From: Elusimicrobium sp.
GTDB lineage: Bacteria > Elusimicrobiota > Elusimicrobia > Elusimicrobiales > Elusimicrobiaceae
Length of the DNA: 64,000 bases
Assembly: GCA_015062115.1 (NCBI GenBank)
Contig: SUVG01000003.1
Coordinates: 161,672-225,671 of the forward strand
Direction of reading: 5' to 3'
Positions 1 to 64,000 of the stretch are shown here, in pieces. Position 1 is the first letter of the stretch; every line of letters starts with the position of its first letter. The position numbers and the translations under genes were made by a program. Below the pieces are notes generated by a model. The model did not search any database, was not told where the DNA came from, and saw nothing but the letters and a program-made list of their open reading frames with translations.

Positions 1-40
1 TACCGCACATAAAGCAGTTTATGTGCTTACAGGGCACAAA

Positions 41-62
41 AAAACACCCTTTCGGGTGTTTT
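41..62 (-). terminator. Original tRNA-Val terminator, now displaced
   Basis: A 9-bp stem (AAAACACCC / GGGTGTTTT) with a TTTC loop lies directly beyond the displaced 3' half of tRNA-Val, with A/T runs on both sides. It is read from the minus strand and was probably the terminator of the original tRNA before insertion. A second hairpin (stem GCACATAAA / TTTATGTGC) lies at 5-26. Confidence 0.75.
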
Positions 63-114
63 TAAATGGTGCCCAGTATAGGATTTGAACCTATGACCTT
101 TCCCATGTCAAGGG
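60..114. repeat. attL: displaced tRNA-Val 3' half
   Basis: This is identical over 55 bp to 15912-15966. It contains the 3' 48 nt of the tRNA (anticodon arm, T arm, acceptor strand and encoded CCA) plus flanking bases. It is followed on the minus strand by the old terminator. The 5' part of the gene is missing, so this is a displaced fragment and not a functional tRNA. Confidence 0.92.
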
Positions 115-177
115 CGAATAGGATTTTTGCTTGCTAATTTTCCGACGAGAAAATGAGTTAGCGTTTGCCCTTTTTTA

Positions 178-200
178 CCATTGCCAAAATATTGACAATA
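178..200 (+). repeat. Left subterminal 23-bp direct repeat
   Basis: This 23-bp sequence recurs without mismatch, in the same orientation, at 15780-15802. The copies lie 63 bp and 109 bp inside the two att repeats. The position and the internal partial dyad (TTGCC...GACAA) suit an arm-type binding site for the recombinase or its directionality factor, but that role is inferred. Confidence 0.6.
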
Positions 201-208
201 GCGGTTGT

Positions 209-796
209 TTAATGCCGTGTTAACTTCTCTACAAGCATGTAAATGTTGGTATAAGGGTTTGCTTTTAATAAATTGGCTTTTTGCTTCATATGATGTTGTT
301 CAAGTTTTTTAGCATGATTGATTGCGGTGATTTGGTGTGGTGCCAGAAGTTCAAAGTAATCTTTGGTTTTCTCATATGGAAGATCTAAATAAGAGGAAAG
401 TCTATTAATAGCCTGGGCCGGCGTCATTGATGCTGAAGTATAGCAAAAATGAAGAAGAAACCAAATTTCAACACTTGGAATGGAGTAAGCGAAGTAATAT
501 TTTTTTGCCTTTGTAAGTGCTGCCGCTTTTTCAATCGGGAAATTGTCTTTATCTACCACAAGCCATATTTCAGGAGAGCTCCCTCGCAGATGAACCCCTT
601 GAAGAATATTTGAGACTTGTCTGGGCAGATTTTGAGGTGCTGAGTTTCTCCTACGTATGTGGAGCACATAAGAAGAATCTCTATCCTTAAATCCATTAAA
701 ATATATTTCTTCAGTTTCTCCATTCGTAATGATTACGATAGGTTTTTTTGTTTGGCGAAGATTAATTCTTCTAATCAGAGACCTATTTCTTTTCAT
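209..796 (-). CDS. rloB: RloB-family protein (AbiLii-like partner)
   Basis: This 195-aa protein resembles the RloB family, whose members pair with an AAA ATPase in RloA/RloB and AbiL-type abortive-infection loci. Visible landmarks are NGETEEIYF (residues 25-33), VVDKDNF (about 80-86) and SVEIWFLLHF (about 109-118). The first two have the E...DxD spacing of TOPRIM-like nuclease centres, so a nucleolytic role on phage or host nucleic acid is likely but inferred. It starts 4 bp after the stop of the RloA gene and is surely co-transcribed with it. It is the leftmost gene of the island, just inside the left repeat. Confidence 0.8.
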   Translation of the reverse strand: MKRNRSLIRRINLRQTKKPIVIITNGETEEIYFNGFKDRDSSYVLHIRRRNSAPQNLPRQVSNILQGVHLRGSSPEIWLVVDKDNFPIEKAAALTKAKKYYFAYSIPSVEIWFLLHFCYTSASMTPAQAINRLSSYLDLPYEKTKDYFELLAPHQITAINHAKKLEQHHMKQKANLLKANPYTNIYMLVEKLTRH

Positions 797-800
797 TTGG

Positions 801-2000
801 CTATATCCTAAAAGTTTTTAATACAGGGATTGCACCATACATGCCACCTAGATAACGGTCTTCCCAATTTACATCCTGACGTGCTTCTTTGGCATAATCC
901 ACTAATGAATATAGACAAGACTCTCCATATTTGTTCTTATCAACAAAGTAGATCTGGTCTTTTCGGAATAAATTAGGATGCAATAAGTTTGTATTATGAG
1001 TTGTAAAAATAAGCTGTATATTCTTATTTGTTTTGTTATTGCATTTTTGTATTAAATTTTCTACCAGTAAAGGATGCAAAGATTGCTCTAATTCATCTAC
1101 TAAAAGTACTCCGCCAGTTTTTTTGAGATCGAATAAAGAGCGTACTAAGTCCATGTAGCGCATTGTCCCATCGGATTCTTCAAATCTCGAAAATGTAATT
1201 TCTCCCATAGGCGAGCGTTCTTTGTTATATTTGATATGTTTGAATTGTAATTCGAATATTTCTTGTTGCGTCGCTGCCAATTCAGATAATGTATGAATCC
1301 CTAAACCACTAACCCCAACGTCAGCATTTTGAAGGGCCAATGCAATATCTTGAAGTTCAGTTTCGCTTATTTTAGTTGTTAATCCTCTACGAAAGTTTGA
1401 ATTGCCACGAGTAATTTGTCTGAAGAATTTCACAATTTCTTTACTAATTGGACCATTAAGTAAAAACGATATGGATAATACAGATACATCTTTACGTAGC
1501 AATTTCAAAGAGTTGATGTTCTTCCCTTCAGGGAATTTCTCTGGATTAGAATATAAGATCTTTTCCTTTTCTCGTTGGAACAAAACGACGTCTTTTTGCC
1601 CTAATATACTAAGGGACTCGGAAACAATTTCCTTGGCGGATATGGAAAACTCATAATGAAAAATTGTTTCTAATTTTTGAAGATAAAAATCTATAAAAAA
1701 CGATGTTGGAGCATTCTCGGTTTCTGTCGATAGTTTAAATGGAATATATAATTTCGTCAAAATTGGAATATCCTTTTCACCCACACTTCCAAATAGTGAA
1801 GTAAGAGCCATGAGGCTTTGGATAAGATTGCTTTTTCCACTAGCATTAGCTCCATAGATACAAGCAACTTTTAATACATTAGTGTTATTAACGGTCACCA
1901 GGGCATCTCTGTTGGTCTTTAACTTATTATATGCCACTAATGAAAGCTGCGCTTTCTCTTTAAAAGAAGTCATATTTTTAAAACCAAAATTAATTAACAT
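801..2000 (-). CDS. rloA: RloA-type AAA ATPase (AbiLi-like)
   Basis: This 399-aa ABC/SMC-like AAA ATPase has a Walker A motif GANASGKSNL at residues 50-59 and a Walker B/D-loop region LLVDELEQSLHPLL near residue 300. It lacks membrane segments, so it is a soluble ATPase of the AAA_15/AAA_21 type and not a transporter. An AAGAGG ribosome site precedes the ATG. In known systems the ATPase senses infection or controls the RloB effector; which trigger applies here cannot be read from sequence. A TGATAGGAT extended -10-like box lies upstream around 2050. Confidence 0.82.
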   Translation of the reverse strand: MLINFGFKNMTSFKEKAQLSLVAYNKLKTNRDALVTVNNTNVLKVACIYGANASGKSNLIQSLMALTSLFGSVGEKDIPILTKLYIPFKLSTETENAPTSFFIDFYLQKLETIFHYEFSISAKEIVSESLSILGQKDVVLFQREKEKILYSNPEKFPEGKNINSLKLLRKDVSVLSISFLLNGPISKEIVKFFRQITRGNSNFRRGLTTKISETELQDIALALQNADVGVSGLGIHTLSELAATQQEIFELQFKHIKYNKERSPMGEITFSRFEESDGTMRYMDLVRSLFDLKKTGGVLLVDELEQSLHPLLVENLIQKCNNKTNKNIQLIFTTHNTNLLHPNLFRKDQIYFVDKNKYGESCLYSLVDYAKEARQDVNWEDRYLGGMYGAIPVLKTFRI

Positions 2001-2113
2001 TTTTACCTCTTATTTTATTTGGGTGGAAAAACCTCTCGAATAAATCCTATCACAAAAGAGATCTATTTATCAAGTGAATTTTTTCATTAATATATATATT
2101 AATGAAAGAGTTT

Positions 2114-3205
2114 TTATTTGAGTTTTAATCGGTAATGTGTTGTTCTGCCTGCCCCAATCTGCCCTAAAATGCCGCGCTGTTGTAAGTCGGCTATGTCACG
2201 GGAGGCAGTATCGTGGGAACATTTGCAAATTTTAGCCCATTTGGTACTGGTTAAATGACCTGTAAAGCCATCAAAGAGCATATTGAGCATCTTGCTTTGG
2301 CGGTCATTAAAAGTTTCGCCTTGATGCTGTTTCCAAAAGGTCGCTTTAGCCAGTACCGTTTTTAAAAGTTCGTCCGAATCTTTGATGGCCTTCTCTAGTG
2401 TCTGCAAGAACCACTCTAGCCAATCGGTAATATTCAAATCGCCCTGCTGTGTAATTTCCAGTTGCTTATAATATTCTTTACGCTCTTTGGCAATTTGGGA
2501 AGACATAGAATAGAACCGATTAGCAGAAGATTCGCTCCGTGCCAGTAATAATTCCGTCAAAGCACGGGCAATACGTCCGTTTCCATCGTCAAACGGGTGC
2601 AAAATAACAAACCATAAGTGCGTAATAGCGGCTTTGAGAACGTTGTCAGTTTCGTCCATATTGATAAATTCAAACAATTTCTCCATTTCGCCGTCCAGTA
2701 CAGTTGCGGCAGGGGCTTCATAGTGTACCTTTTCATTACCCATTGGTCCGGAAACTACTTGCATAGGGCCTAGTTTATCATCCCGATAATCACCTGCTTT
2801 AATGGTATAAAATCCGCTCTTGCCTTCGGGGAACATATGTTGATGCCACGCACACAAACGCGCCTTGTTAGTAGGAGCATCATAGTGCTGAATAGCATCT
2901 AGCATCATTTCTACTGTGCCATCTACATTGCGAGCCACGGGAATATCCTCATTAGGCAACCCCAAACGTCGTGCAATAGAGGAGCGAACCTGTGCTATAT
3001 CTAACAGTTGGCCTTCAATTTGGTTAGATTTTAAAATTTCTTCCGTAAGCGCTTGAAGCAAGGCATTATCCTGCATAGCAAACCCGATGTTTTGCATTTT
3101 ACCCAATAACAACCCTTGCGACAGTTTTACCTGTGCAAGCTGAGATAAAATCTTTGTTTTGTTCCACGTAAAGTGCGGCCAGTTTTCATTTTGATAGATA
3201 TACAT
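2114..3205 (-). CDS. Fic-domain AMPylase-like protein, class II
   Basis: This 363-aa Fic/DOC family protein probably transfers AMP or another nucleotide moiety to a target protein. The active-site loop HPFDDGNGR (203-211) matches the HPFx(D/E)GNGR consensus. An inhibitory-helix motif SNQIEG (60-65) fits the (S/T)xxxE(G/N) pattern and lies N-terminal to the Fic core, as in class II self-inhibited enzymes. The N-terminus resembles DUF4172, and the C-terminal 80 residues look like a winged helix (SHDTASRDIADLQQRGI), suggesting DNA binding. An AGGAG site precedes the ATG, with a TGTTATAAT promoter box near 3230. The physiological target is unknown. Confidence 0.9.
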   Translation of the reverse strand: MYIYQNENWPHFTWNKTKILSQLAQVKLSQGLLLGKMQNIGFAMQDNALLQALTEEILKSNQIEGQLLDIAQVRSSIARRLGLPNEDIPVARNVDGTVEMMLDAIQHYDAPTNKARLCAWHQHMFPEGKSGFYTIKAGDYRDDKLGPMQVVSGPMGNEKVHYEAPAATVLDGEMEKLFEFINMDETDNVLKAAITHLWFVILHPFDDGNGRIARALTELLLARSESSANRFYSMSSQIAKERKEYYKQLEITQQGDLNITDWLEWFLQTLEKAIKDSDELLKTVLAKATFWKQHQGETFNDRQSKMLNMLFDGFTGHLTSTKWAKICKCSHDTASRDIADLQQRGILGQIGAGRTTHYRLKLK

Positions 3206-3292
3206 AATTCGCTCCTATGAAACTATTATAACATAAACTACGCACAAAATACGCATATTTTGCGTAGTTTATGCGTAGATTACGGATTTCCC

Positions 3293-4297
3293 CTATACAA
3301 TGTTAAGTGGAATCATTCCATCCATTACCATCATCTTGCTAGCAATTTCGCCCGTTTTGAACCGCAAATAGCGTTGTGTGGTTGTAATTTTACTATGCCC
3401 AAGGAGCCTTTGTAAATGTTCCAAAGTGCCGCCACGGTTTAGAAAATTCACCGCAAATGAGTGTCTCATATCGTGCGGTCTTATATGGCCGATTTCTGAT
3501 TTTTCACAGGCCTTATTGAGTTGGTATTTTAATTTGTCTTTAGTTATCTTTTCAAACACAAGGCCACTTTTTTGTGGATTGAGTCCTTGTAAAATTCGCT
3601 CTATATCTGAGGTTAGTCCCAAAGTGCGAGGGCATTCTGTTTTAGTTTTAGGAATAAAAATTGTCTTACGGGTAAAATCAATATTTTCCCAACGTAGGCC
3701 CAACAATTCTTGCCGTCTAAGTCCCGTATAAAACCCAATAGTTACGCAAGGCCGTACTTCATCGCTAATAAATGGTAAAAGTTTTTGAATCTCCTGTTCA
3801 TTAATTGGATGAGGTTCAAAAGGTTCTTCATCGTGTTGTTTTTTAACTTTGTGGCAGGGATTGGGTCCGCTGTATTTGTCCCAGTCGCTTAAGCAATTAA
3901 AAAACTTGCTGATAATGCCAAAGTAGCGGTCAGCATTTGCGTAGGAGGTTTCTAAGGCCTTTTGATTGTAAAAACTTTGTACTTCTAATGGAGTTACTTC
4001 CTTTAGGGTATAGTTACCAAAGTGACCTAAAATTTTCTCAAACATTGCCATATAGGTTTGTTTAGAAGGACGCAGTTCTATATGATGCTTAATAAATAAG
4101 GGAGCCATATCTTTGAATAGTTGGCTTTCTTGCATTAAACGTGGGTTATTTTTTGCTTTATAGAAAGAATTGGTGCGTTTAGCCAATTCTTCCTTAGCGG
4201 CTGATTCATTGGTAGCAACAATGTGACGATGTCTTTTGCCCGTCTCATCATAGTAATCAATTCCGTAAAGTCCTTTTTCATTTTGATAAATTTTCAT
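3293..4297 (-). CDS. int: Tyrosine recombinase (integrase) of the island
   Basis: This 334-aa phage-type integrase has an N-terminal arm-binding region, a SAM-like core-binding domain (about 60-150) and a catalytic domain. Catalytic residues visible are R194 (TGLRR), H275-x-x-R278 (HDMR), H301 (GHSK) and the nucleophile Y310 (TTTQRY), so the enzyme looks intact. It is the natural candidate for recombination between the tRNA-Val repeats at the two ends. It sits about 3 kb from the left end, which is unusual because integrases are mostly terminal; defence cargo has been inserted between it and attL. The upstream region is shared with a divergent RHH gene. Confidence 0.93.
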   Translation of the reverse strand: MKIYQNEKGLYGIDYYDETGKRHRHIVATNESAAKEELAKRTNSFYKAKNNPRLMQESQLFKDMAPLFIKHHIELRPSKQTYMAMFEKILGHFGNYTLKEVTPLEVQSFYNQKALETSYANADRYFGIISKFFNCLSDWDKYSGPNPCHKVKKQHDEEPFEPHPINEQEIQKLLPFISDEVRPCVTIGFYTGLRRQELLGLRWENIDFTRKTIFIPKTKTECPRTLGLTSDIERILQGLNPQKSGLVFEKITKDKLKYQLNKACEKSEIGHIRPHDMRHSFAVNFLNRGGTLEHLQRLLGHSKITTTQRYLRFKTGEIASKMMVMDGMIPLNIV

Positions 4298-4319
4298 ATC
4301 TAATATTCTCTAGTATTAT

Positions 4320-4350
4320 AATATCATATTACATAATAATATATGATATT
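4320..4350. promoter_or_regulatory. Putative operator between int and the RHH gene
   Basis: An inverted repeat with perfect 10-bp arms (AATATCATAT at 4320-4329 and ATATGATATT at 4341-4350) lies in the AT-rich divergent promoter region. A 14-bp direct repeat (4291-4304 and 4364-4377) brackets it, and the first copy covers the integrase start codon. Ribbon-helix-helix repressors bind dyads of this kind, so autoregulation by the adjacent RHH protein and control of int is a reasonable inference. Confidence 0.5.
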
Positions 4351-4398
4351 GTCAAGTATTATATTTTCATATCTAATCAAATTTGCTATTATCTATAT

Positions 4399-4563
4399 AT
4401 GTCCGAACAAGATAACGAACAAAAAATTAAAACGATAAGTTTTACACTTCCCGACGAACTTTTGAAACAAGCCAAAGATTATGCCCATCGGGAAGACCGT
4501 AACTTATCTTCGGTTATTCGGTTGGCTCTGAAACGGTTCTTAGAGTCCGAGCAAGCCAAATAA
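4399..4563 (+). CDS. Small ribbon-helix-helix DNA-binding protein
   Basis: This 54-aa protein reads as an Arc/CopG-type RHH domain: a beta strand KTISFTLPDELLKQAKDYA followed by REDRNLSSVIRLALKRFLE. It is the only plus-strand gene in the left 6.9 kb of the island and is divergent from the integrase. Its size and position suit a repressor or directionality factor for the element. No strong ribosome site precedes the ATG. Function is inferred from fold and context only. Confidence 0.72.
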   Translation: MSEQDNEQKIKTISFTLPDELLKQAKDYAHREDRNLSSVIRLALKRFLESEQAK

Positions 4564-4574
4564 CCGAGTCCCGC

Positions 4575-4781
4575 TTAAGAGTGGCTGAAGGAATCTTCTG
4601 TAGCATCTTCTACCATTTGCTCTATCTTCGCCCGTTTAAAGAGAAGTCTCCCAGATAACTTAACTATAGTTCCTTTAGGAAATTCCGCACGAGTCCTTTT
4701 TGAGTAAATGGTTTTTGGGGAAAGATGTAAATATGCGGCCACTTCATTTACATCCATTAAGGGATTTGTATTGTTAAACAT
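4575..4781 (-). CDS. Excisionase-type helix-turn-helix protein
   Basis: This 68-aa protein has a MerR-like/HTH_17 core (LMDVNEVAAYLHLSPKTIYS) typical of excisionases and small DNA-binding regulators in mobile elements. The reading frame is open upstream to 4943, but the start is placed at 4781 because an AAGGAGA ribosome site lies 8 nt before that ATG and the upstream extension has no domain character. The gene converges with the RHH gene (11 bp between stops). It could be the recombination directionality factor of the island. Confidence 0.7.
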   Translation of the reverse strand: MFNNTNPLMDVNEVAAYLHLSPKTIYSKRTRAEFPKGTIVKLSGRLLFKRAKIEQMVEDATEDSFSHS

Positions 4782-5009
4782 TTGTATTGTTCTCCTTCTA
4801 TTTTTGATGAATGTGCCTGGTTCTACCCCTTCTAAATGATTTAAGATGTTGCAATGTTTTGTCCTCTTTAATAAAATAAATCGGTTACTCTTTATGTTTT
4901 GTGTAATATGTGCTCCATATATAGGGACAAAACATTTACACAAGTTAAATCATTATTTTGTGTTGAATAAGAATCTAGTACAATTCATCTGTTATTAATT
5001 TCCTTCTTA

Positions 5010-5028
5010 AAGGTTACCTTGTAACCTT
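5010..5028. promoter_or_regulatory. Palindrome in regulator intergenic region
   Basis: Perfect 8-bp arms (AAGGTTAC / GTAACCTT) are separated by 3 bp. The site lies between two small HTH genes, upstream of the excisionase-like gene and downstream of the XRE gene. It is a plausible operator for one of them; there is no direct proof. Confidence 0.4.
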
Positions 5029-5118
5029 GTCAAGTCTACTTCGTACCCTTGACGATATTCACTTCCTTTCTATGTACTTGTTATTGCTTTCTTACTTATT
5101 CTCACATAATATACATCC

Positions 5119-5310
5119 TCATTTATCATTTACTTCCTGAGTCTTTACCAGTTGTTCAATTTGGTAAATTTGCAACTTTTGGGGTTGCGTATGCTCGTTA
5201 AGCCATTTGTTGACGGATACACAAGATACACCTAACTTTTTGGCTAATTCGTTCTGTGTAAGTCTGTTTTTAAGTCTATACTCTTCTAGTTGTTTAATTA
5301 AGTCCTTCAT
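5119..5310 (-). CDS. XRE-family HTH regulator
   Basis: This 63-aa protein is almost entirely one Cro/C1-type helix-turn-helix: LTQNELAKKLGVSCVSVNKW forms helices 2-3. An AAGGAGT ribosome site precedes the ATG at 5310. It lies 23 bp downstream of the Rep-like gene and is probably co-transcribed with it, which suggests control of replication or of the element's lysogeny-like state. No sensor domain is present. Confidence 0.82.
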   Translation of the reverse strand: MKDLIKQLEEYRLKNRLTQNELAKKLGVSCVSVNKWLNEHTQPQKLQIYQIEQLVKTQEVNDK

Positions 5311-5333
5311 TGTTACTCCTTTAAATATTTCTG

Positions 5334-6410
5334 CTAATCTTCAATTACTTCATTGGTTTGGTCATCTACCCGAATAGGTCTAAAATTATTTACAGTTCGT
5401 ACTATTCGCTTGATTAAATATTCCCGCCTAGGTTTAAAATGTTCACTTAGTTTTTTTTGTTTGTTTTTGGCTTCTGCATACTGACCATACTGTGCTTTCT
5501 GCCCGCCATATCTCTTTTCTACGGGATTAAAAATTTCTTTAATGGTATATGCCCCGTGTCTTCTTTCTAATGAAGTAAGCCCTGTATATTGCAAAATATC
5601 ACTAGCAGATACTCCTTGTTTAATTGCCTGGTTTATCTGCCTAAGTTCTGTCTCTTTAGAACAGCCTGCGGGAGGCAGATTATTCACTACGTCTCCCAGG
5701 CAACTTACTAAAACCTGGTGAACCAATTTACTATCCCACACATCACGTAAAGTAAATTTCCCATCACATTTTTTAAACTTCGATAGGTAACTATTAACGG
5801 CAGAACTACCATAAAAAGAGACCTCATATCTAAGCACCTGCTTTCCTTCCTTCAGCAAATTGCAATAGATTTCTTTATTTAAATTATTATGCTTGCTTTT
5901 ACTTACAATTTCCTTGTTTGTTTTATCGTAGAAACCAATATCTTTTCCCTCATTACTTACACCAACCTTATAACCATTCTGTCTACCTTTTCTATAGTGA
6001 TGAAATGCAGGGGCGTTATATCCTTTGGTTAAACATTTCCCTAGCCTCTTAAACAAGGCAAGCAAGCACACATTGATAGGTAAAATAATGTTCTTGCCGT
6101 ACTCTAAGTAATAAATCCCTGCATTATAGATGGCTTCTTTCGACACGTCTAATCCCTTATATCTGAATGCCTCTTGAATTTCCAACACAATTTTATCTAA
6201 GTCTGCATCTGTTGCTTCTGCTAGATTATTTCCAAATAAGCATCTAGGTACGGCTACATCAAAAACAAACTGATGTTTTTGGCGATGATAATACACAACG
6301 GGTTTATTTTTCGGATTCATAATTTGGTCTTCTTTCAATAACTCTATACTTCCTGTCCATATTTCTTTTACATCTTGTGGTTCAATTCCACCTTTCATTC
6401 GGTCAATCAT
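5334..6410 (-). CDS. Putative replication initiator (phage/plasmid Rep-like)
   Basis: This protein of about 358 aa has features reminiscent of G2P/RstA-type replication initiators: GFYDKTNKEI and QVLRYEVSFYG, the pattern seen around the core of inoviral and plasmid rolling-circle initiators. No HUH motif was confirmed by eye, so the family call is provisional. A GTG at 6422 is possible, but the ATG at 6410 is preferred because GAGGTG then serves as its ribosome site. Repeats resembling iterons lie just upstream (6475-6632). A replication protein would imply a circular, replicating excised form. Confidence 0.5.
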   Translation of the reverse strand: MIDRMKGGIEPQDVKEIWTGSIELLKEDQIMNPKNKPVVYYHRQKHQFVFDVAVPRCLFGNNLAEATDADLDKIVLEIQEAFRYKGLDVSKEAIYNAGIYYLEYGKNIILPINVCLLALFKRLGKCLTKGYNAPAFHHYRKGRQNGYKVGVSNEGKDIGFYDKTNKEIVSKSKHNNLNKEIYCNLLKEGKQVLRYEVSFYGSSAVNSYLSKFKKCDGKFTLRDVWDSKLVHQVLVSCLGDVVNNLPPAGCSKETELRQINQAIKQGVSASDILQYTGLTSLERRHGAYTIKEIFNPVEKRYGGQKAQYGQYAEAKNKQKKLSEHFKPRREYLIKRIVRTVNNFRPIRVDDQTNEVIED

Positions 6411-6474
6411 ATTTGTTGACACCTCTTCAGTTAAAATCCAGACTTTTGCTCTGGGAACCTTTTAGTGTTCAACA

Positions 6475-6632
6475 AATATACAAGTGTAAACCTTTTTTAA
6501 TTTTTCTTTAGAAAGATAGATAATTTTAAACGTTATTTGCTCTCTGTTTGGCATTATGAAATGATTTTAGTTTCCACAAAATTCATTACAATCTTCTATC
6601 TTGTCCTTCTACTTAATATATAAGTGTAAACC
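6475..6632. repeat. Iteron-like 18-bp repeats upstream of Rep gene
   Basis: Two 18-bp copies of AATATAYAAGTGTAAACC lie at 6475-6492 and 6615-6632, in the same orientation, 140 bp apart, with one mismatch. They lie in an AT-rich stretch upstream of the Rep-like gene, as expected for initiator-binding sites or operators. Two copies is few for a classical iteron origin. Confidence 0.45.
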
Positions 6633-7009
6633 AAACTCAACTTCTATTCACAAATACTGCGTTTATTATCACTTTTCACCTTATACTTCAGGGGCTTTTT
6701 AGACAAAAAAATCCTCTATCCGTTCTATGTAATACTAAAACGTAAATTATTTTAAACTGCTAGTTAGAAATATAACATCAGGTAAAATTCTTGGGAGTAC
6801 ACGACATACTTCACGAGGAACTACACGATGATTATTACTTTCAGTATTCCTATTATGGCAAATATAATTTTTGTGAAATAGGGCCAATGGACCTACTCCA
6901 GCGGGACATAAAGTCCTATTTTTGCCATCAGCTAATTTGCCATCCTACCTTCTAATCTTATATGTTAAAATGTAAGCAAGAAACAAAAAAACACTTTACA
7001 GGGGCGGTT
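6633..7009. other. AT-rich intergenic stretch before hsdM
   Basis: No convincing gene was found. One frame opening at a TTG (6791) runs 54 codons to a TAA at 6953 with a protein-like composition (for example LHDDYYFQYSYYGKYN), but it has no ATG and no ribosome site. It may be a gene fragment left by rearrangement. The promoter of the restriction operon must lie here; no strong consensus box stands out. Confidence 0.4.
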
Positions 7010-8527
7010 ATGATTACAGGAGACGTTAAAAACAAACTGGATAAACTTTGGAATGCTATGTGGAGCAACCAAATGACGAACCCGTGGATAGATATTCAGC
7101 AGATTACCTATCTTATTTTCATTAAAAGTTTGGACGATAACCAAATCAAGCAAGAGCGTATCGTAAATGACCAAATCGCCCACGGTATTAAAGCCACCCT
7201 TAAAGACCCCATTTTTAAGTCAGGCACTTACACGGATAAAGACAATAAAATTTCCGTTCCCTATAAGGATTTACGTTGGTCTACTTTCAAGCATTTTGAA
7301 CCTAAAAAAATGTTTGATAACCTTAAAAACAACGTGTTCCCGTTCATCAAGCAGTTAAAGTCGGACAAGGCCACCGCATTTGCTAATTTTATGGAGAAGG
7401 CAGAATTTGCCGTTACTACGCCGTATATTTTAAGCAAGATGGTGGATTCTTTAAGTGATGAAACCCTCGGCTTTAGTAATAAGGACTTAATGGGTGACTG
7501 CTATGAATACCTGCTATCCAAAATGGCAACTAGCGGAGATAACGGGCAATTTAGAACGCCTCGCCACATTACGCAGATGATGGTGGAACTGGTGCAACCC
7601 ACACTTAAAGATACCATTGTGGACCCTGCTATGGGTACGGCGGGCTTTTTAACTTCTGCCGCTCAGTATATCCAAGCCCATTATTCAAAGGAACTTTTTA
7701 ACAAAACAAATAAAACTCATTTTCATAATGAGATGTTTACGGGGTTTGATACAGATACCGATATGCTCCGTATCGGCTGTATGAATATGACCTTGCACAA
7801 CGTGGATAACCCTACTATTAAATACAACAACTCGCTTTCCCAAGATTATGATGAAAAGGGCAAATACTCGTTGATTTTAGCCAACCCACCCTTTTCAGGC
7901 AGTTTAGAGCCATCCACCGTGTCCAACAGTTTAAATGCAATTAGCGGCGGTACAAAAGCAACGGAACTCTTATTTTTGGCCCTGTTTTTGCGGTTGTTGC
8001 AAGTAGGTGGGCGTTGTGCTTCCGTTGTGCCTGTGGGCGTACTTAATAACACTAATGAAAAAGCCTACACTATCCTGCGTAAAGAATTAGTAGAAAACCA
8101 AAAATTGGAAGCCGTTATTTTTATGCCTTCTGGGGTGTTTGAACCTTATTCAGGCGTACAAACGGGCATTTTGATTTTTACTAAAACTAACTCTGGCGGA
8201 ACAGGTAAAGTATGGTTTTACAATATGGAAAATGACGGCTTGACCCTCAACAAAAAGCGCGACCCTATTGACGATAACGACATCCCCGATATTGTGGCTC
8301 GCTTCCATAACCTAAAAGGGGAAGCCAAACGTACCCGCAAAGATAAATCGTTCCTAGTGGACAAAGATGAAATTGTTAAGAACGATTATGTGCTTAGTTT
8401 CAATAAATACCACGAACGGGAAATTGTTCAGCAAGAGTTTCGGCCCGTACAAGATATTTTGAACTCCATTACCACGCTTGAGAAACAGTTTAAAGACGTG
8501 ATGGCGGAAATTGGCAAAGGAATTTAG
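7010..8527 (+). CDS. hsdM: Type I restriction-modification methyltransferase subunit
   Basis: HsdM transfers methyl groups from SAM to N6 of adenine in the bipartite target selected by HsdS. Landmarks are the N-terminal HsdM helical domain, SAM-binding motif DPAMGTAGFL, and catalytic motif IV NPPFSGS. The start is placed at 7010 (about 505 aa), where MITGDVKNKLDKLW matches the usual HsdM beginning and a G-rich site (AGGGGCGG) precedes it; an in-frame ATG at 6962 adds 16 residues. The gene leads the hsdM-hsdS-hsdR operon and is separated from hsdS by 2 bp. All key motifs are intact. Confidence 0.95.
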   Translation: MITGDVKNKLDKLWNAMWSNQMTNPWIDIQQITYLIFIKSLDDNQIKQERIVNDQIAHGIKATLKDPIFKSGTYTDKDNKISVPYKDLRWSTFKHFEPKKMFDNLKNNVFPFIKQLKSDKATAFANFMEKAEFAVTTPYILSKMVDSLSDETLGFSNKDLMGDCYEYLLSKMATSGDNGQFRTPRHITQMMVELVQPTLKDTIVDPAMGTAGFLTSAAQYIQAHYSKELFNKTNKTHFHNEMFTGFDTDTDMLRIGCMNMTLHNVDNPTIKYNNSLSQDYDEKGKYSLILANPPFSGSLEPSTVSNSLNAISGGTKATELLFLALFLRLLQVGGRCASVVPVGVLNNTNEKAYTILRKELVENQKLEAVIFMPSGVFEPYSGVQTGILIFTKTNSGGTGKVWFYNMENDGLTLNKKRDPIDDNDIPDIVARFHNLKGEAKRTRKDKSFLVDKDEIVKNDYVLSFNKYHEREIVQQEFRPVQDILNSITTLEKQFKDVMAEIGKGI

Positions 8528-8529
8528 AA

Positions 8530-9612
8530 ATGGAATATATAGAACTTTCAGAGTTATGTACTCCTCATACTAAAAATATTGCTGTTAAAGATGTTGCCAA
8601 TCAAAAAGGCAAATATCCTGTGTTTGGAGCCGCGGGTTTAGTTGGATTTATGGACTCTTACCAAATGCCCAATGAGTATGTAGGCATCATCAAAGATGGG
8701 GCTGGAATTGGGCGAACCAATACCTATCCTGCAAAATCTTCGCTTATTGGTACAATGCAATGTCTACTTCCAAAAGACGGAGTCAATGTTAAATATTTAA
8801 TGTATCTTGTACGGTCTTTGAAATTAGGTTCTTCCTATTCAGGGGCAACTATTCCACATATTTACTATAAAAATTATAAAAATACAAAAATTCCCAAAAG
8901 AGAATTAAAACAACAACTTGAAATAGCCAATATTTTGGACAACATAGAACAAGGAATAAAGGTAAAGCAAGAGCAATTAAAAGCATTAGATGAACTCATT
9001 CAATCTCGCTTTACTGAAATGTTTGGTACGTTAGATATGAGTAAAGCTTCAGACGATTGGCAATCTTTAGGATTATTGGCCAAAATACACACAGGTACAA
9101 CACCTTCAACTACAAATGCCGATAACTGGAATGGTGATATTCTCTGGATAACGCCCGCTGAAATAAAATCTGATTCATATTACATTTATGATACTACCCG
9201 AAAAATTACCAAACAAGGCCAGTTATCAAAATCGTTGACCATAATGCCACGTGATACCGTTTTGTTATCCACACGTGCACCTATAGGAAAAGTTGGCATT
9301 GTGGGAAAACCCATGGCCTGTAATCAAGGGTTTAAAAATTTTGAATGTGGTAAAAAATTAAATCCGATTTTCTTATACGTCTTACTAAAATACAATACAA
9401 CTTATTTAAATTCGTTAGGTACAGGCACTACATTTAAAGAAATTTCTAAATCAAATGTAGAAAAGATAAAAATTCCCGTTCCTTGTGTAGAGAAACAAAA
9501 TCAATTTGCTGAATTTGTGCAACAAGTGGAAAAGGCAAAAGAAATTGTTAAAATACAAATCAAGGACTTACAGGAATTGTTAGCCCTAAAGATGGACGAA
9601 TATTTTAAATGA
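8530..9612 (+). CDS. hsdS: Type I restriction-modification specificity subunit
   Basis: This 360-aa HsdS has two target-recognition domains: TRD1 in about residues 1-135 and TRD2 from about 170, separated by a conserved helix (QLEIANILDNIEQGIKVKQE) and closed by a second helix. It determines the split DNA recognition sequence for both methylation and cleavage. It overlaps hsdR by 4 bp (ATGA), indicating translational coupling. Base composition is more AT-rich than in hsdM and hsdR, as often seen where specificity genes recombine. No second hsdS or invertase is present in the window. Confidence 0.93.
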   Translation: MEYIELSELCTPHTKNIAVKDVANQKGKYPVFGAAGLVGFMDSYQMPNEYVGIIKDGAGIGRTNTYPAKSSLIGTMQCLLPKDGVNVKYLMYLVRSLKLGSSYSGATIPHIYYKNYKNTKIPKRELKQQLEIANILDNIEQGIKVKQEQLKALDELIQSRFTEMFGTLDMSKASDDWQSLGLLAKIHTGTTPSTTNADNWNGDILWITPAEIKSDSYYIYDTTRKITKQGQLSKSLTIMPRDTVLLSTRAPIGKVGIVGKPMACNQGFKNFECGKKLNPIFLYVLLKYNTTYLNSLGTGTTFKEISKSNVEKIKIPVPCVEKQNQFAEFVQQVEKAKEIVKIQIKDLQELLALKMDEYFK

Positions 9613-12600
9613 AAAACTTTGATTTTCTAAAAGAACTGACGGACTTTAAAGCACTTTACTCTTTATGCGCGGGGGCAGAGGAATATGTTGTTTCCAACCC
9701 CACAATGAGTGCTATTTTTGCCCGTAAAGCGTTGGAAAATCTGATAAAGTCCTTCTATACTGCCAAATACGGCGGGTATCCAGAGGGTAGCAACCTATTT
9801 TCGCTGATTGAAGATGCACAATTTAAGGCCTATTTTGATGAATCGTTAATTTCTTGCGTGCATTTTGTGCGTAAAGTGGGCAATAACGGCGCACATCAGG
9901 AAGAGGTCTATCCTAAACTAGCGCGTGGATGCTTAAAGGCCTTGCACGAAGCCGTCAAACAAGTGCTGTTTTTAATGGGGGCGTGTAAAGATGTGCCCGC
10001 CTTTGATTCGTCCATTTATAACGCTAAACCTCAAACAGAAAAGGCTACCCAATTACCTAAAGAAGAACCCACGCCAGACGTACAAACCCTGACAAAATAC
10101 AAAAATAACATTGTGCAGGGTATTGAACAAAAGTCATCCATAGATTTTACTGAATACGAGACCCGCAAACTCTATATTGACGAAGCCTTAAAAGAAGCAG
10201 GTTGGCAGATTTGTCAAACCCCAGGCGCAACTACAGCGGGACTAGCGTGTATTGAAGTTAAACTGCTAGGGATGCCCAACAAAGAAGGTTTTGGGTTTGC
10301 TGATTATGTACTTTTTGATAATGACGGTGTGCCTTTGGCCGTGGTAGAAGCCAAAAAAACCTCTGTGGATGAAGTGGCAGGTTCCCAACAAGCGCGGTTA
10401 TACGCCGATTGTATTGAAAAGAAATGGGGCAGACGGCCTGTTATCTTCTATACCAACGGCTATTCTACCCACGTGGTAGATTGTGCAGGGTATCCTGCCC
10501 GTAAAGTGTATGGGTTTTATAGCAAGCAAGAACTACAATCCCTGTTAAACAGGCGGGATTTGTCGGACATAAAAGACACACGGGTAGACAAAAACATTTC
10601 AGACAGACCTTTTATCCAACAAGCCACCACCGCTGTATGTGAAACGTTTAATAAAAAGGCCCGTAAAGCCCTATTAGTGATGGCTACAGGTACGGGTAAG
10701 ACAAGATGTGCTATTTCCATTGTGGACGTGTTACAGCGGGCAAAATGGGCCAACAAAGTGCTATTCTTGGCAGACCGCACAGCCCTTGTAAAACAAGCCG
10801 CCAATGCTTTTACGAAACATTTACCCGATAGCCCGCTTTGTATCTTATCTGAAGAAAAAGAAGATACACGGGATTATAATGCCAAAATCACTTTATCAAC
10901 GTATCAAACAATGCTTAATATCATTGATAAAGAAGATAAAAAGTACGGCATTGCCAACTTTGATTTAATTATATTGGACGAAGCCCACCGCTCTATTTAC
11001 AACAAATATAAAGCCATTTTCCATTATTTTGATTCTCTTATTTTGGGTTTAACGGCCACCCCGCGCGAACAGATTGAAAAATCCACGTATGAAGTGTTTG
11101 ATTTGCCCAAGGGCGAACCTACTTTTGCTTACGACTATAAAACTGCCGTCAAAGAAGGGTTTTTGGTAGATTTCCACGCATTTGAACGTACTACAAACAT
11201 CTTAAAAAATGGGCTTAAATACAAAGACCTTTCAGACGAAGAAAAAGCACAGTATGAAACGTTGTTTACAGAAGAAGGTACTTTCCCTAAAGAAATAGAT
11301 GCTAAACTCTTCCAAAAAACCATTTTAAATCAAGATACCATTGACCGCGTATTGCAAACCCTAATGACAGAAGGATTAAAAACACAAGGCGGCGACAAAC
11401 TGGGTAAAACAATTATTTTTGCCTATAACCACCGCCACGCAGAAGAAATTGTAAAACGGTTTCATATCCTGTACCCAGAGAAAGGCAACGACTACTGCAA
11501 ACTGATTGATAATTACATCAACTATGCCCAAACGTTAATTGATGAATTTGCCAACCCTGAAAGTGATTTGACGATTGCCGTGTCTGTGGATATGTTGGAT
11601 ACAGGGATAGACGTACCCGAAATGTTAAACCTGGTATTTTTTAAACGTGTATTTTCTCAAATTAAGTTTTGGCAGATGATAGGGCGCGGCACGCGTACAC
11701 GCAAGGATTTAGATGTGTTTTCGCCTTCCCGTGATTATTTTGAGAAAGGAGCCGAACCTGTCTTAACACGCCATAATGATAAACAGGGCTTTTATATCTT
11801 TGATTTTTGTGATGTGTTTGAGTTCTTCCGCTTAAATCCCGACGGGCGGGAACCTAAGGCGGCTTTAACACTTAGCCAAAAACTGTTTGAATTAAAGTTA
11901 GATTTAGTTTGCGAGTTACAAAAATATCAGCATCAAGAAAATGAAGAACAAAAAAGTTTTTACGCAAAGTATAAGGCCGAACTCATTGACAAGATTAAAC
12001 ACTTAAACAGAAATCTTATCAACGTAAAATTAGTCCTTAAATACGTAGACAAATATTCTATTGAAAAAAGTTGGGAATATATTAGTTTGTTGGAAGCCAA
12101 AGAGATTAAAAAGCAACTTACGCCCCTTATAGCCCCCGATGACCCCGACGAGAGTGCAAAACTTTTTGATTTGTGGGTATTCAATATGGAACTTTCCCAA
12201 TTGGCGGGCGACAAAGATTATTCCCAGGCCGTTCAGAAAGTAACGAAGATTTGTTCGGAATTACTGGAACATTTGACTGTACCTGCTATAGCGGCCAAAA
12301 AAGATTTTTTGGAAAGCGTGTTGCAAGTTGGTTTTTGGGAAGGGGTTACTTTAACCAAATTAGAACAACTCCGTCAGGAAGTACGCACATTATTACAATT
12401 TTTAGATAAGAACAAGCGCGAAATAATTACGTCTAATTTCTCGGACTTTGTGGTTACTAAAAAAGATGGGCAATCACCTATTCCACAATTCAAAGATTAC
12501 CGCAAACGGGTAGAGGATTATTTGGCGGATAACGTAGACAAAGGGGCTATTGCCAAAATCCATAACTTAGAGAAACTAACTGAGCAAGATATTGAAGAAC

Positions 12601-12935
12601 TTCAAACCATTTTATGGAAAAAACTGGGTACAAAAGAAGAGTATGACGAGGTTGCAAACGGACTAGATTTAGGGGCATTTGTACGTCAAATTGTAGGGCT
12701 TGATAATGAGGTAATATCTAAATTGTTTAACGACTATATCAACCAGTATAATTTTAATTCGGCCCAACAAGAATTTTTACAGTTAATCGTCAATTTTGTA
12801 CGTGCCAATGGAGATATTGAACCACAAGACCTTCAAGATGAACCATTTTCTTATCACGATTACACATCTATTTTCGCGAATACAGGACCATTGTATGACT
12901 TTGTAGACCGATTTCATTCCAGTATTCACATCTAA
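9609..12935 (+). CDS. hsdR: Type I restriction endonuclease/translocase subunit
   Basis: This 1108-aa HsdR begins with a DUF4145-like helical domain (residues 1-125), followed by an HSDR_N nuclease region with a D...EAK centre (FADYVLF near 229, VVEAKK near 245). The SF2 motor has Walker A ATGTGKT (about 358-364), DEAH (about 456) and a motif VI region MIGRGTRTR. It translocates DNA and cuts at unmethylated sites in complex with HsdM and HsdS. The reading frame is complete and the catalytic residues are intact, so the system appears active. Confidence 0.95.
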   Translation: MKNFDFLKELTDFKALYSLCAGAEEYVVSNPTMSAIFARKALENLIKSFYTAKYGGYPEGSNLFSLIEDAQFKAYFDESLISCVHFVRKVGNNGAHQEEVYPKLARGCLKALHEAVKQVLFLMGACKDVPAFDSSIYNAKPQTEKATQLPKEEPTPDVQTLTKYKNNIVQGIEQKSSIDFTEYETRKLYIDEALKEAGWQICQTPGATTAGLACIEVKLLGMPNKEGFGFADYVLFDNDGVPLAVVEAKKTSVDEVAGSQQARLYADCIEKKWGRRPVIFYTNGYSTHVVDCAGYPARKVYGFYSKQELQSLLNRRDLSDIKDTRVDKNISDRPFIQQATTAVCETFNKKARKALLVMATGTGKTRCAISIVDVLQRAKWANKVLFLADRTALVKQAANAFTKHLPDSPLCILSEEKEDTRDYNAKITLSTYQTMLNIIDKEDKKYGIANFDLIILDEAHRSIYNKYKAIFHYFDSLILGLTATPREQIEKSTYEVFDLPKGEPTFAYDYKTAVKEGFLVDFHAFERTTNILKNGLKYKDLSDEEKAQYETLFTEEGTFPKEIDAKLFQKTILNQDTIDRVLQTLMTEGLKTQGGDKLGKTIIFAYNHRHAEEIVKRFHILYPEKGNDYCKLIDNYINYAQTLIDEFANPESDLTIAVSVDMLDTGIDVPEMLNLVFFKRVFSQIKFWQMIGRGTRTRKDLDVFSPSRDYFEKGAEPVLTRHNDKQGFYIFDFCDVFEFFRLNPDGREPKAALTLSQKLFELKLDLVCELQKYQHQENEEQKSFYAKYKAELIDKIKHLNRNLINVKLVLKYVDKYSIEKSWEYISLLEAKEIKKQLTPLIAPDDPDESAKLFDLWVFNMELSQLAGDKDYSQAVQKVTKICSELLEHLTVPAIAAKKDFLESVLQVGFWEGVTLTKLEQLRQEVRTLLQFLDKNKREIITSNFSDFVVTKKDGQSPIPQFKDYRKRVEDYLADNVDKGAIAKIHNLEKLTEQDIEELQTILWKKLGTKEEYDEVANGLDLGAFVRQIVGLDNEVISKLFNDYINQYNFNSAQQEFLQLIVNFVRANGDIEPQDLQDEPFSYHDYTSIFANTGPLYDFVDRFHSSIHI

Positions 12936-12964
12936 ACAGTACAGTTAAATTTAAGGAGAAACAA

Positions 12965-14761
12965 ATGGCCTCTCAAGATAAAGAATTAAAAGAGTTATTA
13001 AAAGAATTAAAAGACGGGTATATACAATTGCCAGATTTTCAAAGAGATTGGGTCTGGGATGATAATAGAATTAAATCTTTGATAGTAAGTTTGGCCAATG
13101 GTTATCCTGTCGGCGCAATTATGTTTTTAGCGACTGGCGGTGAAATAAATTTTAGTTATAGACCATTTACGGGGGTCGAAAACAAAGATGTAAGACCTAC
13201 AAGCCTGACCTTAGATGGACAGCAACGATTAACGTCTATATTAAATGCTATGTTTTTAAAAAAACCTGTTGAAACACAAACAGAACAAGGTAAAAAGGTA
13301 AAGAAATATTATTACTTTAATCTAGATGAAATATCGAAAGACCATATTGATTGGGACAATGCTGTAATAAGTGTTAATGAAAAGAAACAAATAACAAGCA
13401 ATTTCGGGAAAAATGTTGATTTGGATTTATCAACAACAGAAAAAGAATATAGCGAAAAATATATTCCCGTAAATATTATTTTTGATGAAATAATTTATTC
13501 TAACTGGAAGAATGCATATATTAATTATTACCAAAGCAAAGATTTAACTAATCTAACAACATATTTTGATATTATTCAGAAGTTCGAAAACAAGGTAAGA
13601 AACAAAATATATAACTATCATATACCAGTTATTACTCTTTCAAAAGATACTCCCAAGGAAGCCGTCTGTCAAGTTTTCGAAAATGTCAATACAGGTGGCG
13701 TTGCTTTAAATGTTTTTGAGTTAGTAACGGCACTATTTGCTTCTGATGGATTTAAGTTAAGAGAAGATTGGGAACATCGGAAGACAAACTTTAAAAATAG
13801 CAATGTGCTATCTTCCGTAACAGCAACTGATTTTTTAACAGCAATGACACTATTTACCAAATATATTGCATATTCAAAAGATAATAGTAATGCTGTTCTT
13901 TGTAAAAAGAAAAATGTCTTGGAATTACGTCTGAATGATTATAAAGAAAACGCGGATATACTTGAAAGAGCATTTATTGAAGCGGCTAAATTTTTAAATG
14001 AATTATGCATATATAGCAGTAGAGACTTACCTTATTCAACTCAACTTATTCCTTTGAGCGCGACGATTGCGGCATTGGGAGACAAGTTCCATTATCAAAA
14101 TGTAAAAGAAAAAATTAAACAATGGTTTTGGTGTGGGATATTTGGTGAATTGTATGGCGGAGCCAATGAAACTAGATATGCTCAAGATATAGTAGGACTT
14201 ATGGATTGGATAAATGGCTCTAATAAACCCCCAACAACAATAGAAAGAGCATATTTTGACCCTTGCCGCTTACTGTCCCTGCAAACAAGAGGTTCTGCCG
14301 CATACAAGGGAATAATGGCTTTGTTTATGAAAAATGCTAAAGATTTTATATCTGGCTCTAGTATGAACCTAACATATTTTATAGATAAAGCAGTAGATAT
14401 TCATCATATCTTTCCTAAAGATTATTGTTTAAAAGAACAACTCGGCTTGCAAGATGACAAATGGAATTCAATAGTAAATAAGACTCCCTTATCTGCTAAA
14501 ACAAACAGAATGATTGGCGGAAAAGCACCTAGTGATTATTTATCAAAAATAGAAGAAACTATGACAGACCCTTCTAAATTAAATGAAAATTTACTATCTC
14601 ATTGCATTTCAATTGAGGACATAAGAACCAATAATTTTGATAGTTACTTTATTAAACGAACAAAATCAATATTAAGTTTGATAGAAAATGCAATGGGAAA
14701 GAAAATGTCAGGATTGGATTCTGAAAATGTCATTCAAAAATATGGAGTTTCATTACTTTAA
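12965..14761 (+). CDS. DUF262/DUF1524 nuclease (GmrSD-like)
   Basis: This 598-aa protein fuses a ParB-like DUF262 domain with the DGQQRL motif (about 84-89) to a C-terminal DUF1524 His-Me-type nuclease with HHIFPKDY (about 480-487). Such fusions include GmrSD-type IV restriction enzymes acting on modified phage DNA, and relatives in other defence systems. A strong AAGGAGA site precedes the ATG, 29 bp after hsdR, so it is probably part of the restriction operon or coupled to it. The substrate (glucosylated DNA or other) cannot be told from sequence. Confidence 0.85.
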   Translation: MASQDKELKELLKELKDGYIQLPDFQRDWVWDDNRIKSLIVSLANGYPVGAIMFLATGGEINFSYRPFTGVENKDVRPTSLTLDGQQRLTSILNAMFLKKPVETQTEQGKKVKKYYYFNLDEISKDHIDWDNAVISVNEKKQITSNFGKNVDLDLSTTEKEYSEKYIPVNIIFDEIIYSNWKNAYINYYQSKDLTNLTTYFDIIQKFENKVRNKIYNYHIPVITLSKDTPKEAVCQVFENVNTGGVALNVFELVTALFASDGFKLREDWEHRKTNFKNSNVLSSVTATDFLTAMTLFTKYIAYSKDNSNAVLCKKKNVLELRLNDYKENADILERAFIEAAKFLNELCIYSSRDLPYSTQLIPLSATIAALGDKFHYQNVKEKIKQWFWCGIFGELYGGANETRYAQDIVGLMDWINGSNKPPTTIERAYFDPCRLLSLQTRGSAAYKGIMALFMKNAKDFISGSSMNLTYFIDKAVDIHHIFPKDYCLKEQLGLQDDKWNSIVNKTPLSAKTNRMIGGKAPSDYLSKIEETMTDPSKLNENLLSHCISIEDIRTNNFDSYFIKRTKSILSLIENAMGKKMSGLDSENVIQKYGVSLL

Positions 14762-14782
14762 TCTACTATCTCTTTAGGTGGG

Positions 14783-14812
14783 TTGATACGTAATTTTGGT
14801 TAGTGCTAAACT
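14783..14812 (+). promoter_or_regulatory. Putative promoter of riboswitch transcript
   Basis: A -35 box TTGATA (14783-14788), an 18-bp spacer and a -10-like TAAACT (14807-14812) would start transcription at about 14819, right at the base of the riboswitch fold. A second AT-rich box (TATAAA) overlaps. The call rests on consensus match only. Confidence 0.4.
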
Positions 14813-14814
14813 AT

Positions 14815-14905
14815 AAAAACCATAAAGAGTGTACGAGGGGCAAGCCTGATGACTACACAGCAACCTACCAAAGGGCAAGGTGCTAATGCTTGGAAGATGG
14901 GAACT
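14815..14905 (+). ncRNA. S-box / SAM-I-SAM-IV clan riboswitch-like RNA
   Basis: The order of conserved S-box blocks is present: AAAGAGTG, GAGGG, GCCTGATGA (kink-turn strand), GCAACC, AAGGTGCTAA and GGAAGATGG. Helices can be drawn: P1 CCAT (14820-14823) with ATGG (14897-14900); P2 GTGTA with TACAC; P3 GCAACCT with AGGTGC. P4 is almost absent, which points to a SAM-I/IV-like variant and not to canonical SAM-I. An outer helix TTGGTTAGT (14796-14804) with 14903-14913 may extend the base. It should sense S-adenosylmethionine and control the gene at 14987. It lies inside the defence island, just after SAM-using restriction genes. Confidence 0.72.
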
Positions 14906-14915
14906 AGAATCAATT

Positions 14916-14940
14916 TAAACCCGTCCTCGTGATGGGTTTA
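14916..14940 (+). terminator. Hairpin after riboswitch aptamer
   Basis: A stem of about 9 bp (AAACCCGTC / GATGGGTTT, one G-U) with loop CTCGT follows the aptamer. The trailing sequence TATTCGTTTTAT is only moderately T-rich, so it could be a weak terminator or part of an expression platform that works together with the next hairpin. Confidence 0.5.
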
Positions 14941-14950
14941 TTCGTTTTAT

Positions 14951-14982
14951 ATACTCCTGTGGTAAATTAAGAACAGGAGTAT
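14951..14982 (+). promoter_or_regulatory. Shine-Dalgarno-sequestering hairpin
   Basis: Perfect 10-bp arms ATACTCCTGT (14951-14960) and ACAGGAGTAT (14973-14982) enclose a 12-nt loop. The right arm contains the AGGAG ribosome site of the ATG at 14987, and the left arm supplies the complementary CTCCT. Translation of the downstream gene would be off when this hairpin forms. Together with the upstream aptamer this looks like a translational switch. Confidence 0.65.
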
Positions 14983-14986
14983 TATT

Positions 14987-15217
14987 ATGAAAAATGAAAA
15001 AACTGCCGATAACCTAGCGTATGATTTAATTTTAGGAAAATTTATGTATCGGGTATTAGAATCCGCCGAACTTATATCCCAAGATGCTTTTAAAAAGTAT
15101 TTTAATCCTAGAGGCATAAAGTTTCCCATTGAAATGACCGTAAAGTTGTCTTTTGCCCAATTACAAAGTGTTAAGGTATATTTATCCAAAAATGGCACGA
15201 AGGATGTCCGAAATTGA
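14987..15217 (+). CDS. Unrecognised 76-aa protein under riboswitch-like control
   Basis: I do not recognise this protein. It is a soluble, mostly helical-looking 76-aa product; the segment LILGKFMYRVLESAELISQDAFKKY loosely recalls small SHOCT-like proteins found beside recombinases, but the match is weak. Its AGGAG site is hidden in the hairpin at 14951-14982. The frame ends at a TGA (15215-15217) but remains open for 36 further sense codons to a TAA at 15326, so the original gene may have been about 113 codons, or the stop may be recoded. No other gene follows before the island end. Confidence 0.6.
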   Translation: MKNEKTADNLAYDLILGKFMYRVLESAELISQDAFKKYFNPRGIKFPIEMTVKLSFAQLQSVKVYLSKNGTKDVRN

Positions 15218-15328
15218 TTTGGGACCACCTTAAAAGAATCTAAACAATATCAGGAGCTGAAGAGACACTATTTAAACCTCCTTACCAAACAGCTAAAAGA
15301 AATACAAAGCAATGAAGGGGTATATTAA

Positions 15329-15779
15329 GTTTGAGGAGTCAGAGAAACGAGTTGTAATGCTTTTCTATAATTACAGCTCTAAAAGTGTATGTGGAAATTG
15401 ATGTAAGCAGGGACGAATGTATAATTTGCCATATTATCATCCATTTGAAAACAAAAAATCATTAAAATATAAGTATAATTTTAACAAGATAGCTCCGTAA
15501 AATTTTTCAAAAAATTTTTTGACCTAGATATTTTTTTGGAATCCAGATTTTTGTTTTTGCAATGTTATCATCTAAACTTAGTCGCTATCCTTCGCTAACC
15601 TTATTTTCGCCGAGCCAATTATAACGGCCTATAGCCGCTAACTTTTGCTACACTTCGCTAAAAATGGCCAATAAACGCCTCTTTTCGCCTTTCCCGTGGC
15701 GGATTGCACTCTCAGACGTAGGCATTTTGCCAAATTGCCAATTAAAACAATCCAAATGCTCTGTTTGTATTGCAAAAGT
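15329..15779. other. Non-coding right end of the island
   Basis: No supported gene was found. From about 15565 the stretch has several CGCTAA/CGCTAT words within 100 bp (around 15583, 15593, 15636 and 15656), then a GCCAAATTGCCAAT near-copy of the 23-bp subterminal repeat. This looks like a recombinase arm-site region. A 68-codon open frame at 15664 spans these repeats and is judged spurious. Confidence 0.5.
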
Positions 15780-15802
15780 CCATTGCCAAAATATTGACAA
15801 TA
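15780..15802 (+). repeat. Right subterminal 23-bp direct repeat
   Basis: This is an exact copy of 178-200 in the same orientation, 109 bp inside the right att repeat. The interpretation as a recombinase arm site is inferred from position. Confidence 0.6.
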
Positions 15803-15890
15803 AAACTACAAAAACCTGCAAAAACGCGCAAAAAACGGCCCTTTGGGGCGCGGGCCTAGACAGACCATAAAATCAGTATAAAATAAGAAA

Positions 15891-15910
15891 TCCTCGTCGT
15901 AAAACGAGGA
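15891..15910 (-). terminator. Island-supplied tRNA-Val terminator
   Basis: A 7-bp stem (TCCTCGT / ACGAGGA) lies just beyond the tRNA-Val 3' end and is followed on the minus strand by ATTTCTTATTTT. It replaces the original terminator that was displaced to 41-62. Confidence 0.75.
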
Positions 15911-15911
15911 C

Positions 15912-15966
15912 TTTTAAATGGTGCCCAGTATAGGATTTGAACCTATGACCTTTCCCATGTCAAGGG
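15912..15966. repeat. attR: 3' half of intact tRNA-Val
   Basis: This perfect 55-bp copy of 60-114 forms the 3' half of the functional tRNA-Val gene. By the usual logic of tRNA-targeting integrases, this half was supplied by the element and restores the tRNA. Crossover lies somewhere within the shared 55 bp. Confidence 0.92.
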
Positions 15967-15993
15967 AACGCGCTACCCCTGCGCCAACTGGGC
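15919..15993 (-). tRNA. tRNA-Val (GAC)
   Basis: This 75-nt cloverleaf has acceptor GCCCAGT / ACTGGGC, D arm GCGC...GCGC, anticodon arm TTCCC-TTGACAT-GGGAA with anticodon GAC, T arm ATAGG-TTCAAAT-CCTAT, discriminator A and an encoded CCA. Both halves are involved in flanking duplications: the 3' half at 67-114 and the 5' half at 17578-17599. Confidence 0.96.
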
Positions 15994-16027
15994 TAAAATG
16001 GGTTTTGACTACTTATTTATTATAGCA
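15972..16027 (-). repeat. 5' half and -10 region of intact tRNA-Val (repeat copy 1)
   Basis: This matches 17578-17633 at 54 of 56 positions (differences at 15995 and 16013). It belongs to the functional tRNA gene. Confidence 0.85.
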
Positions 16028-16047
16028 AATAACCCAGCCAATATCAA
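16019..16047 (-). promoter_or_regulatory. tRNA-Val promoter
   Basis: On the minus strand: -35 TTGATA (16047-16042), a 17-bp spacer, and -10 TATAAT (16024-16019) preceded by TGC, an extended -10. The distal copy at 17578-17633 keeps the -10 but not the -35, so only this copy looks functional. Confidence 0.8.
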
Positions 16048-16362
16048 TTTTCTCGTCGGAGAGGTGCTAAATAAGAGGAGAGGATAAAACAAGCAAAGTG
16101 TTTTTTTAAACATACCTTTTTGCTTTTTTTGTGGATTTTGGACACAATCTGAACGTTTTTTTAGACAGTTTGTTTTGCTCTATAAATAGGCAAATTTTGG
16201 ATAATTTTTAAAATAGTTAAAAAGATGGTTTTCTTGGACAATGTTATATTGGAGTTACCAAAGCTCTAACGGGTGTTGAAAAATTGTATTATCTGTGGTG
16301 GGACGGGCAGTTTCTATTATATAGATTAAATATATATAGTTTTATAACTATTGCTCACAATA
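16048..16362. other. Non-coding DNA inside the decayed insertion
   Basis: No supported gene was found. The frame from about 16225 to 16400 reads as a protein-like stretch (GFLGQCYIGVTKALTGVEKLYY) without a start codon or ribosome site and may be a gene remnant. The word ATTTTCTCGTCGGA at 16048 also occurs inverted near the left island end (about 139-152). Confidence 0.35.
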
Positions 16363-16386
16363 AACCCCGAGCTTACACCCGGGGCC
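16363..16386 (-). terminator. Terminator after DUF805 gene
   Basis: A CCCCG / CGGGG stem, with T-rich sequence on the minus strand after it, lies 17 bp past the stop of the DUF805 gene. Confidence 0.6.
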
Positions 16387-16402
16387 GTTTCATCTCAGTT
16401 TG

Positions 16403-16768
16403 TTAATATCCTGATTCAGGAGCCGGACCGTATTGGTTATCGCCTTGCGTTCCGGGGATAAATAACAATATAATTGATAAAATTTGCCCTACCCCTGTAA
16501 ATAACAGTAAGGACAAAAGCCCAGGCATTCCGCAATCATGTAACCGTCTTACGGTAATACAAATATGGGCTACCATGCCCCAGAGAACGGCACTAATAAG
16601 AAACAAAAAGGGTGCTATTATAAACACAGCATTATTAGAGTCTGCGGCCAAAACGAACGAACCGAAAATGAGTAAAAAAAACACTATCATTAGCAGCATC
16701 AAAACAATAGACCATTTCAAATATCCGATTCTGGACAAACGTCCTTGTAATGTAAATAACTTTGGCAT
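16403..16768 (-). CDS. DUF805 family membrane protein
   Basis: This 121-aa integral membrane protein has about three or four hydrophobic segments (about 20-42, 48-72, 84-104). DUF805 hallmarks are present: GRLSRIGY near the start, RRLHDCGMPG in the middle and GDNQYGPAP at the C-terminus. The family is widespread and of unknown function, often near phage or stress genes. It is the only intact gene in the decayed insertion next to tRNA-Val. It has its own terminator and appears monocistronic. Confidence 0.85.
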   Translation of the reverse strand: MPKLFTLQGRLSRIGYLKWSIVLMLLMIVFFLLIFGSFVLAADSNNAVFIIAPFLFLISAVLWGMVAHICITVRRLHDCGMPGLLSLLLFTGVGQILSIILLFIPGTQGDNQYGPAPESGY

Positions 16769-17057
16769 ATCTATACCTCTCTGTTTACTTATGATATCTA
16801 CATCATAATAACATAAAACTCAGCTAAAGACAACTTATAATGTAATGGGGTAATGAGGAAAATAAACGATTTTATTGGAGGGAAAAAGGGGAAAAAATAA
16901 AAGGACTTGACCTGTTTTTTGATACGATAAAGGTAAGATAATTTGCATTTTACCTGCCTTGTTTATGTTGTTGTCAGTTAAGCCGTAAAAGCCATTGTAG
17001 AAATTTTTATTTGAAAGTTACTTAAAAAAGACTGTACTAATCAACTTTCTTAGGAGG
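16769..17057. other. Non-coding stretch upstream of pilin relic
   Basis: No gene was found. A TTGACC followed by TACGAT about 15 bp later (16916-16942) could be a weak plus-strand promoter for the former pilin gene, and an AGGAGG ribosome site is preserved at 17052-17057. Confidence 0.4.
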
Positions 17058-17126
17058 ATTGTTGTTACGCATGAAAAAGGTTTTACGCTAATAGAATTAT
17101 TAGTGGTTGCTCTTCTTATTGGATAG
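17058..17126 (+). pseudogene. Relic of a type IV prepilin gene
   Basis: An intact AGGAGG ribosome site is followed by a frame reading HEKGFTLIELLVVALLIG and then TAG. This is the prepilin peptidase site (G|FTLIE) plus the start of the hydrophobic pilin helix. The normal ATG is missing in this frame (ATT GTT GTT ACG precede the histidine), and the body of the pilin is gone. It is a clear remnant of a pilin or pseudopilin gene, possibly one of several in the genome; no other pilin occurs in the window. Confidence 0.75.
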
Positions 17127-17130
17127 TTCT

Positions 17131-17165
17131 TCAAGGTCCTTGGATGAGGAGAGACCTTGATTTTA
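17131..17165 (+). terminator. Hairpin after pilin relic
   Basis: Perfect 8-bp arms TCAAGGTC (17131-17138) and GACCTTGA (17153-17160) are followed by TTTTAAATT. It resembles a rho-independent terminator, perhaps that of the lost pilin gene brought close by deletion. Confidence 0.55.
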
Positions 17166-17577
17166 AATTGCTGTCTAAAAAGTAGAAATTGGGTCCTAAA
17201 AAATAGACATTAATAAGCAAAGAGTAGGCATAGGCAGATTTTCGCCTTTATGCGATGAGTACGGAAGGAACCCTCATACTCGCGTTAGACCGTTTGTTTT
17301 ACAAACGCTATTACCCGCTAGTTCCCTATGTAAATAGTATAGTGGATAAATAGGCTTTTTAAGGGATTAAATGAAAAATCAGTGAAGGCGAAGAAAATTA
17401 ATCTAAAATGCTTAATTATTCTAATCTAAATTAAACCAAAATCTTTCCAAAAAACCCGAAAAAAATTTACATAAAGGTTCAAAAAAACAGCAAAAAACTG
17501 CAAAAAACGAGGAATCGGGAAGAGAAAGGATAAACGTTGAAGGGTTTTAGAAAGGAAAAGGAGACGAACTTTGTGTT
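17166..17577. other. Non-coding stretch before the displaced tRNA 5' half
   Basis: No supported gene, RNA or clear repeat family was seen. The base composition and scattered stops fit decayed coding DNA. A short inverted pair (GACCGTTTGTTTTACAAACGCTA) occurs near 17297. Confidence 0.4.
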
Positions 17578-17633
17578 GCTACCCCTGCGCCAACTGGGCT
17601 TAAATGGGTTTTGACTACCTATTTATTATAGCA
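17578..17633 (-). repeat. Displaced 5' half of tRNA-Val (repeat copy 2)
   Basis: It contains the first 22 nt of tRNA-Val, its leader and the TATAAT box, but no -35 and no 3' half. Together with the 48-nt 3' half at 67-114 only about 5 nt are missing from one complete tRNA, so these two outer fragments are probably the original gene split by insertion. Confidence 0.8.
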
Positions 17634-17688
17634 TAATAAAGGGGAAGGGAACAAGGCGTTCTCTTCTCCTATCCAAAACCAAACGAAT

Positions 17689-20600
17689 TTACTTAAAACT
17701 CCAAGAAGTTCCCAACTCGTTTTCCACAAAGTCTAGAAGACTCTTGTGTAAAATGATGCGTTTACTGGTACGAATGCGGTGCATCTTTTTGGGATTTTCC
17801 TTGGACGGCACTTCTAAATAGACGGCAGTGGCGCCGCGGGTCATTTCCAAGTAATTTTTCAATTTTTCCAATTGGTTTTTCGTGTAATCAGCCGGTAAAC
17901 TGACGGTAAATTCCTTGGCGCGGTTAGCAATCAAGTCCGTTATGTTGCTGACATCTTGCAGGTTGATTTCAATGCGCGCGCTTTCGTCATCTACGCGTAC
18001 ATTTCCCATGAAGTTCAAAATGGCATTGGGGCCCAATTTATGACTCATATTTTCATAGGCTTTGGGGAAAGCATTTACCATAATGGAACCCGTGCAATCT
18101 TCAATTACCATTTGCGCCCACTCTTTTTTCATTTTGTTTTGGCGTTTTTTGAAAAGGGTTACAATTCCCAGCACGCTAAGCCTTCCTTCTGCGCGGCCTT
18201 CCAAAATATCGATAATGGGGGTGCAATTTAATTGTTTCAAATTGCTTTGGTATTTTTCCATGGGATGTCCGCTGAAAAATAAGCCGAGGACTTCTTTTTC
18301 GTAATTTAACAATTCGCTCATGGTCAGCGGCCGTACTGTGGCGGTGGCTTTTTTCTTGAAACTCAATACCGAGGAAAAATCGTCCCCGAACAGGTTGCCC
18401 ATGTTCTGTTCTTTTTCTTTAGCAACCAAGTGGGCGGTGTCGATGGCATCGTCTATATTTGCCAAAATGTTTGCCCGCGTGATTTTGGGGTCTTGTCCCG
18501 GGGCCATGCTGTCCAAGGCGCCGGCTTTAGTTAAACTTTCAATCGTTTTTTTGTTCGCTTGGAACAAATCAATTCGTCCGCATAAATCTTCCAACGATTT
18601 GTAAGTCCCGCCTTTTTTGCGTTCTTCTACAATAGAAATACAACCTTCTTCTCCGGCATTTTTAATGGCTTCCAATGCAAAGCGGATACACTCTTTCCCA
18701 TCTTTCTCTTCTACGGAAAATTCGGGTTGGGAGGCGTTCACATCAGGCGGTAAAATTTCAAATCCCATGCTGCGGGCTTCTTCCAAATAGGTAACGATTT
18801 TATTTTCTTTATCGTCTGCCCCGATAGCATTGTGGCCGATTTCGTTGGTAAGTGCCGAACACATAAATTCAATGGGATAGTTGGCTTTTAAGTAGGCCGT
18901 TTGATAGGAAACAAGGGCATAAGCGTAGGAGTGAGATTTGTTAAAACCGTAACCTGCAAAAGCCTTCATCTGTTCGTAAATATGAGAAGCGGTTTTTTCG
19001 GGAATTTTTTGTTCCTTACATCCCTCCACAAATTGTTTACCGAACTTTTCCATGACGTCGATTTTCTTTTTCCCCATGGCCTTACGCAAAGTGTCGGCTT
19101 CGCCGGGCGTGAAACCGCCCAGCCGTTTGGAAATTTCCATGATTTGTTCTTGGTAAAGCATACAACCGTAGGTATCTTTCAATGGCTCTTCCAAGAGGGG
19201 GGTTTCGTATTCGATTTTTTCCTGTCCGCTTTTGCGCCGCACAAACATATCCATCATGCCCGATTCCATCGGCCCGGGGCGATAGAGTGCCACCAAGGCG
19301 GACAGATCGCTAAATTGCGAGGGTTGAAGCCTTTTGATTAAATCGCGCATACCGCCACTTTCTAATTGGAAAATACCCAATGTTTTGCAGGCGGAAAGCA
19401 TATCGTAGGTTTTTTTATCGTCCAGCGGGATTTTGTTAATATCAAAATGGGGGTCATGGCGTTCTCTGATCATTTTTTCCGCATTGTCGATAACGGTAAG
19501 GGTACGCAGCCCCAAAAAGTCCATTTTCAAAAGCCCTAAATTGGAGCAGGGTTCGCCTTCAAACTGAGTGGTAATAGCATCTCTTGCGCCGCGCGCCAAA
19601 GGCACATATTCGGATACGGCATCTTTGGTAATCAGCACCCCGGCCGCATGGATACCTGTGTGACGCTTTAACCCTTCTATTTTACGGGCCATATCAAACA
19701 GTTTTTTGCTTTGGGGGTTTTTGTCGATTTCGTTTTTCAGTTCCTGAATTTCCAACGCTTTTTCCAAGGTCATTTTGGGGTCGTTGGGAATCATTTTAGC
19801 AATGCGGTTTGCTTCGGCCACGGGCACTTCCATTACGCGTGCCACATCTTTCAGGGCCAATTTGGCTTTCATGGTTCCGAAGGTAATGATTTGGGAAACT
19901 TTATCATGCCCGTATTTCCCGCGCACATAGTCGATGACGCGTTCGCGCCCGGCATCGGACATATCGATATCCAAGTCCGGCATGCTGACGCGGTCGGGAT
20001 TCAAAAAGCGTTCGAAAAGCAGTTTGTTTTGAATCGGATCCACGCGGGTAATATCCAAACTGTAAGCCACCAAAGAGCCCGCGCCCGAACCGCGCCCCGG
20101 CCCTATCGGGATACCGTTTGCGCGTGCCCAGTTGATGAAGTCCTGCACGATGAGGAAGTAACAATCGAACCCCATGGTGATAATAACATTAAATTCGTAT
20201 TCCAGTTGTTTCCAGTATTTTTCGGGCACTTGGCCGTCCATTTTTTGGGTGAGGCCTTTGCGGCAGAGGTCTTTGAAGTATTCGGAAGAGGAAGAAAATT
20301 CCGGCGGGATATCAAATTTGGGCAAGATAAACCCGTGTTTGGGAAATTCCAAATTACATTTCTCTGCGATTTCCAACGTGTTGGCGCAGGCTTCCGGCGT
20401 GTGGGAGAACAGGGCATGCATTTCTTCGGGCGATTTGAAATACAATTCGTGCGACATTTGCATACGCTTGGGGTCGTTGAGGGTTTTGCCCGTGGAAATG
20501 CACACATGCACATCGTGGGCTTCCCAATCTTCCTTTTTTTCGTAGTGGCAGTCGTTGGTGGCCACCACGGGGATACCGGTGCGTTTGGAAACATCTTTAA

Positions 20601-21180
20601 GTAGAGGGATAGATTCCACTTCCTCGCGGATACCGTGGTCCATGAGTTCAATATAATAGTTTCCCTTACCGAAGATATCTTCGTATTCCTTGGCAAGCGC
20701 ACAGGCTTTTTCAAAACCGCCCTCTTCGCGCACATATTGGGATAAAAACCCCTTCAAGCAACCCGATAAACACAAAAGTCCGCCGCTATGTTTGGCTAAG
20801 AGTTCTTTATCGATACGCGGGTGATAATAGAACCCGTCCACCCATGCGTGGGAGTTTAGTTTCATGAGGTTTAAGTACCCTTCGTGATTGCGGGCCAGCA
20901 GAGTTAAGTGCCCGGTGCGGGATTTGTCTTTTTCGGTATATTTCCCTTCGGTAATGTAGAATTCGCACCCTACAATGGGCTTGATGCCCGCCCCGCGTGC
21001 CGATTCGTAAAAATCAAGTGCGCCGTACATATTCCCATGGTCGGTCATGGCAATGGCCGGGATACCCTGTTCCACCAAACTTTTCAAAAATTTGGACGGT
21101 TTATGATTTTCGGAAATGCGGAGCATACCGTCGAGCAAAGAGTATTCTGTGTGGTTATGAAGATGTACAAATTGGGCCAT
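17689..21180 (-). CDS. dnaE: DNA polymerase III alpha subunit
   Basis: This 1163-aa replicative polymerase is of the DnaE1 type. It begins with a PHP domain (HLHNHTEYSLLDG at about 6-18), followed by the C-family polymerase palm with the catalytic PDLDIDMSD motif, a helix-hairpin-helix region (GYGFNKSHSYAYA marks the fingers/thumb end), and a C-terminal OB fold. Length and order are normal. An AAGGA site precedes the ATG. It is the first core gene right of the tRNA-Val insertion zone and is transcribed towards it; no terminator is obvious between its stop and the tRNA fragment. Confidence 0.97.
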   Translation of the reverse strand: MAQFVHLHNHTEYSLLDGMLRISENHKPSKFLKSLVEQGIPAIAMTDHGNMYGALDFYESARGAGIKPIVGCEFYITEGKYTEKDKSRTGHLTLLARNHEGYLNLMKLNSHAWVDGFYYHPRIDKELLAKHSGGLLCLSGCLKGFLSQYVREEGGFEKACALAKEYEDIFGKGNYYIELMDHGIREEVESIPLLKDVSKRTGIPVVATNDCHYEKKEDWEAHDVHVCISTGKTLNDPKRMQMSHELYFKSPEEMHALFSHTPEACANTLEIAEKCNLEFPKHGFILPKFDIPPEFSSSSEYFKDLCRKGLTQKMDGQVPEKYWKQLEYEFNVIITMGFDCYFLIVQDFINWARANGIPIGPGRGSGAGSLVAYSLDITRVDPIQNKLLFERFLNPDRVSMPDLDIDMSDAGRERVIDYVRGKYGHDKVSQIITFGTMKAKLALKDVARVMEVPVAEANRIAKMIPNDPKMTLEKALEIQELKNEIDKNPQSKKLFDMARKIEGLKRHTGIHAAGVLITKDAVSEYVPLARGARDAITTQFEGEPCSNLGLLKMDFLGLRTLTVIDNAEKMIRERHDPHFDINKIPLDDKKTYDMLSACKTLGIFQLESGGMRDLIKRLQPSQFSDLSALVALYRPGPMESGMMDMFVRRKSGQEKIEYETPLLEEPLKDTYGCMLYQEQIMEISKRLGGFTPGEADTLRKAMGKKKIDVMEKFGKQFVEGCKEQKIPEKTASHIYEQMKAFAGYGFNKSHSYAYALVSYQTAYLKANYPIEFMCSALTNEIGHNAIGADDKENKIVTYLEEARSMGFEILPPDVNASQPEFSVEEKDGKECIRFALEAIKNAGEEGCISIVEERKKGGTYKSLEDLCGRIDLFQANKKTIESLTKAGALDSMAPGQDPKITRANILANIDDAIDTAHLVAKEKEQNMGNLFGDDFSSVLSFKKKATATVRPLTMSELLNYEKEVLGLFFSGHPMEKYQSNLKQLNCTPIIDILEGRAEGRLSVLGIVTLFKKRQNKMKKEWAQMVIEDCTGSIMVNAFPKAYENMSHKLGPNAILNFMGNVRVDDESARIEINLQDVSNITDLIANRAKEFTVSLPADYTKNQLEKLKNYLEMTRGATAVYLEVPSKENPKKMHRIRTSKRIILHKSLLDFVENELGTSWSFK

Positions 21181-21268
21181 AATAAAAATCCTTACAAAAT
21201 GGAAAAACGGCGGCTGATGCGCAGGGCCACGGCTTGCGGGACGGGGCCCAAAGTATTAAGATATTTAT

Positions 21269-21808
21269 ATGAAACATTATAGTAAATTAAAAGAAACAAA
21301 AATTTCTTCCAAAACGCTCTTCAAAGGGGTTTTGGGAGTGAAATTAGACGAAGTAAAATTGCTAAACGGGCATACCTCCACCCGCATCTTTTTTGACCAC
21401 CAAGGCGCCAGCGGCGTATTGCCGATAGAGGGGGAAGATGTATATTTGGTGCAACAGTACCGCTACCCCATTAAACAAGCCACCTGGGAAATCCCTGCCG
21501 GCAAACGCGAGAAGGGGCAAAGTTTTTTGGCTTGTGCCCGTGCCGAACTAAAGCAGGAAACGGGCCTGCGTGCCAAAACCTTAAAGGAAATTTTGGTATT
21601 TCACCCCTGTAATGCCTTTTCCAATGAAGAACAACACCTTTATTTAGCCACAGGGCTTACCCGCGGGAAAGATTCCCCCGATGAAGACGAATTTTTGAAC
21701 TTGCAAAAATTTCCGCTCAAAAAAGTGGTTCGCATGATTGAAAAAGGCGAAATTACGGACGCTAAAACCATTTTATCTATCCAATGGTATTTGCTTCATA
21801 AAAAATAA
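21269..21808 (+). CDS. Nudix hydrolase, ADP-ribose pyrophosphatase-like, altered box
   Basis: This 179-aa protein is built like NudF-type ADP-ribose pyrophosphatases: an N-terminal beta domain, then a Nudix region in PAGKREKGQ...AELKQETGL. Compared with the consensus Gx5Ex7REUxEExGU it has Q for the first E, A for R, and Q for the first E of the EE pair, keeping the other two glutamates. Reduced or altered metal-dependent activity is possible. It diverges from dnaE and has no clear ribosome site; a TATTTA box close to the ATG may make the mRNA nearly leaderless. Confidence 0.8.
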   Translation: MKHYSKLKETKISSKTLFKGVLGVKLDEVKLLNGHTSTRIFFDHQGASGVLPIEGEDVYLVQQYRYPIKQATWEIPAGKREKGQSFLACARAELKQETGLRAKTLKEILVFHPCNAFSNEEQHLYLATGLTRGKDSPDEDEFLNLQKFPLKKVVRMIEKGEITDAKTILSIQWYLLHKK

Positions 21809-21833
21809 AAAACTAAAACGAATTAAAATAAAT

Positions 21834-21857
21834 AAGGGCCCTGCGGGCCCCTTTTTT
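21834..21857 (+). terminator. Terminator after Nudix gene
   Basis: A GGGCCC-TGC-GGGCCC stem is followed by CTTTTTT. It also lies between convergent genes and can serve both strands. Confidence 0.85.
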
Positions 21858-21871
21858 GAGTTTGTTAAAAA

Positions 21872-22372
21872 TTACTGATAACGGGAAGATTTTTTCCCGC
21901 CTTCGTAGGAATAGCCCAGGTCCTTTTTAATGAGTTCTTGGGCTAAGTCTTTTCCTTGTCCGTTGGTTACATCGCATAACAGGCGGAAGTATTTGTCCCT
22001 CCCGCAGTTCGTCAGCAAAACAGGGCTTTGGGCTAAAAAATTTTTTGTAAACGCTTTGGCTTTTTGGGCCAGGCGTTTTTCTTTGGCGGTTTTACCTTTT
22101 ATTTCGGGTGTGTCCACCCCCAACACCCGCACGGGTACTTTTTCGCAATAAACGGCTACGGAACAGTTCAGGTTTATTTTGAAGGTGTCCCCGTCATAAA
22201 CAGAGGCAACGGATACATTTTCAAAGGCTTGGGTTTCCGGGGTGTCGCTTGATTGGGAAAGGGGTTTGCCTTGTTGTTGCAACAGACCCACAATGACGGC
22301 CACAATTAAACTCGCCCACCATTTGGCCGATTTTTTGGTAAGTTTGAAAGTTGTTTTTTTGCGTTTTGCCAT
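21872..22372 (-). CDS. Membrane-anchored thermonuclease (SNase-like)
   Basis: This 166-aa staphylococcal-nuclease-family protein has an N-terminal membrane anchor (about 14-30, WWASLIVAVIVGLLQ). SNase residues are all present: YDGDT, R and D/E in RVLGVDTPE, and the later KYFR arginine. It should hydrolyse DNA or RNA with calcium on the outer face of the inner membrane. It starts 2 bp after the stop of the lipid kinase gene and is the last gene of a three-gene minus-strand operon. Confidence 0.87.
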   Translation of the reverse strand: MAKRKKTTFKLTKKSAKWWASLIVAVIVGLLQQQGKPLSQSSDTPETQAFENVSVASVYDGDTFKINLNCSVAVYCEKVPVRVLGVDTPEIKGKTAKEKRLAQKAKAFTKNFLAQSPVLLTNCGRDKYFRLLCDVTNGQGKDLAQELIKKDLGYSYEGGKKSSRYQ

Positions 22373-22374
22373 GG

Positions 22375-23253
22375 TTATTTTTCCGGGAATAAAACAAGCA
22401 GGGCTTTTTCTTCCAAGGTAATTTCCAAACGGTCAGCAGTTTGGCGCGGCTCGCCGTCTAAATGATACACCAATTTGCCCGGCTTGGTAATCAGGGCTTT
22501 TTTGATATGCGCGGTTTGCGTCAACCCGAACGGGCGCCACTTGTCCGTAAAAAAGGAAGGCGCCGCCAAGGCGAGTTTCCATTTCGGGGCATCGGCTACG
22601 GCTACCATATCCAACAGCCCATCGGTCAGGCTCGCTTGGGGAGCAATTTTGAAATTACTTCCGTATTGGCGGCCGTTGGCAAACACCAAAGTAAGCGGAG
22701 AAGAGGTTTGTGTGTGCCCGTCGGTTTCTACCGTCAGCACTTCGGGTACATACGAAAACACCGTTTTAGCCCCCAATTTGAAATAAGGCCATTTTCCGCG
22801 TTGGCCTGTTTGGCCGTGTTGCATAAATTGCCAGGCAATTTCGGCTTCAATGCCGACCCCGGCTAAATTCAAAAATAGTTCTCCGTTTGCGCGGCCGATA
22901 TCGCAAGGAACAATATGTCCCTTTTGTAAGCGCATAACGGCTTCTTCAAACAGCATCGGCATGCCGATTTCGCGCGCAAAGCCGTTGCCGGAACCGCGGG
23001 GAATAACCCCCAAGGCCGTTTGTGTGCCCACAAGCCCGCGGGCCGTTTCGTTAATGGTGCCGTCTCCGCCGATAGCCACCACCGCCTCGAAGCCCTGAGC
23101 AGCGGCTTCTGCGGCCAGTTCGGTAGCGTGATTGGGGGCTTTTGTCAGGCGCATATCCGCACCCGGGAAATTAAGTTGTATGCAACGGGCCAGGTGTTCC
23201 GTGTCGGTGGTATTTTTACCGCTTTTGGGGTTTAAGATAAAACGAATTTTCAT
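22375..23253 (-). CDS. Diacylglycerol/lipid kinase (YegS/DagK family)
   Basis: This 292-aa member of the diacylglycerol kinase catalytic family is probably involved in phospholipid recycling or lipid phosphorylation. Motifs are NPKSGK at the N-terminus, GGDGTINET and PRGSGNGFARE (nucleotide binding). It overlaps the upstream membrane protein gene by 4 bp (ATGA). The substrate could be diacylglycerol, ceramide-like lipid or undecaprenol; sequence does not decide. Confidence 0.88.
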   Translation of the reverse strand: MKIRFILNPKSGKNTTDTEHLARCIQLNFPGADMRLTKAPNHATELAAEAAAQGFEAVVAIGGDGTINETARGLVGTQTALGVIPRGSGNGFAREIGMPMLFEEAVMRLQKGHIVPCDIGRANGELFLNLAGVGIEAEIAWQFMQHGQTGQRGKWPYFKLGAKTVFSYVPEVLTVETDGHTQTSSPLTLVFANGRQYGSNFKIAPQASLTDGLLDMVAVADAPKWKLALAAPSFFTDKWRPFGLTQTAHIKKALITKPGKLVYHLDGEPRQTADRLEITLEEKALLVLFPEK

Positions 23254-23594
23254 AATTTTTTCAAGGTTTCGTCTTCTATTTTTTGTCGGGAAAGAAGCAG
23301 CGCTTCGCGCAAGCGTTCCATTTTAATCATATTTACGCCTACCACGGCCACTCTGCCGCCCGCACCCAAAATAAAAAGCATAAAAACGGCAAACAACCCT
23401 ACATTGGCCAATGTATTAACCGCCTGCATGGGAATTTGCATCGGGCCGTATTGGGTAGCAATTTGCATATCTTTCATTTGCACCACCGGGGCGACAGGTT
23501 GGCGGTCTGCAAATACTTTATACATACTCAAAACGGAAAAAAATATCATCAAAAGTCCTACGCACAACAACAAATATCCAAAAATTTTGTTCAT
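23250..23594 (-). CDS. Small two-helix membrane protein, unknown
   Basis: This 114-aa protein has two predicted membrane segments (about 5-25 and 62-84) separated by a polar loop (RQPVAPVVQMKDMQIATQYG) and a charged C-terminal tail. I do not recognise the family. It heads the operon with the lipid kinase and nuclease genes, overlapping the former by 4 bp. A TGTTATAAT extended -10 lies about 23 bp upstream. Confidence 0.75.
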   Translation of the reverse strand: MNKIFGYLLLCVGLLMIFFSVLSMYKVFADRQPVAPVVQMKDMQIATQYGPMQIPMQAVNTLANVGLFAVFMLFILGAGGRVAVVGVNMIKMERLREALLLSRQKIEDETLKKL

Positions 23595-23616
23595 ATCGTT
23601 TGCTCCTCTTTTAGAA

Positions 23617-23625
23617 ATTATAACA
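23617..23625 (-). promoter_or_regulatory. Extended -10 promoter for 23594 operon
   Basis: The minus strand reads TGTTATAAT here, upstream of the AGGAG site of the small membrane protein gene. No good -35 was seen. Confidence 0.6.
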
Positions 23626-23668
23626 AAAGAAAGTTTTTTTCGGGGGCTCTTTCGGTCGGCTCTGTATT

Positions 23669-23677
23669 TGATATAAT
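23669..23677 (+). promoter_or_regulatory. Extended -10 promoter for alaS
   Basis: The sequence is TGATATAAT. Transcription would start at about 23684, upstream of the chosen alaS start at 23712. Confidence 0.6.
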
Positions 23678-23711
23678 TTAACTATATATGTTTATTGATA
23701 AAGAAGGTCTT

Positions 23712-26324
23712 ATGAAAAAAAGCACAGAAATCAGAAACGGTTATTTACAATTTTTCCACTCCAAGGGGCTCCCGGTAGTTCCCTCGAGTTCCCTTATTCC
23801 TCACTCGGATCCTACCTTACTCTTTACTTCGGCGGGCATGGTGCAGTTTAAGCCCAACTTTTTGGGAATTGATAAATCGCTCAAAAATGCTACCACTTGC
23901 CAAAAATGTGTACGCACCACGGATATCGACAGTGTAGGTTTTACCGAACGCCATTTGACCTTCTTTGAAATGTTAGGCAACTTCTCGTTTGGTGATTATT
24001 TCAAAACGGAAGCCATTGCCTGGGCTTGGGAATACTTAACAAAAGTGTTACAAATCCCGGCCGAAAAACTTTCCGTCAGCATCTACAAAGGCGGCATCGC
24101 GCCCCGCGACGAAGAAGCCTACCTGGCTTGGCAAAAATATGTGCCGGCCGACCGTATTTTTGAATTGGGCGAAGCCGACAACTTCTGGACGATGGGCCCC
24201 ACCGGGCCGTGCGGGCCGTGTTCGGAAATTTATTACGACTTCGGGGACAAAGGTTGCACCAACCCTAACTGCGACATCACCTGCAACTGCGGGCGCTACG
24301 TGGAAATTTGGAACTTAGTTTTCACTCAGTTTGACCGCCAAGAAGACGGCACCTTGAACCCGTTGCCGCACAAAAACATTGATACGGGTATGGGGTTGGA
24401 ACGCTTGTGCATGGCTATGCAAGATGCGCGCAATGTGTTCGAAACCGACCTGTTCACTCCGCTTACCAAACAAGCCCAAAAAGATTTGAATATCAAAGGC
24501 GAAACGAAGGAAGAAATTTCCGCGCTTCGCATCATTGCCGACCATGTCCGCAGTTCCAGTTTCTTGATTGCGGAAGGCATTTTGCCCGCCAACGAAGGCC
24601 GCGGTTATATTTTGCGCCGCTTGATTCGCCGTGCGGCTCGCTATGCTAAATTGATGGGCAACGAAAAACCCTATCTCTATACATTGGTTCCCGTGGTGCA
24701 AGGTATTTTTGACGGCTTGTATCCGGAAATCGATAAAAACCTGCAACATATCCAAGATGTGTTGAAACAGGAAGAAGGAACCTTCTTAAAAACCTTGGTA
24801 ACCGGGGAAGAAAAACTGGCCGCGTTGCTTGCGGACGGCGTAAAGACCTTGCCGGGCGAAGAAGCCTTCCACTTGCATGAAACGTATGGTTTCCCGCTGG
24901 AACTGACCAAAGAAATTGCCGCCGCCAAAGGCGTAACGGTAGATGAAGCAGGTTACGAAAAAGCCAAATCGGCCGCGCAGGAAAAAAGCCGTTCTTATGC
25001 CGATGAATTTTCCAAAGAAAAAGCTGTTATCTTGCAAAAGGTGGAAAACGGCTATCCCGTCACGGTGTTTGTGGGCTATAACGATTTAACGGCTCCTGCC
25101 ACCGTGTTGGCTTTGTTAAACGAACAATTTGAGTTTGTAGATTCTTTAAGCGGGGAAGGCTATGCCGTATTCAACCAAACTCCTTTCTATGCCGAGTCCG
25201 GCGGTCAGGTAGGCGATACGGGTTGTGTGTTGGCAAACGGGGCGGAAGTTGCCCGCGTTACCGATACGCAAAAACCGCTTGGAAAGGTATTTTTACATAA
25301 AGTAACCGGTGTGCTTCAAAAAGGCCAAGAAGTTACTTTATCCGTAGATGCCGCCCGCCGCAAACGCTGTATGGCTAACCACAGTGCCATTCACTTGGTG
25401 AACGCGGCTTTGCGCCAAGTGTTCGGTTCTACCGTTCACCAAAGCGGTTCTTTTGTTTCCCCAGAACGCTTCCGCTTTGACTATACCCTTTCCAAAACTC
25501 CGTCTGCCGAAGAACTTAACAAGGCTTGGAAAATTGCCAATGCGGCCGCGGAGGCCTCTTTGCCCGTTGCGTGTGAAGAACGCCCGTTGGCCGATGCCGA
25601 CCGTTTGGGTGCGGTAACCTTGTTGGGCGAAACTTATGCCGACCCGGCCCGCTTTGTGCTTATGGGCGGCAGTTTTGATAAACCCGAAGATAAATACAGT
25701 TTGGAACTCTGTGGCGGAACGCACGTGAAAAATACGGCCGAAGTAATGACTGTATTGGTGCTGAAGGAAGGCTCCGTTTCTGCCGGGGTTCGCCGTATTG
25801 AAGGGGTTGCCGGATACGCGGCCTTAGATTATTTGAAAAATGTAAACGCACAGGCCGACGAATTGGCCTCCCGCCTGGTTGTTCCCGCCAAAGATGTTTT
25901 CTCTCGCGTTAATGCCATTATGGACGAACTGAAAGATGTGAAAAAACGTTTCACGCAATTTAGAGAAAAAACCTTGGCGGCCGGTGGCGTCAATGAAACT
26001 TCCTTCACCATGAACAACGGAACCACCTTAGTGGTGCGTAATGCCGAAGGGGCCGAACCGAAGGAACTGCGCAATATCGCCGATACCATTGCTCAAAAAT
26101 ACCAGCAAGCCTTAGTGGTGGTGGCTTGTGATAAAGACGGCAAACGCTCCTTTGTAGTAAAAATGGCCGGTAAGTTACCCAATACCGATGCGGTAACCGT
26201 GGCCAAGATGATTGCGGCCGACTTGAACGGTCGTGCCGGCGGTCGTCCGGACTTTGCTCAAGGCGGCGGCGAAGCCAAACGCCCTCTGTTGGACTTAATC
26301 GGCGGATTAAAAGAATCTCTGTAA
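23712..26324 (+). CDS. alaS: Alanyl-tRNA synthetase
   Basis: AlaRS charges tRNA-Ala and edits mischarged serine and glycine. The 870-aa chain has the class II catalytic core (STEIR start, FFEMLGNFSFGDYFK), editing-domain zinc motif HSAIH with later CGGTH, and a C-terminal DHHA1 domain (GGGEAKRP end). The start at 23712 (MKKSTEIRNGYLQFF) fits family N-termini and has a GAAGG site; an in-frame ATG at 23688 adds 8 residues. Followed by a strong terminator. Confidence 0.97.
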   Translation: MKKSTEIRNGYLQFFHSKGLPVVPSSSLIPHSDPTLLFTSAGMVQFKPNFLGIDKSLKNATTCQKCVRTTDIDSVGFTERHLTFFEMLGNFSFGDYFKTEAIAWAWEYLTKVLQIPAEKLSVSIYKGGIAPRDEEAYLAWQKYVPADRIFELGEADNFWTMGPTGPCGPCSEIYYDFGDKGCTNPNCDITCNCGRYVEIWNLVFTQFDRQEDGTLNPLPHKNIDTGMGLERLCMAMQDARNVFETDLFTPLTKQAQKDLNIKGETKEEISALRIIADHVRSSSFLIAEGILPANEGRGYILRRLIRRAARYAKLMGNEKPYLYTLVPVVQGIFDGLYPEIDKNLQHIQDVLKQEEGTFLKTLVTGEEKLAALLADGVKTLPGEEAFHLHETYGFPLELTKEIAAAKGVTVDEAGYEKAKSAAQEKSRSYADEFSKEKAVILQKVENGYPVTVFVGYNDLTAPATVLALLNEQFEFVDSLSGEGYAVFNQTPFYAESGGQVGDTGCVLANGAEVARVTDTQKPLGKVFLHKVTGVLQKGQEVTLSVDAARRKRCMANHSAIHLVNAALRQVFGSTVHQSGSFVSPERFRFDYTLSKTPSAEELNKAWKIANAAAEASLPVACEERPLADADRLGAVTLLGETYADPARFVLMGGSFDKPEDKYSLELCGGTHVKNTAEVMTVLVLKEGSVSAGVRRIEGVAGYAALDYLKNVNAQADELASRLVVPAKDVFSRVNAIMDELKDVKKRFTQFREKTLAAGGVNETSFTMNNGTTLVVRNAEGAEPKELRNIADTIAQKYQQALVVVACDKDGKRSFVVKMAGKLPNTDAVTVAKMIAADLNGRAGGRPDFAQGGGEAKRPLLDLIGGLKESL

Positions 26325-26351
26325 GTTCGATAGAAAAGTATTTTGTGTAAA

Positions 26352-26379
26352 CACCCCGGTTTCGGCCGGGGTGCTTTTT
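26352..26379 (+). terminator. Terminator after alaS
   Basis: CACCCCGG / CCGGGGTG stem with TTTC loop followed by CTTTTTT. Confidence 0.9.
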
Positions 26380-26409
26380 TGAGGGGAAGTTGGTGTTTCT
26401 TTCCTACAA

Positions 26410-26455
26410 TAAAAAACCCCGCGGCCACGCACTTAAGCGCTTTGCCGCAGGGTTA
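26410..26455 (-). terminator. Terminator after tRNA-Tyr
   Basis: On the minus strand a long stem (CCCTGCGGC / GCCGCGGGG) with an inner GCGCTTAAGTGCG helix is followed by TTTTTT, immediately past the tRNA 3' end. Confidence 0.8.
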
Positions 26456-26457
26456 AA

Positions 26458-26544
26458 TGGTGGTAGGAATAGGATTCGAACCTATGTAGGGCGTAGCCCG
26501 ACGGTTTTACAGACCGTTGCTTTTGACCGCTCAGCCATCCTACC
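26458..26544 (-). tRNA. tRNA-Tyr (GTA)
   Basis: This 87-nt class II tRNA has acceptor GGTAGGA / TCCTACC, anticodon loop CTGTAAA (anticodon GTA), a long variable arm (CGGGCTACGCCCTA region), T loop TTCGAAT and an encoded CCA. A TGTTATAAT promoter box lies upstream around 26605. Confidence 0.96.
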
Positions 26545-26723
26545 GAACAAATCGCTGCCGGAGCATTGCCCCGGCGTTTTTACTTAAACAACTAGGTACA
26601 AATATTATAACAAAAAATAATTTTTCTGTCATTATTCTTTCTAAGGCCGCCTGATAAAAAGAACAACAAAATGGCCAGTTTTTTCGTCGGGCACGAACGC
26701 GCGAAAATTGCTAAAATATCCCT

Positions 26724-29285
26724 ATGCAGAAAACAACCACTACCCCCTTAATGAGACAGTACAACGAGATTCGGGCCAAACACCCGGGCATTGTTTTGTT
26801 CTTTCGATTAGGCGATTTTTACGAAATGTTTGGCGACCAGGCCAAAGAAGTAAGTGCCATTTTAGGGCTTACGCTTACGGCCCGCCACGGTGTGCCGATG
26901 TGCGGGATTCCGTATCATGCGGCGAATAATTACATCGTGCGTTTGCTTAATGCCGGTAAAAAAATCGGCATTTGCGAACAAACCAGTTCCGTGATGGATA
27001 AAAATACTAAACTTTTCGAGCGCAAGGTTACGCGGGTTATTACGCCCGGAACTTTAATGGAAGATTCTTTGCTGGATGCCAACCAATCCAACTATTTAGT
27101 GAGTGTTTCTGTGTATGCAAAGGGGTGGGCGCTTTCTTGTGTGGAAGTTTCCACCGGGGAATTTTGGGTCAACCAAAACGATAAAGATGATTCCCTTACC
27201 AATTTGGCTTCTGTTTTGGCTGCTATCAACCCTTCCGAAATTATCGGGGATAAAGAATCTCTTGATACGCTTAAAACCAAAGTCGTTTTACCCGGTACGC
27301 TGACCCTTACCGAGCAAGCACCTTTTGACGGGGACTATACCCTCCCGGAAAATTGGCCTGCGTTGGCCGCGTGGGGGGAACACAAAAAAGCTTTATCTTG
27401 TGCGTTACAAATCATGAAGTATTTAAGTGTAACGGAGCCCAGTTTCAAAGCCGTTTTGATTCCTTCTTACCGCGAATTGAAAGACAGATTGCAAATTGAC
27501 GAAAATGCCGTAGCTTCCTTGGAACTTGTCAAAAGCCAGGAAGGCGGACGGGCGGGAAGTTTGTGGGCGTTGCTTGATAAAACCAAAACGGCTATCGGCA
27601 GCCGCAAATTAAAAGAATGGATTTTGCACCCGTTAATGGATCCCGGTGACATTGCTCAACGGCAGGATTGCGTGGAAGCCTTTGTGAACAATCAATCGGC
27701 CTTGGCGGATTTAAGTGCACTATTGGAAAACATTTCCGATGTGGAGCGCATCATGACGCGCACCGCAACGGGCACCGCTTCTCCGCGTGATTTGTCCGGC
27801 TTGCGCCACTCTTTGCTGAGTGTAGACCCTATTTCCCGTTGGTTTGAAAATTACGGCGAAATATCCCCTCATTTGTGCGAACGTTTTAAGCATCACTTGT
27901 CTGTTTTGTTGGATATGGCGCGCACTTTGTACGATGCCATTGATGAAAACCCGCCTCTTCGCCTGTCGGACGGACATGTAATTCGCAAAGGGTATAATGC
28001 CGAATTGGACGAACTTCGTTCCTTAAAACAAAATGGCAGTAAATGCATGGAAGAAATCTGCGCTCGCGAGCGGGAAAAAACAGGCATTGCTACCTTAAAA
28101 GTAGGGTTTAACTCCGTTTTCGGCTACTATTTCGAAGTTACCAAAAGCCATATCGAAAAAGTACCGTACAACTATGTCCGCAAGCAAACACTGGTAAACG
28201 CGGAACGCTTTATTACCGAAGAATTAAAGGCGTTGGAAGATAAAATCTTAAATGCCGAACAAAAAATTATCCGCTTGGAAAGTGCCCTGTTTGATCAAGT
28301 ACGCAAAACGCTGGCTGTTCAAATTGACCATGTAAAAGCCTTCGGGCAGATTGTGGCGGAATTAGATGTGTATATGTCACTGGCGTTGTGCGCGATGAAG
28401 GAACATTATGTAAAACCGACCGTAGATAACAGCACTTGTATAGAGTACGAACAAGGCCGTCATCCGCTGGTGGAAGCCACTTTGCCCGCGGGTAGTTTTG
28501 TGCCGAATCGTTTACAAATCGGTACTCCCAAAAACCAAATCATGCTGATCACCGGCCCCAATATGGGTGGGAAAAGCGTGTTCCTAAAACAAACCGCTAT
28601 CGTGGTAATTATGGCTCAAATGGGCAGTTTTGTGCCGGCAGCTTCGGCGCATATCGGTATTGTGGATAAAATAATGACGCGTATCGGTGCGCATGATGCT
28701 TTGGGTCGCGGCAATTCCACCTTTATGGTAGAAATGAACGAAACCGCACATATTTTGGCGTCCATGACTCCGCGCAGCCTTATTTTGCTTGATGAAGTCG
28801 GCCGCGGAACCTCTACCTTTGACGGGATTTCCATTGCCTGGTCGATTGTCGAGTATCTTTATAAACCGCAAGGCGGGCCGAAGGTATTGTTTGCTACCCA
28901 TTATTTTGAACTGATTGACTTGGAAAACAAGTACGAAAGTGTGCGCAATTACCATGTAGAAGCAAAAGAATACAAAGATGCCGGTGGCGAAACCCGGTTG
29001 GCTTTCCTGTACCAAATTTTACCCGGAGCGGCGGATCAATCGTATGGTATCCATGTGGCGGAATTGGCAGGTTTACCTGCCGCGTGTACTTTGCGTGCCA
29101 AAAAAGTGCTTAAAGATTTGGAAGCCAAAAAAGGGGCAAAAATATCCGCTAAAGAACAGGATATGGTCAAAGATTTATTTTCTTCGCCTATTGTGGAAGA
29201 AATCAAACTGGCCGACCCGGATAAATTAACCCCCATGCAAGCCTTGCAGTTAATTTGCGAATGGAAGAAACGAATCAATGAGTAA
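26724..29285 (+). CDS. mutS: DNA mismatch repair protein MutS
   Basis: MutS recognises mismatches and recruits MutL. The 853-aa chain shows the mismatch-reading FYEMF motif (about 33-37), core domains, and the ABC ATPase with Walker A GPNMGGKS (about 611-618) and [14 protein letters not shown]. It overlaps mutL by 8 bp, so the two are coupled. The extended -10 TGCTAAAAT ends only 6 bp before the ATG and no ribosome site is visible, so the mRNA may be leaderless. Confidence 0.97.
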
Positions 29286-31152
29286 TATACGCATTTTAGA
29301 TGAAAAAACAGCCGGAAAAATCGCCGCGGGCGAGGTAATCGAGCGTCCTGCGGGAGTTCTCAAAGAACTTTTAGAAAACGCGGTAGATGCGGGAGCCAGT
29401 TGTATTAACATTACCATAGAAGGCTCCGGTAAAGATTTAATTCGCATTAACGATAACGGCTGTGGCATGAACGAAGAAGATTTGGCTTTAAGCGTATTGC
29501 GCCATGCCACCAGCAAAATCGGTTCGTTTGGAGATTTGGAACACTTAAATACTTTCGGGTTTCGCGGAGAAGCCTTATACTCCGTGGCGGCCGTGTCCCG
29601 CATGGCCCTTACCAGTTGTACGGGCGAAGGCCCCGGTAACCGTTTGGAAATTCACGCAGGCAAAGTGGTTTCCAAAAGCCCGGCTCCTTCCATTAAAGGA
29701 ACCACGGTGGAAATTCGCGACCTGTTTTTCAATACACCGGCCCGTCTTAAATTCTTAAAAAGCGATTCGTATGAACGCGCTTGTCTCTTAAAAGTAATTG
29801 AAGAAAGTGCCCTGGCCAATTTGCAGGTTTCTTACCGCGTAACAGTCAACGGGCGCGATGTGTACGATTTGCCCGCCCAAACAGGTTCCTTGCCTCAAGC
29901 TGCCGTACAACGCGCCAAAGATATTTTGGGAGAAGAGGTAGCCCAATGTTTGTTATATAAAGAGTTCGAAGAAATGGGCTTACGAATTTTGCTGACGCCT
30001 GCCGATAAACTCGTCAATGTGCGGGATATGCAATATGTGTTTGTAAACCGACGGCCGATTGATTCCAAAATTGTGCAACAGGCTATTTATAAGGCCTATC
30101 AAAATGTCCGGCCGAAAGACCGCCACCCCGCTTTTGTGGCTTATATGACGCTTCCCCCGGCTGATTTTGATGTGAATATTCACCCGCAAAAACGCGATAT
30201 CCGTTTCGTAAATGAAAACAGAGTGTTCGGCTTTATTATGCACGCGGCCGGAGAAACCGTTTTTCAAAACACCCAACCTATTGAAGTGTCCGTAGAATCT
30301 CCGGCAGTTTCCCTTCCTGCGGCGGCGCAACCCGCGGCAGAGCAACTGTTTACCCGGGCCCCTTCCCCAATAACACAAACGCAAACCTCTTCGTTTCTGG
30401 AACAGGCTTTTCCCGCTCAAACGGATTTCCCGCATAATACCGGGTATTTGTTACGGGAAACGGAGGAACCGGTGGACTATACAGCCAAACCGCTTACTGT
30501 TCCCGCAAAAGAAGAAATAGTGAAGGAGGAAAGCCAAGCCTTTGTATTGCCCGTCGAGGGGGAACCTTCTTGGTACCAGGGGCCGTATCACTATTTGGGG
30601 CAACTTCAGCGAAGTTATTTGTTGTTTGAAAATCCGCAGGGACTGGTGCTTATCGATCAACATGCCGCGCAGGAACGGGTGTTGTTCGAACATTATTTGG
30701 ATGAATTCGAACGCCATAGCGTAAAAGTGCAGAAACTCTTGTTTCCGATTCGGGTAGATTTACCTCCGTCTAACTTGGAAACGCTCCTTTCCTGGAGTGA
30801 TTTCTTAAAGACGGCCGGTTTTGAAATAGAACCTTTTTCCGCCCGTACCGTGCAAGTGCATACTTTGCCGTATATGATTCGGTTTAAGGAAGATGATATG
30901 AAGGAATTTATCATTTCTTTAGCACAGGTTGTGGGAGATCCAACCAAATCTACCGAAACACTCAAACGGAAGATGGTAGCCATGCTTGCTTGCAAAAAAG
31001 CCATCAAAGCGCACGATCAAATTTCCGCTGCGGAGGCCGAAACTTTGCTAGAGGATATGAAAAAGTGCAAAGACGGTATGCATTGCCCGCATGGACGACC
31101 CTGTGTAGCGCAACTGAAAATGAAAGAAGTAGAAAAACTCTTTGGCCGCTAA
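29278..31152 (+). CDS. mutL: DNA mismatch repair protein MutL with endonuclease motif
   Basis: This 624-aa MutL has an N-terminal GHKL ATPase ([23 protein letters not shown]), a long proline/alanine-rich linker (about 335-440), and a C-terminal dimerisation domain. The C-terminus contains the metal-dependent nicking site [12 protein letters not shown] (fits DQHAx2Ex4E) and CPHGRP, so this is an endonuclease-type MutL, as in bacteria without MutH. It is translated from a start inside the end of mutS. Confidence 0.97.
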
Positions 31153-31157
31153 ACAAC

Positions 31158-31186
31158 AACCCCCGAGTTTAACCTCGGGGGTTTTA
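31158..31186. terminator. Bidirectional terminator between mutL and 31205 gene
   Basis: A CCCCCGAG / CTCGGGGG stem, with T and A runs on the two sides, lies between convergent genes. Confidence 0.85.
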
Positions 31187-31204
31187 AAAATCATGCAAAA
31201 ACAG

Positions 31205-32698
31205 CTATTCTGCCGGAAGAACTACTAGTATGTCTTTTGTAGAGGTAACTTCGGGCGAGCACCTTTTCATATCATCCAGCCATTCTTGTGTTATTTTGTC
31301 CTTATTTTGCATAAGAAAAGTCTCTTCTTTCCTATCATCAGCAAGAATCCAAAAAGGCGGGGTATTTTCTTCCCATACTTTTTCAAATACTACCAAACTC
31401 TCTTCGATAATCCTTTTTTCTAATTCTTTAGCGAATTCACCATTCTGGAGATAACCGTTTTCTTCAGCCACTTTATCCCTTTTGGCATACTGTTCTTGTA
31501 TTTCTGGTGGTAAACTTTCCAGCGGAGATAGCGATATATTCATGAAAGGTTTTGCCCCCACCAAGGGTTGCAAGTCAGTAAAGTAGGTAAAATCAAGATG
31601 TCCGTCGCCTGCGTAAACAAGTACAACATCATACTCCGGCAGAACGGCCTTTATACGTTGGGCCCAGTCTCGGGTTCTTTCGAATACTCCCCACGAAGAA
31701 ACCTTAAGAAGGTTTGACAAGTCTTCTTCTCTGTCGGAAGTTATCTGTGGAATGGAAACTTTTTTGGGGACCTCTACCCAAAATTTTCCAACCTTTACTC
31801 CGATGTCGCCTTGTTGTGTTGTTTCTATTACATGGTCATCTAAAGCCAATAAGTCAATTCGTTGTTCGTCTGCCGTTTGAAACACGGGGGCATATTCTTT
31901 ATTGCTAACAAAATAGAATGGATCCCTCGCTTTTTTTAGAAGAGGCGCGGAAGAAAAGGGTGCTAAAAACTCTTTCTCTTCTTTAAGATAGCGGCCAAAT
32001 TCTTGGCAGTGCTTTTCCACTTCTTCTATTGATAGTTTTTGTAGTTGGCAGTATTCTGCTTTTTTTTCTGGAGTCAGGGACTTAAAATAACCGCAACAAG
32101 AAGAATAGTATTCAAGATGTTCCTGCAGGAGATTGATTTCATTCAAAGGAAAAAACCATCTTGCAAATTCCGCCGCCAGTAAGATTTTTGCTGTTGGGTT
32201 AATTTTGCGCACAGCTCGTAAAATTTTAGCGACCTCTTGCGGGGCACTTTTGGTATCGTGGTTATTGCTTTCTGCAATATAAATCAGTTTTTCGTTTTGA
32301 AGTAACTTTTCATAGTCGGGGTATCCGGGGGTCGTAACGAGAAATTCTTCCCACGGAATAGGTACGGGGCATTGGGAGGCTTTTTCAGCAAAGCGCGTGT
32401 CCAGCCTGCAAGAACATAATTCTCTTTCTTTGGCACGTTCATTGAGTTTCAAGAAATCTTTCCAAGAAATATGTTCCCAGGTGTCTCGGTTTTGAAGCTC
32501 TTTCAATTTTTGGAGAGCCTCTGCGCTTGGAAAAGAGTCTGGAAAAGGGCATTGCGCGGGCAGATTAAACTTCTTTTTCAGGTTTTTTATCAGCTGTTGC
32601 TCCATATCCTGTCGAGGAGGAACGGCAAAGGGAGACCGTTGCGCAAACAACGGCTGAAAACCGAGCAATGAAAGGAGTAAAATCAAACAAATTCTCAT
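31205..32698 (-). CDS. Secreted protein, possible ChaN/TIKI-superfamily relative
   Basis: This 497-aa protein has a cleavable signal peptide (first 19 residues, ending FAQ). The central segments YIAESNNHDTKSAPQEVAKI and, later, VVLVYAGDGHLDFTYF recall ChaN/DUF399-like haem-binding proteins and the wider TIKI/EreA fold, in which an early acidic and histidine motif pairs with a late GxGH. The match was judged by eye and is weak. It is monocistronic, with a terminator shared with mutL. Cellular role unknown. Confidence 0.55.
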   Translation of the reverse strand: MRICLILLLSLLGFQPLFAQRSPFAVPPRQDMEQQLIKNLKKKFNLPAQCPFPDSFPSAEALQKLKELQNRDTWEHISWKDFLKLNERAKERELCSCRLDTRFAEKASQCPVPIPWEEFLVTTPGYPDYEKLLQNEKLIYIAESNNHDTKSAPQEVAKILRAVRKINPTAKILLAAEFARWFFPLNEINLLQEHLEYYSSCCGYFKSLTPEKKAEYCQLQKLSIEEVEKHCQEFGRYLKEEKEFLAPFSSAPLLKKARDPFYFVSNKEYAPVFQTADEQRIDLLALDDHVIETTQQGDIGVKVGKFWVEVPKKVSIPQITSDREEDLSNLLKVSSWGVFERTRDWAQRIKAVLPEYDVVLVYAGDGHLDFTYFTDLQPLVGAKPFMNISLSPLESLPPEIQEQYAKRDKVAEENGYLQNGEFAKELEKRIIEESLVVFEKVWEENTPPFWILADDRKEETFLMQNKDKITQEWLDDMKRCSPEVTSTKDILVVLPAE

Positions 32699-32839
32699 AA
32701 AAGTACCTCCGATGCATACTTATTATCATTATAATTCTTTTTTCTGCAGAAACAAATTGCTTTTAAAGTGTTTTATTTCCCCCTTCCTTTTATGGAGGAA
32801 AAAAGGTATCCTATATGTATATTCTCTATTGGAGGGCTT

Positions 32840-33367
32840 ATGCCTGAAAACCCCATTTTGGAACGTGTTTTATTTTCGGAAGAACAATTATCTAAAAGAG
32901 TGGCCGAACTGGGCCGCCAGATTTCTGCGGATTACCGCGGCAAACAACCGTTGTTTGTGGGTATTTTGCGCGGCTGCATTTTGTTTTACTCTGACCTGAT
33001 GAAAAACATCAGCGTAGATTGCAATATGGACTTTATGTGCTTGTCCTCCTATGCCGGCACTTCCAGCACGGGTCAAGTGCGCACCATGCTCGATTTGCGC
33101 GAAAGTATCAAGGGACGCCATGTGGTAATCGTAGAAGATATTGTAGATACCGGGCTTACCTTGGAATATTTGATGGGTAACTTAAAAAGCCGCGGTGCTG
33201 CCAGCATCGAAATTTGCTGCTTGCTTGATAAACCCTGCAACCGTAAAGCGGATGTGCATGCCAAATATGTAGGGTTTACTATCGAAAACGAATTTGTCAT
33301 CGGGTACGGGTTGGACTACAACGAACTGTACCGCAACTTGCCTTATATTGGAGTATTTAAGAAATAA
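32840..33367 (+). CDS. hpt: Hypoxanthine phosphoribosyltransferase
   Basis: This 175-aa purine-salvage enzyme converts hypoxanthine or guanine plus PRPP to IMP or GMP. The PRPP-binding motif VVIVEDIVDTGLT is intact. The start at 32840 (MPENPILERVLFSEEQ) is chosen because GGAGGG precedes it and it matches family N-termini; the frame stays open to 32768. Its stop overlaps the ftsH start (TAATG), a gene pair found together in many bacteria. Confidence 0.93.
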   Translation: MPENPILERVLFSEEQLSKRVAELGRQISADYRGKQPLFVGILRGCILFYSDLMKNISVDCNMDFMCLSSYAGTSSTGQVRTMLDLRESIKGRHVVIVEDIVDTGLTLEYLMGNLKSRGAASIEICCLLDKPCNRKADVHAKYVGFTIENEFVIGYGLDYNELYRNLPYIGVFKK

Positions 33368-35298
33368 TGAAGAACAAAAATCCGAACAACCGCAAAATTG
33401 TTTCCTTCGGCCAAATTTTAGGTTGGCTGATTATTTTCGCTTTGGCTGTTTTCTTTTTCAACAAGCCGGGAGTGAAAGAAGCCGTTTTGGACTATTCCGA
33501 ATTCAAACATAAAGTGGCCGCGGCGGAAGTGTCGGATTTAACAGTAGCCCCGGGTATGATTTCCGGTATGTACAAAAACGAACAGGGCCAGTTTGCTCCG
33601 TTTAGAACGGTGCGCATGGAAGACCCGAATCTTGTGCAAGAACTGACTGCTGCCAATGTTAAATACAAAGCCCAACAGGATAGAAGTTGGATAGGCAGTA
33701 TTCTTTTCAATGTTCTTTGGATTGTTCTTCTTATCGGGTTGTGGTGGTTCATTTTTATCCGCCCGCAAAGAAACGACGGCAGAAGTGCAATGAACTTTGC
33801 CCGCTCCAAAGCCAAAATGCAGGATCCTTCCAAACAGTCCGTTACCTTCAAAGATGTTGCCGGGTGCGACGAGGCGAAAGAAGAACTGCAAGATGTTATT
33901 AAATTCTTAAAGAATCCTAAAAAATTCCAAAAATTGGGCGGAAAACTCCCCAAAGGGGTGCTCCTTTACGGGGCTCCCGGTACGGGTAAAACCCTGCTTG
34001 CCAAGGCCGTCGCGGGAGAAGCCGGGGTTTCCTTCTTTTCCGCATCCGCTTCCGAATTTGTGGAAATGTTCGTAGGGGTGGGTGCCGCCCGCGTGCGCGA
34101 CTTGTTTGACCAAGCCAAAAAGAATTCCCCCGCCATTATTTTTATCGATGAATTAGATGCGGTGGGTCGTCGTCGCTTTGCCGGTATCGGCGGCGGGCAT
34201 GACGAACGCGAACAAACCCTCAACCAACTGCTTATTGAACTGGACGGTTTTGAAAGCAAACAGGGTATTATTTTAATGGCCTCTACCAACCGTCCCGATG
34301 TGTTGGATCCGGCTCTTATTCGCCCCGGTCGTTTTGACCGTCACATTTCCGTGCCTGCGCCTGATTTGAAAGGGCGCGAAGAAATTTTGAAAGTACACGC
34401 CAAAAAAGTGAAACTTTCCGCGGAAGTAGATTTGAAAACAGTGGCCAAAGGGACGCCCGGTTTTGTGGGGGCAGATTTAGCCAATGTTATTAACGAAGCC
34501 GCCATTTTGGCTGCCCGCGCCGATAAAGATGCCGTTACCAAAACGGATATGGACGAAGCGGTGGAACGGGTCATTGCCGGCCCGCAAAAAAAGAGCCGTA
34601 TTATCTCTAAACACGAACAACGCATCATTGCCGCGCACGAGGTGGGGCATACGGTGGTTGCCCGTATGACGAACCACTCCGATCCGGTTCACAAAGTAAC
34701 CATTATCCCTCGCGGTCAGGCATTGGGTTATACCTTACAACTTCCTTTGGAAGACAAATTCTTAACCAGCAAATCCGAATTATTGGATAAGTTGTGCATC
34801 TTGTTGGCCGGCCGTGCGGCGGAAGAAATCGTTTTTGGCGAAATTACTTCCGGTGCCAGTGATGACCTCAACAAAACCATGGCCTATGCCCGCAAAATGG
34901 TTACCGAATTGGGTATGAGCGAAAAATTGGGCCCGGTGGCACTTCCTTCCGGGGAAGAAGGGGAAGTGTTCTTGGGGCGCGATATTTCCCGTCACAACAC
35001 CTATTCGCAAGAACTCGCTAAGACCATCGATGAGGAAATTTTGAATTTAATTAAGTCGTCCTACACGCGTGCGAAGGATATTATTACCCGAAATCGCGCC
35101 GCGTTTGATAAATTGGTGGAAACCCTCTTGGAAAAAGAAGTGGTGGAATCCAACGAAATTGACGAAATCCTGGGCTTAAAACCCGTCGCGAAAGAGGACG
35201 CTCCGCTTGAGCCCGCAGCAGAAGAAAACCCCCAAGAAGAAACGCAGGAGCCCAAAGCCGAACAGGCCGAGCCCCGCCAGCCGGAACTTTTTGAGTAA
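33367..35298 (+). CDS. ftsH: ATP-dependent zinc metalloprotease FtsH
   Basis: This 643-aa membrane-bound AAA+ protease degrades misfolded membrane and short-lived cytosolic proteins. It has two N-terminal membrane segments (about 13-35 and 111-135) bracketing a periplasmic domain, Walker A GAPGTGKT (about 201-208), [12 protein letters not shown], second region of homology, and zinc site HEVGH (about 422-426). The C-terminal 50 residues are rich in E, P and Q. Coupled to hpt by a 1-bp overlap. Confidence 0.97.
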
Positions 35299-35375
35299 GT
35301 TATCTTCTCTGTAACGGGAAATTACCGTCCGCTCGCCTGTTTGGAAAAGGCCCGCGTACAAAAGGAAGTTTCTAC

Positions 35376-36725
35376 ATGGCAAAGTATTTTGGAACCGATG
35401 GAATCCGCGCCGTTGCCGGTCAGTTTCCGTTGGTGGATGATTTTATTCAAAAATTGGGCTACGCCGCTCTTCGCGAATTAAAAGAATATGCCCAAGCCGA
35501 GCACCTAAAACCCCAAGTAATTATTGCGCAAGATTCCCGCGCTTCGGGCCCGGCCATTTTAGCCGCTTTGGAAAAAGGTATCCGTGCGGCAGGCGTAAAT
35601 GTAATCAGCGTGGGGATTGCCCCCACTCCGGCTGTAGCCTATTTAGTCAAACACACCGGCAGTTTGTGCGGGGTTGTTATTTCCGCCAGCCATAATCCGG
35701 CCGAATTTAACGGCATTAAATTTTTTACCAATCACGGTACTAAATTGCCGGAAGAATTGGAAAATTCCATTGAGGCCGAAATAGAATCGTTGTCTTCCGT
35801 TCCCGCTCCTACGGGTACTTTTACGGAAGATGAATCTTTGGTTAAATTCTACGAACAATTTTTAATGTCCACGGTTGATGCGTCGCTATTTAAAGGAACC
35901 AAAGTGGTGCTCGATTGTGCCAACGGGGCAAGTTATAAAGTTGCGGTAAATGTATTTGCCGGTTTGGGTATGAATCTAACCGTTACCGCCGCCAAACCCA
36001 ACGGCACAAATATCAATCATAATGTCGGGGCGCTTCACACTCAATTTATGCAAGAACTGACCGTAAAAGAAAATGCTTTTATCGGGTTTAGTTTCGACGG
36101 AGATGCAGACCGCGTAATGGTCAGCGACGAAAAAGGCCGCCAATTGGACGGGGATAATATCATCGCTTCTTCCGCTCTTTGTATGAAAGAAGAAGGTTCG
36201 CTCCAAGGCAATAAAGCAGTCCTTACCATTATGGCCAACTTGGGTTGTATAAACTACTTAAAAGAACATGGTGTAGATGTGGAATTGACCACTGTGGGGG
36301 ATAAATATGTTTCCGAAGCCCTTGAAAAAGGGAATTTATCCATCGGCGGGGAAACTTCCGGCCATATCATCTTCCGCCATTTCGCCAATACCGGGGACGG
36401 CATTTTGTCAGCCCTTCAATTTCTGCAGTATGTAAAGCGTTCCGGAAAACCGGTCAGTTATTTTGCCGACCAATGGAAACGCTACCCCAGCAAATTAAAA
36501 GCCATTTCCGTCTCGCAGAAACCTGCCTTGGAAAGTTTGGACGGATTCTTGCCCGGGGTGAGCGAAATCGAAAAAATCATGCACGGCAAAGGCCGTGTGA
36601 TTGTGCGTTATAGTGGTACCGAGCCGAAACTTCGCATTTTGGTAGAAGGAGAAGACGAAGTGTTGGTAGATCGTGTGATGCAGGAAGTGGAAGATTTGTA
36701 TAAACAAAAAACAGAGGTGCTTTAA
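35376..36725 (+). CDS. glmM: Phosphoglucosamine mutase
   Basis: This 449-aa enzyme interconverts glucosamine-6-phosphate and glucosamine-1-phosphate for peptidoglycan and LPS precursors. The phosphoserine loop SASHNP (about 102-107), metal site DGDADR and sugar-binding GGETSGH are present. Its stop overlaps the pdxJ start (TAATG). glmS, which makes its substrate, lies two genes downstream. Confidence 0.96.
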   Translation: MAKYFGTDGIRAVAGQFPLVDDFIQKLGYAALRELKEYAQAEHLKPQVIIAQDSRASGPAILAALEKGIRAAGVNVISVGIAPTPAVAYLVKHTGSLCGVVISASHNPAEFNGIKFFTNHGTKLPEELENSIEAEIESLSSVPAPTGTFTEDESLVKFYEQFLMSTVDASLFKGTKVVLDCANGASYKVAVNVFAGLGMNLTVTAAKPNGTNINHNVGALHTQFMQELTVKENAFIGFSFDGDADRVMVSDEKGRQLDGDNIIASSALCMKEEGSLQGNKAVLTIMANLGCINYLKEHGVDVELTTVGDKYVSEALEKGNLSIGGETSGHIIFRHFANTGDGILSALQFLQYVKRSGKPVSYFADQWKRYPSKLKAISVSQKPALESLDGFLPGVSEIEKIMHGKGRVIVRYSGTEPKLRILVEGEDEVLVDRVMQEVEDLYKQKTEVL

Positions 36726-37441
36726 TGAGTTTGAAATTGGGAGTAAACATAGACCATGTAGCAACTTTGCGCCAGGCTCGCCGTACCCCGTACCCGGATC
36801 CGGTAGATGCCGCGTCCCTCTGCTTAAGCACGGGGGCGGACTATATTGTAGTGCATCTTCGCAAAGATGCCCGCCATATTAACGAAAAAGATGTTTCCCG
36901 CCTGTGCAAAACGTTTCCCGGTAAAATTCATTTGGAATGTTCTTACACCCCGGAATTGGAAAAGGCAGCTCTTAAGCACAAACCTTTCTCCGTTTGCATC
37001 GTACCCGAAGAACCGGGTGAAGTAACCACTACTGGCGGTCTTAAATTTACCCCGAAGGTAACCAAACGCCTGATGCAGATGATTGAAAACCTGCATAAAA
37101 AGAAAATTTTAGTCAGCCTCTTTGTCAGCCCCGTGGCGGCGGATATCCGCACGGCGGCTAAACTCGGTGCGGATATTGTGGAACTCTGCACGCGCGATTA
37201 TAGCGAGGCTACCACCTCTAAAAAAGCCCAAAAATGCCTACAGGATTTGGCTTTGTCCACCCTGCTGGCCAACGAACTCGGCTTGGAAGTACACGCCGGG
37301 CACGGGCTTGATTACCACAATGTTTTAGCCGTGGCGGATATCGGCGGAATGACCTGTATGAATATTGGTTTTTCCATTATTACCCGTTCGCTTTTTGCGG
37401 GGCTTCCTACCGCAGTAAGCGAGATGAAAGGTCTTTTATAA
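36725..37441 (+). CDS. pdxJ: Pyridoxine 5'-phosphate synthase
   Basis: This 238-aa TIM-barrel enzyme condenses 1-deoxyxylulose-5-phosphate with 3-amino-2-oxopropyl phosphate to form vitamin B6. Family landmarks are GVNIDHVATLRQAR at the N-terminus, HLRKDARHI, and AGHGLDY near the end. It sits between glmM and glmS in one operon; acpS follows, a pdxJ-acpS neighbourhood seen in many bacteria. Confidence 0.96.
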   Translation: MSLKLGVNIDHVATLRQARRTPYPDPVDAASLCLSTGADYIVVHLRKDARHINEKDVSRLCKTFPGKIHLECSYTPELEKAALKHKPFSVCIVPEEPGEVTTTGGLKFTPKVTKRLMQMIENLHKKKILVSLFVSPVAADIRTAAKLGADIVELCTRDYSEATTSKKAQKCLQDLALSTLLANELGLEVHAGHGLDYHNVLAVADIGGMTCMNIGFSIITRSLFAGLPTAVSEMKGLL

Positions 37442-37453
37442 AAGGAGCGTTCT

Positions 37454-39295
37454 ATGTGCGGAATAATCGGCTATGTAGGAAACAACAACAGTGTTCCCTA
37501 TATCATTGACGGTCTGAAAAAATTGGAATATCGCGGTTACGATTCTGCCGGGATCTCTATTTTGCAAGACGGTAAATTGGTAACGGTTCGTGCAGTAGGA
37601 AAAGTGAGCGAGCTGGAAAGAGCCTCTCTTTTAGTCAGCCCCAAAGGCTACACCGGTCTTGGGCACACCCGTTGGGCTACCCACGGGAAACCCAGCGAAG
37701 AAAATTCCCACCCTCACACCGACTGTTCCGGCGAAATTGTGGTGGTTCATAACGGAATCATCGAAAACTATCTTTCTCTTCGTGAAAAATTGGAATCGCT
37801 CGGCCATCGTTTCAAAAGTGAAACGGATACCGAAGTGATTGCCCACCTGATAGAAGAAAACCTGAAACATGTTCGCGCTTCCAAGGAAGCCGACCTTCTG
37901 TTAAAAGCCGTTCAAAAAACCAACAAAGAAATTTCCGGTGCGTTTGCCTACAGTGTATTGTGGACGAAAACCCCGGGTTTTTTAATTGGCGTGAAAAACC
38001 AAAGCCCGCTTGTGGTGGGGGTCGGTAAAAACGAAAATTTTTTGGCGTCCGATGTTCCTGCTTTTTTGAAACATACCGATAAAGTTATCTTTTTGGAAGA
38101 CGGCGAAATAGCACTTTTGCGTGTGGATAAGGTAACTTTGCTCGATAAAAACGGCAAAGAAAAGAAACCCAAAAAGGTAAAAATTTCTTGGGACCAACAA
38201 ACGGCGGAAAAGGGCGGTTATGCGCATTTCATGCTCAAAGAAATTTACGACCAACCCCAAGCCATTGAAGATACTCTCCGCACGGCCCGCACAGACTTCG
38301 GAAAAATTTTGGGTTTGGATACCGAAGCCATGCGCCAACTCAAAAATATTCACATCATTGCCTGCGGAACGGCCTATCATGCAGGGCTTGTAGGTAAGTA
38401 TTATTTGGAACAATTTGCCGGTATCCCGGTGAGCGTAGATTTAGCCAGCGAGTATAAATATCGCACCGTACCGGAAATCCCCGGAACGCTGGCAATTGCC
38501 ATCAGCCAATCGGGCGAAACCGCTGATACTATCGGCGCGGTTAAAAAAGCCAAAGAGTTTGGGTTCCGTACTTTAGCCATTTGCAATGTGCTGGGTTCTA
38601 GCCTTACCCGCACGTGCGACAGCACTTTCTTTACGCATTGCGGGCCGGAAATCAGCGTGGCTTCCACCAAGGCATTTACCAGCCAAATTACCTCGTTATA
38701 CGCGTTGGCTATTTTCCTGGGAAAAGCCAATGGCAATTTAGGCAAGACCTCTTTTGATAAACTCTATAAAGAGTTGATGCATCTTTCCAAAGCCATGAGT
38801 GAAACCGTAAAAATGGAATATGATGTGCGCCACTTAACGCGCAAAATCTACAAAGCGGATCGCTTTATTTTCTTGGGAAGAAATGTAAACTTCCCGATTG
38901 CTTTGGAAGGGGCCCTGAAACTGAAAGAAGTTTCTTATCGCAGTGCCGAAGGCTTTGCCGCCGGCGAAATAAAACACGGCCCCATTTCCGTGATTGATAA
39001 AGGAACGCCTGTTTTTGTGTTGATGCCCAAAGACCGTCTGTTTGAAAAAATGCTTTCCGCCTGCCAGGAGTGCCGCGCGCGCGGGGCTTATGTGGTAGCC
39101 ATTACCACCCCGGACTCTGCTGCCAAAGCAAAAGGCGTGGCGGACAAGGTGTTTTTAGTGCCGCAAGTCAGCGAGTTTTTACAACCGGTTCTTAATGTTG
39201 TTCCCATGCAGTTCTTAGCGTATTGGATTGCCAAACGCTTGGGGTGCGATATTGACCAACCGCGCAATTTAGCCAAAAGCGTAACGGTGGAATAA
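37454..39295 (+). CDS. glmS: Glucosamine-6-phosphate synthase (isomerizing)
   Basis: This 613-aa enzyme makes glucosamine-6-phosphate from fructose-6-phosphate and glutamine. The N-terminal glutaminase starts MCGIIGYVG with the catalytic Cys2; two SIS isomerase domains follow (SQSGETADT, STKAFTSQ), ending with the conserved KSVTVE. A GGAGCG site precedes the ATG. I saw no glmS ribozyme in the 12-bp gap, so regulation differs from Gram-positive glmS. Confidence 0.97.
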   Translation: MCGIIGYVGNNNSVPYIIDGLKKLEYRGYDSAGISILQDGKLVTVRAVGKVSELERASLLVSPKGYTGLGHTRWATHGKPSEENSHPHTDCSGEIVVVHNGIIENYLSLREKLESLGHRFKSETDTEVIAHLIEENLKHVRASKEADLLLKAVQKTNKEISGAFAYSVLWTKTPGFLIGVKNQSPLVVGVGKNENFLASDVPAFLKHTDKVIFLEDGEIALLRVDKVTLLDKNGKEKKPKKVKISWDQQTAEKGGYAHFMLKEIYDQPQAIEDTLRTARTDFGKILGLDTEAMRQLKNIHIIACGTAYHAGLVGKYYLEQFAGIPVSVDLASEYKYRTVPEIPGTLAIAISQSGETADTIGAVKKAKEFGFRTLAICNVLGSSLTRTCDSTFFTHCGPEISVASTKAFTSQITSLYALAIFLGKANGNLGKTSFDKLYKELMHLSKAMSETVKMEYDVRHLTRKIYKADRFIFLGRNVNFPIALEGALKLKEVSYRSAEGFAAGEIKHGPISVIDKGTPVFVLMPKDRLFEKMLSACQECRARGAYVVAITTPDSAAKAKGVADKVFLVPQVSEFLQPVLNVVPMQFLAYWIAKRLGCDIDQPRNLAKSVTVE

Positions 39296-39296
39296 A

Positions 39297-39644
39297 ATGG
39301 AAATTGTCGGCATTGGAACGGATTTGGTGGAAGTGGCGCGTATCAAAGCGTTTGCTGAGAAACAAAACGCTTTGGAGCGTATTTTTTCCGAGGAAGAAAT
39401 TGCTTACTGCCGGGCCCGCAAAAATTGCTACCAACATTTAGCCGTTCGTTTTGCCGCCAAAGAAGCCGTTTACAAAGCCCTTCCGTTTGACGGGTTTGCT
39501 TTTAAGGATATCCAAGTGGCCAATTTGGAAAACGGCCGTCCGCAAGTGCGGGTAAACGATAAACGCATGGACGGATTAGCCGTTCAAATATCTCTTTCCC
39601 ACACGGACGAATATGCCTGTGCCATGGTGGTGGTGCAACGATGA
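39297..39644 (+). CDS. acpS: Holo-[acyl-carrier-protein] synthase
   Basis: This 115-aa enzyme transfers phosphopantetheine from CoA to apo-ACP. The motifs GIGTDLVEVARI and RFAAKEAVYKAL are canonical. It begins 1 bp after glmS and overlaps nnrD by 4 bp (ATGA), so it is translationally coupled on both sides. Confidence 0.95.
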   Translation: MEIVGIGTDLVEVARIKAFAEKQNALERIFSEEEIAYCRARKNCYQHLAVRFAAKEAVYKALPFDGFAFKDIQVANLENGRPQVRVNDKRMDGLAVQISLSHTDEYACAMVVVQR

Positions 39645-40528
39645 AAGAAATTACACGCGAATGGGTGCGTTCATTATTACCGATTCGTCGTCCCGAGGCC
39701 CACAAGGGCTCTTTCGGGCGGGTGTTGGTGGTGGCAGGTTCGCGCGAAATGTGCGGGGCCGGATTGTTATGCGCCAAAAGCGCACTTTTAGCAGGGGCCG
39801 GACTTGTTTTCTGGGCATTACCCGAAAGTATGCAACCTTCGTTTGCCGCTGCCTTACCGGAGGCCATTACACTACCTTTGCCGGAAACCGAAAGCGGGAA
39901 AATTTCTGCGGAAGGTTGGCCTGTATTAAAAAATTTTTGTTCCAAGCACGGCCCCTCTTTGCTGGTTGTGGGGCCGGGTATGGGGGAAAGCCCCCTGTTG
40001 CCGATTTTGTTTCGGGAAAATACTTTGCCCACAGTTATAGATGCTGATGCTCTTAATTACTTGGCCGGTGTGCAGGAATTTCCGCGTGTGCCCGCTATTT
40101 TTACTCCGCATCCCGGAGAAGCCGCCCGTTTGTTGGGGCAAGATTTCACTCCTGCTAAGGAAGAAGAAAGACTTTCGGCTTTACAAGGCCTGGTTGCTTT
40201 AACGAAAGCGGTATGCGTTCTGAAAGGACGGCAGACCTTGGTCGGAGCACCTCATCAAACGGAAGTGTACCGAAACACTACGGGCGGGGTGGCTTTGGCA
40301 AAGGGCGGAAGCGGAGATGTTCTGTCCGGCGTGATAGCCGGTTTGTGGGCTCAACTGGGCTCAGCGGAAAAATTTGATATTTCCAGTGCGTTAAAGGCCT
40401 GCCTATGTGGAGTTTATGTGCATGGCTTGGCGGGCGATTTGGCCGCCAAAATAAAAACGGATTATGGCGTGCTTGCAGGTTTTACGGCTGAAAATATACC
40501 GTCTGCGATAAAAGAAATAGTAGAATAG
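39641..40528 (+). CDS. nnrD: ADP-dependent (S)-NAD(P)H-hydrate dehydratase
   Basis: This 295-aa ribokinase-fold enzyme repairs hydrated NAD(P)H. The FTPHPGEAARLL and GSGDVLSGVIAGL motifs are diagnostic. In many bacteria it is fused to the epimerase NnrE; here only the dehydratase half exists and no epimerase is in the window, so it is either elsewhere or absent. It is the last gene of the tight glmM-pdxJ-glmS-acpS run apart from the following hydrolase. Confidence 0.92.
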   Translation: MKEITREWVRSLLPIRRPEAHKGSFGRVLVVAGSREMCGAGLLCAKSALLAGAGLVFWALPESMQPSFAAALPEAITLPLPETESGKISAEGWPVLKNFCSKHGPSLLVVGPGMGESPLLPILFRENTLPTVIDADALNYLAGVQEFPRVPAIFTPHPGEAARLLGQDFTPAKEEERLSALQGLVALTKAVCVLKGRQTLVGAPHQTEVYRNTTGGVALAKGGSGDVLSGVIAGLWAQLGSAEKFDISSALKACLCGVYVHGLAGDLAAKIKTDYGVLAGFTAENIPSAIKEIVE

Positions 40529-40542
40529 ATACTGGAGGAAAA

Positions 40543-41442
40543 ATGAATTCCGTTTGGTATATTATTTTTGTCATACTCGGTTCGATTGCGGTAATTGCTT
40601 TAACTACCGTATGGTTTTGTATGCGCGCGGCGCGGAAGGTTCTTCATCCTGCTTCCAAACGCAAACCCCTCACCATTTGGCCGGATCAGTATGGTTTGCC
40701 CTACGAAAATATTTCCTTCAAAACGCAAGACAATGTGCAAATTAAAGGGTGGTTTATCCCTTGTGCGGAAGAATCGGTTAAAACCATTATTCTTATGCAC
40801 GGGTGGGGCATGAACCGCTCGGATATTTTGAAGAACACTTACTTTCTGCGCGATTTGGGTTTTAACTTGTGTTACTTCGATTTTCGCGCTTTGGGTGAGA
40901 GCGGCGGTAAGACCAGTTCTATCGGCTATTTGGAAGTAAACGATGTAAGTGCGGCTATTAAATTTTTGAAGGAAACCCGCCCTCAACTTTGCCAAAAAAT
41001 AGGGTTGTATGGTTTGTCCATGGGAGCCATGGTAGCCATTTGTGAGGCCGCCCGAAACCCGGAAATTATGTGTGTGGTGGCGGAGGCTTCTTATTATTCG
41101 TTCCGACGGGTAGTTTCCCGTTGGGCATGGGTGCGCCACCGGGTGCCTTATTTCCCGCTTATTCCCATTATTTTGCACTATATCCGCAAGTATTTGGGAG
41201 CCAACCCGGAACGCTATAGCCCTAAATACAATATCCCTAAAATTTCCCCGAGGCCGGTTTTTATTATTCACGGCCGCCGCGATAATATAGTGCCCGGTTC
41301 TCAAGCCAGGATGCTTTATAAAAAAGCAAAAGACCCCAAAGAAATGTGGATTGTTCCCGGGGCTACTCACAATAAATGTGCCGAAGTCGGCGGGTATGAA
41401 TACAAACAACGCTTGGCAGATTTTTTCCGTGAACATTTATAA
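40543..41442 (+). CDS. Membrane-anchored alpha/beta hydrolase
   Basis: This 299-aa alpha/beta-hydrolase has an N-terminal membrane segment (about 3-24). It shows the oxyanion-hole motif MHGWGMNRS, nucleophile elbow GLSMGA, an acid in HGRRDN and a C-terminal histidine in GATHNK, so the triad looks complete. The family includes esterases and peptidases of the DUF1749/YqkD-like kind; substrate unknown. It begins 14 bp after nnrD with a GGAGG site. Confidence 0.82.
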   Translation: MNSVWYIIFVILGSIAVIALTTVWFCMRAARKVLHPASKRKPLTIWPDQYGLPYENISFKTQDNVQIKGWFIPCAEESVKTIILMHGWGMNRSDILKNTYFLRDLGFNLCYFDFRALGESGGKTSSIGYLEVNDVSAAIKFLKETRPQLCQKIGLYGLSMGAMVAICEAARNPEIMCVVAEASYYSFRRVVSRWAWVRHRVPYFPLIPIILHYIRKYLGANPERYSPKYNIPKISPRPVFIIHGRRDNIVPGSQARMLYKKAKDPKEMWIVPGATHNKCAEVGGYEYKQRLADFFREHL

Positions 41443-41448
41443 ATCAGC

Positions 41449-41480
41449 ACCGCCCGCTTTCAAAACGGGCGGTATTTTTT
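41449..41480 (+). terminator. Terminator of the glmM-to-hydrolase operon
   Basis: ACCGCCCG / CGGGCGGT stem followed by ATTTTTT. Confidence 0.85.
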
Positions 41481-41490
41481 AGGAGCATAC

Positions 41491-42135
41491 ATGAAATTAG
41501 CAATTTTTGATTTGGACGGAACTTTGCTCGACACCATTGCCGACTTGGAAGGCGGCTGCAATACGGCTCTTACCGCAATGGGTTTTGAAAAATTAAAAGA
41601 GGGCGAGTGTGTTACTTATGTGGGAAACGGAGTGGTAAAACTGCTGGAACGTTCCCTTCCGCTTTCTCACCGAAGCACCGAAAATGTAGCGCGTGCAAGA
41701 AAGATTTTTTTTGAGTATTACGATTCTCACTTATGGGATTATACCCGCCCTTATCCGGGCATTTGCGAAATGTTAAAAACCTTTCAGGAGCGCGGAGTAT
41801 TGTTGGCGGTAGCGTCCAATAAATATCAAAGTGCTACGGAAAGGTTGGTAAAACATTTCTTTCCCGAAATAAAATTTGTATCCGTATTGGGGCAACGCGA
41901 AGGAGTGCCGATAAAGCCCGACCCGACGATTGTGGAAGAAATTTTGAACTTTGCCCAAGTGGCCAAAGAAGATGCCTTATATGTGGGCGATTCCGACGTG
42001 GATATGATGACGGCACAACGGGCAGGGGTGCGTTCCTGCGGGGTAACCTGGGGTTTCAAAAGCCGTGAAGTGTTGGCTTCTTATCACCCTGCTTTTTTGG
42101 CGGATAAAACCTCCGATATATTAGAGATAATTTAA
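41491..42135 (+). CDS. gph: HAD phosphatase, phosphoglycolate phosphatase-like
   Basis: This 214-aa HAD hydrolase has motif I FDLDGTLLDT, motif II ASNK, the motif III lysine in KPDPT, and motif IV GDSDVDM. The cap and size match Gph-type enzymes that remove 2-phosphoglycolate, but related enzymes act on other sugar phosphates. An AGGAGC site precedes the ATG, and it has its own terminator. Confidence 0.85.
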   Translation: MKLAIFDLDGTLLDTIADLEGGCNTALTAMGFEKLKEGECVTYVGNGVVKLLERSLPLSHRSTENVARARKIFFEYYDSHLWDYTRPYPGICEMLKTFQERGVLLAVASNKYQSATERLVKHFFPEIKFVSVLGQREGVPIKPDPTIVEEILNFAQVAKEDALYVGDSDVDMMTAQRAGVRSCGVTWGFKSREVLASYHPAFLADKTSDILEII

Positions 42136-42148
42136 TGTTTCCCCATAA

Positions 42149-42177
42149 AAAAGCCCCTTGCTAAAAGGGGCTTTTAA
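42149..42177. terminator. Terminator between gph and CorC-like gene
   Basis: AAGCCCCTT / AAGGGGCTT stem with T runs on both strands between convergent genes. Confidence 0.85.
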
Positions 42178-42182
42178 TTTTC

Positions 42183-43478
42183 TTAATCTATTTTACTGAC
42201 GATTGCTTCCATTAGTTTATGCCGCCTGAATTTGCGGGTTTCGAGCAGTAAACCGTTTGCCCGAATCCGTTCGTTTTTGGTGGGGGCATGGTCTAATTTT
42301 TGTTGTACCCATTGTTCCAGGGTAGTGTTAGAGGGCATATCGGCCGGAAGGGGTAAGTTGAGCCGTTCGAAAATATCCGCCATTTTAGCACTTGCGCTGA
42401 CGATATAAGCATTGCCGAACGGACGGATATAGGCGGGGAAAAAGTCGTACTCGTCTTCTATTTCGCCCACCATTTCTTCAAAAATATCTTCCAATGTTAA
42501 AATACCCGTTACGGTGTTCCCTTCGGTTACCAAACAGATATGCTGTTTGTTTTTCATCAGTTTTTCAAGGGCCGCGGAGATAATGGTTTCGGCTTCCAAT
42601 CGCAAAATAGGACGGACGATGGAACGCGCCGTGGAAGTGGTGCCGGCCGTCATTTTGGTGGAAAGGAAAATATCCTTAAAGTTGAGGTAGCCGATAATAT
42701 CCTGCGAGTTTTGCGGATTGGCCCGTACGGGGAAGCGGGTGTGCATATCCAAGTGCGCTTTTACAAAAGTATCGGCAATGGAATCATCGGCCTCAAGCAT
42801 ATATACCTGTTCAAGCGGAACCTGTATTTCCCGAATTTTGCGAATACAAAAGCGCGCACTGGAAAGCACAATTTTTTCTTCCGTTTTCCCAAATAAACGG
42901 GAAGAAGAAGCAATCGCCGCGGCGGTGCGTAAGTCGGCCATGGCGGCTTTTTGGGCTTCTTTGGGGTCGGGAGTTTTGGTAAAAGTTTTGTGGGTAAAAA
43001 AGCGAACCAGTGTTTCCATTATTTTAACAATGGGATATAAAACGGAATACATCACACGCATCAACGGGGAAAGTTTTAATACAACCATTTCCTTGTTTTT
43101 AATGGCGAAAGTTTTAGGGGTAAGTTCACCAAATACAATGGTAATAAAACTAAGCGGAACAACCACAAAAGCCATGGCCAGTAATTCGGCGATGCTCTTG
43201 GATACACCCAGCCAATTTTGCAAAATCGGAGCGAAGGCTTCGTCCGCGCTGGCCCCGCCGAAAGCGGCGGCAATGGCTCCCACCAAGGTAATACCGATTT
43301 GCACCACGGCCAAACTCCCTTCCATGTGGTCTTTCATAAAAAGGGCGGCATCTGCGCCCAAGCGTTTTTCTTGGGCTAAAATGGAAAGTTTGGTGCGGGA
43401 AACGGAAGCCAAGGCCATTTCGTACGCGGCTAAAAGGGCGTTGAAGCCCAACATTAACAGGATAATAAAGATTGTCAT
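42183..43478 (-). CDS. CNNM/CBS-domain transporter (CorC/HlyC family)
   Basis: This protein of about 431 aa has an N-terminal DUF21/CNNM membrane domain (four hydrophobic segments within 1-150), a CBS pair (about 210-330) and a C-terminal CorC_HlyC domain. Relatives export magnesium or sodium; older annotations call them haemolysins. The ATG at 43478 is chosen: TATAAT at 43490-43485 would put the transcription start at that ATG, which excludes the TTG at 43499 and suggests a leaderless mRNA. Confidence 0.88.
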   Translation of the reverse strand: MTIFIILLMLGFNALLAAYEMALASVSRTKLSILAQEKRLGADAALFMKDHMEGSLAVVQIGITLVGAIAAAFGGASADEAFAPILQNWLGVSKSIAELLAMAFVVVPLSFITIVFGELTPKTFAIKNKEMVVLKLSPLMRVMYSVLYPIVKIMETLVRFFTHKTFTKTPDPKEAQKAAMADLRTAAAIASSSRLFGKTEEKIVLSSARFCIRKIREIQVPLEQVYMLEADDSIADTFVKAHLDMHTRFPVRANPQNSQDIIGYLNFKDIFLSTKMTAGTTSTARSIVRPILRLEAETIISAALEKLMKNKQHICLVTEGNTVTGILTLEDIFEEMVGEIEDEYDFFPAYIRPFGNAYIVSASAKMADIFERLNLPLPADMPSNTTLEQWVQQKLDHAPTKNERIRANGLLLETRKFRRHKLMEAIVSKID

Positions 43479-43510
43479 AAATATATTATAGTGTAGCAAA
43501 TTGATAAAAA

Positions 43511-43540
43511 AAATGCCCCCTTCAGTGAAGGGAGCATTTT
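43511..43540. terminator. Terminator between CorC-like and CGH genes
   Basis: AATGC-CCCTTC / GAAGGG-AGCATT stem with flanking T/A runs. It lies downstream of the CGH gene stop on the minus strand. Confidence 0.8.
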
Positions 43541-43554
43541 GTTGGGTTTACTTC

Positions 43555-44649
43555 TTAAAAAGCCCGTTCTTTGAACTCTTCTTTCGGGTTTTCGTCCAGC
43601 GAAGTGACCGTGTATTTAACCGTATCAAAGTTGATTTTGGTTAAATCTACTTTGCGAATTTGCGAGTTGTACATCGTGCGGTAGTAGAAGGTCGGGTGTG
43701 TGGTATCGCTGACGCAGGTAACCTGGGTAGCACTCGGGATATCCGGAATTTGTTGGTTCGGTGCAAATTCCGCGCCAATCGGGATATCAAACGCATTTAA
43801 GATATGAAATGCCTGCGTGACGGCTCCGTATTGGTCTAACGGTTTACGCGAACCATGCAACCAAAAGAAAGCACGGATAAACCGAGAGGGCGGTGTGAAA
43901 TCGCCCGGAATACCTAATAAAGCCGAGCCGGAACCCAACGAAAACAAATTAGCCCCGCCAAAGGTTTTTTCGGGCACGGTTCCGGGCATAAGGTTAATGT
44001 AGTTGTTTAAGTTGCCCAAATGCCAAGCAAAATCGGGCGAGTTGGTCAGCACGCCGATTTCGTTTTCGTACACCTTGCGTTCTCCTCGGTTGGTAATTTC
44101 CAAAACTACACTCCTGCCGCTGGCATCGGCAATACGCCAATGGCCCGTGTTATAATTCCCCTTTTTATCGGGCTTGGCGATAGGAATAATGTCTATTTTC
44201 TTAAGATGTTTTAACACTTCATCTACCGTGGCAAAGTTAGTTAATATCCACGGTACAAGTTCCGCATCACTGACCGATTTTTTTGCTTTGTTCGGGTTGT
44301 ATGGCGCTAAACTCCCGTAATGCGAAAAGAAGAAAATACCTGCCGAGAGGCCTTTTTCGTTGATGCCTTCCGTGATAAACTCGTCCATGACGGTGGTGGC
44401 CCCTACTACCCCATAGCGGGTCGTCCAGGTAAGTCCGTTTTTCCCATCCGGTGTGTAGGAAGTTTTTTTTATATTGCGCGGCCAAACCGCCAGTTTGGCT
44501 TTTAAGTCGTATCCGCTCCACTCAATGGTGCGCGCTTGGATACGGGTGCCGTCTTTGGCGGTAAGCGAGATGCCCGTACAAGCCGGTGCTGTGGTAACTG
44601 CCGTGGCGGTTAAGGTTGCGGCGGCCAATAAGGCTGTTATTTTTTTCAT
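43555..44649 (-). CDS. Secreted choloylglycine hydrolase family enzyme
   Basis: This 364-aa Ntn-hydrolase (linear amide C-N hydrolase; bile salt hydrolase, penicillin V acylase or N-acyl-homoserine lactone acylase type) has a signal peptide ending APA before Cys24, which becomes the N-terminal nucleophile after cleavage. Arg40 lies exactly 16 residues on and E43 replaces the Asp of Gram-positive enzymes (ARTIEW), as in Gram-negative members; TNSP and SRFIRA carry later catalytic residues. It should act in the periplasm or outside. Substrate cannot be read from sequence. Confidence 0.88.
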   Translation of the reverse strand: MKKITALLAAATLTATAVTTAPACTGISLTAKDGTRIQARTIEWSGYDLKAKLAVWPRNIKKTSYTPDGKNGLTWTTRYGVVGATTVMDEFITEGINEKGLSAGIFFFSHYGSLAPYNPNKAKKSVSDAELVPWILTNFATVDEVLKHLKKIDIIPIAKPDKKGNYNTGHWRIADASGRSVVLEITNRGERKVYENEIGVLTNSPDFAWHLGNLNNYINLMPGTVPEKTFGGANLFSLGSGSALLGIPGDFTPPSRFIRAFFWLHGSRKPLDQYGAVTQAFHILNAFDIPIGAEFAPNQQIPDIPSATQVTCVSDTTHPTFYYRTMYNSQIRKVDLTKINFDTVKYTVTSLDENPKEEFKERAF

Positions 44650-44848
44650 ACTGCTTTTTAAGAGCGGGTAAATATAGTCTGTCCGCCCTTCCCCCTGTAC
44701 GGCTAGTGTGGCGTATGAACGGTGCTTTGGGTATGGGTAAATTTAGATTAGAAGAAAGGAATTCTTGCGGGTATGACGGCGGCCTCCAAACCGTGATGAG
44801 TAAATAGAAAAGCACTTGAAAATATTAGAAAAGCGCAAGAGTAAATAA

Positions 44849-44878
44849 AAAACCCCGGGATAAAAAGCCCGGGGTTTT
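44849..44878 (-). terminator. Terminator after lysS
   Basis: AACCCCGGG / CCCGGGGTT stem with a T run on the minus strand, 18 bp past the lysS stop. The roughly 200 bp between it and the CGH gene hold no gene. Confidence 0.85.
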
Positions 44879-44896
44879 GAACGGGTATAAGAAGAA

Positions 44897-46417
44897 TTAT
44901 TTTTCTTCGTCCAATTTTTTAAGAGTCGGGAACAAGATGATTTCGCGGATAGAATCTTGCCCGGTCAGCATCATAATAATACGGTCGATGCCGATGCCCA
45001 TGCCTCCGGTCGGGGGCATACCGCTTTCCATGGCTTCGATGTAGTCCATGTCCAAAATATCGGCGTTTTGCGCATCTTCGCCTTTGGCAACCGCTTTGGC
45101 TTCGGCTTGGTCCTTCAAGCGTTGAAGTTGGTCGGCCGGGTCGTTCAACTCGGTATAAGCGTTGCCGAGTTCTTGGCCGTTTACAAACACTTCAAAGCGT
45201 TCCACCAGTTCCGGGTCGCCGGGTTTAGTTTTGGCAAAGGGGCTTACCGCGGTGGGATAATCCATAGCGATTACCGGGTTGTGGTATCCGGCTAACAATT
45301 TCCCTTCAAAAAGTTCGTCAAAAATCGCCGAGTCGGAATCGTCCGCGCTGAATTTAACGCCTTGTTCGCGGGCGACTTCTTCCAATTTTTCGCGGTTGAA
45401 CTGACGGCCGTTAAGTACTTCGTGGATATCGCGGCCGAATTTTTCCTTCCAGGCTTCGGGGATATAGAGGCGTTTGTACGGCGGGCGCAAATCTACATCG
45501 TATCCGCGGAAATGGATAACTTCCGCTCCGATAGCCTTGGCGGCGTTTCCTAAAATTTCGTCAAACAAATCAGCCATGGTGTTTACATCGCCATACGCTT
45601 GGTACAGTTCCATCATGGTAAATTCGGGGTTGTGGGTGGTGTCGATACCTTCGTTGCGGAACATATGCCCGATTTCGTAAATCTTATCCATGCCGCCGAT
45701 GATTAAGCGTTTGTGGTGGAGTTCCAACGCAATACGCATGAAAAGCGGCATTTTAAGAGCATTGTGGAAGGTTTCAAACGGGCGGGCAATCGCACCGCCG
45801 GAAGAGGGGTTCAAAATAGGCGTTTCCACTTCCAAAAAGCCTTTGTCGTCCAAAGTGCGGCGGATAGAGGAGATAATTTTGGCGCGTTTGATGAAAATAT
45901 CTTTTACATCTTCGTTAGCAATCAAATCCAAGTGGCGTTTGCGGAAACGGACTTCGGTGTCTTGAAGGCCGTGGTATTTTTCCGGCATGGGGCGAATCGC
46001 TTTGGAAAGTAAGGTTAATTTAGAGGCTTTGATGGTTTTTTCGCCCGTTTTGGTTACAAAAATATGACCGCTGACGGAGACAAAATCTCCCACCGCGATA
46101 TGTTTTTTGAAGAAGGTATAAGGTTCTTCGCCAAGTTGGTCTTTAGCAATATAGAGTTGTACGCGGCCGGAGAAATCGCGCAAGTGGGCAAAAGCGGCTT
46201 TACCCATTAAGCGCAGTTGCACCAAGCGGCCGGCGGTAACGGCTTCGGCTCCTTCTTCGGCGGCTTTGGCTTCGGCGCAGGAAATTTGTTTTTCGCAACG
46301 GTTGGGATAGGGGGTTACGCCTTGGTTTTGAAGTTCTTGTACTTCGGCGTAGCGTTGGGCAATGATACCGTCTAATGCATTGTTATGCTGCGGTTGTTGA
46401 TTGTTTTCGTTAGCCAT
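44897..46417 (-). CDS. lysS: Lysyl-tRNA synthetase (class II)
   Basis: This 506-aa class II LysRS has an N-terminal OB anticodon-binding domain (VTAGRLVQLRLMGKAAFAHL) and a catalytic core with motif 2 FRNEGIDTTHNPEFTMME and motif 3 GMGIGIDRIIMMLT. A Q/N-rich 12-residue leader precedes the usual start. A TGCTAAAAT extended -10 lies about 30 bp upstream and a GAGG site precedes the ATG. Confidence 0.97.
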   Translation of the reverse strand: MANENNQQPQHNNALDGIIAQRYAEVQELQNQGVTPYPNRCEKQISCAEAKAAEEGAEAVTAGRLVQLRLMGKAAFAHLRDFSGRVQLYIAKDQLGEEPYTFFKKHIAVGDFVSVSGHIFVTKTGEKTIKASKLTLLSKAIRPMPEKYHGLQDTEVRFRKRHLDLIANEDVKDIFIKRAKIISSIRRTLDDKGFLEVETPILNPSSGGAIARPFETFHNALKMPLFMRIALELHHKRLIIGGMDKIYEIGHMFRNEGIDTTHNPEFTMMELYQAYGDVNTMADLFDEILGNAAKAIGAEVIHFRGYDVDLRPPYKRLYIPEAWKEKFGRDIHEVLNGRQFNREKLEEVAREQGVKFSADDSDSAIFDELFEGKLLAGYHNPVIAMDYPTAVSPFAKTKPGDPELVERFEVFVNGQELGNAYTELNDPADQLQRLKDQAEAKAVAKGEDAQNADILDMDYIEAMESGMPPTGGMGIGIDRIIMMLTGQDSIREIILFPTLKKLDEEK

Positions 46418-46516
46418 CTTAAGTAAACCTCGTAAATAGTATTAAGTATATTTTAGCAAAATTAGGCCTTGGAGCGCGCGCACGGGAATTGATACAATAA
46501 ACGGTAGGTATTAAAT

Positions 46517-47131
46517 ATGAAAAAAGTAACTGTTTTTTGGTTTATTGTTGTTTTGCTTATGTTAGGCGGCGGGTTGTACTACCGCTACTGTTTCCACCGG
46601 GTAGATGAGCGCGGGGCAACGTTGCTGATGCGCGGATTTGAAAGCAGTGCGTCCAATAAAGATATGTTGCGCCTGCTTAAACGCAGCGACGACTTAAATG
46701 TGCAGGATAAAAGCGGAAGAACCGCCCTCTTTTATGCGGCGCGTTATACGAAAGATGCGAATATCTTGCGTAAAATGCTTTTGGACGGGGCTGATGTGTT
46801 TGTAACGGACAACAACGGCCAAACCGCTTTGATGCAGGCGGCCCGCTATAACGAATCTGCGGAAATAGTATCTTTGCTCTCTCAAGTGGGCGGCACGATA
46901 AACACAACGGATAAGATGCAAAATACCGCACTGTTGTTGGCGGCTCGCCATAATAAAGCGGCGGTTATCAAGGAACTACTTCGGCACGGAGCCGACCCCG
47001 ATCTTGCCGGACAAGACGGCCGCACCGCGGCGCAACTGTTGGCGGAAAACGAATATTTAACAGACCAAGAAAAAACGGACTATCGCCAAGCCATGTTGAT
47101 AGTTTCTATCTTGCGCCCGGTAGAAAAATAG
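46517..47131 (+). CDS. Signal-anchored ankyrin-repeat protein
   Basis: This 204-aa protein has an N-terminal membrane anchor (about 5-23) and about four ankyrin repeats (for example DKSGRTALFYAARYTKDANI, DNNGQTALMQAARYNESAEI, DKMQNTALLLAARHNKAAVI, GQDGRTAAQLLAEN). It probably binds another protein in the periplasm. It is monocistronic, with a TGATACAAT promoter box at 46490-46498 and its own terminator. No enzymatic domain. Confidence 0.85.
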   Translation: MKKVTVFWFIVVLLMLGGGLYYRYCFHRVDERGATLLMRGFESSASNKDMLRLLKRSDDLNVQDKSGRTALFYAARYTKDANILRKMLLDGADVFVTDNNGQTALMQAARYNESAEIVSLLSQVGGTINTTDKMQNTALLLAARHNKAAVIKELLRHGADPDLAGQDGRTAAQLLAENEYLTDQEKTDYRQAMLIVSILRPVEK

Positions 47132-47141
47132 TTTGAAATAA

Positions 47142-47171
47142 AAATACCGCTCTCGTAAAAGAGCGGTATTA
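47142..47171. terminator. Terminator between ankyrin gene and tRNA-Gln
   Basis: ATACCGCTC / GAGCGGTAT stem with T runs on both strands; it serves the plus-strand ankyrin gene and the minus-strand tRNA-Gln. Confidence 0.85.
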
Positions 47172-47176
47172 AATTT

Positions 47177-47247
47177 TTCCGGGACTAGGATTCGAACCTA
47201 GAATTAATGCTCCAGAGGCACCCGTGTTACCATTACACCATCCCGGA
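47177..47247 (-). tRNA. tRNA-Gln (CTG)
   Basis: This 71-nt tRNA has acceptor TCCGGGA / TCCCGGA, anticodon loop CTCTGGA (anticodon CTG) and T loop TTCGAAT. CCA is not encoded (AAA follows the discriminator). A TGGTAGAAT extended -10 lies just upstream on the minus strand. Confidence 0.94.
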
Positions 47248-47319
47248 GTAACATAAATATTCTACCACATTTTTTAGAAAGAGAAAACTGCCCGCCCAGT
47301 TCTTTCCCTTCTCATAATT

Positions 47320-47328
47320 TGTTATAAT
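47320..47328 (+). promoter_or_regulatory. Extended -10 promoter of CAT tRNA
   Basis: TGTTATAAT lies 14 bp before the tRNA 5' end. Confidence 0.65.
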
Positions 47329-47341
47329 AAAAATAGATTTA

Positions 47342-47415
47342 GCGCCTATAGCTCAATCGGTTAGAGCAACCGACTCATAATCGGTGGGTTCCAGGTTCAA
47401 GTCCTGGTGGGCGCA
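47342..47415 (+). tRNA. tRNA with CAT anticodon (Met elongator or Ile2)
   Basis: This 74-nt tRNA has acceptor GCGCCTA / TGGGCGC, anticodon arm ACCGA-CTCATAA-TCGGT, T loop TTCAAGT. CCA is not encoded. The CAT anticodon reads Met, or AUA-Ile if the wobble C is lysidinylated; sequence inspection does not settle this, though it is not an initiator (no GGG/CCC anticodon stem). Its 3' tail is duplicated at 47599 and 50866. Confidence 0.93.
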
Positions 47416-47455
47416 GTAAAATTTGCCTCTGCCTTTACGGCAGGGGCAAATTTTT
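47398..47455 (+). repeat. tRNA-tail plus terminator unit, copy A
   Basis: The 28-bp tail 47398-47425 (T-arm, acceptor strand, GTAAAATTTG) is repeated exactly at 47599-47626 and over 20 bp at 50866-50885. It runs into a hairpin terminator (AAATTTGCC.CTGCC / GGCAG.GGCAAATTT, 47418-47455). This copy belongs to the intact tRNA. Confidence 0.85.
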
Positions 47456-47598
47456 ATGCCCAAGCAAGCAAACTGCTTTGCTTGCGACGGGACTTGAAAG
47501 GCGGAGCGATGTTTTTGTTTGAGCGTGCGTAAGCCGCGAAAGGCAAAAACCGCGAGCCCGGCCTGCAGGAAAATTTCGTCAGGAATTTTACCGGAAGG

Positions 47599-47655
47599 CA
47601 AGTCCTGGTGGGCGCAGTAAAATTTGGGCTCCGCAATCGCGGGGCCTAAATTTTT
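47599..47655 (+). repeat. tRNA-tail plus terminator unit, copy B
   Basis: An exact 28-bp copy of the tRNA tail (47599-47626) is followed by a different hairpin (AAATTTGGGCTCCGC / GCGGGGCCTAAATTT) and a T run. The preceding 174 bp have a strong 9-bp inverted repeat (GCAAGCAAA / TTTGCTTGC near 47464) but no gene. Confidence 0.85.
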
Positions 47656-47913
47656 CTCATCGACGAAATCAAATTTCCCGCGCAATTTTAGGCACTAAAA
47701 ACCGCCCTTTTTTACTGAACCACTCTCTTTTATGCTTTCTCGTCGAGAAACTGAAAATTTTATTAACAAAAAATGTCAAAAAAGGGAAAGTACTCGGCAG
47801 AAAAATGGCAGAAAGTAATTCTGACATATCTTGGCAACATATCTTTTTCCTACTAAAATTCCTTCTTCCATTTTACATGCTTTTTGGCAGAAAAGTACTG
47901 ACTGTTTTGACAA
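47656..47913. other. Intergenic stretch before zinc-ribbon nuclease gene
   Basis: No gene was found. It holds short repeated words (AAGTACT, GGCAGAAA at about 47787-47815 and again at 47885-47898) and the partial palindrome TTTCTCGTCGAGAAA at 47736. These could be operator or nuclease target sites. Confidence 0.35.
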
Positions 47914-47922
47914 TGCTATAAT
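47914..47922 (+). promoter_or_regulatory. Extended -10 promoter of zinc-ribbon nuclease gene
   Basis: TGCTATAAT predicts transcription from about 47929, which puts the ATG at 47939 roughly 10 nt into the message and rules out the in-frame ATGs at 47831 and 47924. Confidence 0.6.
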
Positions 47923-47938
47923 AATGGTAATAATCACT

Positions 47939-50728
47939 ATGCCTAAATACATCAGCGAAAATGAAGAACTAATGAAAGAATGGGATTGGGAAGCCAACAA
48001 CAAAGAAGGCCTTGATCCCACCCAGCTATCTGCACAAAGTAGCCAAAAAGTTTGGTGGAAATGTTCTAAATGTAGCTATAAATGGCAAACAGCTATTAAT
48101 AAAAGGACTTACAGAAAACATGGGTGCCTGAACTGTACGGGACAGGTCGCCTTTCCAGGAGTTAATGATCTCGCAACCTTATATCCCGAAGTAGCAAAAG
48201 AATGGCACCCAACAAAGAATGACTCTTTAACTCCTAGAGATATTAGACCTAAAAGTAATAAAAAATATTGGTGGAAATGCTCGAAGTGCGGATATACTTG
48301 GCAGGCAAGTGGTAGTAGCCGCATTGGACACAAATCGGGATGCCCGGCTTGCTCTGGGCGCGTTCCTAGGGTTGGGATAAATGACTTGTTTACAGTTTGT
48401 CCCAACTTGAAGCAAGAATGGGATTTTGAGAAAAATAAACATTTAGATCCCTCTTGTTTAAGCAGAGGTAGCAATGCTAAAGTATGGTGGAAATGCAATT
48501 TGGGACACTCTTACGAAATGGCGGTAAAACGCAAATCTGCTGGGGCCGGTTGTCCTTATTGCACTTCGCATAGAGTTCTAACGGGATTTAACGATTTCCA
48601 AACTTCATTTCCGGATTTAGCCAAAGAATGGGATACTAAAAGAAACGACGGCAAATCTCCTGACAAATGTATGGTCCATAGTAATCAAAAAGTATGGTGG
48701 ATATGTCCAAAGGGACACCACTATGAGATGACAGTAAACCATAGAGCAAGTGGTGGAAATTGCCCTATTTGTTCCAATCATAAACTTTTAGTGGGCTATA
48801 ATGATTTAGCAACCTTATATCCAGACCTCGCCAAAGAATGGGATTACGAAAAGAATGCTTCCCTAAAACCTACTGATATTATTCCCAAAACAAAGAAAAA
48901 AGTGTGGTGGAAATGCCCTAAATGTAATCACCGTTGGCAAACTAGTGTTATAGAGAGGGTATATGGAACAGGGTGTCCAAAATGCCTGCCGGAACGACGA
49001 CAAAAAACCCTTAGACAAAATATAATGCAAAAAGGTCTGGGTATAAAGGATCCGACTCTCCTGCGAGAGTGGAACTATGAAAGAAATAAAGGGCTTAAAC
49101 CAGAGGAATATTCTGCACACAGCAATAGAATTGTATGGTGGGAATGTTCTAAAGGCCATGAATACCAATCAAGTGTGCATGATAGGACTTCCGGTCAAGG
49201 ATGTCCAATTTGCTCGAATCATCAGGTTTTAACTGGATTCAACGATTTACAAACCCGATTTCCAGATATAGCAAAGGAATGGGATTGTGAAAAAAATAAA
49301 GATCTAATTCCATCAAAGGTAGTGGCCACGAGTACAAAAAAAGCCTGGTGGATATGCTCTGTTTGTCACAAGAGTTGGCAAGCACAAATTTTAGCAAGAA
49401 CTAAAAGAGATACGGGATGCCCCCAATGTGGTATAAAAAAACGTATAGAGCATCATAGAGCCACCTTCGTTAAAAAGAATGGGTGTATTACCGATTCGTT
49501 ACTTTTGCGAGAATGGAATTATGAAAAAAATTATCCGCTAACTCCTCAAGATTTTCCGCCGGCCAGTAACAAATCCGTGTGGTGGAAATGTTCCAAATGC
49601 GGATATGAATATAAATCAAAAATCGGCAATAAAAATATTTTGAAAAGAGGTTGCCCTTGCTGTGCCAATCATGTGGTCGTAAAGGGAAAAAATGATTTTG
49701 CAACTACTCACCCACAACTAGCTAAAGAATGGCATCCTACGAAAAATGTTTTTTCTCCGGATACAGTGGTGTACGGAACTAGAAAAAAAGTATGGTGGAT
49801 TTGTTCTAAAGGGCATGAGTATCAAGCTAGTATTTTGCATCGTTCTCATGGAACAAATTGTCCTATTTGCAATAGTGGAAGACAGACCTCTTTTGCGGAA
49901 CAAGCCGTTTTCTATTATGTAAAACAGGTTTTTCCAGATGCAATCAACCGTTATAAAGATATTTTTTCAAACGGAATGGAACTAGATATCTATATTCCCT
50001 CTATTAAAACCGCTGTGGAATATGATGGTGTGTTTTATCATAAACGAGAGAAATTGCAACGTGAAAAGAAAAAACATGATATTTGTAGAGAACATCACAT
50101 AAAACTCATTCGTATCAAAGAAGCTGATATTACCCAAGATAAAGAACAAAGCAAAACTGCCGATTTTGTTTTACATGTTCCGGGGTTAGGAAATGCCAAA
50201 AAGGCATTAGATAAAGTAATCCATATTTTATTATCTGAAATAACATCAAAGACAGCATTATTTCCAACTTATGTTTATGCTCCTCTAGATGTAAATACAA
50301 AACGTGATCAATATGAGATTAGAAAATACATAACCAAACTGAGAAAAGATTCTCTTGTGGATTTGAGACCAGATTTAGCCAAAGAATGGCATCCTACTAA
50401 AAACGGCCATTTTAAACCAAGAATGGTTTCCTTACATGCAGACAAAAAAGCATGGTGGTTGTGTCCAAAATGTGATTATGAATGGGAAGCAACCGTTGGA
50501 CATCGCGTAAAGGGTATCGGATGCCCAAAATGCAGAATTAAAAAATCTACCCTATCCAAATGCAAAGCCATTGAAATGCTGGATCCAAATACGGGAGCTG
50601 TAATCCAAGAATTTTCTTCAATTACTGATGCTAGTAGAAAAATGAAAATCAATCATTCAAATATAGCCATGGTTTGCAAAGGTATTCGCCCAAATGCGGG
50701 CGGCTATAAATGGCGTTATAAAAAGTAA
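47939..50728 (+). CDS. Ten-zinc-ribbon protein with PD-(D/E)XK-like nuclease and NUMOD1-like tail
   Basis: This 929-aa protein has nine tandem units of about 60-75 residues, each with an LAKEW..N element, a KVWWKC core and two cysteine pairs (DUF4379-like treble-clef ribbons), within residues 1-640. A nuclease-like region (about 650-735) follows: SFAEQAVFYYV, ELDIYIP, AVEYDG and a trailing HIKLIRIKE, the layout of Vsr/DUF559-type PD-(D/E)XK enzymes. A tenth ribbon (about 811-870) and a NUMOD1/IENR1-like DNA-binding tail (ITDASRKMKINHSNIAMVCK) end the chain. It is the sole gene between tRNA-tail repeats, so a homing or target-specific endonuclease role is inferred; defence is an alternative. 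Confidence 0.72.
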   Translation: MPKYISENEELMKEWDWEANNKEGLDPTQLSAQSSQKVWWKCSKCSYKWQTAINKRTYRKHGCLNCTGQVAFPGVNDLATLYPEVAKEWHPTKNDSLTPRDIRPKSNKKYWWKCSKCGYTWQASGSSRIGHKSGCPACSGRVPRVGINDLFTVCPNLKQEWDFEKNKHLDPSCLSRGSNAKVWWKCNLGHSYEMAVKRKSAGAGCPYCTSHRVLTGFNDFQTSFPDLAKEWDTKRNDGKSPDKCMVHSNQKVWWICPKGHHYEMTVNHRASGGNCPICSNHKLLVGYNDLATLYPDLAKEWDYEKNASLKPTDIIPKTKKKVWWKCPKCNHRWQTSVIERVYGTGCPKCLPERRQKTLRQNIMQKGLGIKDPTLLREWNYERNKGLKPEEYSAHSNRIVWWECSKGHEYQSSVHDRTSGQGCPICSNHQVLTGFNDLQTRFPDIAKEWDCEKNKDLIPSKVVATSTKKAWWICSVCHKSWQAQILARTKRDTGCPQCGIKKRIEHHRATFVKKNGCITDSLLLREWNYEKNYPLTPQDFPPASNKSVWWKCSKCGYEYKSKIGNKNILKRGCPCCANHVVVKGKNDFATTHPQLAKEWHPTKNVFSPDTVVYGTRKKVWWICSKGHEYQASILHRSHGTNCPICNSGRQTSFAEQAVFYYVKQVFPDAINRYKDIFSNGMELDIYIPSIKTAVEYDGVFYHKREKLQREKKKHDICREHHIKLIRIKEADITQDKEQSKTADFVLHVPGLGNAKKALDKVIHILLSEITSKTALFPTYVYAPLDVNTKRDQYEIRKYITKLRKDSLVDLRPDLAKEWHPTKNGHFKPRMVSLHADKKAWWLCPKCDYEWEATVGHRVKGIGCPKCRIKKSTLSKCKAIEMLDPNTGAVIQEFSSITDASRKMKINHSNIAMVCKGIRPNAGGYKWRYKK

Positions 50729-50845
50729 AAGATTTTTCTGTGCTACTGTAAGTTGAACCAGGACAAGTGTAAAAACCTCGTGCAAATTTTCGCAAAGTTA
50801 ACAATAAAGAGCTATAAAAAAATAGGGAACTATTTTGGTCACTCC
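50729..50845. other. Short non-coding stretch after the nuclease gene
   Basis: No gene or clear terminator was seen directly after the stop. The sequence leads into the D-arm-like relic and tail copy C. Confidence 0.4.
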
Positions 50846-50934
50846 CTCATCGGTAGAACACCGCTTGGTGGGCGCAGTAAAATTTAGCCCTGCCCGTAAG
50901 TGCTTAAATGCGCGGTGGCAGGGTTAAATTTTTC
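50846..50934 (+). repeat. Eroded CAT-tRNA copy: D-arm relic, tail copy C and terminator
   Basis: Positions 50846-50863 align with the D arm of the CAT tRNA with three single-base gaps and one mismatch. They are followed by the 20-bp tail match (50866-50885) and a terminator hairpin (CCCTGCC / GGCAGGG flanked by AATTTA / TTAAATT) to 50934. Anticodon and T arms are missing. This may be the original tRNA, reduced by deletion. Confidence 0.55.
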
Positions 50935-51002
50935 CATACCATAAAAGCGTTTGAGCCTCTGCTTTGGGGAATTTTCTTAAAATTGCTACAATATAATTAG
51001 TT

Positions 51003-51075
51003 CGGGGCATGGCTCAAGTGGTAGAGCGCCCGCTTTGGGAGCGGGAGGTTCCCGGTTCAAGTCCGGGTGCCCCGA
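51003..51075 (+). tRNA. tRNA-Pro (TGG)
   Basis: This 73-nt tRNA has acceptor CGGGGCA / TGCCCCG, anticodon arm CCCGC-TTTGGGA-GCGGG (anticodon TGG) and T loop TTCAAGT. CCA is not encoded. A TGCTACAAT box at 50984-50992 is the likely promoter. The next gene starts 10 bp downstream, so the tRNA may be cut from a longer transcript. Confidence 0.95.
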
Positions 51076-51084
51076 TTTTTTATT

Positions 51085-52044
51085 ATGAACCAGACCAATT
51101 TTTACCGCCAAAATGCTTTTCTTATTTCGCATTCTCCCGCCGATACCGCGGAAGAACAGCGCGACGACGGAATCGTTACCGAAACTACTTTTCCGTTTTT
51201 CACTCCCTTTTTGTTTGACCGCTTAGTTTTATCGGCCAATTTTCGGGCTGATATGGAGGGGGATATTTTGCTGGAAGTACAGGTATGCTCCCAAGGGGAG
51301 TGGAGCCGTTATTATAAAATGGGCCTTCTTTCCAGTAAATTCAAGCGCAGTTTCCCGGAGCAGGCCGATGCGTTCGGTAAAGTGTTGGTGGACGAGTTGT
51401 GTTTATCCCGCCCGGCGGAGGGATACCGTTTCCGGTTGAAATTCAGCGGACGGGTGCAACTGCTAAACTTAATGGCTTGCGGGGTGCGCGCTCCTTTCGT
51501 GTATGATGAATTTTATGCCTCACAACTTCCCGCCGGTGAAAATATGATAGGGGTGGAACCCTTGTCGCAAATGGAACTGGCAACGGAAGAACACTCCCGC
51601 GTATGCAGCCCCACTTCGCTTTGTATGGCACTTAACACTTTGGGTTACTACACAACACCCGAACTGTTAATGGAACAAGTGTTTGACCAAGCCGCCGCTA
51701 TCTACGGTAACTGGATGTTTAATGTGGCCGCGGCGGGCCAGTTGGGCGCGGAAGCCTTTGTGCGCCGTTTTTCTTCCCTTTTGGAACTTGAGGAGTGGAT
51801 TTCGCCTTCTTCGTTGGTGGTGGCGAGCATCGGGTATCAAAAAGGGGAGTTGGAAAATGCCTGTTTGGAACAAACCCCCGGACATTTGGTATTGATACGC
51901 GGTTGGCGCGACGGGAAAATTTTAGTGGCCGACCCTGCCGCCCCCGCCAAAGACGGTGTACTCCGCGCGTATGATGCCAAACAGTTTGCCCAAGTATGGT
52001 TGAAAAATAAAAAGGGTGTGGCCTATGTAGTGAGGAAAAAATGA
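51085..52044 (+). CDS. C39-like cysteine peptidase family protein
   Basis: This 319-aa protein has an N-terminal beta-rich domain (about 1-150) and a C-terminal peptidase_C39-like papain fold: catalytic Cys in SRVCSPTSLCMAL, His in PGHLVLIRGW and Asp in VADPAA. There is no signal peptide, so it acts in the cytosol or is exported otherwise. The ATG at 51085 is chosen because an earlier in-frame start lies inside tRNA-Pro. It overlaps the downstream substrate-binding lipoprotein by 4 bp, suggesting a joint role in peptide use. Confidence 0.78.
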   Translation: MNQTNFYRQNAFLISHSPADTAEEQRDDGIVTETTFPFFTPFLFDRLVLSANFRADMEGDILLEVQVCSQGEWSRYYKMGLLSSKFKRSFPEQADAFGKVLVDELCLSRPAEGYRFRLKFSGRVQLLNLMACGVRAPFVYDEFYASQLPAGENMIGVEPLSQMELATEEHSRVCSPTSLCMALNTLGYYTTPELLMEQVFDQAAAIYGNWMFNVAAAGQLGAEAFVRRFSSLLELEEWISPSSLVVASIGYQKGELENACLEQTPGHLVLIRGWRDGKILVADPAAPAKDGVLRAYDAKQFAQVWLKNKKGVAYVVRKK

Positions 52045-53771
52045 AGAAAATAATTTTTGGTTTAATGGCTCTGTTTTTGCTGGGCGGTTGCGCGCAGGAA
52101 TCGTTGAAGGACAGTTTGATTGTTGCCCACAAAGGGGAAATGGAATCTTTGGATCCCGTTTACTCTTACGACGGGGTAACGCACGGCATGTTAATCAATG
52201 TGTACGATACCTTGTTGAAATTCAAAGGAAGTTCGTTGACCGAGTTGGAACCTTCGCTTTCTACGCAAGTGCCTACCAAAGAAAACGGTTTAATTTCGCA
52301 AGACGGTCTTACCTACACATTTCCTATCCGTACGGGAGTTAAATTTCACGACGGGAGCGAATTAACGCCCGAAGATGTGCGCTATTCTTTACTGCGTTTT
52401 TTGCTTGCTGATGTATCGGGCGGCCCCTCCAGCCTTTTGTTGGAACCTATCTTGGGTGTTTCCTCTACGCGTGACGAGCAAGGCAATATTTCGCTTGATT
52501 TCAAAGACGCGGAAAACGCCGTTCGGGTGGAAGACGATAAAGTAATCATCACACTCAAACGCCCTTTTGCTCCGTTCTTGTCTATCTTGGCGCGGTGGAG
52601 TTATGTGATGAGCAAAAATTGGGCCGTTCAAAACGGCGCGTGGGACGGTACCGAAGCCACTTGGAAACAATTTAATAATTTTGCTAAAGAAGATTCCCCT
52701 TTGTTCCAAAAAACTAACGGCACAGGCCCTTTTGCCGTTGCCCGTTGGGATATTGCCGCCAAGCGTTTACTGCTCGTAGCGAACGAAAACTATTTTGCGG
52801 GGGCTCCCCGGTTAAAAAGTATCCACATGATGACGGTGGACGAACCCAGCACCTTGCGCCTCATGTTGGAATCGGGTGATGTTGATGTGGCGGAATTATC
52901 GCCCAAGTTTATTTCGCAATTACAAGGCAACGCAGAAGTAACCTTGTATGACAATTTACCTCGCTTGCGCACCGACCCCACCATTTTCTTTACGCTGGAT
53001 ATCAATATGCAGGCCAACCCCGATGTCGGTTCCGGCAAATTGGACGGGGCGGGTATTCCTGCCGACTTCTTCGCCGATAAGAATCTTCGCAAAGCCTTTG
53101 CCTATGCGTTTGATTATGAAGCATTTTTGCGCGAATCTATGGAAGGCCGTGCTACTTTGGCAATAGGCCCCGCTCCGGAGGGGCTTGTGAAATACAACAA
53201 TTCCTTCAACCGCTATCATTTTGATTTGGAAAAAGCCAAAGAACATTTCCAAAAAGCATGGAACGGCGAAGTGTGGGAAAAGGGTTTTAAGTTTACCATT
53301 ACCTACAACACCAGCGGCGAAATGCGCCAAATTGCCAGCGAAATCTTAAAGCGCAATGTGGAAAGTTTGAACCCCAAATTCCAAATAGAACTACGCGGTG
53401 TTACCTGGCCTGCGTTTTTGGAAAAAACAGCCAAACGCCAAATGCCCATGTGGGCGCGCGGTTGGGTGGCGGACTATGCGGACGCACACAACTTCTATTT
53501 TCCGTTTGTGCATAGCCAAGGGCGTTATGCGTTATCGCAAGGATATAAAAATGCTCAAGCGGACGAATTGATTGAAAAAGCCGTTGCGGAAACCGATTTT
53601 TCCAAACGCAACGCGCTTTATCAAAAAGTACATAATTTAATGCACGAAGATGCCATGCAAATCTATACCGTACACCCCACGGGTTTATGGGCCATGCGTT
53701 CGCGCGTGAAAGGTTTTGCGGATAACCCCGTGTACATGGGTATTTATTTTTACCCGATGTTCAAAGAGTAA
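52041..53771 (+). CDS. Peptide ABC transporter substrate-binding lipoprotein
   Basis: This 576-aa SBP_bac_5 (DppA/OppA) protein has a lipoprotein signal with lipobox LLGGC at Cys17. It contains the family segments DGLTYTFPIRTGVKFHDG, GTGPFAVARW and the C-terminal lobes. It should bind oligopeptides in the periplasm and hand them to a permease; no permease or ATPase genes are nearby, so the transporter is encoded elsewhere. Translationally coupled to the C39-like gene. Confidence 0.9.
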   Translation: MKKIIFGLMALFLLGGCAQESLKDSLIVAHKGEMESLDPVYSYDGVTHGMLINVYDTLLKFKGSSLTELEPSLSTQVPTKENGLISQDGLTYTFPIRTGVKFHDGSELTPEDVRYSLLRFLLADVSGGPSSLLLEPILGVSSTRDEQGNISLDFKDAENAVRVEDDKVIITLKRPFAPFLSILARWSYVMSKNWAVQNGAWDGTEATWKQFNNFAKEDSPLFQKTNGTGPFAVARWDIAAKRLLLVANENYFAGAPRLKSIHMMTVDEPSTLRLMLESGDVDVAELSPKFISQLQGNAEVTLYDNLPRLRTDPTIFFTLDINMQANPDVGSGKLDGAGIPADFFADKNLRKAFAYAFDYEAFLRESMEGRATLAIGPAPEGLVKYNNSFNRYHFDLEKAKEHFQKAWNGEVWEKGFKFTITYNTSGEMRQIASEILKRNVESLNPKFQIELRGVTWPAFLEKTAKRQMPMWARGWVADYADAHNFYFPFVHSQGRYALSQGYKNAQADELIEKAVAETDFSKRNALYQKVHNLMHEDAMQIYTVHPTGLWAMRSRVKGFADNPVYMGIYFYPMFKE

Positions 53772-53808
53772 AAAAGTTTTTGAAACATAAAACAAAAACA
53801 GATAATTC

Positions 53809-54909
53809 TTAAATAGTTTTGCAGATGCGGCGGATAAATTTCGCCGCATTTTTTTGTGTTTGTTCGGGGGAGGCAAAGTCGGTAAGGACGGCAATTTTTT
53901 GAGGGGAAAGCGGTTCGTTTTTAAGGGCTTTTTCTTCCAATTTTCCGCACACAAATAAAACAGGTTTGTTTCGTTTTTTAGCCAAAGTCAGCACGGCTAA
54001 TGGCGCCTTGCCGTAAAAAGTTTGTTTGTCCAGTTTCCCTTCGGTGGTAATTACCAGGTCAGCCCATTTAATTTCTTTTTCCAAATTTGTTTTTTTAACC
54101 AAAAATTCGGAGCCTAAGAGCAGTTTTGCATCGAAGCACCCCAGAAGCCCCGCCCCTATTGCACCTGCCGCGGCCGTGCTGGGTTGACGGGAAATGTTTT
54201 TTCCCGTCTCTTTTTTTATCATACGCGCCCAAACACTCATGGCTTTATCCAATATTTTCACTTGCGCAAGAGATGCACCTTTTTGCGGCCCGAAAACCTT
54301 GGCAGAACTTTTGGGGCCCAGTAACGGGTTGGTTACATCGGCTACCCCGATAATCTTAATACCCTTAAATTGTTTTTTCAGAGGGGAAAGATCGAGGTTT
54401 TTTATGTTTATAAGCGGTTGTGCGCCGAGCGGGAGGGGGGAGTTGTCTTTGTCTGAAAGGACCGCACCGCATGCCGCAGCCATGCCGGCACCGCCGTCGT
54501 TACAGGCTACTCCGCCCAATCCTACATAAATGGTTTTGGCTCCGGCTTTAACGGCTTTAAGCAGCACTTCTCCTACCCCGAAGGAAGACGCGCGGAGAGG
54601 GGCTAACTTATGGGAGGGGGTGTTGCCCAAGCCGCACACGCGGGCCGTTTCCACCACGGCGGTTTTGCCGTCGGGAAGCATTAAAAAATGAGTGCGTGCT
54701 GTTTTTAGAAAAGCGTTTTTTGCCGAAACACGAATCAACCGCGCTTGGGGACTTAATGTTTTGAAAAAATCAATAAACCCGTCTCCCCCGTCTGCGATGG
54801 GATAGGCTCGTACGGTGTGGCGTTTATCCAAGGCACGCGAAAAAACACGCGCGGTTTCCCGCGCGCTCAAAGAACCTTTCAGGGCATTGGGTAATACTAA
54901 AATTTTCAT
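53809..54909 (-). CDS. Glycerate kinase (GarK/GlxK family)
   Basis: This 366-aa protein is of the type I glycerate kinase family, which phosphorylates D-glycerate to 2-phosphoglycerate. Landmarks are PNALKGSLSARETA at the N-terminus, ADGGDGF, GLGGVACNDGGAGM and TTEGKLDKQTFYGKAP near the C-terminus. It overlaps the upstream envelope protein gene by 4 bp. The C-terminal region has a lysine-rich composition but the family core is complete. Confidence 0.9.
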   Translation of the reverse strand: MKILVLPNALKGSLSARETARVFSRALDKRHTVRAYPIADGGDGFIDFFKTLSPQARLIRVSAKNAFLKTARTHFLMLPDGKTAVVETARVCGLGNTPSHKLAPLRASSFGVGEVLLKAVKAGAKTIYVGLGGVACNDGGAGMAAACGAVLSDKDNSPLPLGAQPLINIKNLDLSPLKKQFKGIKIIGVADVTNPLLGPKSSAKVFGPQKGASLAQVKILDKAMSVWARMIKKETGKNISRQPSTAAAGAIGAGLLGCFDAKLLLGSEFLVKKTNLEKEIKWADLVITTEGKLDKQTFYGKAPLAVLTLAKKRNKPVLFVCGKLEEKALKNEPLSPQKIAVLTDFASPEQTQKNAAKFIRRICKTI

Positions 54910-56210
54910 TCAAATTTCCAACTTAACTGCGCTTGGATAACGGTGTTGGACTCGGCGGAATCTTTCAGGGCTCCGCTTCTTTGGGCAAATACTTGGCGAG
55001 CTTCCAAACCGAGCATCACATCATCTACCCAGGTTTCCACCCCAATCCCCACGGCACCGGCAAATCCGTTGGATTTAACGGAGTGGCTTTGAATTTCACC
55101 GCGGTAGTTCAGTTTCAACATTTCGTACATCGCAGAAGCCGTTAAATAAAAAGCCAAAGGGCTGTTAGGTGTTAGATAATAATGGGCGGCCGCACCGACT
55201 TGAATAATTTGTCCGCTTGTTTTTACTTGCGGATCGGGATACGGCAGGTCTTCCCCCGGAGTTACCGCATTGTTGGCATCAGCCACATTGGGGTCTTTAT
55301 CCACAAAAGAGGAATTGGAAATGTTGCCGATTGTTAAAGTGGGGCCCAGCCAAAAGTTGCTTTCTTTCAAGCGCCATAAATACTTGCCCGACACCATCAC
55401 ACTCGTTCCGCCTACATCATAGGGTTCGGTTTCGCTTTCGTAACCGGCTTCGGCGGAGTTATCCAACATCAAATCCAACGGCATGGCGCCTGCCTGTATG
55501 GCAAAATACTTGGAAAAGTTTTTCTCGTTAAATTTTGTTTTCTTTTTGGCAGGTTTGCTTTTTTCGGCCGGTTGAGTTTGAACGGTTTTTTCGGTTGCTT
55601 GTTCGCCTTTGATAAAGGCTTCTTCATCCGTCATTTTTTGCGGAGCGGTTTGCTCTACGCGTGCTTCGGGCGTGATGACTTTTCCGTTTACTACAGTGGC
55701 ATTTTGCGCCCCGAATACCTGGTCGATATCCGAATCGAAGGTTAGCCCGCCGGCCGCTTCCACTTTACCTGTTTGGGCAACCGTTTGTGCGGTCTGGGCG
55801 GCGGTTTGTGCGGCTTCTTGGCGTTGCAAGTTTTCCTTCACATATTCTTTTTGGGCTTCTTTACCTTGGTCGTAATCGTAATTCTCAATGGAAACGATTT
55901 GGGGCATATCCACATTTACTACGGCTCCGTCGTCGGTTTGCAATTTAAGGTTAAATTCGTCCAAATCTAAAATAACCCCGATGAGTTGCGTGCCGCCTTT
56001 TAAGACAAGGCGGTGCTTGTCGGGCAGGATTTGTTCGATTTCTCGTTGATTTAATGTAATGGTTCCGTACGAGGTAGCCAAGTTGAGGGTGTATTCCGTT
56101 TGAGCAACAATAGAACCACTGATTAAATTGCCGTCTTTCATTTTAATGGTTTCGGCATTTAATACGGCGGCTACTAATAAAATAGAAAGTACAACGAACG
56201 CTCTTTTCAT
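54906..56210 (-). CDS. Secreted envelope protein with beta-rich ends, unknown
   Basis: This 434-aa protein has a signal peptide (about 1-19). Residues 20-120 form two similar beta-rich units (DGNLISGSIVAQTEYTLNL and GGTQLIGVILDLDEFNLKL), then an Ala/Gln/Thr-rich linker (QTAAQTAQTVAQTG) and a basic stretch. The C-terminal half has alternating hydrophobic residues and ends SWKFE, as in outer-membrane beta-barrels. I do not recognise a named family. It heads an operon with glycerate kinase. Confidence 0.7.
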   Translation of the reverse strand: MKRAFVVLSILLVAAVLNAETIKMKDGNLISGSIVAQTEYTLNLATSYGTITLNQREIEQILPDKHRLVLKGGTQLIGVILDLDEFNLKLQTDDGAVVNVDMPQIVSIENYDYDQGKEAQKEYVKENLQRQEAAQTAAQTAQTVAQTGKVEAAGGLTFDSDIDQVFGAQNATVVNGKVITPEARVEQTAPQKMTDEEAFIKGEQATEKTVQTQPAEKSKPAKKKTKFNEKNFSKYFAIQAGAMPLDLMLDNSAEAGYESETEPYDVGGTSVMVSGKYLWRLKESNFWLGPTLTIGNISNSSFVDKDPNVADANNAVTPGEDLPYPDPQVKTSGQIIQVGAAAHYYLTPNSPLAFYLTASAMYEMLKLNYRGEIQSHSVKSNGFAGAVGIGVETWVDDVMLGLEARQVFAQRSGALKDSAESNTVIQAQLSWKFE

Positions 56211-56238
56211 ACAACCTCACTTAATAAAAGGCAAAACG

Positions 56239-56268
56239 AAAGCGGTGCGCAAAACTACGCACCGCTTT
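56239..56268 (-). terminator. Terminator after 56272 gene
   Basis: AAAGCGGTGCG / CGCACCGCTTT stem (11 bp) with a T-rich tail on the minus strand, 4 bp past the stop. Confidence 0.88.
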
Positions 56269-56271
56269 AGA

Positions 56272-56613
56272 CTATTTAGATTCTTCTTCTACTACTTTTT
56301 CAATGGTGCTTTCGGCCGGTTTTTCTTGCGTGCAGCAGCAAGGGGCTACCGCTTTTTTAATTTTGCGGAGTACACCCAAGATTTTGGCAACGGTTAAGAA
56401 GCCGAGGGCGGCGGCCAAGTCGCTCAAGATATAATAAGCGGCGGCGGCCCACATTTCTTGTCCGCTAAGTACCGGATGCGTGAACACGGCATAGGCTTGG
56501 AATACACCAAAGGCTAAGGCCAAGTAGAAAAGCACTAAGAAAATAATGCGAAGGCCTTTCAAGCAAAGCCAGTTATGCGGAAACCATTTTGCACATTTAC
56601 AGCATTTAGACAT
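56272..56613 (-). CDS. Small membrane protein, paralogue of 56756 gene
   Basis: This 113-aa protein has a Cys-rich start (MSKCCKCAKWFPH), a membrane segment (about 20-45), a second hydrophobic stretch (about 60-85) and a Lys/Glu-rich tail with CCCTQ. The ATG at 56613 follows AAAGGAG; a GTG 9 nt upstream belongs to the ribosome site. It matches the neighbouring 56756 gene at FPH-W--LK and TVAKI-LRK. Function unknown. TGCTACAAT upstream is a likely promoter. Confidence 0.72.
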   Translation of the reverse strand: MSKCCKCAKWFPHNWLCLKGLRIIFLVLFYLALAFGVFQAYAVFTHPVLSGQEMWAAAAYYILSDLAAALGFLTVAKILGVLRKIKKAVAPCCCTQEKPAESTIEKVVEEESK

Positions 56614-56755
56614 AAGTTTCACTCCTTTTGTAAGTATGGGGAAAATTTGTTACCCCCCTATACTGATATTGTAGCAAAGAATATACCTTTTAAGGCAATT
56701 TCCTTGTCTTAAAAGGCTATGAAAGCGAAAACGAAAAAACAAGATGAGAAGAAGG

Positions 56756-57040
56756 CTAGTATTTCGAAAGATAATTTTTAGTTTTGCGCAAAGCCGAACA
56801 AATCTTGGCAACGGTCAGTTCCGCCACGCAAGCAAGCGCGGCCTGCAACGCCGCAAAGCCGTAGAGTTTGCGTGCCGGGGCAGAGTTTTGTGCCAAGGTT
56901 TCGGGAGAAACAAAAAAAGTGTAAATCAAACACCCTAACGCATAGATGCCTACGGCCAGAGTAGCATAGAATAAAATCAGGCAAATTACTTCTACTGTTT
57001 TAAGCCCAACCCAACGGTGGGGAAAAAATTTCTTAAGCAC
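56756..57040 (-). CDS. Small membrane protein, paralogue of 56272 gene
   Basis: This 94-aa protein has two hydrophobic segments (about 15-42 and 60-80) and a basic tail. It shares FFPHRWVGLK and TVAKICSALRKTK positions with the 56272 product, so the two arose by tandem duplication. It begins inside the end of recN (8-bp overlap) and is co-transcribed with it, while its paralogue has a separate promoter and terminator. Function unknown. Confidence 0.68.
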   Translation of the reverse strand: MLKKFFPHRWVGLKTVEVICLILFYATLAVGIYALGCLIYTFFVSPETLAQNSAPARKLYGFAALQAALACVAELTVAKICSALRKTKNYLSKY

Positions 57041-58691
57041 GCTTGGCCTCCTGTAAGAGTTCTTGCGCGTGGGTAAACGCGGCTGATTTTCTATCCGTAT
57101 TGCCCCCTAACATACGGGCGATTTCCTGAGTCAAATCTTCGCCGAAAAGCGGCTTAATGCTTACTTCGGTAGAATTTTTGTCTGCTTGTTTTTCTACACG
57201 AAAGTTTTGATGGGCTTGCGCGGCTACTTGGGCCAAGTGCGTTACACAGAGCACCTGTCTTCCTTGGGCCGCCAAATGCAATTTTTGCCCGACCAAATGC
57301 CCTGTTTCTCCGCCGATGCCGGCATCTACTTCGTCAAATACCATAACGGGCACGGTGGGGGCCAGCACGGTTTTCAGGCCCAGCATGACGCGGGAAATTT
57401 CCCCGCCGGAAGCAATATTTTTAAGCGGGCGCAACGATTGACCCGGATTGGGAGAAAATAAAAATTCCACTTTATCCGCTCCGGTAGAGGTCAGGTTTTC
57501 CTCGTCCATTTCCACCGCCACCGCAAAGCGTACGGAATTAAACCCGAGCGGACGGATTTGCTCCGTAATAAGAGCGGAAAGTTTTTCTGCGGCAGTCATG
57601 CGTTTTTCGTGCAGTTGCCGTGCTAATTTAAGCAGGTGTTTTTGCGCTTTTTCCAGTTGCATTTGCAATTCTTTTTCCTGCTCGTCGGCATTTTGCAGAC
57701 AGTTGATTTTATTTTGTAAATCTTCGGCACAGGCTAAAACATCGCTGATTTCCGGGCCGTATTTGGCCTTTAAGCGTTTGATTTTTTCGTGACGGGAAAG
57801 CATTTTATCCAATGCGTCCGGCTCCAGTTGGATATCGTCTTTATAGGCGCATAAAGAGGAAGAGGCTTCTTCCAGGGTTAACAAGGCTCCGTTCAATTCC
57901 TGCGAAAGGGAAGATAAATTTTCATCTAAGCCGGCCATGTTTTCCAGCAATTTGGAAGCCCGCGCCACACGGGTGGTGGCGGCATTTTCTTGTGCGTACA
58001 ATTCCCCGTAGGCTTCCGCCGCCATTTCCAAAAGTCTGCCGGCGTGCTTCATTTTGGGAAGGGCTTGTTCCAGTTGCAAATCTTCGTCGGCCGTCGGGTT
58101 TACTTTTTCAATTTCCTGTAACTGATAAGTGTACATATCCAACAGCCGTTCTTTTTCCTGCTCGCTCATTTGTGCGGCTTGCAACTGTTCTTGCAAAGAT
58201 TGCATTTGTTGGTAGGCTTGGGCGGTTTCTTCACGTAGTTTATCGTGCTTGGCAAATTTGTCCAGCAAAGAAAGATGTACGGAAGTATGGAGTAAACTTT
58301 GGTGTTCGTGTTGCCCGTGAAAATCTACCAAATGGCGGCCGATTTGCGCCAAGGTGGTTACGGTTACGCTTCGTCCGTCCACAAACGCTTTGCCTTTTCC
58401 CTTGCGGTCCAGTTCGCGGCGCAGGGTGAAGGTGTCTCCGGAAATTTGTTGTTCGCGGCGTAAGGATTCAGGTAGTAAATCGGCGGAAAAATCGGCCGAT
58501 ACGCGCAAGCGTTCGGTTCCGTCTTTAATCAGGGAAACATCTCCGCGAGCACCCAACACAAACCCCAAGGCTTCAATAACAATGGATTTCCCGGCTCCCG
58601 TTTCCCCGGAAAAAACATTGAGCCCTTGGGAAAAATCAAGCGACAGATGCGAGATGATGGCAAAATTTTCTACGGTGAGGTTTTTTAACAT
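57033..58691 (-). CDS. recN: DNA repair protein RecN
   Basis: This 552-aa SMC-like ATPase acts in recombinational double-strand break repair. Walker A GETGAGKSIV (about 30-39), a central coiled coil (about 150-370), the signature LKNIASGGEISRVMLGLK and Walker B VMVFDEVDAGIGG are all present. Its start lies 1 bp past the nadK stop, a nadK-recN neighbourhood common in bacteria. Confidence 0.96.
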   Translation of the reverse strand: MLKNLTVENFAIISHLSLDFSQGLNVFSGETGAGKSIVIEALGFVLGARGDVSLIKDGTERLRVSADFSADLLPESLRREQQISGDTFTLRRELDRKGKGKAFVDGRSVTVTTLAQIGRHLVDFHGQHEHQSLLHTSVHLSLLDKFAKHDKLREETAQAYQQMQSLQEQLQAAQMSEQEKERLLDMYTYQLQEIEKVNPTADEDLQLEQALPKMKHAGRLLEMAAEAYGELYAQENAATTRVARASKLLENMAGLDENLSSLSQELNGALLTLEEASSSLCAYKDDIQLEPDALDKMLSRHEKIKRLKAKYGPEISDVLACAEDLQNKINCLQNADEQEKELQMQLEKAQKHLLKLARQLHEKRMTAAEKLSALITEQIRPLGFNSVRFAVAVEMDEENLTSTGADKVEFLFSPNPGQSLRPLKNIASGGEISRVMLGLKTVLAPTVPVMVFDEVDAGIGGETGHLVGQKLHLAAQGRQVLCVTHLAQVAAQAHQNFRVEKQADKNSTEVSIKPLFGEDLTQEIARMLGGNTDRKSAAFTHAQELLQEAKRA

Positions 58692-58692
58692 A

Positions 58693-59523
58693 TCAGCGCG
58701 AACCCCATTTTAATTTGCGGTTTAGAATCGTGAAAAAATCTCTTTCTTGGGCACAAAACAGTTTGGCTTTGAGGGGGCTTCTTGTAAATTGTACCCGCGC
58801 ATTACGCGGCAAAGTAAGGTTGATTTGTCCGTCAATGCTTAAAACGGCCAATTCTTCTTCGTTCTTAAATTCGGGGATAAGTTCCAGGGTTCCTTGCGCC
58901 GGCAGAATAAGGGAACGCTGATTGAGCGAGTGAGGACAAATGGGGGTAACCAGGTGTACATCTACCCCGGGTTCCACGATAGGCCCTCCGGCCGCTAACG
59001 AATAAGCGGTAGAACCGGTAGGGGTGGCTACAATAACTCCGTCACCGAAATAAGAAGGAATTTGTTTGCCGTTGAAAGAGGCGTTTAAGGTGAAAGCCCG
59101 CGGATGTGCGGCTCTTAATACGCAATCGTTAAAAGCCAAAAAATTTTGTTCTTCGGTGCCGGGGGCAAAAGTTTTTACCTGTAACATGAACCGTTCGGCA
59201 AATCGGCAGGAGCCGTCCAGGGCTTGTTCCAGGGCCGTTTCGAAATCCTCTTTTTCGCACGAGGCCAAAAAACCCAAAGTTCCGCAATTGATGCCGAATA
59301 CGGGTAGCCCAAGCGGTGCCGTGGCGCGCGCAGAGCGTAACATGGTGCCGTCTCCCCCTAAACAGATTAAGAGACGAAAGGCTTGGGCCGAAAGCGTTTC
59401 CAAGGAAGTTAAAAAAACAGTTTCCAAGCCGCGTTTTTGCAAAAAAGAACCCACTTCCTGCGCCAACACACGGGCCAGGGGTTTCTGTTCATTAAAAAAG
59501 ATAGCAAAACGGTTGGAATTCAT
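58693..59523 (-). CDS. nadK: NAD kinase
   Basis: This 276-aa enzyme phosphorylates NAD to NADP. The GGDGTMLRSAR motif, FGINCGTLGFLA and TPTGSTAYSLAAGGPIV are diagnostic. A TGCTACAAT extended -10 (about 59541-59533) predicts transcription from about 59526, only 3 nt before the ATG, and no ribosome site is visible, so a leaderless message is likely. Confidence 0.95.
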   Translation of the reverse strand: MNSNRFAIFFNEQKPLARVLAQEVGSFLQKRGLETVFLTSLETLSAQAFRLLICLGGDGTMLRSARATAPLGLPVFGINCGTLGFLASCEKEDFETALEQALDGSCRFAERFMLQVKTFAPGTEEQNFLAFNDCVLRAAHPRAFTLNASFNGKQIPSYFGDGVIVATPTGSTAYSLAAGGPIVEPGVDVHLVTPICPHSLNQRSLILPAQGTLELIPEFKNEEELAVLSIDGQINLTLPRNARVQFTRSPLKAKLFCAQERDFFTILNRKLKWGSR

Positions 59524-59616
59524 AGTACTTTTATTGTAGCAAAAAAGACTGTGGGCGTGCCGCTGGGGAACTAATCTTTTTTCTCTGCTTTGTTTTCTTC
59601 CGTAAAGTGTTCAAAA

Positions 59617-59625
59617 TGATATAAT
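59617..59625 (+). promoter_or_regulatory. Extended -10 promoter of nifU-nifS
   Basis: TGATATAAT lies 26 bp before the nifU ATG; an AAGGGGGA ribosome site follows. I saw no IscR-type dyad. Confidence 0.6.
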
Positions 59626-59651
59626 AAAGTATACAAGAAGGGGGAGTATTT

Positions 59652-60503
59652 ATGTGGGACTATACCGATAAAGTAATGGATCATTTCAAAAATCCGCGCA
59701 ATGTGGGAGCCATTCCCAACGCCGACGGCACGGGCCAAGTCGGCAGCCTGGTGTGCGGAGATGCCTTAAAATTGACGATTAAAGTAAACAAAGAAACGGA
59801 AGTAATCGAAGATGCTAAATTTGAAACCTTCGGTTGTGCCAGTGCCATTGCGTCTTCTTCTATTTTGACGGAGATGGTAAAAGGCAAAACCTTGGAAGAA
59901 GCCTCTAAAATTACCAACCAAGATATCGCTGATGCGCTGGGTACTTTGCCTGCCGAAAAAATGCACTGCTCCGTGATGGGCATGGAAGCCTTGGAAGCGG
60001 CTGTAAAAAGTTACCGTCAAGGTGGTGCGCCGGTGGTATTTGAACAGGAAGAAGAAAAAATCGTCTGTCATTGTTTCAATGTTTCCGAAGAAACCATTAT
60101 CAAGGCGATTCGTTCCAACCATTTGAAAACGGTGGAAGATGTTACCCATTTTACCAAAGCAGGCGGTGCCTGTGGCAGATGCAAAGGGGAAATCCAAAAG
60201 ATTTTAGATAAAGTAAATGTCGCGTGCGAACTCCCTTCCGCCCCGGCTAAAAAAACTTTCTCGCAAATGACGATTGTGGAAAAAATCAAAGCAGTGGAAA
60301 CCGTGCTGGAAGAAGAAATTCGTCCGCGCCTTAACATGGACGGCGGTTCTGCGGAATTGGTCGATTTGGCGGGAAATACGGTGAAAATTCGCTTAATGGG
60401 TATGTGCAGCGGTTGTGTGAACGCGCAAGCAACCCTTAAAAACTTTATTGAAAAAACGCTGAAGGAAAAGTTGGACGAATCTATCAGCGTGGAACAGGCT
60501 TAA
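59652..60503 (+). CDS. nifU: Three-domain NifU iron-sulfur scaffold protein
   Basis: This 283-aa full-length NifU has an IscU-type domain (cysteines in VCGDA, FGCAS and MHCSV), a central Bfd-like [2Fe-2S] domain (CHCFNVSE...GACGRC) and a C-terminal Nfu domain with GMCSGC. It assembles Fe-S clusters on sulfur delivered by NifS. No nitrogenase genes are near, so it serves general cluster assembly. It is followed 3 bp later by nifS. Confidence 0.94.
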   Translation: MWDYTDKVMDHFKNPRNVGAIPNADGTGQVGSLVCGDALKLTIKVNKETEVIEDAKFETFGCASAIASSSILTEMVKGKTLEEASKITNQDIADALGTLPAEKMHCSVMGMEALEAAVKSYRQGGAPVVFEQEEEKIVCHCFNVSEETIIKAIRSNHLKTVEDVTHFTKAGGACGRCKGEIQKILDKVNVACELPSAPAKKTFSQMTIVEKIKAVETVLEEEIRPRLNMDGGSAELVDLAGNTVKIRLMGMCSGCVNAQATLKNFIEKTLKEKLDESISVEQA

Positions 60504-60506
60504 TCT

Positions 60507-61676
60507 ATGAAAGAAGTGTACTTGGATAATAACGCTACTACCCAGTGTGCCCCTGCCGTGGTGGAGGCGATGCTCCCTTTCTTTACCGAAAATTATGGTA
60601 ATGCCTCCAGTATGCACACCTTCGGCGGTTCCAACCGCCGCCCGGTAGAAACGGCCCGTCAGCAAGTGGCCGCTTTGTTAAATGCCCGGTACGCCGACGA
60701 AATTATTTTTACTTCCTGCGCCACGGAAAGTGACAACACGGCCTTATTTTCTGCGGCGCGCTGTTTCCCGAATAAAAAACATATCATCACCTCTGCCGTG
60801 GAACACCCGGCTATTATGGAGCCCTGCCGTTATTTGGAATCTCAAGGGTGGCGGATAGATTTTATCGGGGTGGACGAGCATGGTCGTTTTGATATGGAAG
60901 AATTTAAACGCGTAATTGACGACCAAACGGCAATTGTGTCCGTCATGTGGGCCAATAGCGAAACCGGCACCATTTTCCCGATTGCCGAGATTGCCCAAAT
61001 CGCCCACGAACACGGCGCATTATTTCATACTGACGCCGTACAAGCAGTGGGGAAAATTCCCGTAGATGTGCAGGCCGCGCAGATTGATATGCTTTCCCTT
61101 TCCGCACACAAGTTTCACGGGCCTAAGGGAGTGGGGGCGTTATATGTGCGCCGCGGAACCCGTTTTGTACCTTTTATGATGGGCGGCCATCAAGAAAAAC
61201 ACCGCCGCGCCGGTACGGAAAATGTGCCATACATTGTAGGCCTCGGTAAAGCGGCCGAACTGGCTAAAATTCGCTTAGCGGACGGCAGTATGACGCGTGT
61301 GGCAACTTTGCGCGACAAATTGGAACAAGGTATTTTAAGCCAAATTGCCGATGTAAAAGTGAACGGCGATACGGTCAACCGCGTGCCCAATACCACCAAT
61401 GTCAGTTTCGGGTATATCGAAGGAGAATCTATTTTGATGTTCTTAAACGATTTTGGTATTTGTGCCTCTTCCGGTTCGGCGTGCACTTCCGGCTCGTTGG
61501 AGCCTTCGCACGTACTGCGTGCGATGGGCGTTCCGTTTCAATTTGCGCACGGGTCTATTCGTTTTTCGTTGTCGGATCAAACCACGGAGGCAGAAGTAGA
61601 TTTGGTGCTTAAGGAACTTCCGCCCATTATCGAACGGTTGCGCAAAATATCGCCTTTTTCGCGCTTAAATGCCTGA
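60507..61676 (+). CDS. nifS: Cysteine desulfurase (NifS/IscS)
   Basis: This 389-aa PLP enzyme takes sulfur from cysteine for Fe-S cluster assembly. The N-terminal YLDNNATTQ, PLP-lysine segment SAHKFHGPKG and the catalytic cysteine loop SSGSACTSGS are present; the loop type is group I (NifS/IscS). It is in an operon with nifU and ends at a strong terminator. Confidence 0.95.
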   Translation: MKEVYLDNNATTQCAPAVVEAMLPFFTENYGNASSMHTFGGSNRRPVETARQQVAALLNARYADEIIFTSCATESDNTALFSAARCFPNKKHIITSAVEHPAIMEPCRYLESQGWRIDFIGVDEHGRFDMEEFKRVIDDQTAIVSVMWANSETGTIFPIAEIAQIAHEHGALFHTDAVQAVGKIPVDVQAAQIDMLSLSAHKFHGPKGVGALYVRRGTRFVPFMMGGHQEKHRRAGTENVPYIVGLGKAAELAKIRLADGSMTRVATLRDKLEQGILSQIADVKVNGDTVNRVPNTTNVSFGYIEGESILMFLNDFGICASSGSACTSGSLEPSHVLRAMGVPFQFAHGSIRFSLSDQTTEAEVDLVLKELPPIIERLRKISPFSRLNA

Positions 61677-61684
61677 TTTTGTAT

Positions 61685-61714
61685 CCGCGCCTTGAACGGG
61701 CGCGGTGTTTTTGT
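61685..61714 (+). terminator. Terminator after nifS
   Basis: CCGCGCC / GGCGCGG stem followed by TGTTTTTG. Confidence 0.85.
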
Positions 61715-61755
61715 TAGCATAAATTGAACAAAGCCCAACAAGGAGAATTACAACC

Positions 61756-63216
61756 ATGAAACGCCTGTTACTTTTAGCCGTTTTGTTGCTTCCTGTAGTG
61801 TTGTTTGCCAAAACCACTACCATTTATCACACCAGTGATACACACGGTTTCTTTTACCCCAAAAACGGTCAGGGCGGGTTTGCTGCTTTGGCGGCCGTTC
61901 TTAAAAGCGGGCCGAAAGATTATTTGCTGTTGGACTCGGGTGATTTTTCCAACGGCACTGTAGAGGCCAAAAATTCAAAAGGTCTTAAAGCCGTGGAATT
62001 TATGAACGAAATGGGGTATCATGCTTCTACCATTGGTAACCACGAATTTGATTTTTACGAAGAAGCGGTGCCTGCTATTTTAGCCAAAAGCGAATTTGCG
62101 GTATTGGCGGCTAACTTCTTCGAAAAAGACACCCAAAAACACCCCGCGGGTGTGTTGCCTTATAAAGTGTTCGAAGTGGACGGCACCAAAATTGCCGTCA
62201 TCGGGCTCGGCAATCGCAACCCTACCAAAAAAACGGTTAAGTATATGTTTACCAAGCCTTTGGTGGCCTTGGAAAATGCTTTGACTAAGGTAGAAAAAGA
62301 AAACCCCGATGTGGTAACCGTTATCGTGCATGATTCTTTGCAAGACGATAAACACGGTATCGAATCTTATGTGGGGGATATCGGTCGTCAATTTTCCGGG
62401 CGCGTTCACATTGTATTTGGCGGTCATGCACATAAAATTTTTCAAAATACTTATGAAAAAGAAGTTCTCTTCGTAGAAAGCGGAAGCAATATCCAATATG
62501 TCAGCCAAGTAACCGTAACCACTGAAGACAAAACCGGTAAATTTGTGTCGGCTACGTCTCAGCTGATTCCGTTGGAAATCGCCAAAACGGGGCAAGACGA
62601 AAAAATCTTGGCTGTGGGCGAACGCCTGCGTGAACCTGGCGTAGATGAAGTGGTGGGACAATCACCAGCAGTTCTTACCAAAAAACCTGCCACGCAAGGG
62701 CATCGGGACGGCTCCTTAGATAACTGGATTGCTGATTTGGGCAAACAATATACAGGGGTAGAAGTATTTATCCATAACACAGGCGGCACGCGTGTGGATA
62801 TGCCCCAAGGCCCCATTACCAAACGCGATTTAATTGATATTCACCCTTTTGATAATACCGTTACGGAAATGACTGTTTCCGGCCGCTTCTTAAAGAGTGT
62901 TGTTTTAAGCGGACTTGTTCCGTGGAGCCGTTTTGCTTTTTCGGGTTTAACGGTTACCTACCAAGTAAACAAAAAAGGAAAAGTAAAAAACTTAAAAATT
63001 TGGGTAAACGGCAAACGCTTGAAAAACCGCAAAATGTATAAGATTGCCACCAACTCTTACATTGCCGGAGGCGGAAGCGAAGGGTATTTGTTTAAGCAAA
63101 TTCCGGACGAGGACAAAAAACAAGTCGGCACCAAAACGATTCGTGATATGATGGAAGACGGCTTGCGCGCCGGTATTAAAGAAGTTCCCGCTACCGGAAG
63201 AATTCTAGAAAAATAA
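61756..63216 (+). CDS. Secreted 5'-nucleotidase/UshA-like metallophosphatase
   Basis: This 486-aa protein has a signal peptide (about 1-18). The metallophosphatase motifs are TSDTHG, DSGDFSNG, IGNHEFD, VHDS and GGHAH, followed by a 5'-nucleotidase C-terminal domain with HNTGGTRVDMPQG and HPFDNTV. It should dephosphorylate nucleotides or related phosphoesters in the periplasm. AAGGAG precedes the ATG. A paralogue with lost ligands starts 1 bp after its stop. Confidence 0.92.
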   Translation: MKRLLLLAVLLLPVVLFAKTTTIYHTSDTHGFFYPKNGQGGFAALAAVLKSGPKDYLLLDSGDFSNGTVEAKNSKGLKAVEFMNEMGYHASTIGNHEFDFYEEAVPAILAKSEFAVLAANFFEKDTQKHPAGVLPYKVFEVDGTKIAVIGLGNRNPTKKTVKYMFTKPLVALENALTKVEKENPDVVTVIVHDSLQDDKHGIESYVGDIGRQFSGRVHIVFGGHAHKIFQNTYEKEVLFVESGSNIQYVSQVTVTTEDKTGKFVSATSQLIPLEIAKTGQDEKILAVGERLREPGVDEVVGQSPAVLTKKPATQGHRDGSLDNWIADLGKQYTGVEVFIHNTGGTRVDMPQGPITKRDLIDIHPFDNTVTEMTVSGRFLKSVVLSGLVPWSRFAFSGLTVTYQVNKKGKVKNLKIWVNGKRLKNRKMYKIATNSYIAGGGSEGYLFKQIPDEDKKQVGTKTIRDMMEDGLRAGIKEVPATGRILEK

Positions 63217-63217
63217 T

Positions 63218-64000
63218 ATGTTTTGGCGCAGAATAGCGGTTTTATTTACACTTGGTTTGTGCCTTTGCGGTTGCGCAAAGGAAGAATTAAAACAAATTGA
63301 TGTGTTGTTTACGGCGGACGCGGAAGGTTTTTATTGGTCGCGCCCGGAACCTCGTTTACAAAACCGTGTAGCCGGCGGATATGCCGTGCTTAAAAATTTT
63401 CTGCAAAAACAGGAAGGAAATTTTCTGCTTTTTGACGGAGGAAGTTGGTTCGGTACGGCTCCGGAAGGTGCTTTAACAAAAGGTACTTATGTGGCGGAAC
63501 TGGCAGGATCTCTTCCTTTTTCGGTTGCTACCGTAACGGATAAAGACTTTATTTACGGGTGGCCTTCTTTGCGCGGTATTGTGCGGGAACTCCCTTATCC
63601 TTTTGTCGTTTCCAACTTAAAATTGGACAACCAAATTCCTTGGCCTCTTCACGATTATCAAATTCGCACGGTGGACGGTATAAAAATAGCCGTTTTCGGT
63701 TTGGTAAACCCCGGGGCCATCAATAAAAATAAATCTCGCTTGCCCGGTTTGCGCGCGGAAAATGCGTTAAAATCGGCCCAAGAAATGACTGCTCTGCTGA
63801 AAGAAAAAGGCGTGGACTATATCATTTTGCTCAGTTCTTTGGGGGAAGCGGACGCTTCGGGGATGGGAGATACGGCCCTTGCCGAAGAAGTGGAAGGAAT
63901 TGATTTGATTTTAAGTTCCAATAAATCTCGTGAGAAGCCGGAAACGGAACAAATCAACCAAACCTTAATTGTATATCCCGGTTCTAAGTTGGACAGTGTG
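63218..64000 (+). CDS. Lipoprotein, metallophosphatase-like pseudoenzyme (partial)
   Basis: The gene runs off the window after 261 codons. The product has a lipoprotein signal (lipobox LCGC, Cys17) and aligns with the preceding nucleotidase: TADAEG against TSDTHG, FDGGSW against DSGDFS, TDKDF against GNHEF, LLSSL against VHDSL. Most metal-binding His and Asp residues are replaced, so it is probably not a phosphatase. It may bind ligand or partner with the upstream enzyme, with which it is co-transcribed. Confidence 0.8.
   Translation, partial: MFWRRIAVLFTLGLCLCGCAKEELKQIDVLFTADAEGFYWSRPEPRLQNRVAGGYAVLKNFLQKQEGNFLLFDGGSWFGTAPEGALTKGTYVAELAGSLPFSVATVTDKDFIYGWPSLRGIVRELPYPFVVSNLKLDNQIPWPLHDYQIRTVDGIKIAVFGLVNPGAINKNKSRLPGLRAENALKSAQEMTALLKEKGVDYIILLSSLGEADASGMGDTALAEEVEGIDLILSSNKSREKPETEQINQTLIVYPGSKLDSV

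Follow-up and report, generated by a model that had tools for sequence, protein, structure and literature searches.

A probable P4-less, SAM-I-like riboswitch with a dual expression platform on a tRNA-Val island of Elusimicrobium

S-box (SAM-I) riboswitches are the textbook switches of methionine genes, and most of them act by transcription termination alone. Among the related RNAs, SAM-IV has no P4, a four-pair P1 and the pseudoknot PK-1, and carries P5 and PK-2, while SAM-I/IV has P4 and is without PK-1 (PMC6890682). The types of expression platform that riboswitches use have been described as well, and in the known dual platforms for transcription and translation attenuation the ribosome binding site lies inside the terminator (PMC2258182). 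In the part of the literature that our search covered, no description of P4-less S-boxes or of their phage copies was found. We analysed a stretch of 64,000 nucleotides from Elusimicrobium sp. (contig SUVG01000003.1, positions 161,672 to 225,671; hereafter the window), in which an initial annotation had read an S-box-like RNA ahead of an orphan gene. Judged by its sequence, this RNA is an S-box (SAM) riboswitch of a compact type that lacks P4, and the case for a riboswitch is strong. We consider it probable that it binds SAM and is OFF with SAM, that it joins a compact, SAM-I-like aptamer without P4 to a dual expression platform, that it is mobile and drives accessory proteins, and that its target here is the adjoining gene of the family C6. 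The aptamer is composed of these elements:

14817-14903, plus strand: P4-less SAM-I-like aptamer (RF00162, 43.5 bits; lineage model R1, 104.8 bits)
14820-14900, plus strand: P1, CCAU 14820-14823 with AUGG 14897-14900 (97% of cells paired, 33 sequences)
within 14829-14858, plus strand: P2, 14829-14833 with 14854-14858 (changes on both sides in 4 of 5 pairs)
14834-14836 and 14851-14853, plus strand: kink-turn, CGA/GAC
14837-14839 and 14845-14847, plus strand: P2b
14841-14892, plus strand: pseudoknot PK-1, CAAG 14841-14844 with CUUG 14889-14892 (covariation)
14859-14884, plus strand: P3 with the SAM-pocket residues CAAC and UGC (columns invariant or nearly so)

The match to the Rfam SAM model RF00162 was obtained with a lowered threshold; it spans model positions 1-108 of 108 at E=1.3e-8 and confirms the S-box blocks in the order in which they had been read. 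The gathering score of this model is 44.4 bits, and the window copy, at 43.5 bits, falls 0.9 bit below it. Because of this shortfall the default Rfam scan of the window, which returned tRNAs only and no riboswitch, missed the RNA. The covariance-model search that had been proposed as a check places the RNA in the SAM clan, with a score under the gathering score. It is the sole RF00162 match in the 1.44-Mb genome, where no further one appears even at E<=10. The lineage model R1 scores the aptamer far higher, the window sequence itself being part of the R1 seed. Folded by itself, 14815-14960 shows no unusual stability (z -0.38), and the bare-fold z-score was dropped as uninformative. The riboswitch case rests on the covariance model, the 38 homologous copies and the covariation, not on folding energy.

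These copies come from the same order, in which 32 of 149 genomes have RF00162 matches and 30 of the match-bearing genomes have at least one above the gathering score. Homologues of the window RNA occur in 31 related Elusimicrobiota genomes, most of them above the gathering threshold, and the P4-less form is present in 38 copies; among the matches listed, the named records of the lineage that bear the RNA are gut Elusimicrobiota. In the 33 distinct aptamers, 97% of the cells in P1, P2, P2b, P3 and the pseudoknot are paired, compared to 26-42% in slid controls, and eight pairs have changes on both sides versus a shuffle mean of 1.7. Thus, P1, P2 and P3 are not only formable, as had been noted, they are also paired across relatives, and they follow each other in the SAM-I order with the kink-turn. 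The pseudoknot between the P2 loop and J3/4 is paired throughout (100%), as in SAM-I, with both-side changes in two pairs and covarying variants CAAG/CUUG, CGAG/CUCG and CAGG/CCUG. The four-way junction helix P4 had been described as nearly missing; its lack is borne out, and it is wholly absent, all 38 copies having instead a linker of 1-7 nt from the pseudoknot strand to P1 and retaining PK-1 and the kink-turn. An A-G mismatch takes the place of the inner P1 pair. At columns 52/65 of our alignment A1, a P3 position, about half of the sequences have a non-standard pair, mostly A-C, and the rest have G-U or G-C; A-C and G-U are near-isosteric wobbles. The map from A1 to SAM-I numbering follows the T. 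tengcongensis RNA. When the SAM-contact positions listed in PMC6890682 are mapped onto A1, the contact residues are those of SAM-I except for SAM-I residue 8, which differs. SAM is the inferred ligand. The order's only match that is not P4-less (31.4 bits, in G115:C73 13286-18923) lies between metK and a second metK-like gene, beside a MoxR-like ATPase.

With the SAM-I RNAs of RF00162, the window-type RNA shares the P1-P2-P3 order, the kink-turn, PK-1, the SAM-pocket residues and the terminator/antiterminator logic. Unlike them, it is without P4, has an extra Shine-Dalgarno (SD) hairpin stage coupled to the 5' strand of the aptamer, and targets mostly non-methionine genes, often on mobile elements. 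The absence of P4, the four-pair P1 and PK-1 are shared with SAM-IV (RF00634); however, no P5/PK-2 subdomain is seen and the kink-turn is of the SAM-I type. SAM-IV membership was rejected, as the genome has no RF00634 match at E<=10 and the terminator follows P1. The core is the same as that of SAM-I/IV (RF01725), and membership in this family was rejected as well, with 37.4 bits against a threshold of 41.1 and PK-1 present. Neither of the two further models that had been suggested thus accounts for the RNA; within the SAM clan, it fits best as a SAM-I-like subtype that lacks P4, as opposed to a standard SAM-I member.

The RNA lies in a defence island, as the initial annotation had recognized, and the boundaries of this island can be given:

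60-114, no strand: direct repeat of the 3' part of tRNA-Val at the far end of the island (55 bp, identical to 15912-15966)
3293-4297, minus strand: tyrosine integrase of the island (PF00589, E 2e-24)
6962-14761, plus strand: type I restriction-modification (RM) genes (HsdM, HsdS, HsdR) and a GmrSD/DUF262 gene, upstream of the RNA (Pfam, PADLOC)
15912-15966, no strand: direct repeat within tRNA-Val (15919-15993, minus strand) at the near end of the island

The tRNA-flanking repeats and the integrase mark an integrative island, which further holds RloB, an AAA_21 ATPase, Fic and an excisionase-like HTH protein; the RNA and its C6 gene are the last cassette before tRNA-Val. The tRNA has the anticodon gac, and the 55-bp repeats closely enclose a second pair, of 23 bp, at 178 and 15780. 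A specific tie of the RNA to the methyltransferase system was not upheld. About 13 of the 38 relatives have genes homologous to those of the window island, or RM or recombinase genes, within 9 kb, and the link of the RNA to RM is therefore partial. In the window genome (95.6% complete), metK was not found and the archaeal-type synthetase is absent too, which reflects either loss or an assembly gap; as a trait of the order, a missing metK was rejected, since 139 of 149 genomes have the gene.

Around the aptamer, the leader contains the elements of an expression platform:

14783-14812, plus strand: promoter candidate TTGATA-18-TAAACT, with TG before the second hexamer (9 of 12 matches)
14896-14925, plus strand: antiterminator, GAUGGG 14896-14901 (P1 3' strand) with CCCGUC 14920-14925 (duplex of -10.0 kcal/mol)
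14917-14949, plus strand: intrinsic terminator, stem 14917-14925/14931-14939, U-rich tail to 14949
14951-14960 and 14973-14982, plus strand: hairpin hiding the Shine-Dalgarno sequence GGAG at 14976-14979 (-13.6 kcal/mol vs -5.0 in shuffles)
14819-14963, plus strand: proposed ON-state duplex, 14819-14824 and 14827-14833 with 14958-14963 and 14950-14956 (-13.6 kcal/mol)

Promoter-like sites such as this candidate are at least as common in shuffles; an extended -10 (TGCTATACT-like) directly 5' of P1 recurs in most relatives with diverse cargo. The terminator of the window has an imperfect U-run (UUUAUUCGUUUUA), and its 3' arm is a repeat of the P1 3' strand GAUGGG. In all relatives the 3' arm likewise repeats the P1 3' strand, as GAUGGG or, in most copies with a CAAUGGG P1, as CAAUGGG, and an equivalent of the antiterminator is found in 38 of 38 copies. 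The SD-hiding hairpin is also maintained, with a mean of -13.6 kcal/mol in the relatives against -4.9 when shuffled. The aptamer 5' strand (P1 5' strand, J1/2 and P2 5' strand) is complementary to the 5' arm of this hairpin and the bases after it, in the window as ACCAUA..GAGUGUA with UAUACUC.UGUGGU. The resulting duplex compares to -5.7 kcal/mol in shuffled window sequence, where 0.3% of shuffles are equally good. Over the 38 copies its mean is -13.4 kcal/mol, against -6.8 for coding-sequence windows (p 1e-18), and among the matches listed from other phyla and viruses, 53 of 70 loci have a duplex better than 95% of their shuffles.

On sequence and energy, the platform looks complete, with a single aptamer joined to two predicted OFF devices, a terminator and the occlusion of the ribosome binding site. 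With SAM bound, P1 would stay closed and the terminator would form, and in mRNA that is read through nonetheless the Shine-Dalgarno site would be locked in its hairpin. At low SAM, the P1 3' strand would pair with the 5' arm of the terminator, which is antitermination, and the freed aptamer 5' strand would pair with the anti-Shine-Dalgarno arm, opening the ribosome site. Since this pairing is available, a fall in SAM should relieve termination and expose the ribosome site together, and the architecture predicts that the gene is ON when SAM is low. Unconstrained folding of the whole leader yields the OFF state, in which P1, the terminator and the SD hairpin are all formed (-45.3 kcal/mol), and the forced ON state, at -39.3 kcal/mol, falls short of it by 6 kcal/mol when no ligand is present (ViennaRNA), hence switching would have to be co-transcriptional. 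Termination and occlusion of the ribosome binding site by one ligand are shared with the known dual platforms (PMC2258182), but in contrast to these the SD hairpin here is separate, and it is the aptamer 5' strand that would open it.

A simpler reading takes the RNA as a functional SAM riboswitch that acts by transcription attenuation only, the complementarity between aptamer and SD hairpin following incidentally from the conservation of the anti-SD. This would be in line with the way most S-boxes work, and indeed the duplex is no better than shuffles in three relatives (G057, G084b and G043) and no better than 95% of shuffles in 17 of the 70 loci elsewhere, among the matches listed. The duplex signal could also partly reflect a shared anti-SD composition, though base shuffles control for that. 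However, the complementarity runs past the anti-SD into UGUGG/AUGG, matching the P1 5' strand, it occurs in several phyla, and in two relatives (G126a and G105) it forms a perfect helix of 14 uninterrupted pairs, and P2 itself is changed there. Attenuation as the only mode appears unlikely to us. The dual platform that we favour amounts to a switch with two stages that lends itself to testing, a single helix under ligand control governing both termination and ribosome access.

No ordinary methionine gene is found downstream of the window RNA. The frame that follows is one of 76 codons, and it continues beyond its stop:

14987-15217, plus strand: 5' part of the orphan gene (76 codons, C6 family), ending at UGA (68% identity to the homologue in the relative G018)
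15218-15328, plus strand: in-frame continuation past the UGA, conserved like the front part

The initial annotation had rightly described an orphan, non-methionine gene. Its 76 codons are the front of a longer gene that is cut by the in-frame UGA at 15215-15217; the frame stays open for 36 more codons, and this tail matches the G018 homologue. Recoding of UGA was rejected, as UGA is the stop codon of large genes in the window (4 of 27 long ORFs). The C6 family has no Pfam or PADLOC family and no significant PHROG, and no phage homologue was found in viral contigs. Its linkage to the RNA is complete: in the 149 genomes the C6 family occurs at six places, each of them no more than 1.3 kb away from a copy of the RNA. 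The proposed recurrence of the RNA-gene pair is thereby seen, and the claim of a SAM-clan RNA ahead of an orphan gene holds. The broken gene raises the question of a degenerate, non-functional relic whose aptamer score has slipped under the threshold. Besides the UGA, the window score is the lowest among the Elusimicrobiota P4-less copies, and in one relative (G076) the RNA is kept before only a C-terminal fragment of the C6 gene. Against this, all switch elements are intact in the window, the consensus differences A25G and C32U are present in other copies too, and conservation past the stop equals that before it (dN 0.188 and 0.187, with synonymous sites saturated), which points to a stop that arose recently, is a sequencing error, or is read through. 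Decay is accordingly an improbable explanation, and we keep to a working riboswitch.

The P4-less form extends beyond the phylum. Among the matches listed, a motif scan recovered it in Firmicutes, Spirochaetales and others; it is also present in 11 IMG/VR contigs and in the complete Ruminococcus phage NatCom_28274. All viral copies tested score above the RF00162 threshold, one copy (L186) adjoins contractile-tail genes, and no plasmid copy was found. Among the matches listed, 9 of 70 P4-less copies are upstream of metK and the others mostly precede orphan proteins, whereas 25 of 26 P4-bearing copies from the same scan precede methionine or sulfur genes (Fisher p 4e-13, computed with the P4-bearing MetK locus L130 as non-methionine). 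The best explanation is that integrative elements and phages of gut bacteria carry the P4-less subtype around, and that it drives accessory proteins whose function is mostly unknown. Such cargo, together with the lost P4 and the altered inner P1 pair, could hint that the subtype has switched to another ligand, such as SAH, MTA or a different adenosyl compound. Yet the pocket positions are kept, and the metK genes behind nine P4-less copies in other bacteria argue that this form still senses SAM, so that we regard a ligand change as very unlikely.

With SAM as the probable ligand, an effector switched on by SAM depletion, as first hypothesized, would be compatible with the data. A more far-reaching and quite tentative idea, which we think may well be wrong, is a mobile SAM-riboswitch subclass by which gut phages and integrative elements would read host SAM and switch on small conflict proteins when it falls. 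Equally tentatively, such proteins might serve defence, counter-defence or inter-phage conflict, for example under attack by SAM-consuming or SAM-cleaving phages. The P4-less form on phages and tRNA islands with non-methionine orphans would make SAM a signal for mobile elements, and would provide an entry point to several unstudied gene families. The commonest other cargo, among the matches listed, is a family of about 100 aa from phages and gut Firmicutes (L186-L196, L208 at PV036439.1 44045-44515, L068 and others). Its AlphaFold model has a pLDDT of 94.5 and no PDB match at E<=0.001, with weak matches to uncharacterised phage proteins. Part of the cargo is SAM-lyase-like in predicted fold: a viral protein trailing the riboswitch in L194 (about 1571-2182 of IMGVR_UViG_3300001598_000126), and also L159 and L116. 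The L194 protein matches the phage SAM lyase 6zm9 (Foldseek E 2.2e-5; Pfam S-AdoMet_lyase at just E 0.07); we do not claim an active lyase, as the catalytic Glu seems absent by eye. N-formylglutamate amidohydrolase-like proteins stand behind the P4-less riboswitch in Firmicutes and Elusimicrobiota (L119, L120, L139, L153, L160, L174 and L067), called by Pfam on the L067/G075 copy and by sequence at the remaining loci, and possibly serve methionine salvage from N-formyl compounds. What follows the RNA in the Elusimicrobiota relatives is either other unnamed genes or a recurrent operon (L029, L032, L037, L052-L055, L058, L060-L064 and L066). Its order is a WYL-type regulator upstream (in most), the P4-less riboswitch, a short ORF, an AAA+ ATPase, a 170-aa protein, a small membrane protein and a TPR protein, and in many of these loci a TTCCGGAAAATACCGTA-like stretch 5' of the RNA replaces a clear -10.
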